Source of the DNA: Saccharopolyspora rosea
Lineage (GTDB): Bacteria; Actinomycetota; Actinomycetes; Mycobacteriales; Pseudonocardiaceae
Length of the DNA: 64,000 bases
Reading direction: 5' to 3'
Assembly (NCBI RefSeq): GCF_025643595.1
Contig: NZ_CP102826.1
Location: 496,001 to 560,000 of the forward strand
Position 1 is the first letter of the stretch. Each line of letters opens with the position of its first letter. The notes under the pieces are model-generated. The model was not told the origin of the DNA and searched no databases. It was given only the letters and a program-made list of their open reading frames with translations. This document shows positions 1 through 64,000 of the stretch, one piece after another. Made by a program: the position numbers and the translations under genes.

Positions 1-1611
1 GTCATCGGCGCCGCGGTGTCCGAAGTGGAGCAGTACGCGCGGATCGCCGTCGTCGACTCGCCCGACCTGGGCATCCAGGGCCGCGTGGTCAACGACTTCA
101 TCCACCTGGTCGCCGAGCTGCTGGAGAACGCCACGGTGTTCTCCAACCCGGACACCGAGGTGACGGTGCGCACCGCCTACCGCCGCCAGGAGCTGGTCGT
201 CGAGATCCGCGACCGCGGCGTGGGCATCGACGCCGAGGAGATCGACGAGATCAACGAGCGGCTCACCCGGCCCCCGGAGATCGACGTCGCGGTATCCCGC
301 CGGATGGGCCTGTTCGTGGTCGGCCAGCTGGCGCGGCGCCACGACATCACCGTGCAGCTGCAGAACAACGGCGACCTGGAGGGCGGCGCGACCGCCACGG
401 TGCAGCTGTCCGGCGAGTACGTCGTGCAGATGACCCCGGAGGGCCCCAAGCCGATGCCCGACGTGCCGCGCGCCCCCGGCGACGAGCGGCGCGACTCGCT
501 GACCGAGACCGGCACGCACCTCGGCCTGGCCGCCGCGTTCGGCCAAGCGGGCCGCGCTGCCGACGTGGATCCCCCGACCGAGCGGGCGCCGCTGCCGGAT
601 GTGGCGGAGCCCACCCCGGTGGTCGACGAGTTCGCGGAAACCGGTGCGGCGCCTGAAGAAACGTCCGCCGCGCTGTCCACGGGCTATTCCGTGCGGATGT
701 CCACCGGCGATGCGTTCGGCGCTTCCGACGTCCCCCGGTGGGAGGATGAGGATCAGGCGCTCGCGGACGACGGTGTCCGCGCGGAGGAATGGCCCGGTGA
801 GGAGGCCGCGCAGCCGGCCTTCCCGGACGGCCTCGACGGCCAGTGCGGGGTCACCGGCTCGGACCTGTTCCGCAGCCCCTTCGAGGCGGAGAAGACGACG
901 CAGCTGTCCAGGATCGAGGTCGACGACTCGGTCGACGACATCGGGCCCGGGGACTCCGAGGGCGCCACGGAGGACCGGCAGCAGCCGGCGTCGGCGGACT
1001 CCGCACCCGTGAACCAGGGCGACGACCCGCCGGCGACAGCCGACGAGTCGAAAGGGGCGTCCTGGGACATGGACGACGCGCCGACACAGCGTCTTCCCAT
1101 CTACGAGGCCGTGCTGTCGCAGTGGTTCCGCGAGTCCGATGTGGACGAACCGGTGGTGCCCGGTGCGTTCCCGGCCGACGAGCCCGAACCCGCCGAGGTC
1201 CCGGTGAACGGCAGCGCCCCGGTCGACCAGCCGGAGCCGGAACCCGAACCGGAACCCGAACCACTCGTCACCGAGCACCCGCGCACCAGCACCCCGGACC
1301 CGGGGTGGGGCTCGGCCGACGTCGGCTGGAAGGCGGCCGAGGCCCTGGTCCAGCAGACCCAGCAGGTGCAGGAGACGACGGCGGCGGGGCTGCCCAAGCG
1401 GGTGCCCAAGTCGAACCTGGTGCCGGGTTCGGCCGCGTCCCCGTCGCAACCGGCCGCGCGGCGGAAACCCGCCACGAACCGTTCGGCGGAGGCCGTTCGC
1501 GGCAGGATGTCGAACTTCCAGCAGGGTGTCCGGCGGGGCCGGCACGCCAAGGCAGAACCGGTTACCGGTGAATCCCGCTCGATCCCGAGCCGTCCCGAGG
1601 AGCAGGAGTGA
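1..1611 (+). CDS. Conservon sensor kinase-like ATPase (CvnA type), 5' end outside window
   Basis: The reading frame is open from base 1, so the start lies upstream of the window; 536 codons are visible. Near the beginning there is a GHKL/HATPase fold: the N-box is ELLENATVFSNP and the G1 box is DRGVGI. The rest, about 390 residues, is acidic, proline-rich and probably disordered, with an alternating Pro-Glu run (EPEPEPEPEPEP) at 1228-1263. In conservons this protein is a membrane-bound nitrate-sensor-like kinase that works with the roadblock, DUF742 and GTPase proteins encoded next; all three follow here, which makes the assignment firm. The stop overlaps the next start (GTGA at 1608-1611). 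Confidence 0.9.
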   Translation, partial: VIGAAVSEVEQYARIAVVDSPDLGIQGRVVNDFIHLVAELLENATVFSNPDTEVTVRTAYRRQELVVEIRDRGVGIDAEEIDEINERLTRPPEIDVAVSRRMGLFVVGQLARRHDITVQLQNNGDLEGGATATVQLSGEYVVQMTPEGPKPMPDVPRAPGDERRDSLTETGTHLGLAAAFGQAGRAADVDPPTERAPLPDVAEPTPVVDEFAETGAAPEETSAALSTGYSVRMSTGDAFGASDVPRWEDEDQALADDGVRAEEWPGEEAAQPAFPDGLDGQCGVTGSDLFRSPFEAEKTTQLSRIEVDDSVDDIGPGDSEGATEDRQQPASADSAPVNQGDDPPATADESKGASWDMDDAPTQRLPIYEAVLSQWFRESDVDEPVVPGAFPADEPEPAEVPVNGSAPVDQPEPEPEPEPEPLVTEHPRTSTPDPGWGSADVGWKAAEALVQQTQQVQETTAAGLPKRVPKSNLVPGSAASPSQPAARRKPATNRSAEAVRGRMSNFQQGVRRGRHAKAEPVTGESRSIPSRPEEQE

Positions 1612-2039
1612 ACGGGTCCGTGCAGCAACCGATGAGCAGCAACAGCTTCAGTTGGCTGATCACCGATTTCGTCCGGCGCGTCCCCGGCGTCGCCCACTCG
1701 GTGGTGGTCTCCGCGGACGGGTTGTTGCTCGCGGGGTCCCAGGGGCTGCCGCGCGACCGCGCCGAGCAGCTCTCCGCAGTGGCGTCCGGACTGGTCAGCC
1801 TCACCCAGGGCGCGGCCCGGTGCTTCGAGGCGGGTGACGTGACCCAGACGGTGGTCGAGATGGAACAGGGCTACCTGTTCCTGATGTCCATCAGCGACGG
1901 CTCCTGCCTGGCGGTGCTCGCCGCGCCCAACGCCGACATCGGCCTGGTCGCCTACGAGATGACGCTGCTGGTGGAGCGGGTCGGACGGCAGCTGACCCCC
2001 GAACTGCGGGCGCAGCTGCAGGGCTCGGTCCGCCGGTGA
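1608..2039 (+). CDS. Roadblock/LC7 domain protein (CvnB type)
   Basis: This 143-residue protein is essentially one roadblock/LC7 fold, the family that acts as a GTPase-activating or scaffold partner for MglA/Cvn-type small GTPases. Visible landmarks are FVRRVPGVAHSVVVSADGLLLAGS near residues 23-46, written here only as the segment FVRRVPGVAH and its continuation, and a central VVEMEQGYLFL strand. The GTG start at 1608 overlaps the upstream stop by four bases, which implies translational coupling; an in-frame ATG at 1632 is an alternative. It is the second gene of the conservon and should be cytoplasmic, associating with the kinase and the GTPase. Confidence 0.92.
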   Translation: MNGSVQQPMSSNSFSWLITDFVRRVPGVAHSVVVSADGLLLAGSQGLPRDRAEQLSAVASGLVSLTQGAARCFEAGDVTQTVVEMEQGYLFLMSISDGSCLAVLAAPNADIGLVAYEMTLLVERVGRQLTPELRAQLQGSVRR

Positions 2040-2071
2040 CCACCACTGGGGAAAGCTGAGGGGAGCTCGCC

Positions 2072-2773
2072 ATGAACACCGGTTCCGAGCCGAGCTGGGA
2101 CGGTGACCTGTTCCGCCTCTACAACAAGCGGCTGAGCGCGGAATCCTGGCAGGACGACTTCGTGGACCCCGCCCCGGAAAGCGGCGACGACGCGGTCGGC
2201 GGCTACGACCGCGCGCTGTTCGGCGGCCCCGGGGCCGACCTGTTCGGTTCCAACTACGCCCCGTACGCGGAGGACGGCGGCGAGCGGCGCCCGGCCGACG
2301 GCGGGCCACCGTCGGTGTCGATGCCGTCGATCTCCCAGTCGATGTCCCCGATTTCCCAGTCCATGCCGTCGATCTCCGACTCGATGCCGGCCATCCCGAG
2401 CCTGCCGACGCCGGGGGAGGACGAGCTGGACGACGGCGGTTCGCTGGTGCGCCCTTACGCCCGCACGCGAGGCCGCACCCGCACCGATTATGATCTTGAA
2501 ATCGAGACGCTGGTCACGACCAGCGAGCGCGGTCGTAGCCAGTCGTCGCCGGGCAGGCCCGAGCACCGCTCCATCTCCGAGCTGTGCACGGAGGCCCGTT
2601 CGGTGGCGGAGATCGCCGCGCACCTGCGCCTGCCGCTGGGTGTGGTGCGGGTGTTGATCGGCGACATGGCCGGTCTCGGCCTGGTCCTGATTCACGAGAG
2701 TGGCATGGTCGTCGGCGATCGGCCGTCAATGGAGTTCTTGGAGAGGGTGCTCAGTGGGCTTCGCAGGCTCTGA
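2072..2773 (+). CDS. DUF742 protein (CvnC type) with serine/methionine repeats
   Basis: The protein has 233 residues. Its C-terminal ~90 residues carry the DUF742 winged-helix-like domain: RPYARTRGRT, then SISELCTEARSVAEIAAHL, then LPLGVVRVLIGDMAGLGLV. Between residues 84 and 110 are short repeats built on SMPSISQ (units SMPSISQ, SMSPISQ, SMPSISD, SMPAIPS), not usual for the family. A GAGGGGAG ribosome-binding site precedes the ATG. The 3' end overlaps the following GTPase gene by about 20 bases. DUF742 proteins are the third component of conservons; a DNA-binding or adaptor role is inferred from the fold, not shown. Confidence 0.9.
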   Translation: MNTGSEPSWDGDLFRLYNKRLSAESWQDDFVDPAPESGDDAVGGYDRALFGGPGADLFGSNYAPYAEDGGERRPADGGPPSVSMPSISQSMSPISQSMPSISDSMPAIPSLPTPGEDELDDGGSLVRPYARTRGRTRTDYDLEIETLVTTSERGRSQSSPGRPEHRSISELCTEARSVAEIAAHLRLPLGVVRVLIGDMAGLGLVLIHESGMVVGDRPSMEFLERVLSGLRRL

Positions 2774-3350
2774 TCCCCGAGCGGTGGCGAGCAGCAAGAC
2801 GTCGACGAAGATCGTCGTCGCTGGCGGTTTCGGCGTCGGGAAGACGACGTTCGTCGGCTCGGTCTCCGAGATCGTGCCGTTGACCACCGAGGCGGTCATG
2901 ACCGAGGCGAGCGTGGGGGTCGACGACCTCACCGCGACGCCGGGCAAGGTCACCACCACGGTCGCGATGGACTTCGGTCGCGTGTCGCTGGACTCCGACC
3001 TGATCCTGTACCTGTTCGGCACGCCCGGGCAGCACCGCTTCTGGTTCATGTGGGACGACCTGGTGCGCGGCGCGATCGGCGCGGTCGTGCTGGTCGACAC
3101 CCGTCGGCTGGCCGACGCGTTCGCCTCGATCGACTTCTTCGACGATCGCGGGCTGCCGTACATCATCGCGGTCAACACCTTCGACGGGGTGCTGCACCAC
3201 CGCATGGAGGACGTGCGCGAAGCGCTCACGATCGACCAGTCGGTGCCGATGATCACCGTCGACGCCCGCCAGCGGGAGTCGACCAAGCAGGCCCTGATCA
3301 CCCTGGTCGAACACGCCATGCGCCAACGCATGGCCGCGGTCGGCAACTGA
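2754..3350 (+). CDS. Conservon ATP/GTP-binding protein (CvnD type small GTPase)
   Basis: This 198-residue small GTPase has a P-loop, GGFGVGKTTF, and a switch-like segment ending in LFGTPGQHRFWFMWDD, the characteristic motif of this family. VNTFDG is the likely base-recognition segment in place of NKxD. I chose GTG 2754 because it follows a GGAGAGGG ribosome-binding site at 2739-2746 and gives the usual short N-terminus; an in-frame ATG at 2703 and a GTG at 2700 would add unlike-family residues. It is the last gene of the conservon and is thought to switch between nucleotide states in response to the kinase and roadblock partners. Confidence 0.92.
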   Translation: MGFAGSDPRAVASSKTSTKIVVAGGFGVGKTTFVGSVSEIVPLTTEAVMTEASVGVDDLTATPGKVTTTVAMDFGRVSLDSDLILYLFGTPGQHRFWFMWDDLVRGAIGAVVLVDTRRLADAFASIDFFDDRGLPYIIAVNTFDGVLHHRMEDVREALTIDQSVPMITVDARQRESTKQALITLVEHAMRQRMAAVGN

Positions 3351-3425
3351 CCCGAGCCCGGCGCAGGTCAGCCACCGGACGTCCGACCTGGGAGTTCGGC
3401 TCCCGGCGGAGCGCGGGCGAGCGCG

Positions 3426-5666
3426 TCACTCCTCCACCACGGCGACCGAGGTGATGCGGTGGAGGGGGAAGCTGCCCACCTCCTCGCTGTCGGTGTCGAC
3501 GCCCTGGAGGACGCCGCCGCCGACGCTGACCGGGCGCACCACGCGCTGGCTGCGCACCCCGTGCGTGTCCACGAAGCCCAGCCACACGCTGCGCCGCTGC
3601 TGCGCGGCGTCGCGCAGCAGCCGCAGCGTCGCCTCGGCGCTGGGACGGCCGCGTTCCGGGCTCACCGCGTTGCCGCGCCGCGCCGCCCCGGCCCGGTCGC
3701 CCGCGCGCAGCTGCGCGACGAGCTCGGTGAGCTGGCGCTCGCCGGGCGCGCTCATCGCCGCGGGCGGCGCCGGCCGGTTGCGCCCGCGCACGCGGCGCGC
3801 GTCGGCGCGCAGGTCGAGCACGTTGCCGTCGGGCCCTTCCGCGACGGGCGCGAATCCCGCGCCGCGCAGGCCGTCGACGACGTCGGCCAGCGGCAGCGGG
3901 CTGACCAGCACGGTCGGCGCGATGCGCCGCAGTTCCAGGTCGGCGACGTTCGGGTTGGCCTGCACCTCGGCGAGCAGCACCGGGTCGTCGCAGCGCAGGA
4001 AGGCCGCGGCGGTTCCGGCGCGCAGCAGGCCGTGCCGCCGGGACACGTCGTCGATGAGGTAGGTCAGCGATTGCGGGATCGGCGTGCGCGACCGGGTGCG
4101 GAACAGGGCGTGCAGGTCCTCGGCGGTGTGCCCGGCGTCGAGGGCGCGGCGCACGGTGTGCTCGGCGACGCGGTAGACGGTGGCGCTGCCCGCGGACTCG
4201 ACGTCGGCGACGAGCTTCATCTCGGCGGCGAGGTCGGGTTCCAGCCGTCCGGGCGCGACCACGGTCAGGTCGGCCTGCACGAGCACGTGGTCCAGCGGTT
4301 CGGGCAGTGCGAGGTACCGGGCGGCCTCGGCGGCGCCGTCGGCGAGCAGCACGCGACCGGCGGTGGTGAGGGCGTCGCGGGCGACGACGCCCAGGGTGGT
4401 GGCCTCCCGCAGCGTCCAGCGCACCAGGTCGTCGCGCAGCCGACCGCCGCGCCGCGGCGCCCGCCAGGCGAGCACGGTGGCGACGTCGTCGGGCCGGGCG
4501 CCGTGCCCGGACGGCAGTTCGTCGAGGTAGTCGAGGACGCGGCGGCGGTCGCGGGGCGCCAGCGGGCGGCGCAGGTCCTCGGCGAGCGGTCCGAGCAGCC
4601 GGTCCTTCTCGTCGCGGGCGCCGATCAGCCCCGGCAGCCGCGGCAGGTCGAGCCACGCGGCGACCAGCGCCGCCCACTGCTGTTCGGGCGGGGAGGCCAA
4701 CCAGGTGTCGGACTGGACGGTCGGCAGCCACTGGGGTTCGGCGTCCTCGCTGTTGGCGACGAGGTTGGCCGCGACGGCGAGTTCGACCAGCAGTGCCAGC
4801 CGGTTCTCGTCGATCTCGACGGCCTTGGCGGTGCGGCGCACGTCGCGCACCCCGACACCGCCGGAGCGCAGCACGTCCGGCGGGTCCTCGTCCCAGGCGC
4901 GCAGCAGCGATTCGACGTGTCGCAGCAGTTCCAGCGCCTCCCCGGCACCCGCGGCGTCCACCGCGGACTGACCGTGGTCGGCGAGTTCCGGCGCCGGTTC
5001 CTCCGGCTCGACCGGGCCCATCGGCCGGTCGCCGCGCACCGCGAGCGCCAGCTGCCGGGGCAGCTCGACGGTCTCGGCGTCCCGGCGCAGCAGGAGGCCG
5101 CGGGCCAGCAGCCGTTGGACCGGGGTGGTGGCGCGTTCCAGCGGGACCTGTTCGGCGGCCTCCTTCGTGCGCCCGATCGGCGAGGGCCCGGCGAGCTTGT
5201 CGACCAGCCGCCGCTCCTCCTCGTCGAGCCCGGCGAGCACGTCGGCCGCGTCGGCGAGCCCGTCGGCGCGGCGCCCGAGCCCGGCCGGGAAGGTCGGCAG
5301 CACCTCGCGCGCCGCGGGTACCACCGAGATCGCGTCCTCGTCGCCCCACGCCAGCGCGAGCGCCTGCAACGCGGCCAGCGAGCGGCGGGCGCGCGCCGCG
5401 GTGACGTCGCATCCGAGCAGCTCGGCGACCGCGTCGAGCGTCACCGGGGCGGTGTCCGCGTCGAGCAGCACGAGCGCTTCGAGGGTGCTCAGCGCGAACG
5501 AGTCCAGGTCCTCGCACGCCCGGGCCACCGAGGAGCGCACGCCGGCGCGCGTGGCGAGCACCGACGTGTCGGCGGGTGGCGGCGTCGCGAGGTCGGGCCG
5601 GGCGCGCAGCAGCGCGACGAGATCGTCGTCGCTGCGCTGCCGCAGCCAGTCCGGGAGAGGTGGCAT
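3426..5666 (-). CDS. Helicase-associated (Helicase_C_3/XPB_DRD) protein with C-terminal WYL-like region
   Basis: A 746-residue protein conserved in Actinobacteria as a neighbour or partner of the XPB-type helicase. The middle part (about residues 440-600) matches the helicase conserved C-terminal domain, with DHVLVQADLTVVAPGRLEP and an ALFRTRSRTPIPQSL segment. The last ~90 residues (SVWLGFVDTHGVRSQRVVRP onward, given here in pieces) look like a WYL fold. It has no Walker motifs, so it is not itself a helicase. ATG 5666 has a GAGAGGG ribosome-binding site; the frame extends 25 codons further upstream without one. No XPB gene is present in the window; in M. tuberculosis the homologue (Rv0862c) lies beside ercc3/xpb. 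Confidence 0.85.
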   Translation of the reverse strand: MPPLPDWLRQRSDDDLVALLRARPDLATPPPADTSVLATRAGVRSSVARACEDLDSFALSTLEALVLLDADTAPVTLDAVAELLGCDVTAARARRSLAALQALALAWGDEDAISVVPAAREVLPTFPAGLGRRADGLADAADVLAGLDEEERRLVDKLAGPSPIGRTKEAAEQVPLERATTPVQRLLARGLLLRRDAETVELPRQLALAVRGDRPMGPVEPEEPAPELADHGQSAVDAAGAGEALELLRHVESLLRAWDEDPPDVLRSGGVGVRDVRRTAKAVEIDENRLALLVELAVAANLVANSEDAEPQWLPTVQSDTWLASPPEQQWAALVAAWLDLPRLPGLIGARDEKDRLLGPLAEDLRRPLAPRDRRRVLDYLDELPSGHGARPDDVATVLAWRAPRRGGRLRDDLVRWTLREATTLGVVARDALTTAGRVLLADGAAEAARYLALPEPLDHVLVQADLTVVAPGRLEPDLAAEMKLVADVESAGSATVYRVAEHTVRRALDAGHTAEDLHALFRTRSRTPIPQSLTYLIDDVSRRHGLLRAGTAAAFLRCDDPVLLAEVQANPNVADLELRRIAPTVLVSPLPLADVVDGLRGAGFAPVAEGPDGNVLDLRADARRVRGRNRPAPPAAMSAPGERQLTELVAQLRAGDRAGAARRGNAVSPERGRPSAEATLRLLRDAAQQRRSVWLGFVDTHGVRSQRVVRPVSVGGGVLQGVDTDSEEVGSFPLHRITSVAVVEE

Positions 5667-5813
5667 CCCTCTCACGATACCGAGCGCCCCGCGCCTGCCG
5701 GGCCCGTCGGCGGAGGTCGCACCGCGCGCGGAGTGGCGCATCCCTCAGGTGAGGTCGGCACCGGCATCCGGCAAACTGGAAGCGCAGGTTGAACGACTGG
5801 TCAGGAGGATGAC

Positions 5814-5999
5814 GTGGCCGGCAAGACCAAGAAGGACCGGATCGACCCGAGTTGGCCCCAGCCGGGCAACGGCGAGCACCCGGTGAGCGAGTTCCTCGCG
5901 GACAAGCAGGGCGCCCTGTCGCCGTTCGGCGACGTCACCTTCCCGCTGACCGAGGACTCCGTGCCCTACGAGCACCCGGTGACGCAGATCAACAGGTGA
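5814..5999 (+). CDS. Small conserved hypothetical protein
   Basis: A 61-residue acidic protein with no signal peptide or membrane segment. It starts MAGKTKKDRIDPSWP and contains the segment GALSPFGDVTFPLTEDSVPY. The GTG start at 5814 is supported by an AGGAGG ribosome-binding site at 5803-5808. Its position, divergent from the helicase-associated gene and upstream of the molybdenum cofactor block, matches the small conserved gene Rv0863 of M. tuberculosis. I know no function for it. Confidence 0.75.
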   Translation: MAGKTKKDRIDPSWPQPGNGEHPVSEFLADKQGALSPFGDVTFPLTEDSVPYEHPVTQINR

Positions 6000-6204
6000 C
6001 CCGGCTGTCAAGGGGAACCGGATGGTAGCGGACCGGACGTCGCTCACACCCGGGAAAGTTTTAGGCTTTTTCGTGCCGGGTGAAGTTCCGGTCGCTTAGC
6101 GGGCCCGACGGGCTTGCGTCCCGGATGAGCGATCTGCTGCGGCGAGCAGCCGGAGGACGGCACCCGTTCAAGTCCATAGCCGTTCCGCTCGACAGGGGTG
6201 TGCC

Positions 6205-7662
6205 ATGCCGGTTCCAGGTCCGGGTTACTCGATCACCGTTCGCGTCGAGGCCCCGCCGTCCACGACCGCCGCGGGTGATCTGACCAGCGCTATCGGTCGT
6301 GCGGGCGGGGTCATCACGGCGTTCGACGTCGTCGAGTCCCACGCCGACCGGATCGTGGTCGACATCACGTGCAACGCGCTGTCGGCCAACCACGCCAACG
6401 ACCTCACCGAGATCCTGCACGCGCTGCCCGGGGTTCGGGTGCGCAAGGTGTCCGACCGGACCTTCCTGGTCCACCTCGGCGGCAAGATCGAGGTCAACTC
6501 CAAGGTCGCGCTGGCCAACCGAGACGACCTCTCCCGCGCCTACACGCCCGGGGTCGCGCGGGTGTGCACCGCGATCGCCGAGAACCCGGAGGACGCGCGG
6601 CGGCTGACCGTCAAGCGCAACTCGGTCGCGGTGGTCACCGACGGCTCGGCCGTGCTCGGCCTGGGCAACATCGGCCCGGAGGCCGCGCTGCCCGTGATGG
6701 AGGGCAAGGCCGCGCTGTTCAAGAAGTTCGCCGGGGTCAACGCCTGGCCGGTGTGCCTGGACACCCAGGACACCGAGGAGATCATCCGCGCCGTCGAGCT
6801 GATCGCCCCGGTCTACGGCGGCATCAACCTGGAGGACATCGCCGCGCCGCGCTGCTTCGAGATCGAGGCCCGGCTGCGCGAGAAGCTGAACATCCCGGTC
6901 TTCCACGACGACCAGCACGGCACCGCGATCGTCGTGCTCGGCGCGCTGCGCAACGCGCTGCGCGTGGTCGGCAAGGACATCGGCGACTGCCGCATCGTGG
7001 TGTGCGGGGTCGGCGCCGCCGGTTCGGCGATCATCCGCCTGCTCCAGCACAAGTCCCCGGCCGACATCATCGCCGTGGACATCGACGGCATCGTCCACAC
7101 CGGACGCGGCGACACCGACGAGAACCTGCGCTCGATCGCCGCGTCGACCAACAAGGACGGTCGCACCGGGACGCTCTCCGACGCGGTGCGCGGCGCGGAC
7201 GTGTTCATCGGCGTCTCCGCGCCGAACCTGCTCAGCTCCGACGACGTGGCGACGATGAACTCCGACTCGATCGTGTTCGCGCTGGCCAACCCGGACCCGG
7301 AGATCGACCCGCTGGACGCGCAGAAGCACGCCAAGGTCGTGGCCACCGGCCGCAGCGACTACCCGAACCAGATCAACAACGTGCTGGCGTTCCCGGGCTT
7401 CTTCCGCGGCCTGCTCGACGCGCACGCGCACAAGATCACCGACGACATGATGATCGCGGCGGCGAACGCGATCGCCGACGTCGTGGACGGCGAGGAGCGG
7501 GTGAACGCCTCGTTCATCGTGCCGAGCGTGTTCGACTCGGCGGTGGCCCCGGCCGTCGCCGAGGCGGTCAAGCGCGCGGCCATCGCCTCCCGGGCCGGCG
7601 ACCCGCAACCGCGCGGCGGTTCGTCGCTGCCCTGGTCCATGGCCGAGGACCTGGACTACTGA
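6205..7662 (+). CDS. NAD-dependent malic enzyme with N-terminal ACT domain
   Basis: The 485-residue product catalyses oxidative decarboxylation of malate to pyruvate with reduction of NAD(P), linking the TCA cycle to pyruvate. Residues 1-80 form an ACT-like regulatory domain ([11 protein letters not shown]). The catalytic part shows [28 protein letters not shown] and [16 protein letters not shown] (metal and substrate binding), followed by the Rossmann motif GVGAAGSAI and ALANPDPEI. Length and architecture fit the actinobacterial short-type malic enzyme. It is monocistronic: a 205-base gap lies upstream and a strong hairpin immediately follows the stop. Confidence 0.95.
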
Positions 7663-7673
7663 TCCACCGCCGC

Positions 7674-7707
7674 ACGCCCCCGGCCGTTCCGGTGCGGCCG
7701 GGGGCGT
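7674..7707 (+). terminator. Hairpin terminator after malic enzyme
   Basis: A perfect 13-bp stem (7674-7686 with 7695-7707) and an 8-base loop start 11 bases past the stop codon. There is no long U-tract, as is common in high-GC actinobacteria. Confidence 0.7.
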
Positions 7708-7739
7708 TCGCGTGCGGTGCCGCGGACTAGGCTCGACGC

Positions 7740-8219
7740 ATGGCGCAGGACGAGCTCACCCACGTCGACGCGGCGGGTGCCGCACGCATGGTCGACGTCT
7801 CGGCCAAGCAGGCCACCGCGCGCACCGCGGTCGCCTCCGGAATCGTGCGCACGACGGCGGAGGTCGTCGCGCTGCTGCGCCGGGACGGACTGCCCAAGGG
7901 CGACGCCCTGGCCACCGCCCGGATCGCGGGCATCATGGCGGCCAAGCGGACCCCGGACCTGGTGCCGCTGTGCCACCCGATCGCCCTGTCCGGCGTGGTG
8001 GTCGACCTGGAACTCGGCGACTCCGAGGTCCGCATCACCGCGACCGCGCGCACCACCGACCGCACCGGCGTCGAGATGGAGGCGCTCACCGCGGTCACCG
8101 GGGCCGGGCTCGCGCTGCACGACATGATCAAGGCCGTCGACCCGGCCGCGGTGCTCGACGCGGTTCGCGTGGAGCGCAAGGAGGGCGGCAAGACCGGCAC
8201 CTGGGTGCGCGACGCGTAG
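7740..8219 (+). CDS. moaC: Cyclic pyranopterin monophosphate synthase MoaC
   Basis: The 159-residue product converts the MoaA product (3',8-cyclo-7,8-dihydro-GTP) to cyclic pyranopterin monophosphate in molybdenum cofactor synthesis. Conserved features are PLCHPIALSGVVVDL, TDRTGVEMEALTAVTGAGL and the catalytic-loop segment IKAVD. Length is typical. The next gene follows after nine bases, so it forms an operon with the mog-moaE fusion, while its pathway partner moaA lies 3 kb away on the other strand. Confidence 0.96.
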   Translation: MAQDELTHVDAAGAARMVDVSAKQATARTAVASGIVRTTAEVVALLRRDGLPKGDALATARIAGIMAAKRTPDLVPLCHPIALSGVVVDLELGDSEVRITATARTTDRTGVEMEALTAVTGAGLALHDMIKAVDPAAVLDAVRVERKEGGKTGTWVRDA

Positions 8220-8228
8220 GAGGTCTGC

Positions 8229-9155
8229 ATGACGAGGACAGCGCGGGTCATCGCCGCGTCGAACCGCGCCGCGGCGGGCGTCTACCCCGACCGCACCGGC
8301 CCGGTGATCGTCGAGTGGCTGCGGGCGCGCGGCTACGAGACCCCCGACCCGGTGGTGGTCCCGGACGGCGATCCGGTGGGCGAGGCGCTGCGCGCCGCCG
8401 TCGCCGCGGGCGTCGACGTGGTGATCACCACCGGCGGCACCGGCATCAGCCCCACCGACCGCACCCCGGAGGTCACCGCGGCGGTCCTGGACCACCCGAT
8501 CCCCGGGCTGGCGGACGCGATCCGCAACGCGGGCCTGCCGGAGGTGCCGACCGCGGTGCTGTCCCGCGGCCTGGCCGGGATCAGCGGCCGCACGCTGATC
8601 GTGAACCTGCCGGGCTCGCGCGGCGGTGTCAAGGACGGTCTGGGCGTGCTGGACGGCGTGCTCGACCACGCCGTCGACCAGTTGCACGGCGGCGACCACC
8701 CGCAGGGCCACGCCCAGCCGGGCCGCCCGCCCGCCGAGGTCCTGCTCGCCGAGGTGACCGAGGAGTCGCTGCGCGTCGACGACCTGGCTCGCCTCGTCGA
8801 GCACCGCGCCGCGGGCGCGGTCGTCACCTTCGGCGGCGTGGTCCGCGACCACGACGGCGGACGCGGCGTGCAGGAACTGGAGTACGTGGGCCATCCCAGC
8901 GCGGGCGAGGTGATCTCGGAGGTGGCCCGCGACATCGCGGCCCGCTCGGAGGGCGTCCGCGCCCTCGCGGTGGCGCACCGAACCGGTCTGCTCAAGATCG
9001 GCGACGTCGCGCTGGCCTGCGCGGTGGCCGCCGAGCACCGCAAGCAGGCGTTCACCGCCTGCTCGGACCTCGTCGACGAGGTCAAGCGCCGACTGCCGAT
9101 CTGGAAGCGCCAGGTCTTCGACGACGACTCCGAGGAATGGGTCAACTGCCCCTGA
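8229..9155 (+). CDS. Fused molybdopterin adenylyltransferase (Mog/MoaB) - molybdopterin synthase large subunit (MoaE)
   Basis: The 308-residue protein carries two cofactor-synthesis enzymes in one chain. Residues 1-160 are a Mog/MoaB domain, which adenylylates molybdopterin, with TTGGTGISPTDRTPE and NLPGSRGGVKDGL. Residues about 172-308 are MoaE, the large subunit of molybdopterin synthase, with GAVVTFGGVVRDHDGG, VAHRTGLLKIGDVAL and the active-site lysine region KRRLPIWKRQ. A short, low-complexity Pro/His-containing linker joins them. A TAGGAGG ribosome-binding site precedes the ATG. In mycobacteria these are separate adjacent genes (mog and moaE2). The MoaD partner is encoded at 10658-10945. 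Confidence 0.93.
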   Translation: MTRTARVIAASNRAAAGVYPDRTGPVIVEWLRARGYETPDPVVVPDGDPVGEALRAAVAAGVDVVITTGGTGISPTDRTPEVTAAVLDHPIPGLADAIRNAGLPEVPTAVLSRGLAGISGRTLIVNLPGSRGGVKDGLGVLDGVLDHAVDQLHGGDHPQGHAQPGRPPAEVLLAEVTEESLRVDDLARLVEHRAAGAVVTFGGVVRDHDGGRGVQELEYVGHPSAGEVISEVARDIAARSEGVRALAVAHRTGLLKIGDVALACAVAAEHRKQAFTACSDLVDEVKRRLPIWKRQVFDDDSEEWVNCP

Positions 9156-9180
9156 CCCGGCTCGCGCCGACCAACACCGG

Positions 9181-9210
9181 GGTCGCCGGTTCCGCCCGGA
9201 ACCGGCGACC
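9181..9210. terminator. Hairpin after the mog-moaE fusion
   Basis: A near-perfect 14-bp inverted repeat (9181-9194 with 9197-9210) sits 26 bases past the stop of the fusion gene. It is the first of three hairpins in the convergent intergenic gap and probably terminates the plus-strand operon. Confidence 0.65.
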
Positions 9211-9221
9211 GGCGAACATGA

Positions 9222-9258
9222 CGGAACCCCACCGCTGGGGGCGGGCGGTGGGGTTCCG
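9222..9258. terminator. Second hairpin between convergent moaE fusion and rpf-like gene
   Basis: A perfect 14-bp stem (9222-9235 with 9245-9258) and a 9-base loop. A third, weaker 7-bp hairpin lies at 9278-9298. These sit downstream of the minus-strand Rpf-like gene and may terminate both strands. Confidence 0.65.
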
Positions 9259-9332
9259 AGTGGTGCGGAGGACGTGCCGTGTCGGGGGGTACGACACGTA
9301 CTCCCGATCAGCCGGTCAACCGGCCGATCACG

Positions 9333-9950
9333 TCACTTGATGGTGAGCTGCTGGCCCGGGAAGATCAGGTTCGGGTCCTTGATCGCGCCCGAGTTGCGCT
9401 CGAAGATCCGGTGGTAGTCCACGCCGAACTTCTGACCGATCTTGCTCAGCGTGTCACCGGAACGCACCGTGTACTGACCCGACGTGGCGGCCTTGGCGCT
9501 GCCGGAGCTGCTCTTGGTCTTCGCGCTGCTGTGGGTCTTGGTGCTCTTGCTCTTGGTCGTGACCTTCGTGCTGGAGCTGCTGCTCCCGCTGGTCCAGTTG
9601 GTCTTGGAGGTGCAGCCGGGCCACGCGTTCGGACCCTGCGCGGCGAGGACCTTCTCGGCCACCGCGATCTGCTGCTCGCGGGTCGCGTTGTGCGGGCTGG
9701 AGGCGTACTGCGTGCCGCCGAACGCGGCCCAGGTGGACGGGGTGAACTGCAGGCCGCCGGAGAAGCCGTTGCCGGTGTTGGCGTCCCAGTTACCGGAGCT
9801 CTCGCACTTCGCGAGCGTGTCCCAGTCCGCCGCGTTGGCAGGGGCGGCGATCGCGATCGGGGTGGCGATCACCGCGCCGGCGACGGCGACGCGCGCCGCG
9901 GTGCGGGTGGTATTGGACGGCTTCCGGTGCTTGCCTTTGTAGCGAGCCAT
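9333..9950 (-). CDS. Resuscitation-promoting factor-like transglycosylase with LysM domain (RpfA type)
   Basis: A 205-residue exported muralytic enzyme. The N-terminus is a signal peptide with basic residues and a hydrophobic stretch ending APANAA. The Rpf domain (about residues 40-113) starts ADWDTLAKCESSGNW, where the glutamate is the catalytic residue, and includes GGLQFTPSTWAAFGG and two conserved cysteines. A Ser/Thr/Lys-rich linker follows, then a C-terminal LysM peptidoglycan-binding domain (YTVRSGDTLSKIGQKFG). Such enzymes cleave glycan strands and promote outgrowth of dormant cells or spores. The gene has a c-di-AMP riboswitch candidate and a CRP-type site upstream, as does mycobacterial rpfA. 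Confidence 0.93.
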   Translation of the reverse strand: MARYKGKHRKPSNTTRTAARVAVAGAVIATPIAIAAPANAADWDTLAKCESSGNWDANTGNGFSGGLQFTPSTWAAFGGTQYASSPHNATREQQIAVAEKVLAAQGPNAWPGCTSKTNWTSGSSSSSTKVTTKSKSTKTHSSAKTKSSSGSAKAATSGQYTVRSGDTLSKIGQKFGVDYHRIFERNSGAIKDPNLIFPGQQLTIK

Positions 9951-9965
9951 TTCCCTCTCTCCTGC

Positions 9966-10130
9966 CGCGCCTGCGAGGTTGGCCGCTCGTCGGCGACCAC
10001 CGGGGTCCGGTCTCGGGGAACCGGCGCTTCCCTCGGGCTTCGGGGCACCCGGGGAGATCCCCGCCCCTGTCCGGTGTGTTCGTTTCGGGGGTAGGAAGCC
10101 CGCCGGACAGGGCTCGGCGCTGCGGACTTC
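9966..10130 (-). promoter_or_regulatory. Candidate c-di-AMP (ydaO/yuaA) riboswitch for the rpf-like gene
   Basis: Reading the minus strand, the leader begins GCGCCGAGCCCTGTCCGG, forms a 9-bp stem (10103-10111 with 10066-10074), contains a GGCGGGGA...GGGUG-type core, and ends with a GCCGACGAGCGGCCAACCTC block followed by GCAGGCG. This last block matches the conserved 3' end of the ydaO/yuaA class. The ribosome-binding site and ATG follow directly. In Actinobacteria this class commonly controls rpf and other cell-wall hydrolase genes. The match was made by eye; I could not run a covariance model. Confidence 0.68.
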
Positions 10131-10209
10131 CCGCTCCTTGCTGATCGGTTCGGGGCCGACCGAGGAGCGACACTACGTAACCGACGCGAAGATCGGAAAC
10201 GCTGATCGA

Positions 10210-10225
10210 CGTGACGCTGGTCACA
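10210..10225. promoter_or_regulatory. CRP/GlxR-type binding site upstream of rpf-like gene
   Basis: CGTGA-CGCTGG-TCACA matches the cAMP-receptor consensus TGTGA-N6-TCACA at nine of ten positions. It lies about 80 bases upstream of the riboswitch, near a plausible minus-strand -10 (TTACGTAGT, about 10173-10181), so its centre would be roughly 50 bases upstream of transcription start, a position suited to activation. In M. tuberculosis the CRP protein Rv3676 controls rpfA. Confidence 0.6.
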
Positions 10226-10582
10226 GTAACGCCTGGTGTGCGTGCTTCGATCCGGGGTGTTTGTGCTGATCAGAGCGTTGTTACCAAGCCGTTGCCTGGC
10301 CGATATCGATCACCGTCAGTGAGGCGTGGGTCACCCCCTTGTCCTCTTTGCGCAACCCTCGTCCCAGTGGTTCGGGCGCCCGATGCGCGTTGAACCGACG
10401 GAACCTCGCGCCGGGGTCGGGTGTTTCGGCGATCACGAACAGGCTTCACTTGTGTGCGTTGAGTAGCCAGTGGCGTCGCCGATTCGAGGGAGGTGGACAC
10501 CGGTGGATGAGAGCCGGTGTCGAGCAAGATCGAACTGGCGCGGAATCCGCTCCGGGAATCACCTGAACGAGCGTGTCCGACA

Positions 10583-10611
10583 CGCGTGCGCATGTTGTAT
10601 TCGCGCACGCG
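10583..10611 (-). terminator. Hairpin downstream of moaD
   Basis: A perfect 9-bp GC stem (10583-10591 with 10603-10611) around an AT-rich 11-base loop lies 47 bases beyond the moaD stop on the minus strand, a plausible end for the moaA-moaD transcript. Confidence 0.5.
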
Positions 10612-10657
10612 CGCACCCGCGCGCGCAGAAGAAAGGAGTATGCGGTGGGGGTGGTTT

Positions 10658-10945
10658 TCAGCCGCCCGCGAACGGCGGCAGGACGTCGAGCTCGGAGCCG
10701 TCGGCGACGGCGACGGCGCGGTCGCGCACCGCCACGCCGTCGAGCAGGAAGCTGCTCGCCGCCACGACCTTCACCAGCCGGTCGTCGTGCAGGCTCAGCG
10801 CCGCGTCGATGACGTCGGCGGCGGTCACCGCGCCGCCCGCGGGGCACGCCACGCGCACCGTCTCCTCGGGAACACCCGCGGCCGTCCGCGCCCCCGCGAA
10901 GTAGCGGACCCGCACCGCCACGGTCTGCTCCGCCGCGGTCGTCAT
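10658..10945 (-). CDS. moaD: Molybdopterin synthase sulfur carrier subunit MoaD
   Basis: A 95-residue ubiquitin-like small subunit of molybdopterin synthase. Its C-terminus is PPFAGG; the terminal Gly-Gly is where sulfur is loaded as a thiocarboxylate before transfer to MoaE. The body VAVRVRYFAGARTAAGVPEE and the strand LDVLPP fit MoaD. The ATG lies five bases after the moaA stop, so the two are co-transcribed. It should partner with the MoaE half of the fusion encoded at 8229-9155. Confidence 0.95.
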   Translation of the reverse strand: MTTAAEQTVAVRVRYFAGARTAAGVPEETVRVACPAGGAVTAADVIDAALSLHDDRLVKVVAASSFLLDGVAVRDRAVAVADGSELDVLPPFAGG

Positions 10946-10950
10946 CGGCG

Positions 10951-12009
10951 TCAACCCCCGATCGCACTCATCGGCCGGGACGGCTGGGCGAAGCCCTCGT
11001 CGTCGACGCCGTGCCCGGCCGCCTTGGCCCACATCGTCTCCTGCCACAGCCGGACCAGTTCCGCGTCGTCCGCGCCCGACCGCAGCGGTCCCCGCAGGTC
11101 CGTCTCGGTCGTGGAGAACAGGCAGGAGCGCAGCTGTCCGTCCGCGGTGAGCCGGGTCCGGTCGCAGGTCGCGCAGAACGGCCGGGTCACCGAGCCGATC
11201 ACGCCGACCACCGCGGGCCCGCCGTCGACGAGCCAGCGCTCCGCCGGGGCGGAGCCCCGCTCGGCGCCGTGCGGGGTCAGGTCGAACTCCCGGCCGAGGT
11301 GGTCCAGGATCTCGTCGGCGGTGATCATCTGCGCGCGGTCCCAACCGTGCTGCGGGTCCAGCGGCATCTGCTCGATGAAACGCAGCTGGTAGCCGCGCTC
11401 GACGCAGAACCGCAGCAGGTCGCACGCCTCCGCGTCGTTGACCCCGCGCAGCAGCACCGCGTTGACCTTCACCGGTTCCAGTCCCGCGGCCTTGGCCGCG
11501 TCGAGCCCGGCGAGCACGTCGTCGAACCGGTCGCGGCGGGTCAGCTCCCGGAAGGTGGCGCGGTCCAGGGTATCCAGCGAGACGTTGACCCGGTGCAGCC
11601 CCGCCTGCGCCAGCGGCGCGGCGAAGCGGTCCAGGTTGATGCCGTTGGTGGTCAGCGAGGTGCGCGGCCCGGACGGCAGCTGCGCGGTCGCCGCGATGAT
11701 GTCCACCAGGTCCTGCCGCAGCAGCGGCTCGCCGCCGGTGAAGCGGACGTCGGTCACCCCGAGCTGCTCGACGGCGATCCGGATGAGGCGGACCATCTCC
11801 TCGGTGTCGAGCAGTTCCGCGCGCTTCAGCCACGGCAGGCCCTCGGCGGGCATGCAGTACGTGCAACGCAGGTTGCACTTGTCGATGAGCGAGACGCGCA
11901 GATCCCGGGCGACGCGGCCGAAGCGGTCGACCAGGAACGGCGTGTCCGGACGTGCGGACGTGTCGGTCGTGCGGCGCACGACCGGGATTCCCAGGTCCAC
12001 CGCGGTCAC
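10951..12009 (-). CDS. moaA: GTP 3',8-cyclase MoaA (radical SAM)
   Basis: The 352-residue radical SAM enzyme performs the first step of molybdenum cofactor synthesis, converting GTP to 3',8-cyclo-7,8-dihydro-GTP. The N-terminal cluster motif is CNLRCTYC and the C-terminal substrate-binding cluster includes CATCDRTRL followed by a third cysteine (RSCLF). FTGGEPLLR and SLTTNGINL are also typical. The chain ends in Gly-Gly (SAIGG), as catalytically important in MoaA. It is the first gene of a moaA-moaD operon on the minus strand. Confidence 0.96.
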   Translation of the reverse strand: MTAVDLGIPVVRRTTDTSARPDTPFLVDRFGRVARDLRVSLIDKCNLRCTYCMPAEGLPWLKRAELLDTEEMVRLIRIAVEQLGVTDVRFTGGEPLLRQDLVDIIAATAQLPSGPRTSLTTNGINLDRFAAPLAQAGLHRVNVSLDTLDRATFRELTRRDRFDDVLAGLDAAKAAGLEPVKVNAVLLRGVNDAEACDLLRFCVERGYQLRFIEQMPLDPQHGWDRAQMITADEILDHLGREFDLTPHGAERGSAPAERWLVDGGPAVVGVIGSVTRPFCATCDRTRLTADGQLRSCLFSTTETDLRGPLRSGADDAELVRLWQETMWAKAAGHGVDDEGFAQPSRPMSAIGG

Positions 12010-12179
12010 TCCACGACCCTAACCCCTCACCGCGCGGGATTTCGATCGCCGCGGGTGGCTTCGTAGTTTCCCGCCGAGCGCGTTCCGGGTCGAAGAGCCG
12101 CTGGTCGGAGGAACGCACGAACCACAGTGGAAGATCGGATTTGCGGCATCAGAACCCTGTTTTCGCCGCTGTTGCGGAA

Positions 12180-12206
12180 GTATTGTCGGCAGTTGTGCCG
12201 CAATAC
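12180..12206. promoter_or_regulatory. Inverted repeat overlapping start of the molybdate regulator
   Basis: GTATTGTCGGCA (12180-12191) and TGCCGCAATAC (12196-12206) are inverted copies differing by one inserted base, with the GTG start codon (12195) between them. A further half-site TTGCGGCA lies at 12141-12148 and a partial one at 12172-12178. TATTGT (12181-12186) could be a -10 box, which would make the transcript leaderless. An operator for the encoded HTH-TOBE protein is inferred. Confidence 0.5.
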
Positions 12207-12593
12207 CGGATTTCCGAGGCCGCCGGACTGCTGGGTGTGAGCGACGACACGGTCCGGCGCTGGGTCGACGGTGGACAGCTTCCCGCACTGCGGGACGCCT
12301 CCGGACGACTCGTCGTCGACGGGGCCGCGCTGGCCGAGTTCGCCCGGACGCAGGCGCGGTCCACCCCCGACCCGTCGGGGGTGGGGCGGTCGGCGCGCAA
12401 CCGGCTCGTCGGGCTGGTGACCGAGGTGATCTCGGACCGGGTCATGTCGCAGGTCGAGCTCCAGTGCGGTCCGCACCGGGTGGTGTCGCTGATGAGCACC
12501 GAGGCGGTGCGGGAACTCGGGCTGGTGCCCGGAGCGCTCGCGGTGGCAGTGGTCAAGTCGACCAACGTCGTGGTGGAGACACCGGAGGGATGA
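12195..12593 (+). CDS. HTH-TOBE molybdate-responsive regulator
   Basis: A 132-residue protein. The first ~50 residues are an excisionase/MerR-like helix-turn-helix (YRISEAAGLLGVSDDTVRRW). The last ~68 residues are a TOBE/Mop molybdate-binding domain (RNRLVGLVTEVISDRVMSQV ... VVKSTNVVVETPEG). It is thus an unusual, compact ModE analogue, likely to sense molybdate and control the modABC genes that follow. GTG 12195 was chosen because the homologous sequence begins there. Its stop overlaps the modA start (ATGA at 12590-12593). Confidence 0.88.
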   Translation: MPQYRISEAAGLLGVSDDTVRRWVDGGQLPALRDASGRLVVDGAALAEFARTQARSTPDPSGVGRSARNRLVGLVTEVISDRVMSQVELQCGPHRVVSLMSTEAVRELGLVPGALAVAVVKSTNVVVETPEG

Positions 12594-13354
12594 TGGCGAG
12601 GCTCAGGATGATCGCGGCCGCGGCGGCCGCGCTGGTGCTGCTCGCAGGCTGCGGGGCGCAGGGCGGTTCGCAGCCGCAGCAGCGGACGCTGACGGTGCTC
12701 GCGGCGGCGTCGTTGACCGAGTCCTTCGACGAACTCGGCAAGCGGTTCACCGCCGAACACCCGGACGTCCACGTGCAGTTCGACTACCAGGGCTCGTCGA
12801 CGCTGGCCGAGCAGATCAAGCAGGGCCGCCGCGCCGACGTCTTCGTCTCCGCGGACCCCAAGAACATGGACAAGGTGGTCACCGCGGGCGGTGTCACGGG
12901 CAAGCCGGAAACGTTGGCCACGAACGTGCTGACGATCGCCGTGCCGCCCGGGAACCCGGCCGGGATCAAGTCGTTCCGCGACCTGGCCGCACCGGGCCGG
13001 ACGGTCGTGGTGTGCGCGCCGCAGGTGCCGTGCGGGTCGGCGACCCGCGAGGTCGAGAAGTCCTCGGGCGTCCAGCTGCACCCGGCCAGCGAGGAGAACG
13101 ACGTCAAGTCGGTGCTGCGCAAGGTGACCGCGGGGGAGGCGGACGCCGGTCTGGTGTACGTCACCGACGCGAAGTCGGCCGGGCAGAAGGCGCAGGCCGT
13201 GGACTTCCCGGAGGCGCAGCAGGCGGTCAACGCGTACCCGATCGCGACGCTCAAGGACGCGCCCGAGCCGCAGCTGGCCGCCGAGTTCGAGGCGTTCGTG
13301 CGCGGACCGGCCGGGCGCGAAGTGCTGTCCCAGCACGGTTTCGGCACGCCGTGA
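12590..13354 (+). CDS. modA: Molybdate ABC transporter substrate-binding lipoprotein ModA
   Basis: A 254-residue extracytoplasmic molybdate/tungstate binder. The signal peptide ends in the lipobox LLAGC, so it should be anchored in the membrane outer face. TLTVLAAASLTESFDELGKRF and FDYQGSSTLAEQI are family hallmarks for oxyanion binding. ATG 12590 overlaps the regulator stop; a second ATG follows at 12593. First structural gene of modABC. Confidence 0.95.
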   Translation: MMARLRMIAAAAAALVLLAGCGAQGGSQPQQRTLTVLAAASLTESFDELGKRFTAEHPDVHVQFDYQGSSTLAEQIKQGRRADVFVSADPKNMDKVVTAGGVTGKPETLATNVLTIAVPPGNPAGIKSFRDLAAPGRTVVVCAPQVPCGSATREVEKSSGVQLHPASEENDVKSVLRKVTAGEADAGLVYVTDAKSAGQKAQAVDFPEAQQAVNAYPIATLKDAPEPQLAAEFEAFVRGPAGREVLSQHGFGTP

Positions 13355-14163
13355 CCTCGCGCCCCAGCGGACACCGACGGCCGGTGGTGCCGGTGCCGCG
13401 GGTGCTGTGGGCGCCCGCGGCGCTGGCGCTGGCGGTGGTGGTGCTGCCGGTCTCCGGGCTGTTCACCCGCGTGGACCCGGCGCGGTTGCCGACGCTGCTG
13501 CTCAGCCCGGCCGCGCTGGACGCGCTGCGGCTGTCGGTCTACACCGGCCTGGTCTCCACCGCGTTGTGCCTGGTGCTGGGCGTGCCGCTGGCGCTGGTGC
13601 TGGCCAGGACGCGGGTCCGGGGACTGCGGGTGATCCGCGCGGTGGTGCTGCTGCCGCTGGTGCTGCCGCCGGTCGTCGGAGGTCTGGCACTGCTGTACCT
13701 GCTCGGGCGCACCGGGCCGGTCGGCGGACTGCTCGACGTGGCCGGGATCCGGGTGCCGTACACGACGGCGGCGGTGGTGCTCTCGCAGACCTTCGTCGCC
13801 ATGCCGTTCCTCGTGGTGGGCCTGGAAGGGGCGCTGCGCACCGCGGGCGGGCGGTACGAACAGGTCGCCGCGACGCTCGGCGCCGGTCCGTGGCTGGCGT
13901 TCCGGCGCGTCACGGTGCCGCTGCTGCTGCCCGCGCTCGGGTCGAGCCTGGTGCTGACCTTCGCGCGGGCGCTGGGGGAATTCGGTGCGACCATCACGTT
14001 CGCGGGCAGCCTGCAGGGCACGACCCGCACGCTGCCGTTGGCCATCTACACCGCTGCTGAGTCCGATGTGGACGCTGCGGTGGCGATGTCGTTGCTGCTG
14101 GTGGTGGTCGCGTTGGTGGTGATCGTGGTCGCCCGGCCCCGGGCGGTGGAAGGACAGCTGTGA
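13351..14163 (+). CDS. modB: Molybdate ABC transporter permease ModB
   Basis: A 270-residue integral membrane protein with about six hydrophobic segments. The EAA-type loop that docks on ModC is visible as EQVAATLGAGPWLAFRRVTV, followed by ALGEFGATITFAGSL, a motif typical of ModB. The GTG start overlaps the modA stop by four bases, and its own stop overlaps modC by four. Confidence 0.95.
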   Translation: MTSRPSGHRRPVVPVPRVLWAPAALALAVVVLPVSGLFTRVDPARLPTLLLSPAALDALRLSVYTGLVSTALCLVLGVPLALVLARTRVRGLRVIRAVVLLPLVLPPVVGGLALLYLLGRTGPVGGLLDVAGIRVPYTTAAVVLSQTFVAMPFLVVGLEGALRTAGGRYEQVAATLGAGPWLAFRRVTVPLLLPALGSSLVLTFARALGEFGATITFAGSLQGTTRTLPLAIYTAAESDVDAAVAMSLLLVVVALVVIVVARPRAVEGQL

Positions 14164-15248
14164 GCGGACTGCGCGCCGAAGTCGAGTTCCGGCGCCCCGA
14201 GTTCACCCTGCGCGCGGAACTCGCCGTGGCGCCGGGCGAGGTGCTGGCCGTGCTCGGACCGAACGGAGCGGGCAAGTCGACGCTGCTGTCCGTGCTGGCC
14301 GGGCTGCTCGCCCCGGAACGGGGGCGCATCGAGCTCGACGACGGCGTGGTGCTGGACACCGACCGCGGCGTCGGCGTGCCCACGCACCGCCGCGGCGTCG
14401 GGTTGCTGGCGCAGAGCGCGATGCTCTTCCCCAACCTGACCGCGCGGGAGAACGTCGCGTTCGGACCGCGGGCCGCCGGGGTTCGCAGGGCCGCGGCGCG
14501 CGCCGCCGCCGACCGCTGGCTGTCCGAAGTGGACGCTGCGGGACTGGCGGACCGCCGCCCGGGGCAGCTATCCGGCGGTCAGGCGCAGCGCGTCGCGCTC
14601 GCCCGCGCGCTGGCCGCCGAGCCGCGGCTGCTGCTGCTCGACGAACCGCTGGCGGCGCTGGACGTCGACGCGGCACCCGCGATGCGCGGACTGCTGCACA
14701 AGGTGTTGCGGCAGCAGGGAAAACCGACCGTGCTGGTCACCCACGACGTGCTCGACGCGGTCGTGCTCGCCGATCGGCTGGTCGTGCTGCTCGACGGCAG
14801 CGTCGTCGAGCAGGGGCCGACGCGGGACGTCCTCGCCCGCCCCCGGGAAGCGTTCACCGCCCGCGTGGCCGGCCTGAACCTGCTGCCCGGCACCGCCCGC
14901 GAGGACGGCATCGCGTTCGGCGACATCGTGGTCAGCGGTCGCGTCGCCGAGCCCGTCGACGGGGCGGAACCGGCCGCTGCGGTGTTCGCGCCCACCGCCG
15001 TGGCGGTGCACCGGGAGCCGCCGCGCGGCAGCCCCCGCAACGCCATCCCGGTGCGGCTGGCGGCGCTCGAACCGCGCGGCGACGTGGTGCGCGTCCGGGG
15101 AGTGGTGCGCGGCTGCTCGCTGGCCGCCGACGTCACCCCGGCGGCCGTCGCCGACCTCGGGCTCGTCCCCGACGAGGAGGTGTGGTTCGTGGTCAAGGCC
15201 GCCGAGGTGGCCATCCACCCGGTGTCCGGAGGATCATCTGGGGCGTGA
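14160..15248 (+). CDS. modC: Molybdate ABC transporter ATP-binding protein ModC
   Basis: The 362-residue ATPase has Walker A GPNGAGKST, a Q-loop (LAQSAMLFPNLT), signature LSGGQ, Walker B RLLLLDEPLAALD and the switch histidine in VLVTHD. A C-terminal ~130-residue TOBE/Mop region could let molybdate inhibit transport. It ends the mod cluster but its stop overlaps the start of a HAD phosphatase gene. Confidence 0.94.
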   Translation: MSGLRAEVEFRRPEFTLRAELAVAPGEVLAVLGPNGAGKSTLLSVLAGLLAPERGRIELDDGVVLDTDRGVGVPTHRRGVGLLAQSAMLFPNLTARENVAFGPRAAGVRRAAARAAADRWLSEVDAAGLADRRPGQLSGGQAQRVALARALAAEPRLLLLDEPLAALDVDAAPAMRGLLHKVLRQQGKPTVLVTHDVLDAVVLADRLVVLLDGSVVEQGPTRDVLARPREAFTARVAGLNLLPGTAREDGIAFGDIVVSGRVAEPVDGAEPAAAVFAPTAVAVHREPPRGSPRNAIPVRLAALEPRGDVVRVRGVVRGCSLAADVTPAAVADLGLVPDEEVWFVVKAAEVAIHPVSGGSSGA

Positions 15249-16039
15249 CTGAGGCATCTCCCTGGACGTACCTGATGGACATGGACGGCGTGCTGGTGCA
15301 CGAGGAGCACATGGTGGCGGGCGCCGACTCCTTCCTGTCGGCGCTGCGCAACAACGGCATCCCGTTCATGGTCTTCACCAACAACTCCATCTACACCCCC
15401 CGCGACCTGCGGGCCCGGCTCGCGCGCAGCGGCCTGGACGTGCCGGAGGAAGCGATCTGGACGTCGGCGCTGGCCACCGCGCAGTTCCTGGAGAACCAGC
15501 GGCCCAACGGTTCGGCCTACGTGGTCGGCGAGTCCGGGTTGACCACCGCGCTGCACAACATCGGCTACGTGCTCACCGACCGCGATCCCGACTACGTGAT
15601 CCTGGGCGAGACCCGCACCTACAGCTTCGAAGCGATCACCAAGGCGATCCGGCTGGTCGAGGGCGGGGCGCGGTTCATCGCGACCAACCCGGACGAGAAG
15701 GGGCCGAGCCGGGAGGGCACCCTGCCCGCCACCGGCGCCGTGGCCGCGCTGATCGAACGGGTCACCGGCCGCGCGCCCTACTACGTGGGCAAGCCGAACC
15801 CGCTGATGATGCGGTCCGCCCTGCGCCACCTCGGGGTGCACTCGGAGAACACGCTGATGATCGGCGACCGGATGGACACCGACGTGCGGTCCGGTCTGGA
15901 ATCGGGCCTGCAGACGATCCTGGTGCTGTCCGGCATCTCCGACGAGAGCACCGCCGAGCTGTTCCCGTACCGCCCGACCAAGGTGATCAACTCGGTTGCC
16001 GACCTGGTCGACCACGTCCTGGACCCCTTCACCGCCTGA
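15245..16039 (+). CDS. HAD-family phosphatase, NagD-like (IIA subfamily)
   Basis: A 264-residue cytoplasmic phosphatase of the HAD superfamily. Motif I is LMDMDGVLVHEE (nucleophile and acid/base aspartates), motif II lies in FTNNS, the conserved lysine is in YYVGKPNP, and motif III is MIGDRMDTD. Length and motifs fit NagD-type sugar or nucleotide phosphatases; the substrate is unknown. GTG 15245 overlaps the modC stop by four bases, so translation is coupled to the molybdate transporter, an association I cannot explain biochemically. Confidence 0.9.
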   Translation: MTEASPWTYLMDMDGVLVHEEHMVAGADSFLSALRNNGIPFMVFTNNSIYTPRDLRARLARSGLDVPEEAIWTSALATAQFLENQRPNGSAYVVGESGLTTALHNIGYVLTDRDPDYVILGETRTYSFEAITKAIRLVEGGARFIATNPDEKGPSREGTLPATGAVAALIERVTGRAPYYVGKPNPLMMRSALRHLGVHSENTLMIGDRMDTDVRSGLESGLQTILVLSGISDESTAELFPYRPTKVINSVADLVDHVLDPFTA

Positions 16040-16058
16040 CCCAAGGGGGTCGGTTTCG

Positions 16059-16091
16059 CGCGGCTCCGCGCCGGTTTCGCGCGGAGCCGCG
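16059..16091. terminator. Bidirectional terminator between NagD-like and YccF genes
   Basis: A perfect 13-bp stem (16059-16071 with 16079-16091) and a 7-base loop lie exactly between the two convergent stop codons. Confidence 0.75.
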
Positions 16092-16096
16092 GTACG

Positions 16097-16498
16097 TCAG
16101 CGCAGGCGGATGAAGGCGTACGGGTCGTCGGCGTCGACGATGCGCTTGCCGAGGGGCAGCAGCGAGACCGGGATCAGCTTGAAGTTCGCGATGCCGAGCG
16201 GGATGCCGATGATCGTCAGGCACATCGCGACGCCGGTGACGATGTGCCCGAGTGCCAGCCACCAGCCGGCCAGGATCAGCCACAGCACGTTGCCGACCCC
16301 GGCGAGAGCGCCCGCGCTCGGCGCGTCCACCAACCTCCGGCCGAACGGCCAGAGCGCGAAGTTCGCCATCCGGAACGAGGCGATCGCGAACGGGATCCCG
16401 ACGATCGTGATCGCCAGCAGGACCCCCGCGAACGCGTACCCCACGGCCAGGAAGAACCCGCCGAAGACGAGCCAGACGACGTTGAGCAGGAAGCGCAT
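16097..16498 (-). CDS. YccF domain membrane protein
   Basis: A 133-residue protein made of two YccF repeats. Each has a hydrophobic helix pair followed by a conserved segment: [22 protein letters not shown] in the first half (given in part as [13 protein letters not shown]) and [20 protein letters not shown] in the second. It should be an inner-membrane protein of unknown function. The homologue Rv0870c lies at the equivalent place in M. tuberculosis. Confidence 0.88.
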
Positions 16499-16609
16499 GG
16501 CTCCACATTGCCATCCCGGGCAGGCGCCTGCGCGAGGTGCGGGGTCTTGGCCCGGCTCGGGCCGTTGGGGATGATGTGCCCCGCATCACGCTCACGCCAG
16601 GAGGCCGAT

Positions 16610-18244
16610 GTGGGGCACGCAACCGGACCCATCCAGCTCAGCTACAGCTCGGGCATCTCCGACGTTCCGCTGCTCGGGGACACCATCGGAGCCAACCTCG
16701 ACCGCACCGCTGCCCGCTTCGGTGACCGGGACGCGCTCGTGGAGCGCGCCACCGGTCGCCGGTGGACGTACCGCGAGTTCGTGGCCGATGTGGACGCGCT
16801 CGCGCTCGGCCTGCTCGACGCGGGCATCGGCAAGGGCGACCGGGTCGGGATCTGGGCGCCGAACCGCGCGGAGTGGACGCTGGTCCAGTACGCGACCGCG
16901 CGGATCGGGGCGATCCTGGTCAACATCAACCCGGCGTACCGGGTGCACGAACTGGAGTACGTGCTCAACCAGGCCGGGATCCGGATGCTGGTGTCCGCGC
17001 AGCGGTTCAAGAGCTCCGACTACGTCGACATGGTCGAGCAGGTGCGGCCGAACTGCCCCGCCCTGGAGCGGGTGGTCTTCCTCGACCGGCCGGAGTGGAC
17101 GGAGCTGGCCCGGGGCTCGGGGGACCAGGCGCGGCTGGACGAGGCGCAGGCCGCGCTGTCCGCCGACGACCCGATCAACATCCAGTACACCTCGGGTACG
17201 ACCGGTTTCCCGAAGGGCGCGACGCTGTCGCACCACAACATCCTCAACAACGGCTTCTTCGTCGGGGAGCTGTGCGGCTACACCGAGCGGGACCGGGTGT
17301 GCATCCCGGTGCCCTTCTACCACTGCTTCGGCATGGTGATGGGCAATCTCGCGTGCACCAGCCACGGCGCGGCGATGGTGATCCCCGGCGAGGGCTTCGA
17401 GCCGAAGGCCGCGCTGGCGGCGGTCGCCGCCGAGCGGTGCACCTCGCTGTACGGCGTGCCGACGATGTTCATCGCCGAGCTCGACCTCCCCGATTTCGCC
17501 GAGTACGACCTGTCGTCGTTGCGCACCGGCATCATGGCGGGATCACCGTGCCCGGTCGAGGTGATGAAGCAGGTCATCGACCGGATGGGGATGGCCGAGG
17601 TGGCGATCTGCTACGGCATGACCGAGACCTCGCCGGTGTCCACCCAGACCCGCGCCGACGACTCGGTGGAACGCCGGGTGTCCACCGTGGGCAGAGTGGG
17701 GCCGCACCTGGAGGTCAAGGTCGTCGACCCGGAGACCGGCCGCCCCGTCCCCCGCGGGACGCCGGGAGAGCTGTGCACCCGGGGGTACTCGGTGATGCTC
17801 GGCTACTGGCAGCAGCCCGACAAGACCGCCGAGGTCATCGACGAAGCCCGCTGGATGCACACCGGCGATCTCGCGGTGATGGACCCCGACGGCTACGTCA
17901 GCATCACCGGCCGGATCAAGGACATGGTCATCCGCGGCGGGGAGAACATCTACCCGCGGGAGATCGAGGAGTTCCTCTACACCCACCCGGACATCCTGGA
18001 CGCCCAGGTCATCGGCGTGCCGGACGAGCGCTTCGGCGAGGAGCTGATGGCCTGGGTCCGGCTGCGCGACGGCGCCCCGGAGCTCACCACCGAGGCGTTG
18101 CGCGAGTTCTGCACCGGCAAGCTCGCGCACTACAAGATCCCCCGCTACGTCCACGTCGTGGACGAGTTCCCGATGACCGTGACGGGCAAGATCCGCAAGG
18201 TGGAGATGCGGCGGGCGGCCAAACGCATCCTCGGCCTGGAATAG
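16610..18244 (+). CDS. Fatty-acyl-CoA synthetase (FadD-type AMP-binding enzyme)
   Basis: The 544-residue enzyme activates a carboxylic acid to acyl-AMP and then acyl-CoA. The P-loop is [16 protein letters not shown], the adenine motif [10 protein letters not shown], the hinge [20 protein letters not shown], and the catalytic C-terminal lysine lies in [12 protein letters not shown]. Sequence style fits medium/long-chain acyl-CoA synthetases used in beta-oxidation. GTG 16610 follows a CAGGAGG ribosome-binding site; an ATG two bases earlier is out of frame. Chain-length preference cannot be read from sequence. Confidence 0.92.
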
Positions 18245-18250
18245 CGCACC

Positions 18251-18285
18251 GGGCGACCGCGGTTCGCGCCGGACCGCGGTCGCCC
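18251..18285. terminator. Bidirectional terminator between fadD-like and R2lox genes
   Basis: A perfect 13-bp GC-rich stem (18251-18263 with 18273-18285) and a 9-base loop in the 48-base convergent gap. Confidence 0.75.
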
Positions 18286-18292
18286 GCGCAGG

Positions 18293-19258
18293 TCAAGACC
18301 TGGCGTCCACCTCGGCGAGGGCGGCGGCGTCCTCCGCGCCGAACTGCTCCTCCAGCTGCTCCGGCGAGGCGTCGACGTCGATCTGCGCCAGCGGCATGCC
18401 GCGCGCGCTGGAGATCGCGCCGAGGCGGCGGGTGGCGCGGTCCGAGGCGTACTGGGTGAGTTCGTCGGGGTCCAGCTGGAACGGCCGTTCTTCCGGAGCG
18501 TCTTCCGGAGCCCACTGGATCTGGGTGACCGCGTGCGGCAGGAGGCGCTGCATCTGGTCCTCGACGACCGCCCAGTTGCGCTCGTCCGCGGCGACGTGGC
18601 GGCGGCAGGTGAAGGTGCCCCACGCCATGTGCCGGCGTTCGTCGTCGCCGATGCGGCGCACCACTTCCTGCATCCCGGGCAGGATGCCGCGGCTGCGGCA
18701 GATCTTGTGCCACGCGTAGTACCCGGTCAGGGCGAGCGTGCCCTCCACGACGTGGTTGTAGGTGACCGACGCGCGGACCTGGTTCTCCGGACTCGGATCG
18801 TGGTGCAGCGCGTGGAGCGACTCGGGCAGGGCCTCGTAGAAGATCGCGCGGTAGCCGGGGTTGTCCTCGACGAACTCGTGCAGGTCCGAGGTGAGGCCGA
18901 CGGCGTCCATCCACAGCCGGAAGACCTGGGTGTGCTTGGCCTCCTCGAAGCAGAACTGCGTCAGGTACATCTCGTCGCCGAACCGGCCCTCGGCGGCCAT
19001 CGCCGCCATGAACGGCTGGAGGTCCTGGGTGACGGCTTCCTCGCCGGCGATGAACTGCGAGCACAGCAGAGCCACGCTGCGCTGCTCGTCCTCGGTGAGG
19101 TTGCGCCAGTCCTCGGCGTCCTTGCTGAAGTCGATGTCAGCCGGGTTCCAGAACTTCGCGTTGCCCTTGCCGAACAGCCGGAGCGGCAGCGAGTCCCAGT
19201 TGAGGCCGTTGGCCCGCAGGGAGTGGAAGCCTTCACGGTGGGCGGTCGTGCTGGTCAT
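18293..19258 (-). CDS. R2-like ligand-binding oxidase (R2lox)
   Basis: The 321-residue protein belongs to the ferritin-like R2lox group, which assembles a Mn/Fe centre, binds a long-chain fatty acid and forms a Val-Tyr cross-link. Metal-ligand motifs appear in order: [23 protein letters not shown] and DDERRH; the valine of GEEAV and a tyrosine of TGYY are the expected cross-link residues. It lacks the C-terminal tail of a ribonucleotide reductase beta subunit, and no nrdE is near. ATG 19258 gives the family length (M. tuberculosis Rv0233 is about 314). A fatty acyl-CoA synthetase gene lies directly convergent, consistent with lipid-related chemistry. Confidence 0.92.
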
Positions 19259-19427
19259 AGGACGACTCCAGCTCGTGGAAATGTGATGAGCGTTACGCGG
19301 CCATTTTTCGGTACTGGTCAGTTTCGCGTCAAGGGAGGCGAGGTTGCCGCCGCCAGACCGCGGGCCGCTGTTCAGGCCCGCCGACCGGGCCGTTCCGGAT
19401 CTCGCGGCGGACCGTAGGGTGGGCGCC

Positions 19428-20045
19428 GTGGTGGAGCGGACCGGACCGACCGTCGGTTTCGACCTGGACATGACGCTGATCGACCCGCGCCCCGGGATGG
19501 TGCGGGCGTTCGAGGCGCTCAACGCCGAGTTCGGCGTCGAGCTCGACGGCGAGCACTTCGCGGCGAACCTCGGCCCTCCGCTGGAGGACGTGCTGCGCGG
19601 CTACGGCTTCGACGACTCGGTGGTCGAGAAGCTGGCCGCCCGCTTCCGGGAGCTCTACCCGAGCGTGGTCGTCCCGGTGACCGAGGCGATGCCGGGAGCG
19701 GACGACGCGCTGGCGGCCGTCCGCGCCGCCGGAGGCCGGACGCTCGTGGTGACCGGGAAGTACGGCCCGAACGCCGCGCTGCACCTCCAGGCCCTGGGCT
19801 GGGAGGTCGACCGCCTCGCGGGCGGGGTGTTCGCCTCGGCCAAGGGCCGGGTGCTCGCCGAGGAGGGCGCGTCGGTGTACGTCGGCGACCACCTCGGGGA
19901 CGTCGAGGGCGCGAAGACCGCCGGAGCCGTCGCGGTCGGCGTGACGACCGGGCCGTACGGCGAGCAGGCCCTCGCCGACGCCGGCGCCGACGTCGTGCTG
20001 CGCGACCTGGCGGAGTTCCCGGACTGGTTGGCCGGCCGGGGTTAG
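19428..20045 (+). CDS. HAD-family hydrolase (phosphoglycolate phosphatase-like)
   Basis: A ~205-residue HAD phosphatase. Motif I is [12 protein letters not shown], motif II VVTGKYG (with threonine), and motif [17 protein letters not shown] cap segment lies between ([19 protein letters not shown]). Substrate unknown; phosphoglycolate or a similar small phosphate is usual. The start is uncertain: in-frame GTG codons occur at 19419, 19428 and 19431. Confidence 0.85.
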
Positions 20046-20185
20046 AGCCTGTCTTTGAACCTGCTCCCGGGAGGGGTGTGGCAAGCGGCGTGAGTCGCTT
20101 TCTCTTTCGGTGAGTGGTCTCGCCACTTGCACCGCTGAGGTTCCGCCACCGGCACCGCCACCCAGAACGAGTCCAAAGACAGGCT
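20046..20185. repeat. 140-bp element bounded by 12-bp terminal inverted repeats
   Basis: AGCCTGTCTTTG (20046-20057) and CAAAGACAGGCT (20174-20185) are perfect inverted copies bounding 116 bases with no ORF. The element begins directly after the HAD stop codon and ends just before the stop of the next minus-strand gene. Size and ends resemble a MITE or a REP-type unit; no transposase is present. Confidence 0.55.
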
Positions 20186-20186
20186 T

Positions 20187-20393
20187 TTAGGAGCGGCGGC
20201 TGCTCGCGATCGTGGAGACCACCCCGATGATCAGCCCGAGAGGGGTCAGCAGGGTGGCGAGATTCAGCCACAGCGGCAGGTTCTCGTGCCCGGTCGCGTA
20301 CAGCGCGAAGATGCTCACGATCGCGATCAGACCCAGCGCGAACAGGGCCATCGAGACGGGCAGCGCGGCGGACCTCGGCGACGGACTGGCCAT
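20187..20393 (-). CDS. Small two-helix membrane protein
   Basis: A 68-residue hypothetical protein with two transmembrane helices, about residues 12-31 (VSMALFALGLIAIVSIFALY) and 41-60 (LWLNLATLLTPLGLIIGVVS), and a basic C-terminus (SSRRS). No motif allows a function. It is divergent from the cold-shock gene. Confidence 0.7.
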   Translation of the reverse strand: MASPSPRSAALPVSMALFALGLIAIVSIFALYATGHENLPLWLNLATLLTPLGLIIGVVSTIASSRRS

Positions 20394-20629
20394 GCCGAGC
20401 AGCCTATTCCGGTCTGGACCGGCCGTCGCAAGCGCCCTTCACCGATAAGGCCGGATACGGACAGAGCGGTACGCGGTACGCTAGTGGTGACGCGTCCCGG
20501 CGCGCCTGACTGCGAGGCGTATTCGGGGCGCTTTCGTCGTGCCGGGGCGATTCGGTCCCGTCGCGGCGGTGTGCAGGGACGACCGTGAGGCCCGTGGGGC
20601 CTGGGCATCGACAGGGAACGGTGAGGACA

Positions 20630-21025
20630 GTGCCGACCGGCAGGGTCAAGTGGTTCGACGCGGAGAAAGGCTTCGGCTTCCTGACCCAAGATGGTGGGGA
20701 GGACGTGTACGTGCGGTCCTCCGCGCTGCCGTCCGGTGTCGAAGCGCTCAAGACAGGCCAGCGCGTCGACTTCGACATGGCCCAAGGGCGCCGCGGTCCC
20801 CAGGCGCTGAAGGTGAAGCTGCTCGACCCGCTGCCCTCGGTCGCCGAGGCGCGCCGTCGCCCCGCCGACGAGCTGCACGGCATGGTCGACGACATGATCA
20901 AGCTGCTGGAGCTGAAGGTCCTCCCCGACCTGCGGCGCGGCCGGTACCCGGACCGCAAAGCGGCCAAGCGCATCGGCGAGGTCGTCCGCGCGGTCGCGCG
21001 CGAGCTGGACCCGGGCGGGTCCTGA
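20630..21025 (+). CDS. Cold-shock domain protein (CspB type, extended)
   Basis: A 131-residue protein. Residues 1-63 are a cold-shock domain with the RNP1-like GFGFLTQ and a DVYVRSSAL segment in place of the usual RNP2. A C-terminal extension of about 65 residues ([20 protein letters not shown]) is helical, unlike short CspA proteins but usual for the actinobacterial CspB group (Rv0871). It probably binds single-stranded RNA or DNA. GTG 20630 gives the standard start [11 protein letters not shown] 20621 is an alternative. About 235 bases separate it from the divergent gene, so a long leader is possible. Confidence 0.88.
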
Positions 21026-21045
21026 TCGGGCCGTGCCCGCACGGC

Positions 21046-21522
21046 TCACTTCACGTCCAGCACCCAGCTGCCGCCGATGCCGAACTCCACGCCACCCTCG
21101 GTGCCGGGGGTGAGGATCGCCGAGAACCGCTGGACCTCCACGTGCTCCAGGTGCGTGCCGTCCGGCGGCGTGTCCAGGGTGTAGGCGTAGCGCTCGCCGG
21201 GGCGGAAGACCGGGCTGCGGCTGTCCAGCTGCTGCCCGTTGATCCCGCGGTAGAGGAACACCACCTGCCACGGTGCGTCCGCGACCTCGCCCGGCACCGA
21301 GATCTGCAACGGCTGCCGGTCCGGCACGCGCAGTTCGCCGGCGGGCTTCGCGGGCGGCGGGGAGCACTTCTGGCCGGTGGGGTCGCAGTACTGGGCGGGC
21401 TGCACGGTCACCGAATGCCCGTGGGAGTAGAAGGTGACCTGCGGTTCGCTGGGTGTCGAGCAGCCCGCGAGCACCACGCCCGCGGCGGCCGTCACCAGCA
21501 GCGGCTTCCATCCTCGACGCAC
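21046..21522 (-). CDS. DUF2771 family lipoprotein
   Basis: The 158-residue protein has a signal peptide ending in the lipobox VLAGCS, so it is probably anchored outside the cytoplasmic membrane. The mature part begins PQVTFYSHGHSVTVQPAQYC and contains two further cysteines (YCDPTGQKC) and LQISVPGEVADAPWQVVFLY, features of the actinobacterial DUF2771 family. Function unknown. It is convergent with the cold-shock gene; Rv0875c is the corresponding exported protein in M. tuberculosis. Confidence 0.82.
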   Translation of the reverse strand: MRRGWKPLLVTAAAGVVLAGCSTPSEPQVTFYSHGHSVTVQPAQYCDPTGQKCSPPPAKPAGELRVPDRQPLQISVPGEVADAPWQVVFLYRGINGQQLDSRSPVFRPGERYAYTLDTPPDGTHLEHVEVQRFSAILTPGTEGGVEFGIGGSWVLDVK

Positions 21523-21823
21523 GAGCCGAGCCTACGACCCGACCCGGGAGCGGGTCCGCGCCGGGCCGGGTCGTCGCGACGGCGGGCTCGCGGCGCCCGG
21601 GCGGATCCGGCCGACACCCTTCGACGTCCCGGCCGCGCTCGCCGCGCGGACCCGCGCCCCGGCCCGGACCAGGGCGCGCGCCGTCCGGCTGCTGGTCCCG
21701 GTGTCGTGCCTCCACGGTGATCATCGTGCTCACCTCGCTGTTCGTCGCGGTTCCTCGCAGATCAAGAGGAACGAGCACGGCCAGCAGATACAGGTGGAGC
21801 GCCGATGTCACCCGGACGAGGGA
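21523..21823. other. Intergenic region without recognised gene
   Basis: About 300 bases between two minus-strand genes. Several open frames cross it, but none has family-like sequence or a convincing ribosome-binding site. I see no strong hairpin. Confidence 0.4.
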
Positions 21824-23005
21824 TCAGGACCGCCGGGTGGAGACGCGGTGGTCCGCGCGGCGCAGGATCTCCGCCGGGTCGTCGAGCGGCGGGTAGATCC
21901 AGTCCTCGTTGACCTTGCGCTTGCGCTCCTTGGCGGCCTCGCCGCTGCTGCGGACGGTGCGCTCCCACCCCGTGGTGAACACCGCCCCGGCGCCGCCGAG
22001 ATCCAGGCAGGTCACGTACGGATCCGGGCGGAACGGCACCTTCTCCAGCCCCAGCAGGTCGGCCGCCACGTTGTGGCCCGCGAACCGGCCCAGCGGCAGC
22101 GCGTGCTGGCAACTGGGCAGCGCGACGTGCTCCGAGTCGACCGGGGCCGCCGCGGTGTCGCCCGCCGCGTAGACCCCGGAAACCCCGGTGACCTGCAAGA
22201 ACTCGTCGGTCTCCAGGCGCCCCAGGCGATCGCGCGGCCCGGGGACGCAGGTGGTGAGGGGATTCGCCCGCACACCCGCGGTCCACACCGCGGTGCGCGC
22301 GGGCAGCTCGCTGCCGTCGGACAGGTGCACCGCGTCGGGCGCCACGGACTCCAACGACGTGCCGAGCCGCAGCTCGACGCCGAGGTCGTCCAGCGCCGCC
22401 TCGATGACCGGGCGCGGGCCGGGGCCCAGCTCGGGGCCGACGACGTCGGCCCGCTCGACGAGCACCACGCGGACCCGTTCGGCCTGCGGCCCGGCGATCT
22501 CCCGGAGCCGCCCGACCAGCTCGGTGGCGATCTCCACACCGGTGAACCCGGCGCCGACGACCACGGCCGTGAACCGCCCCGGTCCCGCGGGCAACGCGTG
22601 CAGGTGCCGGTCCAGGGCGGTCGCCGATTCGAGGGTGTCCACGTCGTGGAGGTGTTCGGCCCCGGGCACCTCGGAGCGCACCACCTCGCTCCCGGCCGCG
22701 AGCACCAGCCGCTGGAAGGGCAGGTCGAGCGCCGCGCCGTCGCGGCCGGTCGCGGTCACGCGCCGCCTGCGGACGTCGACACCGGTCACCGTCGCCGGGA
22801 CGCGCCGGACCCCGACGGGCGCCAGGACGCGGTCCAGCGGGACCCGCATGTCCTGCGGGTTCGCCTGGTACAGGCGAGGCCGGATCACCAGGTCATCGCC
22901 GGGTGCCACGAGCGTCACCGACCGGCGCCCGCGCAGCACCCGCGCGGCTCCCAGCGCGCTCCACACCCCGGCGAAACCGCCGCCGACCACCAGAACGTCA
23001 GACAT
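21824..23005 (-). CDS. FAD-dependent NAD(P)H oxidoreductase (NDH-2-like)
   Basis: The 393-residue flavoprotein has the N-terminal FAD dinucleotide fold VLVVGGGFAGVWSALGA, a second NAD(P)H fold VVVGAGFTGVEIATEL, and the C-terminal FAD motif VYAAGDTAA. It resembles type II NADH dehydrogenases and related oxidoreductases, but the electron acceptor is not clear. Its start overlaps the end of the ECF41 sigma gene, so both are on one transcript. Oxidoreductases are one of the three typical partners of ECF41 sigma factors. Confidence 0.9.
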   Translation of the reverse strand: MSDVLVVGGGFAGVWSALGAARVLRGRRSVTLVAPGDDLVIRPRLYQANPQDMRVPLDRVLAPVGVRRVPATVTGVDVRRRRVTATGRDGAALDLPFQRLVLAAGSEVVRSEVPGAEHLHDVDTLESATALDRHLHALPAGPGRFTAVVVGAGFTGVEIATELVGRLREIAGPQAERVRVVLVERADVVGPELGPGPRPVIEAALDDLGVELRLGTSLESVAPDAVHLSDGSELPARTAVWTAGVRANPLTTCVPGPRDRLGRLETDEFLQVTGVSGVYAAGDTAAAPVDSEHVALPSCQHALPLGRFAGHNVAADLLGLEKVPFRPDPYVTCLDLGGAGAVFTTGWERTVRSSGEAAKERKRKVNEDWIYPPLDDPAEILRRADHRVSTRRS

Positions 23006-23879
23006 CGGCCTTCCTCCTCCCCACGCGCGCGTGCGCGAGCTTGAGCGGGTTGCGGACGATGGCGATCGCCGTGATCCGGCCGTCGGCGACCGCGAGGGCC
23101 AGCACCGCGTCGACCGCGTCGCCGCGCAGCCACACCACGCCCGGACTGCCGTTGACCGCCGCCCGCACCACCGACCGGCCGGGCCGCCGCACTACCCCGG
23201 CGAGGTAGCGGGCCACCCGGTCCGCGCCGCGGATCGGGTGCCGGGCCGCCGGTACGACGCCCCCGCCGTCCGCGCGCACCTCGACGTCCGGGTCGAGCAG
23301 CGGCAGCAGTGCCGCGACCTCGCCACCGCGGCAGGCGTCGGCGAACGCCGACACCACGCGCCGCTGCTCGTCGGCCGAGACCCGGAAGCGCGGCGATCGG
23401 ACCGCCACCCGCCTGCGGGCCCGCGAGGCGAGCTGGCGGCAGGCCGCCGGTGAGCGGCGCACCGCCCGCGAGACCTCGCCGAAGGGCATCCCGAACACGT
23501 CGTGCAGCACGAACGCGGTGCGCTCGGCCGGGCTCAGCGCCTCCAGGACCACCAGCAGCGCGACGCTCAACGACTCGTCGAGCTCGACCCGGTCCGCCGG
23601 ATCGTCGCCGACCAGCGGTTCCGGCAGCCACGGGCCGACGTAGCTCTCGCGCCGCCGGCGGGCCGACCGCAGCACGTCGCAGGCCAGCCGGGACACGGCG
23701 ACCACGAGCCACCCGGTGACGTCCGAGATCGTCGACGGATCCGCGCCGCGCAGCCGCAGCCAGCTGTCCTGGACGACGTCCTCGGCCTCGTCGAAGCTGC
23801 CCAGCAACCCGTAGGCGATGTTCACCAGCCGCGGGCGCGCCGCCTGGAACGCGGCGACCGCATCGTCCTCGTCGTGCAC
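22998..23879 (-). CDS. ECF41-family RNA polymerase sigma factor with fused SnoaL-like domain
   Basis: The ~293-residue protein has sigma region 2 (FQAARPRLVNIAYGLLGSFD, DEAEDVVQDSWLRL), sigma region 4 (LEALSPAERTAFVLHDVFGM) and a C-terminal SnoaL-like domain. Three ECF41 signatures are present: WLPEP between sigma2 and sigma4, DGGG in the C-terminal domain and an NPLKL near the end (consensus NPDKL). In this group the fused domain replaces an anti-sigma factor. I start at GTG 23879 because an exact ECF41 promoter ends a few bases upstream, implying a leaderless mRNA. An ATG at 23915, overlapping the previous gene's stop, is the alternative for read-through transcripts. Confidence 0.9.
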   Translation of the reverse strand: MHDEDDAVAAFQAARPRLVNIAYGLLGSFDEAEDVVQDSWLRLRGADPSTISDVTGWLVVAVSRLACDVLRSARRRRESYVGPWLPEPLVGDDPADRVELDESLSVALLVVLEALSPAERTAFVLHDVFGMPFGEVSRAVRRSPAACRQLASRARRRVAVRSPRFRVSADEQRRVVSAFADACRGGEVAALLPLLDPDVEVRADGGGVVPAARHPIRGADRVARYLAGVVRRPGRSVVRAAVNGSPGVVWLRGDAVDAVLALAVADGRITAIAIVRNPLKLAHARVGRRKADV

Positions 23880-23887
23880 GCCCCCAG

Positions 23888-23914
23888 GACGATCCGGGGG
23901 AGGGGACTGTGACA
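23888..23914 (-). promoter_or_regulatory. ECF41-type autoregulatory promoter
   Basis: On the minus strand TGTCACA (23914-23908) is followed after exactly 16 bases by CGTC (23891-23888), the published ECF41 -35/-10 arrangement. Transcription would begin around 23879-23882, at the GTG start codon. The promoter lies inside the 5' end of the longer reading frame and just after the glutaminyl cyclase stop. Confidence 0.75.
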
Positions 23915-24739
23915 TCACGCCGGTACGAAGCGCACCAGGTAGAGGTGCGGCCAGTACTTGCCGGTGAGCAGGAACTCGTCGGTGCCGGGGACGGCGGCGA
24001 TGCCGTTGAGCACGTCGGCGCCCCGCTGCTCCTGCGGTGACAGCAGGCCCGAGGCGTCCACGACCGCGGTGACCTGGCCGGTCGCCGGGTCGATGCGGGC
24101 GATGTCGTCGCTGCCCCAGAGGTTGGCCCACACCTGTCCGCCGACGCATTCGAGTTCGTTGAGCCGGTCGACCTCCTCACCCCCGGCGCGCACCACGACC
24201 TGTCCGGTCTCGGTGAACGTCGCCGGGTCGCGGAACGTCAGCCGGGCGCTGCCGTCGCTCGTCACCAGGCGCGAGCCGTCGTGGCACACCCCCCAGCCCT
24301 CGCCGGTGTAGTGCACTCGGCGTAGTTCGGCGAGGCTGTTGCGATCACGCTCGATCGCGACCCCTTCCTGCCAGGTCAGCTGCCAGATACGGTCACCCGT
24401 GATGGTGATGCCCTCGCCGAAGAGGTCGGCCGGGAGCCGGGTCTCGCGCAGCACCCGGCCGGTGGTCGGGTCGATCGCCCGCACCGCCGACTCGCCGCGC
24501 AGGCCGGTGCCTTCGAAGAGGACGCCGTCGGCCATTTCCAGACCCTGAGTGAACGAGGAGCGGTCGTGCGGGAGCACGCGGATCACCTCCGGCCGAAGGT
24601 GTGGCAGGCTGCCAGCGTGCCCAATGCCCTGATCGGTCTGCTCGCGGTCGTGCTGGCCGTGGTTCTGCGGTGGCGTCGGCGCGCACGCCGTCCCGGCGAG
24701 TCCGACGGCGAGCAGCAGGCAGCCCAGCAAGAGTCGCAC
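23915..24739 (-). CDS. Glutaminyl-peptide cyclotransferase (glutamine cyclotransferase family)
   Basis: The 274-residue exported beta-propeller protein would convert N-terminal glutamine of peptides to pyroglutamate. After a hydrophobic signal segment (LLLGCLLLAVGLAGTACA, where the cysteine may or may not be a lipobox) come RSSFTQGLEMADGVLFEGTG, LNELECVGGQVWANLWGSDD and VLNGIAAVPGTDEFLLTGKYW, all typical of PF05096. GTG 24739 includes the signal peptide. It is the first gene of an operon with the ECF41 sigma factor; its stop overlaps an ATG of that gene by one base. Confidence 0.88.
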   Translation of the reverse strand: MRLLLGCLLLAVGLAGTACAPTPPQNHGQHDREQTDQGIGHAGSLPHLRPEVIRVLPHDRSSFTQGLEMADGVLFEGTGLRGESAVRAIDPTTGRVLRETRLPADLFGEGITITGDRIWQLTWQEGVAIERDRNSLAELRRVHYTGEGWGVCHDGSRLVTSDGSARLTFRDPATFTETGQVVVRAGGEEVDRLNELECVGGQVWANLWGSDDIARIDPATGQVTAVVDASGLLSPQEQRGADVLNGIAAVPGTDEFLLTGKYWPHLYLVRFVPA

Positions 24740-24796
24740 CCCGAAAGCCTGACACGGGCGGAGGCGGTGACGACCGCGTACGGCACAATCGAGCAT

Positions 24797-25666
24797 GTGA
24801 CGCCTATGCCTGCTCCGTCCACCAGCCCAGGCGCGGGTGCCCCGTCCGCGGACTCCGGCGGCGTGCCCGCACCTGTGAACCCGGAGCTCGCCGCAGCGGT
24901 GGAGACCGCCCGCGCGGCAGCGGAGGAAGAGGCGCGGCCCGGTGCCGACCCGATCGGCTCGCCGGTGCTGACGATGGACACGGCGGGCTCGGACCCGGTG
25001 GGGGCGCACGTCGGCGTCGAGCCGGAGGGCCCGAACGCGGCCACCCACTACTTCGAGTCCAACTACCCCGGCTACGTCGGCTGGCGCTGGGCGGTCACCG
25101 TCGCCCACCCCGGGCCGGGCGAGCCGGTGACGGTCAGCGAGGTCGTGCTGCTGCCCGGTCCGGACGCGCTGACCGCGCCGGAGTGGGTGCCGTGGAGCGA
25201 GCGGGTCCGCCCGGGCGACCTGGGCGCCGGTGATCTGCTGCCGCCGCGCGAGGACGACCCGCGGCTGGTGCCCGGCTACCTGGCCGGTGACGACCCGGCG
25301 GTCGAGGAGGTCTCCCGCGAGATCGGCCTGGGCCGCAAGCGGGTGCTCAGCCACCAGGGGCGGCTGGAGGCCGCCGGGCGCTGGCAGGCCGGTGACTTCG
25401 GGCCGCGTTCGGAGATGGCGCGGATGGCCCCGGCGACCTGCGGGACCTGCGGTTTCTTCGTGAAGCTGGCGGGGTCGATGGGCGCGGCGTTCGGGGTGTG
25501 CGCCAACGAGGTGGCGCCCGCCGACGGCCGCGTGGTCAGCGTCGAGTTCGGCTGCGGCGCGCACTCCGAGGTCGAGGTGGACACCTCGTCGACGGTGCCG
25601 GTCGCCGAGGTCGTCTACGACGACGCGACCCTGGACTACGAACCGAGATCCCCGGAGCGCGGGTGA
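24797..25666 (+). CDS. DUF3027 family protein with Cys zinc ribbon
   Basis: A 289-residue protein conserved in Actinobacteria. The N-terminal ~50 residues are low-complexity. The core contains ATHYFESNYPGYVGWRWAVT and VVLLPGPDALTAPEWVPWSE, the DUF3027 landmarks. Near the C-terminus a CGTCGFF ... FGVCANE ... FGCGAHSE set of four cysteines plus histidine suggests a zinc ribbon. GTG 24797 and ATG 24806 are both possible starts. The stop overlaps the start of the Hsp90/sacsin-like ATPase gene (GTGA), so the two proteins are produced together. Confidence 0.85.
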   Translation: MTPMPAPSTSPGAGAPSADSGGVPAPVNPELAAAVETARAAAEEEARPGADPIGSPVLTMDTAGSDPVGAHVGVEPEGPNAATHYFESNYPGYVGWRWAVTVAHPGPGEPVTVSEVVLLPGPDALTAPEWVPWSERVRPGDLGAGDLLPPREDDPRLVPGYLAGDDPAVEEVSREIGLGRKRVLSHQGRLEAAGRWQAGDFGPRSEMARMAPATCGTCGFFVKLAGSMGAAFGVCANEVAPADGRVVSVEFGCGAHSEVEVDTSSTVPVAEVVYDDATLDYEPRSPERG

Positions 25667-28641
25667 ACGAGGCCGACCCGTTCGGCACGGTCGCGCTGCG
25701 GCGGGCCGTGATCCAGGCGTGGGAGGCGTCGCCGACCCGGTTCCGGGAGGACGCCAACGCCGAGGAGGACCTGCGCCTCGGCGGCTACCGCGATCGGCTG
25801 CTGGTCGAGCTGGCGCAGAACGCGGCGGACGCGGCCGGTTCGGACGGTGTGCTGCGCGTCGAGTACGTGGACGGCGAGTTGCGGGTGGCGAACACGGGTG
25901 CGCCGCTGACCTCCGACGGCGTCGCCGCGCTGGCTTCGCTGCGCGCGTCGGCGAAGCGGGAGGGCACCTCCGTCGGCCGGTTCGGCGTGGGCTTCGCCGC
26001 GGTCCTCGCGGTGACCGACGAACCGAGCGTGGTGTCGACCAGCGGCGGGGTCGGGTTCTCCGCGAGCCGCACCGCGGAAGCGGTCGCGGAGCTGCCGGGC
26101 CCGGCCGAGGAGTTGCGGCAGCGCGCGGGTTCGGTTCCCGTGCTGCGCCTGCCCTGGTCGGTCCCGGGCGCGCCGCCGGACGGCTTCGACACCGAGGTCC
26201 GGCTGCCGCTGCGCGCCGACGTGGACGCGGCCGCACTGCTGGACGCCTTCATCGACCAGGCCCCGGACCTGCTGCTGGCGCTGCCCGGTCTGCGCGAGGT
26301 CCGCATCGGCGAGCGGGTGTGGCACCGCGAGGACCGGGGCGCGGACCGGATCGTGGTGCACGGGCCGCTGCGCAGCGACCGGTGGTTGGTGCACCGGTCG
26401 TCGGGCAAGTTGAGCGAGGCGGCGCTGGCCGGTCTCGGCGTCGAGGCCCGGCACGCCACCGAGTGGCGGGTGTGCTGGGCGGTGCCGCTGGACGAGAGCG
26501 GCAACCCGATCCCGCTGGCCCAGGACGTGCTGCACGCGCCGACGCCCACCGAGGAGCGGCTGTCGCTGCCCGCGCGGCTGTTGGCGAGCGTGCCGGTGGA
26601 GCCCGACCGGCGGCGGGTCGCCGCCACACCCGCGTCCGACGCCGTGCTGACCTTCGCCGCCGAGTGCTACCCGGCGCTGGTGTGCAAGCTGCCCGCCGAG
26701 CAGCGGTCCGCGCTGGTGCCGCTGCCCGGCTTCCCGCTGTCCGATGTGGACGACAAGCTGCGGCAGGGGGTGAACGACCGGCTGCGGGTGGCCGCGTGGC
26801 TGCCCGGAGCCGTGGGCGACCGGGTCGCGCCGCTGGAAGCCCGGGTGCTCGACCACGTCTCGCCGGAACTGGTGGAGCTGCTCACCGACGTCGTGCCGGG
26901 ACTGCTGGTCGCCGACCTGTCCGACGCCCGGCACCGCAGGGCGCTGCACGCGATGGAGGTGCGTCGGCTCGGCGCCGCCGAGCTGGTCGAGGCGGTGTCC
27001 GGCCTGCGGCGCCCACCGGAGTGGTGGTACCGCCTCTACGACGCGCTGGCGCCCGTCGAGCGGTCGGATCCCGACGCGCGCGAGGAGTTCGCGGCGCTGC
27101 CGGTGCCGCTGGCGGACGGGCGCACCGCGACCGGGGTGCGCGACGTGCTGCTCAGCCACCGGGACGCGGACCTGGACCCGGCGGCACTGCTGTCTACTTT
27201 GGACATTTCGGGGTTGCGCATCGCGCACCCGGACGCGACGCATCCGCTGTTGGAGCGGCTGGGCGCGCACCAGGCCGGTCCGGCGGAACTGCTCGACGCG
27301 CCGCCGCTGGAGGAAGCGGTGCGCAGCAGCGTCTCCGACGCGCGCGAGGGCGTCGACGTGCTGCCGCTCGCGGAGGCGGTGCTGCGGCTGGTCGCCGGCG
27401 CGCAGCCGCGCGACTGGGTCGGCGCGCTGGCCCTGCCCGACGCCGAAGGCGGCTTCCGGCGGGCCGGCGAACTCCTGCTGCCCGACGCCGAACTCCTGGA
27501 GGTGCTCGACGCCGAGTCGATCGGCGAGGACGCGCCGCTGGCGGTGCTGCGCGAGGAGTTCGCGGCGCGCTGGCCGCGCGAACTGCTGCGGTCGTTCGGC
27601 GTGCTCGACACGTTCGCGGTGCACGTCGAGGAGGACCCGACCGAACCGGACGAGGACTTCCCGGACGTGCGCCGGTGGTGGGCCGAGCAGGAGGCGCTGC
27701 GCGGCGAGCAGTGGCCGCCCGGACGGTTCGTCGGCATCCGCGACCTCGACCTGGTGGCCGACGAGGCGTGGCCGACGGCGATCCGACAGCTCGCCGCGAA
27801 TCCGGAGACCGCGCGGGCGTTGCGCGACCCGGACGGCTACTCGGCCTGGTGGGTCGCCCGGTACGCGCTGCTCGCCGGTCGGCCGCCCCGGGCGTGGCGG
27901 ATGCCGGGCGCGGAGGAACTGGCCGGGTTGTACGACGTCGCCCCGGACGTCGGCCTCGCACCGGAGCACCTGCGGCTCGCGGGCGTGCGCAGCGAACTGC
28001 ACGTCGTCGACCCGGACGACGCCGTGGACCTGCTCGACCGGCTGGGCGACCGCGAGCGCGCGGTGCGCGCCGGGACCGCGTTGCGGGCGCACCAGGCGTT
28101 GGCGGACGCCGTCGCGTCGGGAGTGATCGATCCCGCGCAGATCGACCCGCCCGAGACCGTGCGCTCGGTGTCGGGCGCGGTGGTGAGCACCGGCCGCGCC
28201 GTGGTGCTCGACGATCCGTGGATGCTCGGCGTCCTCGAAGCACCGCTGGTCGTGGCGGGCGGCAGCCCGGAGGACTTCGACGCGGAGGCGCTGGCCGAAC
28301 TGCTGGACCTGCCGCTGGCGTCGGAGGAGAACACGCACCAGGTCGTCGGCCAGGGCAGGACGCAGCAGTGGCACGAGGTCGCCCGCGTTCCCGCCGCCTG
28401 CGAACTGCTCGCGGTGGCGGTCCCGTCAGGCGCGGTCGCGCTGCACGACGAGCTGCGCGTGCGCACGTCCTCCAGCGAGCACCGGGTGCACTGGTGGATC
28501 GACAGCACGGGCGCCGTGCACGCGGAACGCACGCCGGACGGCCTCGGCCGGGCGCTGGCCTGGGCGGCCGGGGCGTGGACCGAACGCTTCGCGTTCGCGG
28601 CCCTGCTCGCGGACCCGGAAGCCACCACCCTGCTGCGCTGA
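25663..28641 (+). CDS. Large sacsin/Hsp90-type ATP-binding protein
   Basis: A 992-residue protein. Residues about 25-180 form a GHKL ATP-binding domain like Hsp90 and the sacsin repeat: the N-box LLVELAQNAADAAG, VANTGAPLTSDGVAAL, SLRASAKREGTSVGRFGVGF. The remaining 800 residues have no motif I recognise and are rich in Leu, Ala and acidic residues. Actinobacterial annotation usually calls it a molecular chaperone Hsp90-like or sacsin N-terminal ATPase, but there is no Hsp90 middle-domain similarity visible. Translation is coupled to DUF3027. A role in protein folding or complex assembly is inference only. Confidence 0.85.
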   Translation: MNEADPFGTVALRRAVIQAWEASPTRFREDANAEEDLRLGGYRDRLLVELAQNAADAAGSDGVLRVEYVDGELRVANTGAPLTSDGVAALASLRASAKREGTSVGRFGVGFAAVLAVTDEPSVVSTSGGVGFSASRTAEAVAELPGPAEELRQRAGSVPVLRLPWSVPGAPPDGFDTEVRLPLRADVDAAALLDAFIDQAPDLLLALPGLREVRIGERVWHREDRGADRIVVHGPLRSDRWLVHRSSGKLSEAALAGLGVEARHATEWRVCWAVPLDESGNPIPLAQDVLHAPTPTEERLSLPARLLASVPVEPDRRRVAATPASDAVLTFAAECYPALVCKLPAEQRSALVPLPGFPLSDVDDKLRQGVNDRLRVAAWLPGAVGDRVAPLEARVLDHVSPELVELLTDVVPGLLVADLSDARHRRALHAMEVRRLGAAELVEAVSGLRRPPEWWYRLYDALAPVERSDPDAREEFAALPVPLADGRTATGVRDVLLSHRDADLDPAALLSTLDISGLRIAHPDATHPLLERLGAHQAGPAELLDAPPLEEAVRSSVSDAREGVDVLPLAEAVLRLVAGAQPRDWVGALALPDAEGGFRRAGELLLPDAELLEVLDAESIGEDAPLAVLREEFAARWPRELLRSFGVLDTFAVHVEEDPTEPDEDFPDVRRWWAEQEALRGEQWPPGRFVGIRDLDLVADEAWPTAIRQLAANPETARALRDPDGYSAWWVARYALLAGRPPRAWRMPGAEELAGLYDVAPDVGLAPEHLRLAGVRSELHVVDPDDAVDLLDRLGDRERAVRAGTALRAHQALADAVASGVIDPAQIDPPETVRSVSGAVVSTGRAVVLDDPWMLGVLEAPLVVAGGSPEDFDAEALAELLDLPLASEENTHQVVGQGRTQQWHEVARVPAACELLAVAVPSGAVALHDELRVRTSSSEHRVHWWIDSTGAVHAERTPDGLGRALAWAAGAWTERFAFAALLADPEATTLLR

Positions 28642-28650
28642 CCGGGCGGG

Positions 28651-28845
28651 TCAGCGCGCGTCGAACCGCCGCCGGCGCACCCCGTCCAGGAACGCCCGCC
28701 AGGACTGCCGGCTGAACGCCAACGTGCCGCCGTCCCGGTCCTTGGTGTCCCGGACGCCGACGACGGCCGGGCCGGACCCTACTTCGACGCAGTTGCTCTC
28801 CGGTCCGCTGTAGCTGGACTTGCGCCAGTCACCTTCGATTTTCAT
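28651..28845 (-). CDS. DUF397 domain protein
   Basis: This 64-residue protein is a single DUF397 domain: WRKSSYSGPESNCVEVG, VVGVRDTKDRDGGTLAFS and WRAFLDGVR. Its start lies inside the 3' end of the upstream DUF5753 regulator gene (17-base overlap). In streptomycetes such small proteins pair with WhiJ-like regulators in development-related modules; the DUF397 protein is thought to modulate the regulator's DNA binding. Confidence 0.92.
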   Translation of the reverse strand: MKIEGDWRKSSYSGPESNCVEVGSGPAVVGVRDTKDRDGGTLAFSRQSWRAFLDGVRRRRFDAR

Positions 28846-29680
28846 CGCGTCCTTCCATCTCTCTCGCCCGAGCTGCGATGAGTTCGGCCGAATCCGCCGG
28901 GCTCAACGCCATGTCCACGACGTTAGATGCCGCTTCCTGGTAGAGGGAGGTATCGCGCGGCTCCTCGATGAAAATGCCGGAACGCCGGTGCTCCAGATGG
29001 ACGATCGGGCGCTGCCGTTCGAACTCAAGGAGTAGGAAGTTGCTGCTCAGGCCCGGGTGCTCGCCAACGCTGAACGGGACGACCTGGATCGTGACGTTCG
29101 GGCGCTCGCCCATGCGCAGCAGGTGCCGGAGTTGCTCCGCCATCACTTCGCGCCCGCCGATGGGGCGGTGCAGCACCGCCTCGTCCATCAGGGCGTGCAG
29201 CTCCACCGGTTTCGAGCGGGTGAGGATGCTCTGTCGACCCAGTCGGACGGAAACCCTGGAATCGACCACTTCTTCCGCGAGGCCGCCGTTGCGGATCACC
29301 GCTCGGGCGTACTCGGCGGTCTGCAGCAGTCCGGGAACGTAGCCCAGGGTCACATCGGTGATGCGCGTCGCGTGGCGCTCGGATTCCAGCAAGGAGATGA
29401 GTTGGGCCGGGAGGCCCGGATGGCCGATTTCCCACCAGTGCGTCTGGTGCGCGTCGTTGGTCATCTCCAGCAGCCACTTCCGCTCCCCGCCCTTGACACC
29501 CAGGGTTCCGAGGATGATGGCCATCTCAGTGTTCGTCGGGATTTTGTCCCCGGATTCGATGCGGCCGAAAGTCGCTCGTGACCAACCGCAGAGTTCTGAT
29601 AGTTCCTCAAGTCGCAGGCCAGCGTCCTTGCGAAGCCTTCGCACTTCTGCGCCGATCCCGCGAGAGCGAGCTGTGGTCAT
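28829..29680 (-). CDS. Xre-family regulator with DUF5753 domain (WhiJ-like)
   Basis: A 283-residue protein with an N-terminal Xre helix-turn-helix (RRLRKDAGLRLEELSELCGW, RATFGRIESGDKIPT) and a ~180-residue DUF5753 domain (YVPGLLQTAEYARAVI, LHRPIGGREVMAEQLRHLL). It is a typical member of the large WhiJ-like regulator family of sporulating actinomycetes, where genomes carry many copies each with a DUF397 partner. It is divergent from a small cysteine-containing protein, across an AT-rich 117-base gap that probably holds its operators. Confidence 0.92.
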   Translation of the reverse strand: MTTARSRGIGAEVRRLRKDAGLRLEELSELCGWSRATFGRIESGDKIPTNTEMAIILGTLGVKGGERKWLLEMTNDAHQTHWWEIGHPGLPAQLISLLESERHATRITDVTLGYVPGLLQTAEYARAVIRNGGLAEEVVDSRVSVRLGRQSILTRSKPVELHALMDEAVLHRPIGGREVMAEQLRHLLRMGERPNVTIQVVPFSVGEHPGLSSNFLLLEFERQRPIVHLEHRRSGIFIEEPRDTSLYQEAASNVVDMALSPADSAELIAARAREMEGRDENRR

Positions 29681-29770
29681 ATTCCCAATTTATTTCAGGG
29701 GTTGAGACTGCGCCATTACACATTTCAGTGAATTAGATTGATCTCGGGATTCAAGAGACTGTCTTATCGA

Positions 29771-29785
29771 CTCAGGATCGCTGAG
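29771..29785 (+). promoter_or_regulatory. Small inverted repeat before RBS of Cys-motif protein
   Basis: CTCAG-GATCG-CTGAG lies immediately before the AGAGGAG ribosome-binding site. It may be an operator for the divergent Xre regulator or an RNA hairpin; evidence is only the symmetry and position. Confidence 0.3.
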
Positions 29786-29797
29786 AGGAGAGCAACA

Positions 29798-30052
29798 ATG
29801 CCCGGATTCCTGACCTACATCTGGCGTCCTGTCACGGGTGGGCGGCACGCGTTTCCCGTTGCGGCGCGAGAAGTTCCGGCGGGGGAGTCGGTGACGGCCT
29901 ACTGCGGCGCGGTGGTCGACGCGGCGGAACTGCGCGACCGCACCGAGGCCGACTGGATCCGCGAGCAGACCTGCATGTCGTGCTGGGCGGCTCTCGCGGC
30001 CCGCGACCGCGAATCCACCGGACGTCATCACCTCAGGCGCAGGTCTCCCTGA
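29798..30052 (+). CDS. Small Cys-motif protein next to WhiJ-like regulator
   Basis: An 84-residue protein with YCGAVV and, 29 residues later, TCMSCW, giving a CxnCxxC set that could bind zinc with a histidine. It begins MPGFLTYIWRPVTGGRHAFP. ATG 29798 has a strong AGAGGAG ribosome-binding site. Similar small proteins accompany DUF397/DUF5753 pairs in Pseudonocardiales, so it is probably the third member of this module. Function unknown. Confidence 0.7.
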   Translation: MPGFLTYIWRPVTGGRHAFPVAAREVPAGESVTAYCGAVVDAAELRDRTEADWIREQTCMSCWAALAARDRESTGRHHLRRRSP

Positions 30053-30184
30053 TCCGGCCCCGAGCCGGGCCGGTGCGCGCTGCCCCCGACGCCGCACCGG
30101 CCTCCCGGCGGCCGGGCGCCGTGCCCCCTTCCTCCAGCGCCCGGCCGCCGGGTCCCCGTGGGCATTCGGGCGAGACGGGGCGGG

Positions 30185-30487
30185 TCACCCGTCGAGGCCG
30201 ACGAGTCCCTTCCAGGCGCCGCGGGAGCCGCGGCGGGCCGCCGAGCGCTGCCAGCGGAACACGCCGTAGCCGACCACGCCGAGCACGCACCCGACCACGC
30301 AGGTCCAGAACTGGATGCTCCACTGGCCGTGCGTCCAGCCGTCGGCGCCGAACCACACCAGCCCGGCGAACCACAGCAGCGTGCCCACCACCACGACCGG
30401 AGTCGGGTTCGCCAGCTTGCGCGGCAGGTGGGGGACGGGCCGGTGGTGGTCCGTGTGGGAGGGGGTGGGTTCGTCGTCCGGTGCCAC
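30185..30487 (-). CDS. DUF2530 family small membrane protein
   Basis: A ~100-residue protein with two transmembrane helices (PTPVVVVGTLLWFAGLVWFG, then WSIQFWTCVVGCVLGVVGYG) and a basic C-terminal tail (RWQRSAARRGSRG), matching actinobacterial DUF2530. GTG 30487 was chosen; the open frame continues upstream but into the promoter region of the divergent permease. Function unknown. Confidence 0.8.
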   Translation of the reverse strand: MAPDDEPTPSHTDHHRPVPHLPRKLANPTPVVVVGTLLWFAGLVWFGADGWTHGQWSIQFWTCVVGCVLGVVGYGVFRWQRSAARRGSRGAWKGLVGLDG

Positions 30488-30569
30488 GTCAGGCAGGCTA
30501 CTCCGGGTAATCCGGGGCCGCGTGCAGGACGTCGGCGTCCGCCGCGAGATCGTGATGAGGGAAGCGTTG

Positions 30570-32036
30570 ATGGTGGACAGCTCGCCGCAGACCAGGAAAT
30601 CGGTGCTCGACCGGTACTTCAGGATCACCGAACGCGGTTCGACGGTCTCGCGCGAGGTGCGCGGCGGGATCGTCACGTTCGTCACGGTCGCCTACATCGT
30701 CGTGCTCAACCCGCTGATCCTGGGCAGTTCCTCGCCGAACGACGCGAGCGCCAAGAAGGACGTGCTCGGGCACATCCTGACCGTGCCGCAGGTGGCCGCG
30801 ACGACCGCCCTGGTCGCCGGGGTGATGACCATCCTGTTCGGACTGATCGCGAACTACCCGTTCGCGATCGCCGCCGGGCTCGGCATCAACACGCTGCTGG
30901 CCGTGACCATCGCGCCCCAGGTGACGTGGCCGGAAGCGATGGGGCTGGTCGTGGTGGACGGCCTGATCATCCTGCTGCTGGTCGCCACCGGGTTCCGGAC
31001 CGCCGTGTTCAACGCCGTGCCGGCGTCGCTGAAGGCCGCGATCGCGGTCGGCATCGGCCTGTTCATCGCCCTGGTCGGACTGGTCGACGCCGGGTTCGTG
31101 CGGCGGATCCCGGACTCCGCGCACACCACCGTCCCGGTCGGGCTGGGCATCGACGGGTCCATCGCCTCGGCGCCGACCGCGGTGTTCGTGTTCGGACTGC
31201 TGCTGACGTCCGTGCTGGTGGCGCGCAAGGTGCGCGGCGCGATCCTGATCAGCGTCGTGACCTCCACCATCCTGTCGATCATCGTCGAGTCGGTCTTCCA
31301 CGCGGGTCCCTCGCACGGCACCAACCCGTACGGCTGGAACCTCGGCTACCCGGCGCTGCCGGACAAGATCGCCGGGCTGCCGGACCTGTCGCTGGTCGGC
31401 GACATCTCCTTCGGCGCGTGGACCCGGCTGCCCGCGCTGGCCGCCGCGATGCTGGTGTTCACCCTGGTGCTGGCGAACTTCTTCGACGCCATGGGCACCA
31501 TGACCGGGCTCGGCAAGGAGGCCGACCTCACCGACAAGGACGGCAACCTGCCGGGCATCGGCAAGGCGCTGGCCGTCGAGGGCGTCGGCGCGGTCGCGGG
31601 CGGGCTCGGGTCGGCCAGTTCCAACACCGTGTTCGTGGACTCCGCCTCCGGCATCGCCGAGGGCGCCCGGACCGGGTTGGCGAACGTGATCACCGGGGCG
31701 CTGTTCCTGGCGGCGATGTTCTTCTCGCCGCTGTACCAGGTCATCCCGGTGGAGGCGGCGGCGCCGGCGCTGGTGGTCGTGGGCGCGATGATGATGACCC
31801 AGATCCGCGAGATCGACCTCACCGACTTCACCACCTCGCTGCCCGCCTTCCTGACGATCGTGGTGATGCCGTTCACCTACTCGATCGCCAACGGCATCGG
31901 GGCCGGGTTCATCAGCTACGTGGCCATGCGGGTGGCGACCGGGCGGGTCCGGCAGGTGCACCCGCTGATGTGGATCGTCTCGGTGGCGTTCGTGGTGTAC
32001 TTCGTCGCCAAGCCGCTGAGCGCCGCGTTCGCGTGA
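30570..32036 (+). CDS. NCS2/AzgA-type purine (adenine/hypoxanthine) permease
   Basis: A 488-residue membrane protein with about 12 hydrophobic segments. It begins with the AzgA family signature EVRGGIVTFVTVAYIVVLNP and carries LANFFDAMGTMTGLG and SSNTVFVDSASGIAEGARTG, both characteristic. It probably imports adenine, hypoxanthine or guanine with protons. ATG 30570 follows a GAGGGAA ribosome-binding site; ATG 30555 and GTG 30552 are in frame upstream. Confidence 0.92.
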   Translation: MVDSSPQTRKSVLDRYFRITERGSTVSREVRGGIVTFVTVAYIVVLNPLILGSSSPNDASAKKDVLGHILTVPQVAATTALVAGVMTILFGLIANYPFAIAAGLGINTLLAVTIAPQVTWPEAMGLVVVDGLIILLLVATGFRTAVFNAVPASLKAAIAVGIGLFIALVGLVDAGFVRRIPDSAHTTVPVGLGIDGSIASAPTAVFVFGLLLTSVLVARKVRGAILISVVTSTILSIIVESVFHAGPSHGTNPYGWNLGYPALPDKIAGLPDLSLVGDISFGAWTRLPALAAAMLVFTLVLANFFDAMGTMTGLGKEADLTDKDGNLPGIGKALAVEGVGAVAGGLGSASSNTVFVDSASGIAEGARTGLANVITGALFLAAMFFSPLYQVIPVEAAAPALVVVGAMMMTQIREIDLTDFTTSLPAFLTIVVMPFTYSIANGIGAGFISYVAMRVATGRVRQVHPLMWIVSVAFVVYFVAKPLSAAFA

Positions 32037-32121
32037 CGATGCTTCCCCGTTCGGGGAGACGGGGATCACCATGGTGTGCACAGGAGTACCGCAGCGTGCA
32101 ATTTGTCCGAATTCCTCGAAC

Positions 32122-32136
32122 TAGTTTGGTAGACTA
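32122..32136. promoter_or_regulatory. Probable promoter/operator of MarR gene
   Basis: TAGTTTGGTAGACTA is an imperfect palindrome six bases upstream of the GTG start. It contains a -10-like TAGACT (32130-32135), so transcription could begin at the start codon, and bound MarR would block it. Confidence 0.45.
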
Positions 32137-32141
32137 ACGAC

Positions 32142-32576
32142 GTGTCCGATATCGCGGAGCGTGAACGCACCCTGGCGAGCCGGCTGCGACTGGCGGTCGT
32201 CCGGCTGAACCGCCGGCTGCGCGTGCAGAGCAGCGACTCCAAGATCACGCTGTCCCAGCTGTCGGCGTTGTCCTGCCTGCACAAGGCGGGCGCGATGACA
32301 CCGGGTGAACTGGCAGCCAAGGAGGGCGTCCAGCCGCCGTCGATGACCAGGGTCATCGCGGCGTTGGAGGACGCCGGGCTGGTCGCCCGGCGGGCGCACC
32401 CCACCGACGGCCGCCAGGCGATCGTGGAGCTGACAGACGCGGGGCACCGGCGCATCGAGGAGGAGGTGTCGGTTCGGGAGCGCTGGCTCGACCAGCAGCT
32501 CGCCGATCTCGACGCGGAGGAACGCACCGTCCTGTGCCGGGCGGCGGAGATCATCGACCGGCTCGCGAGCCGGTAA
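32142..32576 (+). CDS. MarR-family transcriptional regulator (with MFS exporter)
   Basis: A 144-residue winged-helix regulator. The DNA-binding domain reads LSQLSALSCLHKAGAMTPGE, PPSMTRVIAALEDAGLVARR and the wing HPTDGRQAIVELTDAG. It lies upstream of an MFS exporter gene in the same direction with a nine-base gap, the usual arrangement of a drug-sensing repressor and its pump. Its position matches Rv0880 in M. tuberculosis. The GTG start is favoured by its relation to the palindrome just upstream. Confidence 0.92.
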   Translation: MSDIAERERTLASRLRLAVVRLNRRLRVQSSDSKITLSQLSALSCLHKAGAMTPGELAAKEGVQPPSMTRVIAALEDAGLVARRAHPTDGRQAIVELTDAGHRRIEEEVSVRERWLDQQLADLDAEERTVLCRAAEIIDRLASR

Positions 32577-32584
32577 CCGGGCCG

Positions 32585-33910
32585 GTGGTGGACGGTCCCC
32601 GAAGCCGATCGGGAACGGACCCGACCGGGGGCCGCGCACACCCGCCGGAGAAGTCCACTTCGGACGATTCGCGTGGCGGCATGTTCCGCTCGCTGCGCGA
32701 GCGCAACTACCGCTACTACGCCTCCGGGCAGGTCGTCTCCCTGACCGGTACCTGGATGCAGCGCGCTGCGCAGGACTGGTTGGTGCTGGAGCTGTCCGGC
32801 GGCAGTCCCGGCGCGCTCGGCGTCGCCGTCGCGCTGCAGTTCCTGCCCACGCTGCTGCTGACGCTGTGGGCCGGTGTCGTGGCCGACCGGTTCGACAAGC
32901 GGCGGCTGCTGGTCGCCACCCAGACCGCGCTCGGGATCTGCGGGCTCGTGCTCGGCCTGCTCGACGTCACCGGGCTCGTGCGGCTGTGGCAGGTGTACGT
33001 GCTCTGCCTGGTGCTGGGGTGCTTCTCCGCGGTCGACGCGCCGGTGCGGCAGTCGTTCGTCGTCGAGATGGTCGGCCCCGAGCACCTGACCAACGCCGTG
33101 GCGCTGAACTCCATGACGTTCAACCTGGCCCGCATCGTCGGACCGGCGATCTCCGGCGTGCTCATCACCGCGATCGGGACCGGCTGGGTGTTCCTGGCCA
33201 ACGGCGTGAGCTCGGCGGCCGTGGTCGGCGGGCTGCTGCTGATGGATCCGAGCGCGCTGCACCGGAGCAACCCGCCGCCCAAGGAGCGCGGGCAGCTGGG
33301 CGCCGGGCTGCGCTACGTGCGCGGGCGACGGGACCTGATCGTGGTGATGGTGCTGGTGTTCTGCATCGGCACGTTCGGGATGAACTTCGAGAACTCCTTC
33401 GCCGTCATCGCGCGCAACGTCTTCGGCCGCGACGCCGACGGCTACGGGCTGCTGATCACGATGCTCGCCGTCGGCACGCTGACCGGAGCAGCGCTCGCCG
33501 CCCGGCGCAGCGGCCGGAGCAGGCCGCGGATGCGGGTGATGCTGGTGGGCGCGGCGGCGTTCGGCGTGCTGGAGGCCGCGGCGTCGCTGATGCCCAGCTA
33601 CGAGACGTTCGCCGCCGCGCTGATCCCCGTCGGCCTGGCCGTCATGACCTTCACGACCAGCGCGAACGCCACGGTCCAGCTGGCGGTGGAGCCGACCATG
33701 CGCGGCCGCGTCATGGGCCTGTACATGCTGCTGTTCCTGGGCGGCAAGCCGCTCGGCGGGCTGCTGTCGGGCTGGGCCGCGGAGGCGTTCGGCGGGCGGT
33801 CCCCGATCCTGCTCGGCGGTCTGGCGTCGGTGGCCGCCGCCGTGGTCGGCGCGGCCATGCTGGTGCGCCGTCGGCAGCCGGGGGTTGTGCGATCAAGAAG
33901 GTTAGGCTAG
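32585..33910 (+). CDS. MFS transporter (probable drug exporter)
   Basis: A ~441-residue major facilitator protein with about 12 helices. The first helix begins NYRYYASGQVVSLTGTWMQR, followed by the loop motif WAGVVADRFDKRR and LVLGCFSAVDAPVRQSF, typical of the enterobactin-exporter/TetV-like MFS_3 group. Likely exports a small molecule under MarR control. The start is uncertain: GTG 32585 or 32588 gives a 32-residue polar leader; ATG 32681 starts right at the membrane domain. Its last codons overlap an iron-box sequence. Confidence 0.88.
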   Translation: MVDGPRSRSGTDPTGGRAHPPEKSTSDDSRGGMFRSLRERNYRYYASGQVVSLTGTWMQRAAQDWLVLELSGGSPGALGVAVALQFLPTLLLTLWAGVVADRFDKRRLLVATQTALGICGLVLGLLDVTGLVRLWQVYVLCLVLGCFSAVDAPVRQSFVVEMVGPEHLTNAVALNSMTFNLARIVGPAISGVLITAIGTGWVFLANGVSSAAVVGGLLLMDPSALHRSNPPPKERGQLGAGLRYVRGRRDLIVVMVLVFCIGTFGMNFENSFAVIARNVFGRDADGYGLLITMLAVGTLTGAALAARRSGRSRPRMRVMLVGAAAFGVLEAAASLMPSYETFAAALIPVGLAVMTFTTSANATVQLAVEPTMRGRVMGLYMLLFLGGKPLGGLLSGWAAEAFGGRSPILLGGLASVAAAVVGAAMLVRRRQPGVVRSRRLG

Positions 33911-33915
33911 CCTAA
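33897..33915. promoter_or_regulatory. DtxR/IdeR-type iron box, no gene directly downstream
   Basis: GAAGGTTAGGCTAGCCTAA matches the 19-bp DtxR/IdeR consensus at 16 positions, and its core TTAGGCTAGCCTAA is a perfect 14-bp palindrome. It overlaps the MFS stop codon. A weak promoter (TTGTGC at 33885-33890, 17 bases, TAGCCT at 33908-33913) would be blocked by bound repressor. The next structure downstream is a terminator hairpin, not a gene. Confidence 0.7.
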
Positions 33916-33918
33916 ATC

Positions 33919-34000
33919 ACGTCCGCTTCGTGGTGGGAGCGGCAGTCAGTTCGGGAACCGAACCGGGCCCCGGTCGTCGATGACGGCCGGGGCCCGATTC
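33919..34000 (+). ncRNA. Candidate iron-regulated small RNA
   Basis: From the predicted start beyond the iron box to the hairpin at 33965-33995 lies an ~80-base transcript with no ORF. It would contain a small hairpin GTTCGG-GAA-CCGAAC (33949-33963) followed by the strong terminator stem. Iron-repressed small RNAs exist in mycobacteria (MrsI), which is the precedent. No expression evidence. Confidence 0.35.
33965..33995 (+). terminator. Hairpin terminator after MFS gene / candidate sRNA
   Basis: A 9-bp perfect GC stem (33965-33973 with 33987-33995) continues through a G-U pair into an inner CGTC/GACG stem with a 3-base loop, 55 bases past the MFS stop. Confidence 0.75.
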
Positions 34001-34013
34001 GTGCGCGGACGCA

Positions 34014-34056
34014 CTTCGGGGCCCTCTTCGGCGCGGAGTGGAAGAGGGCCCCGAAG
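34014..34056. terminator. Second strong hairpin between MFS and sodA
   Basis: A perfect 15-bp stem (34014-34028 with 34042-34056) and a 13-base loop. It may terminate the convergent sodA transcript. The remaining bases to 34222 show no gene. Confidence 0.65.
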
Positions 34057-34222
34057 GCGGCAGTGGGCTTGTCGGAGCACTCACCGCCGGGCTTTGAAGG
34101 TGCTCGGGCTGGTTCGCGGAGCGGACGCCGCCTCCGCTCCGGGAGTTCGACAGCGGGCCGACGGCGTTCCGGAGGCCGGGGCGCCGGAGATCAGGTGCGG
34201 TGCTCCGCGGCCGAGCGCGGCG

Positions 34223-34852
34223 TCACGCCGTCGGCAGGCGCAGGCCGTTGTAGCCCGCGCGGGCGTCGGCGAAGCGCTTGGCGACCTCGTCCCAGTTGAC
34301 GACGTTCCACAGCTGCTTGACGTAGTCGGCCTTCACGTTCTTGTACTGCAGGTAGTAGGCGTGCTCCCAGATGTCGAACACCAGCAGCGGGGTGGTGGCG
34401 ATCGACAGGTTGGAGTGGTGGTCCCGCAGCTGCTGGGTGATCAGCCGCTGACCCACCGGGTCCCACGCCAGCACGCCCCAGCCGTTGCCCTGGATCGTGG
34501 TCGACACGGCCTCCATCTGCGCGCGCATGGCGTCGAAGGAGCCGAAGTGCTCGTCGATCGCCGCGGCGAGCTCGCCGGTCGGCTTGTCGCCGCCGTTCGG
34601 GCTGAGGATCTTCCACCACACCAGGTGCAGCGAGTGCCCGGCCAGGTTGAACGCCAGGGTCGTCTCCAGCCCGACGATCGAGGAGAAGTCGCCCTTCTCG
34701 CGGGCCTCGGCGATCTTCTCGATCGTGTCGTTCGCGCCCTTGACGTAGGTGGCGTGGTGCTTGCTGTGGTGCAACTCGTTGATCTCGCCCGAGATCGCCG
34801 GTTCCAGCGCCGCGTAGTCGTAGTCCAGTTCCGGCAACACGTACTGCGCCAT
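34223..34852 (-). CDS. sodA: Superoxide dismutase (Fe/Mn)
   Basis: The 209-residue enzyme dismutates superoxide with a single Fe or Mn. The metal ligands are seen in [10 protein letters not shown] (first His), [11 protein letters not shown] (second His) and the signature [13 protein letters not shown] (Asp and His). Length and a cytoplasmic N-terminus ([16 protein letters not shown]) are typical of actinobacterial SodA. ATG 34852 has a GGGAGG ribosome-binding site; the frame continues 18 codons upstream. The metal cannot be assigned securely. Confidence 0.96.
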
Positions 34853-35019
34853 TGGAGGGCCTCCCTTCGCTGTCGCCATACTCCCTCTGTTGCAGTTCCC
34901 TGGCAACAGTCCGAGGCGATCATCTCACCCGGTGGTCTTCGTCACTCAACGGGCCCGATGAGCTGCGAAAACGCTGTTCAGTGCGGGTTTTGCCGCCGGC
35001 TTGACCCGGATGGGCGTCG

Positions 35020-35140
35020 CGGGGCAGCATCCACGCGAACCCGGCGAGCGGGAGAAGTCCGGTCGAAATCCGGCGCTGACCCGCAACGGTGGGCCGCGCA
35101 CCCGCGCGGCGAGCCCGATCGCCCGCTCGGCCCGGGACGG
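35020..35140 (+). promoter_or_regulatory. Cobalamin riboswitch
   Basis: The B12 box, AATCCGGCGCTGACCCGCAA plus CGGT, lies at 35067-35090, preceded by the conserved GGGAGAAGTCCGGT and followed by a stem and CGAGCCCGATCGCC. This is a clear adenosylcobalamin-class aptamer in the 384-base leader of the btuF-like gene. Boundaries are approximate. It should switch the importer off when B12 is plentiful. Confidence 0.9.
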
Positions 35141-35236
35141 CTCCAACGACCGTCGCGGTCTGCGGTCGGGGTCTGGGACGTCGCGCACCACGTGCTTTCC
35201 GGGCCGCAGCGCGGACCCACGACCCCGGAAGGCACG

Positions 35237-36172
35237 ATGCGCCGCACATTCGCCCTGGTCCTGGCCGTGTTCCTGCTCGCCGGGTGCGCGAGCACCGCAC
35301 CGCGCCAGGACGGCATGCGGATCGACGACTGCGGGCGCACCGAGACCTTCCCGCAGCCTCCGCGGCGCGTGGTCAGCCTCAACCAGCACGCGACCGAGAT
35401 CCTGCTCGCGCTCGGACTCGGCGACCGGCTCGTCGGCACCGCCTACCCGGACGACCACGCACCGCCGCCGTCGGTGGCCGCGGCGTACGCGGAGGTCCCG
35501 AAGCTCGCCGACGAGTACCCGTCGTTCGAGCGGATCCTGGAGGCCGAGCCCGACCTCGTCGTCGGCGGCTACGCCTCCGCCTTCGACGACTCCGCCGGGC
35601 GCGGGCGGAAACGCTTGGAGGACAACGGGATCCGCACCCTCCTGCTGTCGGAGTCGTGCAGCCGGGCGCCGTTCGGGATGGACGCGCTGTTCGCCGACGT
35701 GGCGATGTTCGGCCGGGTGCTGGGGTTGGAGGACGGCGCCGCGGAGCTGATCGCGGACATGCGGCGGCGGGTGGCGGCCGTCGAGCGGCGGCTGGCGGGC
35801 GTGCCGCCGGTCGACGTGTTCGTCTACGACTCCGGCGAGCAGACCGCGTTCACGCTCGGCGGGCACGGCCTCGGCGACGACGCGCTGCGCCGGGCCGGGG
35901 CGCGCAACGTCTTCGCCGACGTGCCGAAGAACTTCGCCGACGTCAGCTGGGAGCAGGTGGCCGCGCGGGCGCCGCAGGCGGTCGTGCTGGTCGACTACCT
36001 GGGCGCGCCGGTCGGCGCGAAACGCGACTACCTGCGGGGCCATCCGCTCGTCTCGGGCGCGCCCGGCGTGCGGGACGGGAGGTTCAGCACGATCCCGCTG
36101 GTCGAGCTCGTCGAGGGCATCCGGTTCCCGGACGCCGTGGAACGGCTGGCGCGGGACCTGCACGGCGCATGA
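35237..36172 (+). CDS. Cobalamin (or cobinamide) ABC transporter substrate-binding lipoprotein, BtuF-like
   Basis: A 311-residue lipoprotein: signal peptide with lipobox LLAGCA, then a class III binding-protein fold (RRVVSLNQHATEILLALGLG, ILEAEPDLVVGGYASAF, VSWEQVAARAPQAVVLVDY). The family includes siderophore and B12 binders. The cobalamin riboswitch upstream identifies B12 or a corrinoid as substrate. ATG 35237 has a GGAAGG ribosome-binding site. It overlaps the permease gene by four bases. Confidence 0.9.
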   Translation: MRRTFALVLAVFLLAGCASTAPRQDGMRIDDCGRTETFPQPPRRVVSLNQHATEILLALGLGDRLVGTAYPDDHAPPPSVAAAYAEVPKLADEYPSFERILEAEPDLVVGGYASAFDDSAGRGRKRLEDNGIRTLLLSESCSRAPFGMDALFADVAMFGRVLGLEDGAAELIADMRRRVAAVERRLAGVPPVDVFVYDSGEQTAFTLGGHGLGDDALRRAGARNVFADVPKNFADVSWEQVAARAPQAVVLVDYLGAPVGAKRDYLRGHPLVSGAPGVRDGRFSTIPLVELVEGIRFPDAVERLARDLHGA

Positions 36173-37191
36173 GGACGCGTGTCGTCGCGGTGCACCTCGC
36201 GTTGCTCGCCGCGTTGGTGCTGGTCAGCGGTCTGGCGGTGGCGTTCGGGTCGGTGCGCCTGCCGCTCGGCCAGGTGTGCGGGATCGTGCTGGAGCCGGTG
36301 CTGCCGTGGATCCACGGGGACTGGACCCAGGTGCGGGCGGCGATCGTGTGGGAATCCCGGATGCCGCGGGTGGTCGCCGGGGCCGTCGTCGGCGCGTCGC
36401 TGGCGCTGGCCGGGGGCATCGCGCAGATCGTCACCGCCAACCCGATGGCCGATCCGTACCTGCTCGGCGTGTCGCAGGGCGCCGGGCTGGCGGTGTCGCT
36501 GCTGACGGTCCTCGGCCTGGGGGCGGGAACCCTCGGCATGGCGACGCTGCCGACCGCCGCGTTCCTGGGCGGACTGATCGTGCTGCTGGCCGTGCTGGTC
36601 GTGGCCGGGCGGTCGGGATCGGTGACGGCGCTCGTCCTCGGCGGACTCGCCGTCGGCCAGGTGGCCTCCGCGCTGATCGCGCTGGTGCTGCACCTGTTCG
36701 CCACCGGCGACCAGGCCAAGCAGGTGATGTTCTGGACCACCGGGGGGCTCGGGGCGGCCCGGTGGGAACTGCTGGCCGTGCCTGCGGCGGTGCTGGTCGT
36801 CGGCCTCGTCGCGGCGCTGGCCGCCGGGCGCTGGATGAACGCGCTGCACTCCGGCGAGGACACCGCCGCCTCGCTCGGGATGAACCCGAAGGTATTCCGG
36901 ACCGCCGCGCTGGTCGCCGTGTCGCTGGTGGCCGGCACCTCGGTCGCCGTCGCCGGTGGGATCGTTTTCGTCGGGCTGCTCGTGCCGCATGCCGCTACGT
37001 TCCTGGTCGGGGCCGAAGCGCGGCGGATGCTGTCCGTCTCGGCCCTGCTGGGAGCGGTGTTCCTGGTGCTGGCGGACCTGGCGGCGCGGGTGGTTGCCGC
37101 GCCGGCGGAACTGCCGGTCGGCGTGCTGACCGCGTTGGTCGGCGGACCTTTGTTCCTGGTCATGTTGCGACGGCAACGGAGGATCGGATGA
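36169..37191 (+). CDS. Cobalamin ABC transporter permease, BtuC-like (FecCD family)
   Basis: A 340-residue membrane protein of the FecCD/BtuC family with about ten helices. It shows ESRMPRVVAGAVVGASLALA, the NPMADPYLLGVSQGAGLAV segment that contacts the ATPase, and FVGLLVPHAATFLVGAEARR. ATGA overlaps couple it to the binding-protein gene before and the ATPase gene after. Confidence 0.93.
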   Translation: MRTRVVAVHLALLAALVLVSGLAVAFGSVRLPLGQVCGIVLEPVLPWIHGDWTQVRAAIVWESRMPRVVAGAVVGASLALAGGIAQIVTANPMADPYLLGVSQGAGLAVSLLTVLGLGAGTLGMATLPTAAFLGGLIVLLAVLVVAGRSGSVTALVLGGLAVGQVASALIALVLHLFATGDQAKQVMFWTTGGLGAARWELLAVPAAVLVVGLVAALAAGRWMNALHSGEDTAASLGMNPKVFRTAALVAVSLVAGTSVAVAGGIVFVGLLVPHAATFLVGAEARRMLSVSALLGAVFLVLADLAARVVAAPAELPVGVLTALVGGPLFLVMLRRQRRIG

Positions 37192-37958
37192 GCGTGCAGC
37201 TGAGCGCGGTCGACGTCGCACTCGGCGGGCGGACCGTGGTGTCCGAAGTGGACCTCGCGGTGCGGTCGGGCGAGGTGTTCGGGCTCGTCGGGCCGAACGG
37301 CAGCGGGAAGACGACACTGCTGCGCACGCTGTACCGGGCGGTGTCGCCCTCGGCCGGATGCGTGGAGGTCGCCGGGCTGCCGGTCGCCGACACCGCCCGC
37401 CGCCGCATCGCGCGGGTCCTCGCCGCCACCACCCAGGAGTCCGAGCACCGGGCGGCGCTGACCGTGCGCGAGGTCGTCGCGCAGGGCCGCAACCCGCACC
37501 TCGGACTGCTCGACCGCATGCAGGACTTCGACCGCCGCATCATCGACGACGCGCTGCGCTCCGCCGGGCTCGCCGACACGGCCGAGCGCGACGTGCGCAC
37601 CCTTTCCGGCGGCGAACGCCAGCGGGTCGCGATCGCCCGCGCGCTCGCGCAGCAGCCGCGCGTGCTCGTCCTCGACGAACCCACCAACCACCTCGACCTG
37701 CGGCACCAGTACGGCGTGCTGGCGCTGCTGCGCGAACTGGCGCGCGACGGGTTGGCGGTGCTGCTCACGCTGCACGACCTGCGGCAGGCCGTCGAGTACT
37801 GCGACCGCGTCGCGGTCCTGGAAGCCGGGCGCGTCGTCGCCGCCGGGACGCCCGCCGAGGTCTTCGACGCGAGCCTGCTCGCCAACGTCTTCGGAGTGCG
37901 CGGCCGGCTCCGCCGCCGCGGCGACCGGCTGGCCCTCGACCTCGACGGGGCGGTGTGA
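37188..37958 (+). CDS. Cobalamin ABC transporter ATP-binding protein, BtuD-like
   Basis: A 256-residue ATPase with Walker A GPNGSGKTT, signature TLSGGERQRVAIARAL, Walker B RVLVLDEPTNHLD and switch histidine LLTLHD. It powers the importer formed by the two preceding gene products. It is the last gene of the riboswitch-controlled operon; its stop touches that of the convergent ligase gene with one base between. Confidence 0.93.
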   Translation: MSVQLSAVDVALGGRTVVSEVDLAVRSGEVFGLVGPNGSGKTTLLRTLYRAVSPSAGCVEVAGLPVADTARRRIARVLAATTQESEHRAALTVREVVAQGRNPHLGLLDRMQDFDRRIIDDALRSAGLADTAERDVRTLSGGERQRVAIARALAQQPRVLVLDEPTNHLDLRHQYGVLALLRELARDGLAVLLTLHDLRQAVEYCDRVAVLEAGRVVAAGTPAEVFDASLLANVFGVRGRLRRRGDRLALDLDGAV

Positions 37959-37959
37959 G

Positions 37960-39456
37960 TCAGCCGAGCGGCCAGGTGTGCACCGGTTCGCCGTCGTCGG
38001 CCAGGTCGATGTAGCGGCGCAGCATCCCGCTCAGCGCGGCCTGCCGGTCGGCGCCGCGTCGCTCCAGCTCCGCGACCGTCTCGCGCTGCCACACCGACCC
38101 CGTCTGCCGGAGCAGGCAGCGCTGCTCGATCACCCCGAGGTAGCGTTCGCGGGCCTCGTCCGACACGCCGCACGCGCGCAACCCCTCGTGCGCCATCGGC
38201 AGCAGGTGCCGCAGCACCAACTCGTCCGGTGCGACCCAGCCCATCCCCGGCCAGTACAGGTGCGCGTCCAGGCCGTGGCGCGCGCCGGCGTAGAAGTTCT
38301 CCTCCGCCGCGGCGAACGACATCTGCGACCACAGTGGACGGTCTTGTTCGGTGAGCGCCCGCTGTGCGCCGTAGAAGAACGCCGCGTTCGCCACGATGTC
38401 CACAACGGACGGTCCGGCGGGCAGCACCCGGTTCTCCACCCGCAGGTGCGGAACTCCGTCCACCAGGTCGTAGACCGGGCGGTTCCACCGCCAGATGGTG
38501 CCGTTGTGCAGCCGCAGTTCGGCCAGCATCGGCGCCCGGCCCGCGTCCAGCGCGGCCACCGGGTCCTCCTCCTCGGGCTCGGGCAGCAGTGCCGGGAAGT
38601 AGCGCACGTTCTCCTCGAACAGGTCGAAGATCGAGGTGATCCACCGCTCCCCGAACCACACCCGGGGGCGCACTCCCTGGTTCTTCAGCTCCTCGGGACG
38701 GGTGTCCGTGGCCTGCAGGAACAGCGGAACCCGTGTCTCGTGCCACAGCGCCTTGCCGAGCAGGAACGGTGAGTTGCCGCCGACGGCCACCTGCACCCCG
38801 GCCAGGCACTGCGCGGCGTTCCAGTGCGCCGCGAAGTCCTCCGGCGCCACCTGGAGGTGCAGTTGCACGGACGTGCAAGCCGACTCCGGCAGGATGGAGT
38901 CGGCGTAGGAGCGCAACCGCTCCGACGGGCGGTCCCCGAGTCCGACGCCCTCCATGTCCAGCAGCATCTCCTCGCCGCGCGCGGTGAAGATCTGCTCGTT
39001 GAGCAGCGAATAGCGCGGACTGCGGGACAGCCAGTGCGGGTCGAAGTGGGCGCTGCGCAGCGTCGGCAGCGTCCCGATCATCACGACCTTCGCGCCCGCG
39101 TCGTTCGCGCCGCCGTCGGCGCGGACCAGCGCGGTGCGCAACTGCTGTTCCAGCCGCAGGGCGCTGTCCCCGGCCAGCACCTGCGGCTCCACGTTGAGTT
39201 CGATGTTCTGCTGCCCCAGTTCGGTGGTGAAGGTCGGATCGTTGATCTTCTCCAACACCACGGCGTTGGACATCGACGGCTCCATCTGCTCGTCCACCAG
39301 GCACAGCTCCATCTCCAGGCCCATCTGCTGGTGGGGGAAGGAGAAGTCGCCGCCGGCGAGCATCCGGGCCAGGGCGTCCAGACCCCGCTGCATCTTGTCT
39401 CGGTAGCGTTGCCGGTCCACGGGCCTGAACGCCCGGTTCGTCACGTGCCGTCCCAT
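37960..39456 (-). CDS. Glutamate-cysteine ligase-like protein (GCS2 family)
   Basis: The 498-residue protein belongs to the GCS2/YbdK ATP-grasp-like carboxylate-amine ligases. Features are MGLEMELCLVDEQMEP (metal/ATP glutamates), QNIELNVEPQ, HLQVAPEDFAAHWN and VGGNSPFLLG. Actinomycetes make mycothiol rather than glutathione, so true gamma-glutamylcysteine synthesis is unlikely to be its main role; substrate unknown. ATG 39456 has a GGGGAG ribosome-binding site; two in-frame upstream starts exist. Confidence 0.85.
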   Translation of the reverse strand: MGRHVTNRAFRPVDRQRYRDKMQRGLDALARMLAGGDFSFPHQQMGLEMELCLVDEQMEPSMSNAVVLEKINDPTFTTELGQQNIELNVEPQVLAGDSALRLEQQLRTALVRADGGANDAGAKVVMIGTLPTLRSAHFDPHWLSRSPRYSLLNEQIFTARGEEMLLDMEGVGLGDRPSERLRSYADSILPESACTSVQLHLQVAPEDFAAHWNAAQCLAGVQVAVGGNSPFLLGKALWHETRVPLFLQATDTRPEELKNQGVRPRVWFGERWITSIFDLFEENVRYFPALLPEPEEEDPVAALDAGRAPMLAELRLHNGTIWRWNRPVYDLVDGVPHLRVENRVLPAGPSVVDIVANAAFFYGAQRALTEQDRPLWSQMSFAAAEENFYAGARHGLDAHLYWPGMGWVAPDELVLRHLLPMAHEGLRACGVSDEARERYLGVIEQRCLLRQTGSVWQRETVAELERRGADRQAALSGMLRRYIDLADDGEPVHTWPLG

Positions 39457-39555
39457 GCCGTCTCCCCGATCCATCGGCAGCACGTCAGCGCCCAGCGCTG
39501 GGGAGCCCACCGTGACACATCGGTACCCGGCGGACCAGCGGCCAAAACGGTGTCT

Positions 39556-39592
39556 CCGCGCGGCACCGGACGGGTGAGCCGGTGCCGCGCGG
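39556..39592 (-). terminator. Terminator of aldo/keto reductase gene
   Basis: A perfect 14-bp GC-rich stem (39556-39569 with 39579-39592) and a 9-base loop lie just past the minus-strand stop at 39598. Confidence 0.7.
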
Positions 39593-39597
39593 ACACC

Positions 39598-40533
39598 TCA
39601 CGCGGAGGCCTCGGTGAGGCGCCGCAGTTCGTCCTCGGACAGGCGGAGTTCCGCCGCTGTCAGCAGGGCGGTGAGCTGATCGGTGGTGCGGGCGCTGGCG
39701 ATCGGAGCGGCTACGGTCGGTTGTCCCAGCAGCCACGCGAGTGCCACCGAGGCGACCGGAACACCACGCAGCGTCGCGATCTCGTCGAGCGCGGCGAGGA
39801 CCTTGACGCCCCGCTCGTCCAGGTACGCCCGGGCGCCCTCGGCGCGGGGGCTCTCCGAGGTGTCGTCACCGGGCCGGTACTTGCCGGTCAGGAAACCCTT
39901 GGCGAGCGCGAAGTACGGCAGCACGGCCAGTTCCTCGCGGGCGCAGAGCCCGGCGAGTTCGCCCTCGAACCCGGCCCGTTCCACGAGGTTGTAGTGCGGC
40001 TGGAGCGCGACGTACCGGGCCAGCCCCTCGCGTCGGGAGATCTCCAGCGCCTCGGCGAGGCGCGGAGCGGTGTAGTTCGACGCGGCGATGTGGCGGACCT
40101 TGCCCGCCCGCACCAGCTCGTCGAACGCACCGAGCGTTTCCTCCAGCGGCACGGAGTCGTCGTCCTGGTGCGCGTAGTACAGGTCGATGTGGTCGGTGCC
40201 CAGCCGCCGCAGCGAATCATCCGCCGCGGCACGGATGTTCGCGGCGGACAGGCCGGGGCGCCGATCCCACATGCCGACCTTCGTGGCGAGCACGACGCTG
40301 TCGCGGTTGCCGCGCGCCCGCAGCCATTCGCCCAGCATCGTCTCGGACTCGCCGCCGGAGTTGCCCGCGGCGAACGCCGAGTACCCGTCCGCGGTGTCGA
40401 TGAAGTTGCCGCCTGCGGCGGTGTAGGCGTCCAGCACCGCGAACGAGTCGTCGCGGTCGGCCGTCCACCCGAAAACGTTGCCACCCAAGCAGATCGGGTA
40501 GATGTCCAGATCAGTAGTGCCGAGTCGAGCCAT
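39598..40533 (-). CDS. Aldo/keto reductase
   Basis: A 311-residue NADPH-dependent (alpha/beta)8 reductase. The catalytic tetrad residues fall in FIDTADGYS (Asp, Tyr), LATKVG (Lys) and YYAHQDD (His). It resembles YajO/tas-type aldehyde or ketone reductases of broad substrate range. It is nine bases downstream of the Bcr/CflA exporter gene, so both may share a transcript from the exporter's promoter. Physiological substrate unknown. Confidence 0.92.
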   Translation of the reverse strand: MARLGTTDLDIYPICLGGNVFGWTADRDDSFAVLDAYTAAGGNFIDTADGYSAFAAGNSGGESETMLGEWLRARGNRDSVVLATKVGMWDRRPGLSAANIRAAADDSLRRLGTDHIDLYYAHQDDDSVPLEETLGAFDELVRAGKVRHIAASNYTAPRLAEALEISRREGLARYVALQPHYNLVERAGFEGELAGLCAREELAVLPYFALAKGFLTGKYRPGDDTSESPRAEGARAYLDERGVKVLAALDEIATLRGVPVASVALAWLLGQPTVAAPIASARTTDQLTALLTAAELRLSEDELRRLTEASA

Positions 40534-40542
40534 GGTTCGAAC

Positions 40543-41853
40543 CTACTCCCGGTCGCCGTGAACTCCACCGTGCACGGCGTCCGGTTCTTCCTGAGCGGTG
40601 GAGTGGTGACGGGTGGTGACAGTGGTGGGCGTGCGTCGACGCCTGCCGAGAGTGAGAAAGACCACCGTGGACCCCAGCACGACGCCGAACATCACGAGCA
40701 CCATCGGCAGCGCCGAGCCGACTCCGCCGAGCCCGACGAGCGGGGCCGCCAGCGCGCCCACGACGAACTGGTTCACGCCCAGCAGTGCGGAGGCGCTTCC
40801 CGAGACCTCGCGGTGGTCGGCCAGCGCGAGCATCGTCGTGTTCGGCATGACGAAGCCCAGGCTGGCGATCATGACGAACAACGCGGCCAGCAAGACGGGC
40901 AGCGGCAGTCCGAGCACCGCTGCGGTCACCAGCACCGCACCGGCGATCGACGCGGAGACGAGGGCGGTCACGAGCAGCTGGGACTCGGTCGCCACCCGCC
41001 CCACCAGGCGGGCGTTGATCTGCCCGGCGGCGACCAGACCGACGGCGTTCATGCCGAAGACGAAGCTGTAGGTCTGCGGCGACAGGCCGTAGATGTTCTG
41101 CAGCACGAACGACGAGCCCGAGACGTAGGCGAACATGGCCGCCATGCCGAGCCCACCGGCCAGCGCGTTGCCGAGGAACGAGGGTTCGGCGAGCAGCCGC
41201 CCGAAGGTCCGGAACGTCGCTCCGAGCCGCGCGGGCTGCCGCCACTGCTTCGGCTTCGTCTCCGGAAGGGCGAACCCCGCGACCGTCAGCAGCGTCACGC
41301 CGAACACCGTGAGCACCACGAACACGCCGCGCCACGTCGTGTGCGCCAGCACCTGCCCGCCGATCACCGGCGCCAGGATCGGTGCGAGCCCGGTGACCAA
41401 CATCAGCGACGAGAAGAACCGCGCCGCCTCGACACCCGAGTACAGGTCGCGGACCGCGGCCCGCGCGATCACCATGCCCGCCGCGGCGCCGAAGCCCTGC
41501 AACGCGCGCAGCCCGGCGAGGGCGTACACCGAGTCGGACAACGCGCACAGCACCGTGGCCACCAGGTAGAGCGCCAGACCGGTCAGCAGCGGCTTGCGGC
41601 GGCCCACCGCGTCGCTGATCGGGCCCGCGATGAGCTGGCCGAACGCGAGGCCCACCAGCACCGCGGTGAGGGTCAGCTGGGCCTGCGCCTCGGTGGCTCC
41701 GAGTTCGCGGGTCAGCTGGGGGAGAGCGGGCAGGTACATGTCGATCGACAACGGCCCGAACGCCGTCAACCCGCCCAGGATCAGTGCGAAGCGTGCTTTT
41801 CTGCGTAAGCCGGAGTTGCCCCCGTCGACAACGGCCCCCTCGCCGGTGCTCAT
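40543..41853 (-). CDS. Bcr/CflA-family multidrug MFS exporter
   Basis: A 436-residue 12-helix exporter. Family marks: LTAFGPLSIDMYLPALPQL at the first helix, FGQLIAGPISDAVGRRKPLL (motif A) and RALQGFGAAAGMVIARAAVRD (motif C-like). Members export bicyclomycin, chloramphenicol or sulfonamides. ATG 41853 has a GAGGAG ribosome-binding site. About 28 bases upstream is a TTGC-N5-GCAA palindrome identical in form to the one in front of a MarR gene 3 kb away. Confidence 0.92.
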   Translation of the reverse strand: MSTGEGAVVDGGNSGLRRKARFALILGGLTAFGPLSIDMYLPALPQLTRELGATEAQAQLTLTAVLVGLAFGQLIAGPISDAVGRRKPLLTGLALYLVATVLCALSDSVYALAGLRALQGFGAAAGMVIARAAVRDLYSGVEAARFFSSLMLVTGLAPILAPVIGGQVLAHTTWRGVFVVLTVFGVTLLTVAGFALPETKPKQWRQPARLGATFRTFGRLLAEPSFLGNALAGGLGMAAMFAYVSGSSFVLQNIYGLSPQTYSFVFGMNAVGLVAAGQINARLVGRVATESQLLVTALVSASIAGAVLVTAAVLGLPLPVLLAALFVMIASLGFVMPNTTMLALADHREVSGSASALLGVNQFVVGALAAPLVGLGGVGSALPMVLVMFGVVLGSTVVFLTLGRRRRTPTTVTTRHHSTAQEEPDAVHGGVHGDRE

Positions 41854-41880
41854 ACGTCTCCTCACATCTCGTCCGGTTGT

Positions 41881-41893
41881 TTGCAGAAAGCAA
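41881..41893. promoter_or_regulatory. TTGC-N5-GCAA palindrome upstream of Bcr/CflA gene
   Basis: TTGCAGAAAGCAA, inside a longer imperfect repeat GTTGTTTGC-AGAAA-GCAACAAC, lies 28 bases upstream of the exporter start. The same 4-5-4 arms occur before the MarR gene at 44940-44954. Binding by that MarR protein is inferred. Confidence 0.5.
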
Positions 41894-42072
41894 CAACACG
41901 GAGGAAGAACGTTTTATGCCGCAACCGCCACGAACTCCGCCGGTGACTTTCGGTCGGCCCCGGTGAAAGCGGCCGGGCCAAGATCGCCGAACTGGGCGCG
42001 GGCGAGAGGGGACGTGGCGCTGGCGGGCGCGGCTGGCGGGCGCACGGCGAAACCCGATCCGCGGGGTTTCCG

Positions 42073-42204
42073 CTGGTCGTGCGCGGGATTCCGGCCGGTC
42101 GTCCGCAGGGCTCCCGCTGGTCGTGCGCGGGATTCCGGCCGGTCGTCCGCAGGGCTCCCGCCGGTCGTGTGCGGGGTTCCCGCTGGTCGTGTGCGGGGTT
42201 CCCG
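42073..42204. repeat. 22-bp tandem repeat array (six units)
   Basis: Six contiguous units of 22 bases start at 42073, 42095, 42117, 42139, 42161 and 42183, with partial units at both ends. Units 1+2 and 3+4 form an exact 44-bp duplication; units 5 and 6 are a third variant. Each unit is built on (C/T)GGTCGTGNGCGGG. The period is not a multiple of three, so it is not a coding repeat. Confidence 0.9.
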
Positions 42205-42348
42205 CTGGTCGGCAGCCGGGGCGCGTGTCGCGACCACCGGCCCAGCCGGGTTGCGTCCGACGGTGGCCTCCGCCGAGCCTCCCTCCGGGCGGTCTCGCGG
42301 AGGTTTCGGGGTCCGCGCGCGCCGCAGGGCGGATGCGAGAATGCCCCC

Positions 42349-43152
42349 GTGGCGCACATCGTCGAGGTCAGCGATGCCGACGACCCCAGGGTCGACGACT
42401 TCCGGGATCTGTCCCGCGCGGACCGCAGGCCGGACCGGCCGGGCGGTCGCGGACTGGTGATCGCCGAAGGCGTCGTCGTGGTCGAGCGCCTGCTCGCCTC
42501 GCCGTACCCGGTGCGCGCGCTGTTCGGGGTGCGCCGCCGGATCGACGAACTCGCCGACGCGCTCGTGGATCTCGACGCGCCCGCCTACGTCACCGACGCG
42601 GACGTGATGGCCCAGGTCGTCGGCTTCCACCTGAACCGGGGAGTCCTGGCCGTGGCCGACCGGGCGCCCGCGGTCGACCCGGCGGACCTCATCGGACGCT
42701 CGCGGAACCTGGCGGTCCTCGAAGGCGTGGGCGACCACGAGAACCTCGGTGCGCTGTTCCGCAACGCCGCTGCGCTCGGTGTGGACGGCGTCCTGCTCGG
42801 CGCGGGTTGCTCGGACCCGTTGTACCGGCGCAGCGTCCGCGTTTCGATGGGGCATGTGCTGCGCGTTCCCTTCACCTCCCTGGAAACCTGGCCTGACGGT
42901 GTGAAGTTGTTGCAGGACAACGGTTTTCGCGTTGCCGCGTTGACGCCGCGGTCCGACTCGATCCCGCTGCGCGCGGCGGGCCTGGAGCACGGCCGCGTCG
43001 CGGTGCTGCTGGGTTCCGAAGGGCCCGGCCTGACGGACGAGGCCATCGCGGCGGCCGACCTCGCGGTCCGCATCCCGATGTCCGGCGATGTGGACTCGCT
43101 CAACGTCGCCACCGCCGGAGCCATCGCCTTCCACGCGATGAACGGGGGCTGA
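42349..43152 (+). CDS. SpoU/TrmH-family RNA methyltransferase
   Basis: A 267-residue enzyme that likely 2'-O-methylates rRNA or tRNA using SAM. The N-terminal substrate-binding part (GRGLVIAEGVVVVERLL) is followed by the SPOUT knot motifs: motif 1 EGVGDHENLGALFRNAAALG, motif 2 VAVLLGSEGPGL and motif 3 IPMSGDVDSLNVATAGAIAF. GTG 42349 gives the normal N-terminus. It corresponds to Rv0881 of M. tuberculosis and is followed by the DUF2537 gene as there. Confidence 0.93.
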   Translation: MAHIVEVSDADDPRVDDFRDLSRADRRPDRPGGRGLVIAEGVVVVERLLASPYPVRALFGVRRRIDELADALVDLDAPAYVTDADVMAQVVGFHLNRGVLAVADRAPAVDPADLIGRSRNLAVLEGVGDHENLGALFRNAAALGVDGVLLGAGCSDPLYRRSVRVSMGHVLRVPFTSLETWPDGVKLLQDNGFRVAALTPRSDSIPLRAAGLEHGRVAVLLGSEGPGLTDEAIAAADLAVRIPMSGDVDSLNVATAGAIAFHAMNGG

Positions 43153-43157
43153 CGTCG

Positions 43158-43790
43158 ATGGTCGCGGGGACCGCCACGACGTGGCAGCTGCGTGCCCGAT
43201 CCGGACGTGCCGTGCTCGTCCGGGGCGCCGACCGGGAGGTCGAGCCGGAACGGCTGCGGCTGCCGGAACCCCTCGTCGCCGCCCTCAACGAGTGGGCTCA
43301 GGTCGTCGACGAGATCCACGCCGGACCCGCGTCCGATCCGGGAGCCGACTCGACCGCGGAGCAAGTCTCCCTCCGCGGCCGCCAGCTCGCGAAGCGGCTC
43401 GCCGCGCACACCGGCGTCGAGATCGGGTACGTCGATCCGCTCACCGGGGCGGTGATCGGGGTCGGTCGCCGCTCCGCCCACGCGGTCACCCGGGAGCACC
43501 GGGGGGTCGTGCAACCGGTGGCTCCGGTGCGCCCGACACCGTGGGGTCCTGGACTGACCGTTTCCGCGATCGTGGCCGCGATCGTGTCGGTCACGCTCGT
43601 CGTCGTGACCCTGGGGCTCGCCGACGTGAGCGTGGTCCTCGGCGTCGTGGTCAACCTCGCGGTGGCGGCCGGGTTCGCGCCGTCGATCTGGCTGGGCCGC
43701 AACCTGCCGGTGTGGCGGTGGGTCGCCTACGGCACGGGCGGTGGCGTCGTGCTCGCCTGGATCGCGCTGATCCTCAGCCTGCTGGGCTGA
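43158..43790 (+). CDS. DUF2537 family membrane protein
   Basis: A 210-residue protein. The first ~120 residues are soluble and acidic (LRLPEPLVAALNEWAQVVDE); then come about three hydrophobic helices (TVSAIVAAIVSVTLVVVTLG, VVLGVVVNLAVAAGFAPSIW, GGGVVLAWIALILSLLG). Function unknown, conserved in Actinobacteria (Rv0882 position). It begins five bases after the methyltransferase stop, so they are co-transcribed. Its end overlaps the convergent VC0807-type gene. Confidence 0.85.
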   Translation: MVAGTATTWQLRARSGRAVLVRGADREVEPERLRLPEPLVAALNEWAQVVDEIHAGPASDPGADSTAEQVSLRGRQLAKRLAAHTGVEIGYVDPLTGAVIGVGRRSAHAVTREHRGVVQPVAPVRPTPWGPGLTVSAIVAAIVSVTLVVVTLGLADVSVVLGVVVNLAVAAGFAPSIWLGRNLPVWRWVAYGTGGGVVLAWIALILSLLG

Positions 43791-44412
43791 CCGGTGCCGC
43801 GTGGCCCTGCGCAATCGGGGTACCAATCGGCGCGTCACCAGGAGGATCCCGCTCACCATGAGGACGCCCGGAACCTGCACAGCGAGCACCGCCCAGTCCA
43901 TCGGCAGCGCGTAGGCCACGACCACGCGGGCCACCGACTCGGCGAGCAGTCCGACACCCCCACGCGATCGTGATCAGCGCCAGCGCTCGCCGGAAGTCGG
44001 GCGAACGCTGCCACGCGTGCTCCCAACCGGCGAGCCGCCGCGGGTCGCCGCCCGTCGTGAACGGTTTGGCCGTCTCGAAGGTCAGCGGTCTGCCGACCAG
44101 GCAGGTGCCCAGGCAGTAGGCGCCGGCGATGGCGGTGAACACCGCCGGTTTCGCCAGCGCGAACCGCGCGTCTCCGGTGAGCCAGGTCACGGCGGTGCTC
44201 AGCGCGATCATGAACACCACGAGCACGGTGAACGTGTTGGCCCGGCGATGTCGTACCGCGTCGGTGAGCGCGTGCCCGGCGGTGAGCAAGCCGCCTGCGG
44301 TCAGCGCGACCACCGGACTCCACCCCCACAGACCGTGGAGCACGTAGTAGGCGACCGTCGGCATGGCCAGGTCGAGCAGGAATGGCAGCGCCATCCGGAA
44401 CTCGGGGTTCAC
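43774..44412 (-). CDS. VC0807-type membrane protein, apparently frameshifted
   Basis: The start is GTG 44412, coupled to the MarR stop (GTGA) and preceded by GGAGG. Helices in the first ~155 residues are clear (FLLDLAMPTVAYYVLHGLWG, LVVFMIALSTAVTWLTG, KPAVFTAIAGAYCLGTCLVG). After ITIAWG the frame gives Arg/Gly-rich nonsense, whereas the next frame continues as GVGLLAESVARVVVAYALPM and LAVQVPGVLMVSGILLVTRR, the expected last helices. The switch is at five C residues (43957-43961 on the plus strand), where four would keep the frame. The restored frame lacks an early stop, so a second change is likely. Either a decaying gene or sequence error. Confidence 0.75.
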   Translation of the reverse strand: MNPEFRMALPFLLDLAMPTVAYYVLHGLWGWSPVVALTAGGLLTAGHALTDAVRHRRANTFTVLVVFMIALSTAVTWLTGDARFALAKPAVFTAIAGAYCLGTCLVGRPLTFETAKPFTTGGDPRRLAGWEHAWQRSPDFRRALALITIAWGCRTARRVGGPRGRGLRAADGLGGARCAGSGRPHGERDPPGDAPIGTPIAQGHAAPVSPAG

Positions 44413-44921
44413 GACGGGGCCTCCGCTCTGCGCTGCCACGGTCGCCCGGTGGCCTTCCGGTGCGCCAACGCCTTGATGTCCTCAATGGACTCCTCCAGGC
44501 GCTCCAAGAGGTCGGCCAGGCTGCGCACGTCCTCTTCCGGCCAGTCCGCGACGAACCGGTCCATCGCGTCGACGCCGAGCCGGGTCAGCCGCTCCGCCTC
44601 GGCCCGCCCGGCTTCGGTGAGCGAGATCAGGCACGAGCGGCCGTCCGCAGGGTCCCGGGCCAGGGACACCAGGCCGTCAGCTTCCAGGGCGCGCACCTGC
44701 CTGCTCACCGACGACTGGTGCACCGTGAGCCGGTTCGCGATCTCGGAAGGCCGTACCTCCGCCCGCGTCGCGGCGGCCTGGAGCACGGCGACGCGCGCCG
44801 GGTCCACCACCCGGCTCCGCGCCCGGCGCATCCCGTCCGAGATGCGCACCAACGAGAGCGTCAACCGCTCCACGTCGGAACGCGCCTCGGCCGACTGTTC
44901 TCGCTCTGGGATCTCGCTCAT
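44409..44921 (-). CDS. MarR-family transcriptional regulator (with VC0807-type gene)
   Basis: A 170-residue winged-helix repressor. The recognition region is VRPSEIANRLTVHQSSVSRQ, then ALEADGLVSLARDPADGRSCL (wing). A palindrome CTTGC-GTCAC-GCAAG is centred 26 bases upstream of the ATG, suggesting autoregulation. Its stop overlaps the start of the membrane protein gene. ATG 44921 is preferred; a TTG at 44930 is in frame. Confidence 0.92.
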   Translation of the reverse strand: MSEIPEREQSAEARSDVERLTLSLVRISDGMRRARSRVVDPARVAVLQAAATRAEVRPSEIANRLTVHQSSVSRQVRALEADGLVSLARDPADGRSCLISLTEAGRAEAERLTRLGVDAMDRFVADWPEEDVRSLADLLERLEESIEDIKALAHRKATGRPWQRRAEAPS

Positions 44922-44939
44922 GAAACCCAAGGTAGAGAA

Positions 44940-44954
44940 CTTGCGTCACGCAAG
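44940..44954. promoter_or_regulatory. Perfect palindrome upstream of MarR gene
   Basis: CTTGC-GTCAC-GCAAG has perfect 5-bp arms (6-bp if the outer A/T imperfect pair is counted loosely) in front of the MarR start, a likely autoregulatory operator. The inner TTGC-N5-GCAA matches the site upstream of the Bcr/CflA gene. Confidence 0.6.
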
Positions 44955-44972
44955 CAATTAAACCTTCGGATG

Positions 44973-45005
44973 AAAAAGCCGGGGTGAGTCGCGCTCACCC
45001 CGGCT
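44973..45005 (-). terminator. Intrinsic terminator of sepH
   Basis: A perfect 12-bp stem (44994-45005 with 44977-44988) with a 5-base loop is followed on the minus strand by five T residues, a classic rho-independent terminator, 10 bases past the sepH stop. Confidence 0.85.
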
Positions 45006-45015
45006 CGGCGCTCGC

Positions 45016-45948
45016 TCAGCGGTGCGATCGGACGCCCAGCAGCACGTCCTCCCACGACGGGACGATCGGGTGGTTCTTGCGGCCGCGCCGTCCGTCGGCC
45101 TGCTGCTCGGGCTCGTCGTCGACCTCGCCGCCGTCCTCCGCGGGCTCCTCCGCCTGCGGCGCGGTCTCGGCGGGCCGCTCGACGGGTGGGACCGGGGGAG
45201 GTGGTGGCCCGGTGTCGAGGTCCGGCCCGGCGGCGGCTTCCTGGGGTGCCGCGGCGGTCGGTTCGACCGGCTCGGCCGCGGCCTCGGTCACCGCGGATTC
45301 CTGCTGGTCGAGCTGCAGCGCCTCGCGGGCCAGCTCGGTCACCGGCCGGACCGTCCGCAATGGACGGTTGGGGGACGGGTCGAGCAGGTCGGCGGCGTGG
45401 TCGTCGAGGGCCGCGATGGTGCCGCCGTGCGCGCCGGGGTGGAAGACCCAGTGCGCGCGGTTCTCCGACCGGCCCGCCTGCCAGACCAGCTGCACGACCC
45501 ACTTGCCGTCCTCGCCTCGCCAGGCGTCCCACTCGGCCTCGGAGTACTCGTGCCCGCGCATGCCGAAGGTGTGCGCCACGACCTCGCCGAGCGTCTGCAC
45601 GTCCGGGCCGTCCTCCCGGACCGGGTGCGCGCGCTGCGCCATCTCGGCGATCTGGTTGCGCTCCAGCAGGACGGGGTAGGCGTAGCGCTCGACGCGGTGC
45701 TCGGGAATGCCCGCGGCGGCGGCGATCTGCTCGACGGTCGCGCCGGACCGGATGCGCGCCTGGATCTCGCGGGGCCGCATCTGGGCCTCCATCTCGATCT
45801 GGACCTGTCCGAGCCGGGTCAGGTCGCCCCGGGCGGCGGCGCGCAGCCGCTCGTCGGCGGGTACGGTGAAGCGCTCGCCGTTCTCCGGGTCCTCGCAGAT
45901 GACGGATTCACCGTCCTCGTCGAGCCCGACCACTCGCAGCGCTCGCAT
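45016..45948 (-). CDS. sepH: Septation protein SepH (DUF3071)
   Basis: A 310-residue cell-division protein that stimulates FtsZ assembly at septa. The N-terminal DUF3071 domain begins MRALRVVGLDEDGESVICED and includes a helix-turn-helix (MRPREIQARIRSGATVEQIA, AAGIPEHRVERYAYPVLLER). A Pro/Glu/Ala-rich disordered region follows, and the conserved C-terminal tip reads HPIVPSWEDVLLGVRSHR. ATG 45948 has an AGGAGG ribosome-binding site. Same gene order sepH-serC as in M. tuberculosis (Rv0883c-Rv0884c). Confidence 0.94.
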   Translation of the reverse strand: MRALRVVGLDEDGESVICEDPENGERFTVPADERLRAAARGDLTRLGQVQIEMEAQMRPREIQARIRSGATVEQIAAAAGIPEHRVERYAYPVLLERNQIAEMAQRAHPVREDGPDVQTLGEVVAHTFGMRGHEYSEAEWDAWRGEDGKWVVQLVWQAGRSENRAHWVFHPGAHGGTIAALDDHAADLLDPSPNRPLRTVRPVTELAREALQLDQQESAVTEAAAEPVEPTAAAPQEAAAGPDLDTGPPPPPVPPVERPAETAPQAEEPAEDGGEVDDEPEQQADGRRGRKNHPIVPSWEDVLLGVRSHR

Positions 45949-46391
45949 ACGCCAGCCTCCTACGTCTTGCGGGACACCCGACCCTGGGGAGTCCGGTGGG
46001 ACACCGGTACCCGGGGCGCCCCGCACTGCGCCCCGGCGGCCGAGTCGTCCCGCGGTACGCCCGTGCCCGGTCGGCTTGCCTGAGTCGGCTTGCATGAGCT
46101 GGGAAGGCGATGATCGCGCATGCGACCTCCCCCCGAACCACATGTCACCAAGCTGTGACCGTAACCCGGCGCGCCGCCTTGACGCGGGAGGCACGCCGAG
46201 GTCGTGCTGTCGGTGTCCGATCTTCCCGGATGGTCACGTGCTCGGCGAACGAGTAGAACCACTCATCTTTTCCGAGCGAAAGACGCATCGTGACCGACCG
46301 TTACGCCGCAAGGCCGAGGGGAGCGGGTGTGCGCCCCTCGGCCTTGCGTTCTTCGTCGCTCCTGGTGATCAGCGAACCCGGCAAATCCGGG
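45949..46391. other. Intergenic region between sepH and serC
   Basis: This 443-base stretch contains the upstream region of sepH, an inverted repeat GTCAC-CAAGCT-GTGAC at 46144-46159, a direct repeat of GTCGGCTTGC (about 46065 and 46083), and the serC terminator at 46308-46347. No gene is evident. Confidence 0.5.
46308..46347 (-). terminator. Terminator downstream of serC
   Basis: A perfect 14-bp stem (46308-46321 with 46334-46347) and a 12-base loop lie 45 bases beyond the serC stop on the minus strand. Confidence 0.75.
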
Positions 46392-47654
<1,263 letters not shown>

Positions 47655-48587
47655 TTACTGCCCGGGCGGGTCGGGGCCAAAGTCCGAACGTCCCGAATCG
47701 CCGAAACCGGGCGCGCCGCAGCACTTCTTGTACTTGTGTCCGGATCCGCACCAGCACGGTGCGTTGCGGCCGGGCGGCCAGGGCTCGGACCGGCCGCACC
47801 GCCGCAGGTGGTCCGCGTGGCTGCCGAGGACGTCCGGGCCGGACCCGAGGGCGTCCAGGTCGGCGCGGGTGCCCCGCACGAGCACCGGATCGGGCCGGTG
47901 CGCCAGCGCGACCTGGACCCGCCTGCGGTGCTCGGCGTGGTCGGCGGACAGCTCCAGGTCCGGCCGGTGGCGGCGCAGCTCGGCGAACTCCGCGGGCGGC
48001 CAGTACAGCACCGCCCCGGAGCCCGCCCGGGACGCCATCAGCCGGTCGAAGAACTCGCGACCGAGGCGGAGCTGCCGCTCGGTGAACTCGTCGATCACGT
48101 CCGGCGGCAGGCCCAGGCGGGCGCGCAGGTCGCGGCGGGCGCGCATCAGCTCCATCCCGGGGTCGCCGAGGTCGAGCCCCGCGTCGAGCTCCGGGACGAA
48201 CCGGTTCACGCCGACGTTGAGCCAGCGCAGCGCCTCACCCGGGGCGCCGACCGCGTCGTACGCCTGGGCGGCGGCCAGGTAGGCCGACTCGCAGTCGGAG
48301 CCCTCGTGGAGCAGCTCGGCGAGGCGTCGCTCGGCCTCCTCGCGGCGGCCGTGGGTCATCAGGAACTCGGCGTAGGAGCCGCGACCGCTCAGCGAGCCCC
48401 GGTCGTCGTCGGCCTCCGCGGCGGCGAGCAGCGCCCGCTCCTCGCGCGCGTGCTCGCCGGCCGCGTGCCAGTAGGAGGCCGCCTCGACCAGGTCGTCGCA
48501 GCGCTGGCCGCTGATCTCGGCGTCGGCTTCCAGCGCTTCGGCGTACTCGACCTGCATGCGCCTGGTCGCGTGCGGTGCGGTCACCAT
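47655..48587 (-). CDS. SEC-C motif protein
   Basis: A 310-residue protein. The N-terminal two thirds is helical and TPR-like (YAEALEADAEISGQRCDDLV, AEFLMTHGRREEAERRLAEL). The C-terminus carries a SEC-C zinc-binding motif, RNAPCWCGSGHKYKKCCG (CxCx8CC), as at the end of SecA. Such proteins may bind SecB-like partners or ribosomal components; role unknown. It is separated from serC by 120 bases. Confidence 0.88.
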   Translation of the reverse strand: MVTAPHATRRMQVEYAEALEADAEISGQRCDDLVEAASYWHAAGEHAREERALLAAAEADDDRGSLSGRGSYAEFLMTHGRREEAERRLAELLHEGSDCESAYLAAAQAYDAVGAPGEALRWLNVGVNRFVPELDAGLDLGDPGMELMRARRDLRARLGLPPDVIDEFTERQLRLGREFFDRLMASRAGSGAVLYWPPAEFAELRRHRPDLELSADHAEHRRRVQVALAHRPDPVLVRGTRADLDALGSGPDVLGSHADHLRRCGRSEPWPPGRNAPCWCGSGHKYKKCCGAPGFGDSGRSDFGPDPPGQ

Positions 48588-48620
48588 GGCTCCACGCTAC
48601 CGCCGTCGTGGTGATCCAGG

Positions 48621-49748
48621 TCACGCCGGGGCGACGAGCGGGGTGAGCGAGCTCCACCCCTCGACGTCCCGCGGGGAGCGCGGGCCGGGGCCGACGTACT
48701 CGGCGGACGGGCGGACCAGGCGTCCGGTGCGCTGCTGCTCCAGGACGTGCGCCGACCAGCCGGCCAGCCGGGCGCAGGTGAACATCGCGGGCATCATCGC
48801 CGTCGGGACCTCGGCGAAGTCCAGCACGACCGCCGCCCAGAACTCCACGTTGGTCTCGATCTGCCGGTCCGGGCGGCGTTCCCGCAGCACCGCCAGTGCG
48901 GCCCGCTCCAGCTCGGCCGCGACCTCGTAGCGCGGTGCGCCGAGCTGCCCGCAGGTGTTGCGCAGCACCCGCGCCCGCGGGTCCTCGGCCCGGTAGACGC
49001 GGTGGCCGAAGCCCATCAGGCGGTCGCCGCGGTCCAGGATGGACTCGACGACCCGGCGGGCGTCGCCCGTGCGCTCCACCTCCTCGATCATCGGCAGCAC
49101 CCGGGCGGGCGCGCCGCCGTGCAGCGGACCGGACATCGCGCCGACCGCACCGGACAGGCAGGCCGCCACGTCGGCGCCGGTCGACGCGATCACCCGGGCC
49201 GTGAAGGTGGAGGCGTTGAGGCCGTGCTCGGCGGCCGACACCCAGTAGGCGTCGAGCGCGCGCACGTGCGCGGGGTCGGGCTCGCCGCGCCAGCGGGTGA
49301 GGAACCGCTCGGTGACCGTGGGGCACCCGGCGATCCGCGACTCCGGGACCGGCGGGAGATCACCGCGCGCCGACTGCGCCACGTAGGACAGGCCCAGCGC
49401 CGAAGCGGTGGCCAGGTCGGCGCGGGCCGCGGCGTCGTCGACGTCCAGCAGCGGCCGGAAGCCGCGGGCCGGGGCCAGCATCGCCAGCGCGGCCTGGACG
49501 TCGGCGCGCACGTTCCCGGTGCGCACCGGTACCGGGCTCGCGTCGGCCGGCGGCAGGCCATCGCCGAATCGGCCGTCCACCAGCAGCGACCACACGTCGC
49601 CGAAGGACACCGTGCCGACCAGGTCCTCGATGTCGACACCGCGGTAGCGCAGCGCGCCGCCGTCGCGATCGGGTTCGGCGATCTCGGTGCGGAAGGCGAC
49701 CACGCCTTCGAGACCGGGGCGGAACTCGGACTGACCTGCGTTGCTCAT
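48621..49748 (-). CDS. Citrate synthase (second type, CitA-like)
   Basis: The 375-residue enzyme condenses oxaloacetate and acetyl-CoA. Active-site histidines are in MSGPLHGGAPARVL and MGFGHRVYRAEDPRA, and the catalytic aspartate in WAAVVLDFAEVP. It begins with the short-type signature GLEGVVAFRTEIAEPDRDGG. This fits the accessory citrate synthase CitA (Rv0889c) rather than the main GltA. ATG 49748 is favoured; the open frame extends 39 codons further without family similarity. Confidence 0.92.
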   Translation of the reverse strand: MSNAGQSEFRPGLEGVVAFRTEIAEPDRDGGALRYRGVDIEDLVGTVSFGDVWSLLVDGRFGDGLPPADASPVPVRTGNVRADVQAALAMLAPARGFRPLLDVDDAAARADLATASALGLSYVAQSARGDLPPVPESRIAGCPTVTERFLTRWRGEPDPAHVRALDAYWVSAAEHGLNASTFTARVIASTGADVAACLSGAVGAMSGPLHGGAPARVLPMIEEVERTGDARRVVESILDRGDRLMGFGHRVYRAEDPRARVLRNTCGQLGAPRYEVAAELERAALAVLRERRPDRQIETNVEFWAAVVLDFAEVPTAMMPAMFTCARLAGWSAHVLEQQRTGRLVRPSAEYVGPGPRSPRDVEGWSSLTPLVAPA

Positions 49749-50033
49749 GAGTGCCTCGTCTCCTCGCGGTTGCGGACGCGCCGGGGCGCGACCGTGGGGA
49801 CGTGGCGGGGTGGGGCGCTGCGCGCCGTGCCGACAACAGTGCACCCGGCGCCGGCGTGGGGGCAATCACCCCGGTTGCAGAAAAAATCACGAGGTGAGCT
49901 CCGCCACCGAAAAGCACATAACGTTGTTAGCCACGCAAAATTCCGGAAAAACGGTTGTAAAAGTACAATTAGACCGGATGAAACCGCAGGACACGCCGTC
50001 GTCGTTCCGCCGTTCGTGTGTTAAAGAGGTCGC
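49749..50033. promoter_or_regulatory. Divergent promoter region citrate synthase / urease
   Basis: 285 bases, markedly AT-richer around 49900-49980 than the rest of the window. TTGTA-AAAG-TACAA (49955-49968) is a perfect 5-4-5 palindrome and contains a good -10 box, TACAAT (49964-49969), which would start the urease mRNA near 49976. A regulator site is probable; which one is unknown. Confidence 0.45.
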
Positions 50034-50336
50034 ATGCACCTTGCTCCTCACGAGCGCGACAAGCTCCTCGTTCACGTGGCGGCGCGGCTCGCACGCGAAC
50101 GGCTGGACCGCGGCCTCAAGCTGAACTACCCGGAAGCGGTGGCGCTGATCACCGATCACGTCATGGAAGGTGCCCGGGACGGCCGGACCGTCGCCGAGCT
50201 GATGCAGAGCGGTCGGCAGGTGCTCACCGCCGACCAGGTGCTCGACGGCGTCCCGGAGATGATCCACGACGTCCAGGTCGAAGCCACCTTCCCGGACGGC
50301 ACCAAACTCGTCACGGTCCACGACCCGATCAGTTAG
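50034..50336 (+). CDS. ureA: Urease gamma subunit
   Basis: A 100-residue gamma subunit of the nickel urease, which hydrolyses urea to ammonia and CO2. It begins [20 protein letters not shown] and contains [21 protein letters not shown] and the C-terminal [19 protein letters not shown], all diagnostic. First gene of ureABCFGD. The leader of about 58 bases follows a TACAAT -10 box. Confidence 0.97.
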
Positions 50337-50359
50337 TCCCGCTTACCCAGGGAGCTGCC

Positions 50360-50725
50360 ATGCGTCCGGGAGAGATCATCACCGCCGAGGACCGGATCCC
50401 GCTGAACCCGGGGCGGGAGCGCGTCCGGATCACCGTCGTCAACCGCGCCGACCGCGCCGTGCAGGTCGGTTCGCACTACCACTTCGCCGCGGTCAACCCG
50501 GGGCTGGAGTTCGACCGGGCCGCCGCGTGGGGGCACCGGCTCGACGTGCCGGCGGGCACCGCCGTGCGCTTCGAACCGGGTGTGGAACGCGAGGTCGAGC
50601 TGGTCCCGATCGGCGGTCGCCGCGAGGTGCCCGGCCTGCGGCCGGAGTACGCCGGCGGGCTCGACGACCGCGGCCACGAACCCGGCGAGTCGCACTACGG
50701 AAAGAAAGGCGAGGGCAACCGGTGA
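50360..50725 (+). CDS. ureB: Urease beta subunit
   Basis: A 121-residue beta subunit. [39 protein letters not shown] and [17 protein letters not shown] are hallmark sequences. It ends with a short charged tail ([10 protein letters not shown]). A GGGAG ribosome-binding site precedes ATG 50360. The stop overlaps the ureC start (GTGA). Confidence 0.97.
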
Positions 50726-52446
50726 GCGCTTCCATGGACCGCGCCCAGTACGTCGAACTGTTCGGCCCCACCACCGGTGACCGCATCCGGCTGGCCGACA
50801 CCGACCTGCTCGTCGAGATCACCGAGGACCGCAGCCAGGGGCCGGGCGGCTCCGGCGAGGAGGTCGTCTTCGGCGGCGGCAAGGTCGTGCGCGAGTCGAT
50901 GGGCCAGTCGGTGGCCACCCGCGCCGAGGGCACGCCGGACGTGGTCATCACCGGCGCCGTCATCCTCGACCACTGGGGCGTGGTCAAGGCCGACATCGGC
51001 ATCCGGGACGGGCGCATCGTCGGCATCGGCAAGGCGGGCAACCCGGACGTGGCCGCGGACGTCGACCCGAACCTGGTGATCGGGCCGTCGACCGAGATCG
51101 TCGCGGGCAACGGCAAGATCGTCACCGCCGGTGGCATCGACTGCCACGTGCACTTCATCTGCCCGCAGGAGGTCGACACCGCGCTGGCGTCCGGGCTGAC
51201 CACGCTGATCGGCGGCGGTACCGGACCGGCCGAGGGCAGCAAGGCCACCACCGTCACGCCGGGCGCCTGGAACCTCGCCCGCGTCATGCAGAGCATCGAC
51301 CACCTGCCGGTCAACGTGCTGCTGCTCGGCAAGGGCAACACCACGCGCGGCGAGGCGCTGCACGAGCAGATCCGCGCCGGTGCGGGCGGGCTCAAGCTGC
51401 ACGAGGACTGGGGCTGCACCCCGGCGGTCATCGACAGCTCGCTGCGCTGCGCCGAGGAGACCGGTGTGCAGATCGCCATCCACACCGACACGCTCAACGA
51501 GAGCGGGTTCCTGGAATCGACGCTCGCGGCGATCAACGGCCGGTCGATCAACGCCTACCACGCCGAGGGCGCGGGCGGCGGGCACGCGCCGGACATCATC
51601 CGGGTCGCCAGCGAGGCCAACGTGTTGCCCTCGTCGACGAACCCGACCCGGCCGCACACCGTGAACACCATCGACGAGCACCTCGACATGCTCATGGTGT
51701 GCCACCACCTCAACCCGGCGGTGCCCGAGGACCTGGCCTTCGCGGAGAGCCGCATCCGGCCCTCGACCATCGCAGCCGAGGACGTGCTGCACGACATGGG
51801 CGCGATCTCGATGATCAGCTCCGACGCGCAGGCGATGGGCCGCATCGGCGAGGTGATCATCCGGACCTGGCAGACCGCGCACGTGATGAAGCGGCGCCGC
51901 GGTGCGCTGGCCGGTGACGGGGCCGCGGACAACCTGCGCGCCCAGCGCTACGTCGCGAAGTACACCATCAACCCGGCCATCACCCACGGCATCGACCACG
52001 TGGTCGGGTCCGTGGAGGTCGGCAAGATGGCCGACCTGGTGCTGTGGGAGCCGGAGTTCTTCGGCGTCCGCCCGCACATGGTGCTCAAGAACGGCTTCGC
52101 CGCGTGGGCGCAGATGGGCGACGCGAACGCGTCCATCCCCACCCCGCAGCCGTACTACGCGCGGCCGATGTGGGGCGCGCAGGCGCGTGCGGCCGCCGCG
52201 AGCAGCGCCTTCTTCGTGGCCCAGGCCGCGCTGGACGACGGGCTCGCCGACCGGCTCGGACTGGACTCGCGGCTGGAGGCCATCACCAGCACGCGCGGCG
52301 TGACCAAGGAGCACATGCCGCACAACTCGGCGACCCCGGACGTCGAGGTCGACCCGGACAGCTTCGCCGTGCACATCGACGGCGAACTGGTCGAGCCGGA
52401 CCCGGTCCGGGAGGTCCCGATGGCGCAGCGGTACTCGCTGTTCTGA
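50722..52446 (+). CDS. ureC: Urease alpha (catalytic) subunit
   Basis: The 574-residue catalytic subunit holds the dinickel centre. Ligands are in [12 protein letters not shown] (two His), [11 protein letters not shown] (the lysine to be carbamylated and a His), AIHTDTLNE (His), [20 protein letters not shown] (catalytic His flap) and [12 protein letters not shown] (Asp). Everything needed for activity is present. GTG 50722 is coupled to ureB; ATG 50734 is an alternative. Confidence 0.98.
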
Positions 52447-52465
52447 GCCACCCGCAGGAAGGAGA

Positions 52466-53167
52466 GTGAGTCCCGTGCGAGCCGGTCTCGCAGTGCTGGC
52501 GCTCGCCGACGCCCGTTTCCCCGGCGGGGGGCACGTGCACTCCGGTGGCGTGGAAGAAGCGGCGTCGCGGGGGCTGATCCGGGACGTGGCCGACCTGCGC
52601 GAGTTCCTGCACGGGCGCCTGCGCGCAGCCGGCGCCCTGCAGGCGGTGTTCGCCGCCGCCGCGGCGCACGCCGCCGCCCGCGGTGTCCCCGGTGGACACT
52701 GGCGGGAGCTGGACGTCGAACTCGACGCCCGCACACCGTCCCCGGCCCAGCGGGAGGCGTCCCGCGCCCAGGGCCGGGGCACCGTCCGCGCCGGCAGGGC
52801 CGCCTGGCCCTCGCCGGTGCTCGAAGAACTGCTGGCCGCAACCCCGCGGCCACACCACCCGATCGTGCTCGGCGTGCTGGCCGCGGTGGCCGGCTCCGGG
52901 CCTCGGGAGGCGGCGCTGGCGGCCGGCTACCTGGCCGTCAGCGGACCGTCCTCCGCCGGCGTTCGACTGCTCGGGATGGACCCGTTCGCGGTCAACGCCG
53001 TGGTGACCGAACTGGCCGACGACCTGGACCGGATCGCCGACGAAGCGGCCGCCACCGCCGGAGCGGCACCGGCCGAGCTGCCCGCGCCGGGCGCACCGGC
53101 GCTCGACCTGCTCGCCGAGGCGCACGATCGCCATCACCGGGAAGAGGTGCGTCTCTTTGCGTCCTGA
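52466..53167 (+). CDS. ureF: Urease accessory protein UreF
   Basis: A 233-residue accessory protein that works with UreD and UreG in nickel insertion. [20 protein letters not shown] is the typical N-terminal segment and [15 protein letters not shown] a conserved region. GTG 52466 has an AAGGAG ribosome-binding site; GTG 52475 is also possible. Its end overlaps ureG by 11 bases. Confidence 0.93.
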
Positions 53168-53870
53168 GGAACACGGGCACGGTCACGGACACCGGCACCC
53201 CGTCAACTTCGACCCCACCGCGGCCGGTCCGGACCCGCACGTGGCGAGCCCGAACCAGGGCCGTCCGTTCCGGCTCGGCATCGGCGGTCCGGTCGGCAGC
53301 GGCAAAACCGCGACGACCGCCGCGCTGTGCCGGGCGCTGGGCCAGGAGATCAACCTGGCCGTGGTCACCAACGACATCTACACCACCGAGGACGCGGACT
53401 TCCTGCGCCGCAACGGAGTCCTCGACACCGACCGGATCGAGGCGGTGCAGACGGGCGCCTGCCCGCACACCGCGATCCGCGACGACATCACCGCCAACCT
53501 CGACGCCGTGGAGCGGCTCGCGGAGCGCCACCCCGGGCTGGAACTGGTCATCGTGGAGAGCGGCGGCGACAACCTCACCGCGGTGTTCAGCCACGGCCTG
53601 GCGGACAGCCAGATCTTCGTGGTCGACGTGGCCGGGGGCGACAAGGTGCCGCGCAAGGGCGGCCCCGGCGTCACCACCGCCGACCTGCTGGTGATCAACA
53701 AGGTGGACCTGGCCGAGCAGGTCGGGGCCGACATGGAGGTCATGGTCTCCGACGCGCACCGGATGCGCGGCGAGCTGCCGGTGATCACCCAGTCGCTCAC
53801 CCGCACCCCGAACGCGCCCGACGTCGCCGCGTGGGTGCGCCAGCAGCTGAAGGTCGGCGCGAGTGCCTGA
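53157..53870 (+). CDS. ureG: Urease accessory GTPase UreG with His-rich N-terminus
   Basis: A 237-residue SIMIBI-class GTPase that delivers nickel to urease. P-loop [23 protein letters not shown], the metal-binding Cys-Pro-His in [11 protein letters not shown], and the base-recognition motif INKVDLAEQ. The N-terminus [10 protein letters not shown] is a histidine-rich nickel-storing stretch, relevant because no ureE lies in the operon. The start is the rare TTG at 53157, inside ureF, preceded by GAAGAGG. Confidence 0.95.
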
Positions 53871-53885
53871 GCGGGGTGTTGCCGG

Positions 53886-54653
53886 ATGAGGGCGACCGCG
53901 CTGCTGAGCGTGGAACGCGGCCCCAGCGGGCGCAGCGTGGTGCGCGACCTGCGGTCGCAGCCGCCGATGTCGCTGGTGCCGCGCCGCACCTCGGTGTCCG
54001 ATCCGCACGGCGCCGCGGTGGTGCACCTGGTCGGCTCGGCGACCTCGCCGATGGGCGGTGACCGGGTGGACCTGCGGGTCCGCGTCGGGCCCGGGGCGCG
54101 GCTGCGATTGCGCGGCACGGCGGCGACCGTCGCCCTGCCCGGCCAGCACCCCGGGCACAGCGTGTCCACTGTGCACATCGAGGTCGCGTCCGGCGGGACG
54201 GTCGAGTACCTGCCCGAGCCGACCGTGATCAGCTCGCGCGCCGACCACCGGGCCGAGCTGACCGTCGCGCTGGACGCCGACGCGCGGGTCCGCTGCCGGG
54301 AGACGCTGGTGCTCGGCCGGTACGGCGAGCAGCCCGGCCCGCTGGTCACCACGACGCACGTGCTGCGCGCCGGGACGCCGCTGCTGCGGCAGCGGCTGGA
54401 CATCGGCGACCCGCGCATGACCGCCAGCACCGGGTACCTCGCCGGTGCGCGCGTGCTCGCCACCGAAACGGTGGTGTGGAACGGAGATCCGACCGAACCG
54501 TCCAGCGGGCAGTGGTGGTCGCTGGTCCCGCTGGCCGCGGGCGGAGCGCTGGCCACCGCGGTGGCCGACGACGCGGTGACCGCCGAACGGCGGCTCGCGG
54601 ACGCCCTCGCGCACCACCCGGATGTCAAGGAACTAGAGGTCCAACACTGGTGA
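53886..54653 (+). CDS. ureD: Urease accessory protein UreD
   Basis: A 255-residue UreD (UreH) scaffold protein through which nickel passes to the apoenzyme. Recognisable segments are [40 protein letters not shown] and EYLPEPTVISSRADH. Placement last in the enzyme part of the operon is usual in actinobacteria. Its stop overlaps the start of the urea channel gene. Confidence 0.93.
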   Translation: MRATALLSVERGPSGRSVVRDLRSQPPMSLVPRRTSVSDPHGAAVVHLVGSATSPMGGDRVDLRVRVGPGARLRLRGTAATVALPGQHPGHSVSTVHIEVASGGTVEYLPEPTVISSRADHRAELTVALDADARVRCRETLVLGRYGEQPGPLVTTTHVLRAGTPLLRQRLDIGDPRMTASTGYLAGARVLATETVVWNGDPTEPSSGQWWSLVPLAAGGALATAVADDAVTAERRLADALAHHPDVKELEVQHW

Positions 54654-55534
54654 ACGACGCCGCAACGGCGGAACCGGTGCGACGGCACGGCGCGCTGCGG
54701 CTGCTGCGCGCCGTGCCCACCGGCATTTCGCAGGTATATCTGCAGGAAAGCGTCCCGGCCGGGGTGCTGTTCCTGGTGGCCCTGTTGTTGTCCGGACCGC
54801 AGAACGCGCTCGCGGCCCTGCTCGGCAGCACCGCCGGGTTGCTGACCGCGCTGGCGCTGCGGGTCCCTCCCGATCGGATATCCCAGGGCCTGTTCGGTTT
54901 CAACGGGACGCTGGTCGTGCTCGGGGCGGTCACCTCCTTCCGATCGCTGGGCCTGGCGTTGCTGGTCGGAATCGTGGGGGCGGTGTTGGCGACGGTGCTG
55001 GCGCGCGTCGCGGACTTCTTCCTGACGGTTCCTGCCCGCACCGCGCCCTTCGTGATCACGTACTGGCTCACGACCTACCTGGGACACCGGATGGGCTGGG
55101 AGGCGGCGTCCACCGCGTCCTCGGCGCACGGCGACTACTCCGGGCTGTTCGGTTCGGCGGCCGAGGTCTTCCTGGTCACCGGCGCGCTGCCGGGGCTGTT
55201 CATGTTCGCCGGGCTGCTGGTGGCCGGGTGGCGCCTGGCGGTCGCAGCGCTGGGCGCGTCGGCGGCGGCGCTGGTGGTCGTGGAGCTGGTGCCGCTGTTC
55301 CCGCACGACGACATCAGCGCCGGGGTGTACGGGTTCAACGCCGCGCTGGTGGCGGTCGGGATGTTGACGACCGGGCGGACCTGGCGGTCGTGCCTGCTCG
55401 CGGTCCCCGCCGTGCTGCTGCTGCAGGCCGGGTTGGAGGCCGTGCACCTGGTGCCGACGACGTGCCCGTTCGTGCTGGCGATGTGGGTGGCGGACCTGCA
55501 CTTCCAGCGTTCCGGACGAACCGCCCTGCCCTGA
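54650..55534 (+). CDS. Urea channel/transporter (UT family)
   Basis: A 294-residue membrane protein with the two-fold repeat of UT/Yut urea channels. Each half has a helix of the type QGLFGFNGTLVVLGAV (first) and AGVYGFNAALVAVGMLTT (second), the duplicated pore motif. It should admit urea for the urease encoded upstream. GTG 54650 overlaps the ureD stop by four bases. Confidence 0.92.
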   Translation: MNDAATAEPVRRHGALRLLRAVPTGISQVYLQESVPAGVLFLVALLLSGPQNALAALLGSTAGLLTALALRVPPDRISQGLFGFNGTLVVLGAVTSFRSLGLALLVGIVGAVLATVLARVADFFLTVPARTAPFVITYWLTTYLGHRMGWEAASTASSAHGDYSGLFGSAAEVFLVTGALPGLFMFAGLLVAGWRLAVAALGASAAALVVVELVPLFPHDDISAGVYGFNAALVAVGMLTTGRTWRSCLLAVPAVLLLQAGLEAVHLVPTTCPFVLAMWVADLHFQRSGRTALP

Positions 55535-55751
55535 CCGCCGAACGGGTGTGTGACCCCTCACTGCATCGTTTGCGGAATCGATCGTGAACAGTGCTCGATT
55601 CGATCCCCGGTTCAGTCGCCGTTTACCGTCGGATGGAGTGGTACCGAGCACCCGCGGGTGTCGGGCCACCCGTCCAACCCGTACCGTCCGGCGAGCAGCC
55701 GGAGAAGTCGACGAGTCGTGCCGCCGCCGGGCGAATCAGGGAGGAAATCGG

Positions 55752-56405
55752 ATGTCGGAGGCCAACGTCGCGTTGCCGTCCATGCGGGTGTCCTACGAGG
55801 CCGGAGCGCTGGACGAGTCGTCGCTGGCGGCGCACTGGTACGAGCAGTTGCAGCTGTGGTTCGACGAGGCCGTCGAGGCGGGGATCCCGGAGCCGAACGC
55901 GATGGTGCTGGCCACCGCCGACGCCGAGGGCGTGCCGTCCTCGCGGACCGTGCTGTGCAAGGGGTTCGACGAGCGCGGGCTGGTGTTCTTCACCAACTAC
56001 ACCTCGGCCAAGAGCCACGACCTGACCGCGACCCGGGTCGCCGCCGCGACGTTCCCGTGGTTCCCGCTGCAACGGCAGGTCAACGTGCGCGGCACGGTCG
56101 AGAAGGTCTCCGCCGCCGAGACCGCCGAGTACTGGGGCGTCCGGCCGCGCGGCTCGCAGCTCGGCGCGTGGGCCTCCCCGCAGTCCCGGGTGGTCTCCAA
56201 CCGGCAGTCGCTGGAAGCCTCGCTGCTCGGCATGGAACGCCGCTTCGCCGACGCCGAGAAGGTGCCGGTGCCGCCGCACTGGGGCGGTTGGCGGATCCGG
56301 CCCGAGGCGGTCGAGTTCTGGCAGGGCCGCCCCGACCGGCTGCACGACCGGCTCCGCTTCCGGCGCGACCGCGAGAACTGGGTGGTCGAACGGCTGGCGC
56401 CCTGA
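55752..56405 (+). CDS. pdxH: Pyridoxamine 5'-phosphate oxidase
   Basis: A 217-residue FMN enzyme that oxidises pyridoxine or pyridoxamine 5'-phosphate to PLP. Marks are PNAMVLATADAEGVPSSRTV, GFDERGLVFFTNYTSAKSHD, ASPQSRVVSNRQSL and the substrate-binding EFWQGRPDRLHDRLRF at the C-terminus. ATG 55752 has an AGGGAGGA ribosome-binding site. Monocistronic, with a terminator hairpin directly after. Confidence 0.96.
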   Translation: MSEANVALPSMRVSYEAGALDESSLAAHWYEQLQLWFDEAVEAGIPEPNAMVLATADAEGVPSSRTVLCKGFDERGLVFFTNYTSAKSHDLTATRVAAATFPWFPLQRQVNVRGTVEKVSAAETAEYWGVRPRGSQLGAWASPQSRVVSNRQSLEASLLGMERRFADAEKVPVPPHWGGWRIRPEAVEFWQGRPDRLHDRLRFRRDRENWVVERLAP

Positions 56406-56416
56406 AAGCCTGTCCC

Positions 56417-56448
56417 AACGCCCGGCGGGAACTTTCCCGTCGGGCGTT
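56417..56448 (+). terminator. Terminator after pdxH
   Basis: A 14-bp stem with one G-U pair (56417-56430 with 56435-56448) and a 4-base loop, 12 bases past the stop. Confidence 0.75.
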
Positions 56449-56479
56449 CGCGCGTTGCCCGGCTGGCTATCGTGGCGAC

Positions 56480-57070
56480 GTGGGTGAGGGACCGAGGGAC
56501 CCCGGTGACATGCGGGTGTCCGACGCGGAGCGCCGGCACGTCGCCGACCAGCTCCAGCAGGCGATGGCGAAGGGGCAGCTGACGCCGACCGAGTTCACCG
56601 AGCGAACCGATCAGGCGCTGGCGTCCCGGACCCGCCGGGAACTGGACGCGGTGATCTCCGACCTGGCGGTGCAGCCGCCGCCGTACACCGGTGCCGTCGC
56701 GGCGGGTTCGGCCGAGCCGGTGGAGCTGCGCGCCAACTTCGGCTCGGTGAAGCGGAAGGGCCGGTGGCAGGTGCCGCGCGCGTTGCTGCTGCGCGGGCGC
56801 ATGACCTCGTACGAACTGGACTTCTCCGAGGCCGAGAACCCGCATCCGGTCGTCGAGGTGGAGCTGGACGTCTCCGGCGGGTCGGTCGAGGTCCGGTTGC
56901 CCGAGGGCGCCGGGGTGGACACCGACGGCGTCGAGGTGACGCTCGGCAACGTCGAGGACCACCGGCGGGACGCGCCGGCGCACGGCAGCCCGCACTTCGT
57001 GTTCTCCGGAGCGCTCCGGTTCGGTTCGCTGGAGGTGCGCGGGCCGCGGCGGAAGTGGTTCGGCCGCTGA
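56480..57070 (+). CDS. DUF1707 domain protein
   Basis: A 196-residue protein. The first ~60 residues are the DUF1707 (SHOCT-like) domain: MRVSDAERRHVADQLQQAMA, LTPTEFTERTDQALASRTRR and LDAVISDL. The rest is a beta-rich domain resembling toastrack/DUF4097 proteins (SVEVRLPEGAGVDTDGVEVT). No membrane segment is visible. GTG 56480 gives the common short leader before RVSDAER; ATG 56510 is possible. Function unknown. Confidence 0.85.
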   Translation: MGEGPRDPGDMRVSDAERRHVADQLQQAMAKGQLTPTEFTERTDQALASRTRRELDAVISDLAVQPPPYTGAVAAGSAEPVELRANFGSVKRKGRWQVPRALLLRGRMTSYELDFSEAENPHPVVEVELDVSGGSVEVRLPEGAGVDTDGVEVTLGNVEDHRRDAPAHGSPHFVFSGALRFGSLEVRGPRRKWFGR

Positions 57071-57146
57071 GGCGGCCGGGACGTCGGTCACACCGCGCGG
57101 AAAAGGAGAGGCTGTTAGCCGGGCTCACGACTAGGCTCCTGCGGCT

Positions 57147-58436
57147 GTGCACAGCGGCAGCAGCGGGGCGGACACGGCGCCCGGAACGGTGAGAACCCTC
57201 CTCGGCAAGGTCTTCATCGACACCAGGCCGCTGCGCTACCCGCCGTACCGGCGGCTGTGGACGTCCAACATCGTCACCGCCGTCGGCGCGCAGTTCTCCG
57301 CCGTCGCGGTGCCCAAGCAGCTGTTCGACATCACCGGCTCGTCGGCCTACGTCGGCCTGGCCGGTGTCTTCGGGTTGGTGCCGCTGCTGGTGTTCGGGCT
57401 GTGGGGCGGGGCGGTCGCCGACACCGTGGACCGGCGGCGGCTGCTCCTGCTGACCAACGGCGGCCTGGCCGCGAGCTCGCTGGTGCTGTGGTTGGTCGCG
57501 GCGGTCGACGTCCGGTCGGTGTGGCTGGTGCTGGTGCTGTTCGCCGCGCAGCAGACGTTCTTCGCCATGAACATGCCGACGCGCAGCGCCGCGATCGCCC
57601 GGCTGATCCCGGCGAACCTGCTGCCGTCGGCGCAGGCGTTGAACTCCACGGTGTTCCAGCTCGGGTCCATCGCCGGTCCGCTGCTGGCCGGGGTGCTGCT
57701 GCCCGCGCTGGGACTGCCGGTGCTGTACCTGGTCGACGCGCTCGCGCTGTGCGCGGCGCTGTGGGCGGTGGTGCGGCTTCCCGCGCTGCCGCCCGGGGAC
57801 GGCGCCCCGCAGCGGGCCGGGCTGCGCGCGGTCGTCGACGGCTTCCGCTACCTGACGACGCATTCGGTGCTGCTGGCGTCGTTCCTGATGGACATCATCG
57901 CGATGGTGTTCGGCATGCCGCGCGCCCTGTTCCCGGAGATGGCCGAGCGGACCTTCGGCGACCCGCCGGGCGGCGGCGCCGCGCTGGGCTGGCTGTACGC
58001 GGCGATCCCGCTCGGGGCGTTCGCGTTCGGCGTGTTCTCCGGTTGGCTGCACCGGGTCTCGCGGCACGGGCTCGGCGTCGTGGTGGCCGTCGTCGCCTGG
58101 GGCGTCGCGGTGGTCGGTTTCGGCCTGTCCGGCTCGCTGTGGACCGCGGTGGTGTGCCTGGCGCTGGGCGGCGGGGCGGACATGGTGAGCATGGTGTACC
58201 GCAGCTCCATCCTGCAGACCGCGGCGACCGACGAGATGCGCGGTCGCATCCAGGGCGTGTTCACCGTCGTCGTCTCGGGCGGCCCGCGCCTGGCGGACGC
58301 CGTCCACGGAGCCGGCGGCGCGGCGCTGGGCACGTCGGCCGCGGTGGTCGCCGGGGGCGTGCTGGTGGTCGTGTGCACGCTCGCGGCCGCCGTCTGCCTC
58401 CCGGCCTTCCGGACCTACCGGGCACCGCAGGAGTGA
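57147..58436 (+). CDS. MFS transporter
   Basis: A 429-residue 12-helix transporter of the MFS_3 exporter type: YRRLWTSNIVTAVGAQFSAV, LWGGAVADTVDRRRLLL (motif A) and FFAMNMPTRSAAIARLIP. It has no adjacent regulator, so the substrate is unknown. GTG 57147 or GTG 57189 could be the start. The next gene begins 80 bases further on. Confidence 0.88.
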   Translation: MHSGSSGADTAPGTVRTLLGKVFIDTRPLRYPPYRRLWTSNIVTAVGAQFSAVAVPKQLFDITGSSAYVGLAGVFGLVPLLVFGLWGGAVADTVDRRRLLLLTNGGLAASSLVLWLVAAVDVRSVWLVLVLFAAQQTFFAMNMPTRSAAIARLIPANLLPSAQALNSTVFQLGSIAGPLLAGVLLPALGLPVLYLVDALALCAALWAVVRLPALPPGDGAPQRAGLRAVVDGFRYLTTHSVLLASFLMDIIAMVFGMPRALFPEMAERTFGDPPGGGAALGWLYAAIPLGAFAFGVFSGWLHRVSRHGLGVVVAVVAWGVAVVGFGLSGSLWTAVVCLALGGGADMVSMVYRSSILQTAATDEMRGRIQGVFTVVVSGGPRLADAVHGAGGAALGTSAAVVAGGVLVVVCTLAAAVCLPAFRTYRAPQE

Positions 58437-58516
58437 CCGGCGCCGGTCGCCGATTCGGACGATCCGCGCGGTGGTGGACGGACGGGACGAATCCGCGACC
58501 CGCACACTGCACAGCT

Positions 58517-59908
58517 ATGGCCAACGACACGTCTGTGCACGACGACCCGCCCCGCAGCGCGGACGGGCCCGGCCTGAAGCAGGCCATGGGCCCGAAACTG
58601 CTGCTGTTCTTCGTGGTCGGCGACATCATCGGGACCACGATCTACGCGCTCACCGGCAAGATCGCCGCCAAGGTCGGCGGTGCGCTGTGGCTGCCGTTCG
58701 TGGTCGCCTTCGCGGTCGCGTTCCTCACCGCGTTCAGCTACCTCGAACTCGTCGGCAAGTACCCCAAGGCCGGCGGTGCCCCGCTGTACGTGCACCGGGC
58801 CTTCGGGATCAACTTCCTGACGTTCATGGTCGCGTTCGCGGTGATGTGCTCCGGGATCACCTCGGCGTCCTCCGGGGCGCGGGCGGTCAGCGGCGACTAC
58901 CTGGAGGCGATCTTCCCCGGCACCCCGTCCACGGCGGTCGCGATCGGTTTCCTCGTGCTGATCGCGCTGATCAACTTCCGCGGGGTCGCGGAGTCGGCGA
59001 AGTTGAACGTGGTGCTCACCGCGGTCGTCCTGATCGGACTGGCGTTCGTGATCGCGGTCGGCGCCTACGCGGTGTTCGGCGGCAGCACCAGTCCGGAGCT
59101 GTCCCCGGACCCGGGCAGGTTGCTGCAGTTCAACACCGACGCGGCGCCGCTGCTGGCGGTGACCTCGGCCACCGCGCTGGCGTTCTTCGCCATGGTCGGT
59201 TTCGAGGACACCGTCAACATGGCGGAGGAGACCAAGGACCCGACGCGGACGTTCCCCCGCGCGGTGCTGTGGGGCATGGTCATCACCGCGTCGATCTACC
59301 TGCTCATCGCGCTGATCAGCTCGACCCTGGTGCCCCCGGACGTGCTGGCGCGCTCCAGCGCCCCGCTGCTGCTGGTCGTGCAGGCCGCGGCGCCGTGGTT
59401 CCCGCCGGTGCTGTTCTCGGTCATGGCGCTGTTCGCGCTGAGCAACACGGCGTTGATCAACATGATGATGGCCAGCCGCCTGCTCTACGGCATGGCCGAG
59501 GAGCGGATCATCCCGGAGCAGTTCGGCCGGGTCCACCGCCGGACCCGGACCCCGTGGGTGTCCATCGTGTTCACCAGCGCCATCGCGATCGTCCTGGTCA
59601 GCTCCCTGGACATCGCCGAACTCGGCGGGACCACGTCGTTGCTGCTGCTGGTCGTGTTCGCCTGCGTCAACGTCGCGGTGCTGGTGCTGCGCCGCGAGGA
59701 GGTCGAGCACGAGCACTTCCGGGCGCCCACCTGGATTCCCGTGCTCGGCGCGGTGACCTGCCTGTACTTCGCCAGTCCGCTGGCCGGGCGGCCGCTGGTG
59801 GAGTACGCCATCGCCGGAGTCCTGCTGCTCGTCGGGCTGGTGTTCTGGGGCGGCAACCAGCTGGTGGTCGGTCGGCACGACTTCGACGCGGGCAAGCTCG
59901 GCAAGTGA
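58517..59908 (+). CDS. APC-family amino acid permease
   Basis: A 463-residue amino acid/polyamine permease with about 12 helices. The first helix is FFVVGDIIGTTIYALTGKIA, a variant of the APC GxGIG motif, followed by FSYLELVGKYPKAGGAPLYV and FFAMVGFEDTVNMAEETKDP, both classic. Substrate not predictable. Followed after 38 bases by the epimerase gene. Confidence 0.92.
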   Translation: MANDTSVHDDPPRSADGPGLKQAMGPKLLLFFVVGDIIGTTIYALTGKIAAKVGGALWLPFVVAFAVAFLTAFSYLELVGKYPKAGGAPLYVHRAFGINFLTFMVAFAVMCSGITSASSGARAVSGDYLEAIFPGTPSTAVAIGFLVLIALINFRGVAESAKLNVVLTAVVLIGLAFVIAVGAYAVFGGSTSPELSPDPGRLLQFNTDAAPLLAVTSATALAFFAMVGFEDTVNMAEETKDPTRTFPRAVLWGMVITASIYLLIALISSTLVPPDVLARSSAPLLLVVQAAAPWFPPVLFSVMALFALSNTALINMMMASRLLYGMAEERIIPEQFGRVHRRTRTPWVSIVFTSAIAIVLVSSLDIAELGGTTSLLLLVVFACVNVAVLVLRREEVEHEHFRAPTWIPVLGAVTCLYFASPLAGRPLVEYAIAGVLLLVGLVFWGGNQLVVGRHDFDAGKLGK

Positions 59909-59946
59909 CGGGGCACGGGCGGCCCGCCCGCCCTAGAGTTGGCGGT

Positions 59947-60873
59947 GTGCATGATCCTGTTCCCGCCACCGGTCGGCAGTTCGAGATCGTCTCCGGCGCC
60001 GCACGGGCCGTCGTCACCGAGGTCGGCGCGGCACTGCGGGTGTTCGAGGTCGACGGCGTTCCCCACGTGGAGAGCTACCCGGCGGACCGCCTGCCGCCCG
60101 GCGGCGCGGGCGCGGTCCTGGTGCCGTGGCCGAACCGGGTCGCCGACGGGCGCTGGAACCTGGAGGGCGAGCCGCAGCAGCTCGCCCTGACCGAACCGGC
60201 GCGGCACAACGCCATCCACGGCCTGCTGCGGCACACCGCCTGGACGGTCGTGGAGCACGCCGATTCGACGGTGGTGCTGCACGCCATGGTCCCGGCCCAG
60301 CCCGGCTGGCCGGTGCCGCTGCTGACGTCGGTCGGCTACGCGGTCGACGACACCGGCCTGACCGTGACCCACACCGTGGAGAACCTGGGGGCCCGCGCGA
60401 CGCCGTTCGGTCTCGGCGTCCACCCGTACCCGCGGGCGGGCGGTGCGGCGACCGACGACTGCACGCTGCGGCTCGCGGCGTCGAGCATCCTGCCGGTCGA
60501 CGCGGACCGGCTGCTGCCGAGCCGTCCACCGCGGTCGCTGGCGGGCGACGAGGTGGAGCTGCGGACCGGTCGCCGACTGGCCGGCCTGCTGCTCGACACG
60601 GCGTTCGGCGGTGCCGCCCCGGCGCCCGACGACCCGGCCCAGCTGGTCCGGCACACCCTCGCGGACCCGACCGGGCACGGCGTCGAGCTGTGGGCCGACC
60701 CGGTCTTCGGGTGGGTGCAGGTCTACACGGCCGAGGACTTCCCCGGCCGCGGCCGCGCCGTGGCGATCGAACCGATGACCTGCCCGCCGGACGCGCTCAA
60801 CTCGGGCACCGACCTCATCACCCTCGCACCGGGCGAGACCTGGATCGCGCGCTGGGGCCTGCGGCCGTTCTGA
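59947..60873 (+). CDS. Aldose 1-epimerase family protein
   Basis: A 308-residue mutarotase-type protein that interconverts anomers of a sugar. Conserved catalytic residues are in ARHNAIHGLLRH (His), FGLGVHPYPR (His) and VAIEPMTCPPDAL (the catalytic Glu). VLVPWPNRVADGRW is typical of the LacX/YeaD-like branch. GTG 59947 chosen as start. Exact sugar unknown. Confidence 0.9.
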   Translation: MHDPVPATGRQFEIVSGAARAVVTEVGAALRVFEVDGVPHVESYPADRLPPGGAGAVLVPWPNRVADGRWNLEGEPQQLALTEPARHNAIHGLLRHTAWTVVEHADSTVVLHAMVPAQPGWPVPLLTSVGYAVDDTGLTVTHTVENLGARATPFGLGVHPYPRAGGAATDDCTLRLAASSILPVDADRLLPSRPPRSLAGDEVELRTGRRLAGLLLDTAFGGAAPAPDDPAQLVRHTLADPTGHGVELWADPVFGWVQVYTAEDFPGRGRAVAIEPMTCPPDALNSGTDLITLAPGETWIARWGLRPF

Positions 60874-60928
60874 GGGCGTGCCTGGGAACCCGCTCCCGGC
60901 ACCGCCACGCAACGTGAGTTCGAGTCAC

Positions 60929-62059
60929 TCACTTTGCCAGGTGGCGGGCGATGACCAGGCGCTGGATCTGGTTGGTGCCCTCGAAGATCTGCAGCACCTT
61001 GGCCTCCCGCATGTAGCGCTCGGCGGGGAAGTCCCGGGTGTAGCCCGCGCCGCCGAGGACCTGGACCGCGTCGGTGGTGACCTTCATCGCCGCGTCCGTG
61101 GCGACGAGCTTGGCCACCGACGCCTGCATGCCGAAGTCGAGCCCCGCGTCGCGGCGCCGCGCCCCGTCGAGGTAGGCGGCGCGGGCCGACTGGACCGCGG
61201 CGGCCATGTCGGCGAGCAGGAACTCCACGCCCTGGAACTCGATGATCGGGCGGCCGAACTGGTGGCGCTGCCGCGCGTGGTCCACGGCCAGGTCCAACGC
61301 CGCCTGGGCCAGCCCGACCGCGCACGCGGCGATGCCCAGCCGTCCCGAGTCCAGCGCGTGCAACGCGATCTTCAGCCCCTCGCCCTCCGCGCCGATGAGC
61401 CGGTCGGCGGGCACCCGCGCGTCGTCGAGGTGCAGTTCGGTGGTGGGTGACCCGGTGAGGCCCATCTTGTGCTCGGGCACCCCCGCGGACAGCCCGGGAG
61501 TGGTCCCGTCGACCAGCAGGCAGCTGATGCCGTCGTCGGTGCGGGCCATCAGGGTGTAGAAGTCGGCGACGCCGCCGTGGGTGATCCACGCCTTCGTGCC
61601 GGTCACCGAGTACTCGGCACCGTCGAGCCGGGCCCGGGTGCTCAGCGCCGCCGCGTCCGATCCGGCGTGCGGCTCGGACAGCGCGTACGCGCCGAGCAGC
61701 GTGCCGCCGAGCATCCCGGGCAGCCACCGCTCGCGCTGCTCGCGCGTTCCGCGGTGGGCGAGCGGGAAGCAGGACATCGTGTGCACCGACAGACCGACGC
61801 CCACGGTCATCCAGGCGCTGCTGAGCTCTTCGAGCACCTGCAGGTACACCTCGTACGGCTGGGCTCCGCCGCCGTACTCCTCGGGGTAGGGCAGGCCGAG
61901 GAAACCGGCCTCGCCGAGCAGCTGGAAGACGTCGCGGGGGAACTTGCCCGCGGCCTCGTCGCCCGCGGCCCGCCCGGCGAGTTCGTCGCGGGCGATCTCC
62001 CTGGTGAGGGCGAGCAGGTCGGTGGCTTCCCGGGTGGGGAGCAGACGTGGGACGGCCAT
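60929..62059 (-). CDS. Acyl-CoA dehydrogenase
   Basis: A 376-residue FAD enzyme that introduces a double bond in acyl-CoA. AYALSEPHAGSDAAAL binds FAD/substrate, VTGTKAWITHGG is the beta-domain motif, and the catalytic glutamate is in LQIFEGTNQIQRLV. ATG 62059 has an AGGAG ribosome-binding site. It is divergent from a TetR gene with a palindrome between them, so fatty acid or catabolic regulation is likely. Chain length not predictable. Confidence 0.94.
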   Translation of the reverse strand: MAVPRLLPTREATDLLALTREIARDELAGRAAGDEAAGKFPRDVFQLLGEAGFLGLPYPEEYGGGAQPYEVYLQVLEELSSAWMTVGVGLSVHTMSCFPLAHRGTREQRERWLPGMLGGTLLGAYALSEPHAGSDAAALSTRARLDGAEYSVTGTKAWITHGGVADFYTLMARTDDGISCLLVDGTTPGLSAGVPEHKMGLTGSPTTELHLDDARVPADRLIGAEGEGLKIALHALDSGRLGIAACAVGLAQAALDLAVDHARQRHQFGRPIIEFQGVEFLLADMAAAVQSARAAYLDGARRRDAGLDFGMQASVAKLVATDAAMKVTTDAVQVLGGAGYTRDFPAERYMREAKVLQIFEGTNQIQRLVIARHLAK

Positions 62060-62100
62060 GGCGGATCGCGCTCCTGGTGGTGTGCCGGTCAACACAGCAA

Positions 62101-62114
62101 TACTGCACCCAGTA
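62101..62114. promoter_or_regulatory. Palindrome between acyl-CoA dehydrogenase and TetR genes
   Basis: TACTG-CACC-CAGTA is a perfect 5-4-5 inverted repeat 41 bases upstream of the dehydrogenase and 67 bases upstream of the TetR gene, a likely TetR operator. Confidence 0.5.
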
Positions 62115-62180
62115 CTACAGGACGGACAAGAGTACCGGGACGGGCACGGGGAGCCCGCGCGGCTGTGGCAGGCTCGAACG

Positions 62181-62801
62181 GTGACCACGTCCGATCTCTC
62201 CCGCCGCAGACCCGTGAACGCGCGGCGCGCCGAGCTGCTGGACCGGCTCCGCGACCTGTTCCTCGCGGAGGGCTTCGCGCACTTCACGCTGGACGAGCTG
62301 GCCGCGCGGCTGCACTGCTCGAAGTCCACGCTGTACACGCTGGCCGACAGCAAGGAGCAGCTGGCGGTGCGCGTGGTGGCGCACTACTTCAAGTCCGCGA
62401 CCGAGGCGATCGAACGGCAGGTCGCCGAGGTCGACGACGTGCGCGAGCGGGTCCGGGTCTACCTGGCGGCCGCGGCCGAGGAGCTGCGCCCGGCCTCGCG
62501 GGAGTTCATCGACGACATGGGCGCCAACTTCGCCACCCGCTCGACCTACGAGGCCAACGCGCACGCCGCCGCCGACCGCATCCGCGGCTACATCGCCGAG
62601 GGCGTGCGCCTCGGGGTGTTCCGCGAGGTCCACGCGGCGCTGGTCGGGGAGATGGTCGGGCGCACCGTCGTCGGCATCCAGCGCGGGGAGATCGGCGAGC
62701 GCACCGGGTTGTCGGACGCCGAGGCGTTCGCGGCGTTGTCGCAGTTCCTGCTCGGCGGGCTGACCGGCGAGCGGGCACCGAGGGAAGCGGAGGAGAAGTG
62801 A
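62181..62801 (+). CDS. TetR-family regulator
   Basis: A 206-residue regulator. The N-terminal helix-turn-helix reads LDRLRDLFLAEGFAHFTLDE, LAARLHCSKSTLYTLADSKE. The remaining ~150 residues form the ligand-binding domain. It is divergent from the acyl-CoA dehydrogenase gene, whose expression it probably controls, and its stop overlaps the start of the PfkB kinase gene (GTGA), so both are co-transcribed. Confidence 0.92.
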   Translation: MTTSDLSRRRPVNARRAELLDRLRDLFLAEGFAHFTLDELAARLHCSKSTLYTLADSKEQLAVRVVAHYFKSATEAIERQVAEVDDVRERVRVYLAAAAEELRPASREFIDDMGANFATRSTYEANAHAAADRIRGYIAEGVRLGVFREVHAALVGEMVGRTVVGIQRGEIGERTGLSDAEAFAALSQFLLGGLTGERAPREAEEK

Positions 62802-63727
62802 TCGTCATCGGCGGCGAGGCGCTCGTCGACCTCGTTCCGGATTCGTCCACTGCGGACGGTGAACTCGGCCCGCTGCACCCGAGGCTCGGCGGCGGCCCGT
62901 ACAACGTCGCGATCGCGTTGGGGCGACTGGGAATCCCCGTCGGCTTCCACGCCCGGCTGTCCACCGACCAGTTCGGCGACAAGCAGTTCGAACGGCTCAA
63001 GCGGTCCGATGTGGACGTGAGCCTGGTGCGGCGCGGCCCGGAGCCCACCACGCTGGCGGTGGTCGGGCTCGGCGAGGACGGCTCGGCGCGCTACAGCTTC
63101 CACACCGAGGGCACCGCCGCCTTCGCCGTTACCGACCAGGAGTTCCCCCCGGACACCGCGGCGGTGTGCCTGGGCACGCTGGGCATGGCCGTGGAACCCG
63201 CGGCGAGCGTCTACGAGGCGGTGCTGTTCCGGGAGTCCGGCCTGGGCCGGTTCGTGGCGCTGGACCCGAACATCCGGACGGATCTCATCGCCGACCGGGA
63301 CGCCTACCGGCGGCGTTTCGAGTCCTGGCTGCCCGCGCTCGGCCTGCTCAAGGTGTCCGAGGAGGACGCCGCGTGGCTGGCCGACGGCACCGACGTGCTC
63401 GGCGCGGCGCGGGACTGGCAGCGGCGCGGCCCGGCCGCCGTGGTGCTCACCCGCGGCGCCGCCGGGATGGCGGCGGTGGCCGGCGACGACGTCGTCGAGG
63501 TGCCCGGTGTGCGGGCCGAGGTCGTCGACACCATCGGGGCAGGTGACACCGTGCAGGCCGCGCTGCTGGCCTGGCTGCACCGCCGCGGCGCGCTGTCCGC
63601 GGACGCGGTGCGCCGCCTGTCCCGGCAGGAGTGGGAGGAGGCGTTGCGCTTCGCCGCCTCGGCCGCCGCCGTCACGGTCTCCCGGGCGGGCGCCGAACCG
63701 CCGTGGGCCGCCGAGTTGGAGCCCTGA
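62798..63727 (+). CDS. PfkB-family carbohydrate kinase (fructokinase-like)
   Basis: A 309-residue sugar or nucleoside kinase. The N-terminal PfkB signature is LGGGPYNVAIALGRLGIPVG, and the catalytic C-terminal one is DTIGAGDTVQAALLAWL with the base aspartate. VALDPNIR also fits. Resembles fructokinases, though the substrate is not certain. GGAGGAGA precedes GTG 62798. Confidence 0.92.
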   Translation: MIVIGGEALVDLVPDSSTADGELGPLHPRLGGGPYNVAIALGRLGIPVGFHARLSTDQFGDKQFERLKRSDVDVSLVRRGPEPTTLAVVGLGEDGSARYSFHTEGTAAFAVTDQEFPPDTAAVCLGTLGMAVEPAASVYEAVLFRESGLGRFVALDPNIRTDLIADRDAYRRRFESWLPALGLLKVSEEDAAWLADGTDVLGAARDWQRRGPAAVVLTRGAAGMAAVAGDDVVEVPGVRAEVVDTIGAGDTVQAALLAWLHRRGALSADAVRRLSRQEWEEALRFAASAAAVTVSRAGAEPPWAAELEP

Positions 63728-64000
63728 CCACCGGCGGGGTGCGGGAGTGCACCCTGTGAGCTCAACCGCTCCTCCTACCGGGGGACCAACCGGGGTTAGC
63801 CCGTTCGGGTGGGTGCGGTCGTCACGATGACGGTCCTGTCCGGTTTCGGAGCGTCGAGAACCGGGCGCGCGGACCGCGCTGATGTGATGTGATCGTGGTC
63901 CCACCTGCCAAAAAGCCGAAACGCGGTTGCTGCGCGAGCACCCCACCGCGGTCTAGCGTGACTACTGACAGGACCCCAACGGGGTGGTGCTGCGGTGGGT
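63728..64000. other. Intergenic DNA to window end
   Basis: 273 bases after the kinase stop with no recognisable gene. A short direct repeat TGATGTGATG lies near 63878-63890. It may hold the promoter of a gene beyond the window. Confidence 0.4.

Follow-up and report, generated by a model that had tools for sequence, protein, structure and literature searches.

The locus studied here raises the question of what an iron box controls when it is located at the very end of a gene. In the stretch of 64,000 nucleotides of Saccharopolyspora rosea DNA that we analysed (the window), an initial annotation had described a DtxR/IdeR box with a 16/19 match and a perfect 14-bp core at the end of an MFS gene, followed by no ORF, and had proposed a short iron-repressible transcript behind it. 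The box (GAAGGTTAGGCTAGCCTAA; 33897-33915, +) differs from the DtxR/IdeR consensus TTAGGTTAGSCTAACCTAA at three positions and contains a perfect 14-bp palindromic core, TTAGGCTAGCCTAA, at 33902-33915. The upstream neighbour, an MFS transporter ORF with an uncertain start (32534-33910, +), has a stop codon that overlaps the box. The box is the sole site with three or fewer mismatches in the window and none was found in 100 shuffles, while the runner-up among the non-overlapping sites has seven mismatches to the IdeR consensus. Both the 19-bp consensus and the half site TTAGGNNNNCCTAA, which is present at four places in the 6.56-Mb genome, are given in a study of S. erythraea IdeR structures (PMC8464063). 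Judged by this 19-bp box or half site, the locus bears the mark of a DtxR/IdeR-regulated promoter. IdeR itself is encoded in the genome (full-length match to chain 7b1v, E 5e-126) and, going by this match, could read the box. Downstream, long mechanical ORFs cross the stretch, none of them convincing.

We then asked how far the locus is conserved. A search with a 251-bp region found matches in 39 of 61 genomes, that is in 36 of the 37 genomes of the family, the Pseudonocardiaceae going by the named matches, and, marginally, in three genomes of other families, where the terminator sequence alone was matched. An alignment of 31 copies contains 28 invariant columns within the first 36 bases, followed by a terminator that is variable yet covarying. 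A covariance model, termed R1, was searched for in further genomes: among 298 genomes of the order, strong matches (E <1e-8) were obtained in 53, all from the same family, a number that counts matches and does not give the share of the family genomes in the sample. Matches in other families of this sample (19 genomes) were weak, with E values of 1.2e-4 or worse, and none of the ten that were inspected has a CGTGGTG core preceded by a box-like sequence. Among 296 genomes of the class, R1 gave two matches at 1e-4, both again from the same family. Scored with stricter filters, neither the order sample (298 genomes) nor the class sample (296) contained a convincing homologue outside the family.

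A scan of named records yielded at least 119 matching stretches. Among the 80 matches listed, we find Saccharopolyspora, Amycolatopsis, Pseudonocardia, Lentzea, Prauserella, Actinokineospora, Saccharothrix, Kutzneria, and others, genera that we take to belong to the Pseudonocardiaceae; an entry "Nocardia sp. NRRL S-836" among them is suspected to be misnamed. Some genomes carry several copies of the RNA (G025 and G277 three each, G020 two). Copies of G025 (L036, L042) and G277 (L086, L087) have an extra base between the conserved blocks, which suggests that these genomes belong to Pseudonocardia, and the boxes of G277 are weaker. A division of labour between the copies in G025 and G277 is possible.

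The conservation extends to the control region. Loss of the box from close relatives had been named as the observation that would speak against the initial proposal, and the opposite was found: among 172 distinct copies of the RNA core, 170 are accompanied by a box with no more than five mismatches and 147 by one with no more than three, and its distance from the core is nearly constant (-27 to -33 in 170 of the 172). Random 60-nt stretches of such loci reached the five-mismatch level in 113 of 20000 cases, real sites counted. Inside the box lies a putative -10 element, TAGCCT (33908-33913, +), which mostly reads TAACCT in the relatives; its TA..CT is kept in the column counts of the 172 copies. 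A -35-like TTGTGC (33885-33890, +) is separated from it by a 17-nt spacer, and a T located 12 nt 5' of the box is found in 163 of the 172 copies, where it belongs to a TTG in one of two registers. A plain sigma-70 consensus scan called no promoter at this locus, and likewise no terminator with a U-tract. We base the assignment of promoter and terminator on conservation and covariation.

The predicted product is a small RNA of about 80 nt (33921-34004, +), as defined by alignment A1, its fold (-54.2 kcal/mol, z -5.15), and R1. It would start 7 nt 3' of the -10 element and end near 34000, at or just past the terminator stem. The layout described initially, a small hairpin and then a strong stem, was recovered. 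The near-invariant 5' hairpin (33923-33942, +) consists of the arms CCGCUUC and GGAGCGG around the loop GUGGUG (33930-33935), a putative second pairing site directed at ferritin (see below); five of its seven pairs never vary among 31 sequences. A short variable spacer separates it from a likewise near-invariant segment, B2 (GUCAGUUCGGGAAC; 33945-33958, +), the putative seed against the 5' UTR of aconitase according to alignment, fold, and pairing tests. In the window's copy B2 is able to fold with a CCGAAC ending at 33963, whereas it is open in the consensus fold of the 31 copies. The cost of opening it amounts to 2.8 kcal/mol in the window's RNA and to 1.6 in that of copy L007; for the whole loop segment it is 10-11 kcal/mol. 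The RNA closes with a terminator-like stem of 15 pairs around the loop GAU (33964-33996, +), which lacks a U-tract. This helix has 13 consensus pairs, of which 11 show double changes; 62 double-change cells were counted compared to 18.9 in shuffles, and none of 500 shuffles reached the covariation score of the alignment. Comparison of sequences alone thus gives this gene a promoter and a terminator of its own and a non-coding character. No family of Rfam 15 reached its gathering score in the RNA-gene stretch.

Behind the RNA follows a second GC-rich inverted repeat (34012-34060), whose sequence and position suggest that it is probably the terminator of the convergent neighbour, the superoxide dismutase gene sod (34223-34852, -; from the ORF list). 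This synteny is conserved: sod is located downstream and convergent in 71 of 123 copies of the RNA and, whenever found, in no other arrangement. In the loci of Pseudonocardia records sod was not found.

To identify possible targets, we chose the classical targets of iron-sparing RNAs as candidates and tested them with both conserved segments. Gene starts were selected by rules of our own, and the windows tested cover about -80 to +40 relative to these starts, with 90 nt upstream in family windows and 80 in background windows. The 286 background genes were taken from 400 kb (6%) of the window's own genome, doubtful ORFs included. In a first run, nulls were computed on one window in three, and the sod and MFS nulls on the first 27 windows only; a later run covered all windows with single segments.

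The strongest signal was obtained for aconitase. Its site reads GUUCCCGAACU or CCGAACUGAC and is mostly located 25-42 nt 5' of the GTG start. Duplexes of B2 with the aconitase windows have a mean energy of -18.9 kcal/mol in 27 genomes compared to -12.4 for the null (z -4.5), a value reached by none of 200 shuffled segments; this agrees with an earlier run that used a subset of the windows. The set comprises 27 of 28 family genomes (G022 was left out), with two genomes that had been taken twice counted once. Uninterrupted Watson-Crick runs with B2 of at least 6, 7, and 9 pairs are present in 27, 25, and 18 of these 27 genomes, in 47, 9, and 0 of the 286 background genes, and in 9, 5, and 0 of 59 sod windows. 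MFS control windows gave 12, 7, and 2 of 45, so these controls are not free of runs. For aconitase in genomes that gave no strong match to the RNA, the corresponding counts are 4, 1, and 0 of 26 windows; these are 26 of 29 outgroup windows, several of which have starts that look mis-picked (e.g., L457, L460, L463, L465, L466, L478).

At 70% identity the aconitase UTRs fall into 16 clusters, 14 of which keep seven or more pairs, and none of 5000 shuffled seeds reached that number. Divergent UTRs (L293, L301, L306, L313, L412) keep the same letters of the site at differing distances. Since B2 itself hardly varies, compensatory changes are not available as evidence for pairing. For accessibility-corrected totals across genomes, the RNA of L007 was used throughout; by this measure pairing is weak in L302, L305, L307, L409, L411, and L415, with runs of 6-7 pairs and totals of -7.9 to +3.0. 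The aconitase gene of the window's own genome offers B2 a run of 7 Watson-Crick pairs, or 11 if a G-U is counted. With its own RNA and accessibility taken into account the score is -9.5, equalled by 4 of the 286 background genes; with the RNA of L007 it is -12.9, equalled by none. When the two segments are combined, 26 of the 286 are as good. Complementarity to aconitase thus accompanies the RNA: it was found in the family that carries this RNA and was missing from those related genomes without the RNA that we tested. We regard the joint presence, across the family, of the RNA and its predicted complementary site as the strongest argument for a function. A GCGAGACTC-like sequence, perhaps a promoter or a regulator site, is seen repeatedly some 40-55 nt upstream of aconitase starts (e.g., L291, L300, L302, L307).

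Ferritin is the next best candidate, and we grade the predicted complementarity as strong for aconitase and moderate for ferritin. The loop segment pairs with 16 ferritin windows at a mean of -17.3 kcal/mol compared to a null of -13.5 (z -4.2; 1 of 200 shuffles). The complement is mostly located within codons 2-9 in the 16 of 30 loci that were usable and may therefore partly mirror the protein sequence; in the window's own genome 18 of the 286 background genes fit equally well. Upstream of ferritin, about 45-50 nt before the start, TTAGG followed by CCTGAA or CCTGGAA was observed (L325, L327, L329, L331, L339, L340), an iron-box-like sequence which suggests that IdeR may also control ferritin directly.

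The sequences make sdhC a weak candidate. On partial windows with both segments it gave a z of -2.4, which was gone on all windows: over the full set of 27, its fit was reached by 29 (loop) and 28 (B2) of 200 shuffles. Loop runs of ten or more pairs including G-U occur in 20 of 27 sdhC windows, in 11 of 16 for ferritin, and in 58 of the 286 background genes, but this measure is unspecific, since aconitase scores 13 of 22 as well. Outgroup sdhC windows have such loop runs in 2 of 12 cases. A complement to B2 is found before sdhC mainly in Saccharopolyspora and is absent in the window's own genome. A stretch like GTCCAYCARCGAYGTTGGAGGC precedes sdhC in many family genomes (L350-L377) and in two outgroup genomes (L480, L489) and may be a separate leader element. 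We rejected leuC, which encodes an iron-sulphur enzyme: B2 runs of 7-8 pairs occur in 6 of 11 windows but are scattered, and the mean energies equal those of shuffles, 84 (loop) and 79 (B2) of 200 reaching its fit. For MFS genes these numbers are 86 and 54 of 200. A search of 13 genomes for exact 11-mer complements of either segment revealed no recurrent iron gene at the loci inspected, which comprise 30 B2 loci, own copies left out, and two of 18 further stretches (L288, L289). Three close-set 11-mer matches in G010 are located in an apparently repetitive coding stretch.

Taken together, these results make it likely, in our judgement, that the locus is the gene of an IdeR-repressed, trans-acting, iron-sparing sRNA that acts on aconitase. 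Some other readings can be weighed against this one. That a chance box merely precedes the terminator of the MFS gene would agree with the overlap between the box and the end of the MFS ORF, whose mRNA might be terminated by the stem, but conservation throughout the family and the copies that are located away from the MFS gene refute this, and we give it practically no weight. Scarcely more credible is a short peptide encoded by the conserved stretch. The stretch does contain an open frame with GTG codons, yet it enters the variable terminator, and indels of 1-2 bases between the conserved blocks (L035, L036, L042, L086, L087, L089, L092) mean that no frame spans both, so that a peptide spanning them is refuted. 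The initial annotation had also pointed to superoxide dismutase, an iron-linked enzyme, as the next gene on the opposite strand. This gene order stands, and control of the sod mRNA by convergent transcription in cis or by pairing would draw on it as well as on a B2 pairing slightly above the nulls (11 of 200 shuffles reach it; 0.025 of shuffles for the combined segment on part of the windows). Nevertheless, the loop is unremarkable (42 of 200), the whole core pairs with sod starts no better than with random windows (-33.5 compared to -35.2; 60 loci), and among the 286 background genes of the window's own genome, as many as 268 with the loop, 52 with B2, and 212 with both are as good. Sod is therefore not supported as a pairing target. 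Moreover, the covarying stem would terminate the RNA short of sod, and the Pseudonocardia-record loci, as mentioned above, have no recognisable sod; we regard control of sod as improbable.

A more serious alternative is that the RNA is iron-repressed as proposed but has other mRNAs as its main targets or works through a protein that it binds, the aconitase match being a by-product. The stem of the hairpin hardly varies and shows no compensatory changes, an invariance that exceeds the needs of pairing alone and would fit protein binding, and ferritin fits the loop segment. Against this, the complementarity to aconitase survives in diverged UTRs, is absent in outgroup windows, and beats all shuffled seeds. 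We consider this alternative unlikely, though less so than the readings discussed before, and retain an iron-sparing RNA directed at aconitase. As regards the initial proposal, a short transcript repressible by iron is the best reading of the conserved succession of box, promoter elements, RNA, and terminator.

According to this iron-sparing model, metal-loaded IdeR would sit on the box under ample iron, covering the -10 element and part of the spacer, and keep the promoter shut. When iron is low, IdeR would depart and the RNA would be made, ending at the GC-rich stem. B2 would then pair with its complement upstream of the aconitase start and aconitase production would fall, while the region of the hairpin loop may bind the first codons of ferritin, which would probably decrease, too. 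In sum, the cell would spare iron. That the RNA is transcribed, that IdeR binds the box, that the RNA pairs with its targets in the cell, and how and in which direction it regulates them is what we infer from these comparisons; repression of aconitase as the sign of the effect would follow by analogy. Since the aconitase site is located upstream of the Shine-Dalgarno sequence, pairing there could also act through a standby site, by recruitment of an RNase, or as activation. If the model is true, this position would point away from direct masking of the Shine-Dalgarno sequence. To our knowledge, no Hfq has been recognised in these bacteria.

Two further matches to RNA families were observed elsewhere in the window. 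At 35045-35129 (+), a sub-threshold match to the AdoCbl (cobalamin) riboswitch (30.7 bits, gathering 50; E 0.0007) is followed on its 3' side by genes for an ABC importer-like substrate-binding protein, a permease, and an ATPase, probably a B12-controlled uptake operon. At 50892-51181 (-), 5_ureB_sRNA (RF02514) was matched at the Rfam gathering level (52.6 bits). This family is known from Helicobacter pylori, where it is antisense to ureB, and the match may merely reflect conserved urease coding sequence.

Iron-sparing RNAs arose separately in several bacterial groups. For the Actinobacteria, the mycobacterial MrsI is the only iron-sparing sRNA known to us. The RNA described here would be a second one, without detectable relatives and kept across a family that yields many clinical antibiotics (Saccharopolyspora, Amycolatopsis, Saccharothrix, Kutzneria), and it would provide a defined RNA, seed, and target where trans-acting sRNAs are little known. 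If the model is true, iron supply is linked to the TCA cycle and hence to the supply of antibiotic precursors in industrial strains. In the literature on sRNAs and iron in Pseudonocardiaceae, and with a 16-base piece of the core, we found no description of this RNA; the S. erythraea supplementary lists lay beyond this search. Lists of 190 and 265 intergenic RNAs exist for S. erythraea (PMC3610266, PMC3827479), and the RNA or its box may already be contained, unremarked, in these or in the list of IdeR sites (PMC8464063).

How does this RNA compare to known systems?

RyhB of enterobacteria is repressed by Fur and depends on Hfq, and its classical targets are aconitase and succinate dehydrogenase. 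Both RNAs would be under the control of an iron regulator, but phylum and repressor differ and, as stated above, the stretch matches no Rfam family. One may tentatively see in it an actinobacterial counterpart of RyhB that evolved independently and has two separate seeds within about 40 nt. One of them, a rigid hairpin loop, would serve ferritin and perhaps the start codon of sdhC, and the other, an open stretch, would serve aconitase; we would put the chances of this fuller picture at clearly below even. As an iron-sparing RNA, it would be a separate answer of soil antibiotic producers to the problem for which E. coli has RyhB. FsrA of Bacillus and IsrR of Staphylococcus are Fur-repressed iron-sparing sRNAs of Gram-positive bacteria that target iron enzymes of the TCA cycle, using C-rich seeds against Shine-Dalgarno sequences. 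In contrast, the loop of the present RNA is rich in G and U, and its aconitase segment has its predicted site upstream of the Shine-Dalgarno sequence. IsrR is described in PMC9410917. MrsI (ncRv11846), to which the initial annotation had compared the locus, is depicted in two reports as a highly structured RNA of about 100 nt with an IdeR site near its start, a predicted rho-independent terminator, a 6-8-nt seed, and an apical loop, and with targets among iron proteins including bacterioferritin (PMC8628891, PMC11188477). IdeR site, structure, terminator, seed and loop, and iron-protein targets are thus alike, all of them predicted in our case, and the comparison is right as an analogy of layout. 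However, MrsI adjoins blaI and Rv1847 and not MFS and sod genes, and its targets are bfrA, hypF, and fprA, whereas aconitase is predicted here. As to descent, R1 has no convincing match outside the family, and the comparison with MrsI is one of descriptions and not of aligned sequences. By its layout and predicted function, the present RNA seems to join RyhB, FsrA, and MrsI as one of their kind; by descent, we assign it to none of those families.
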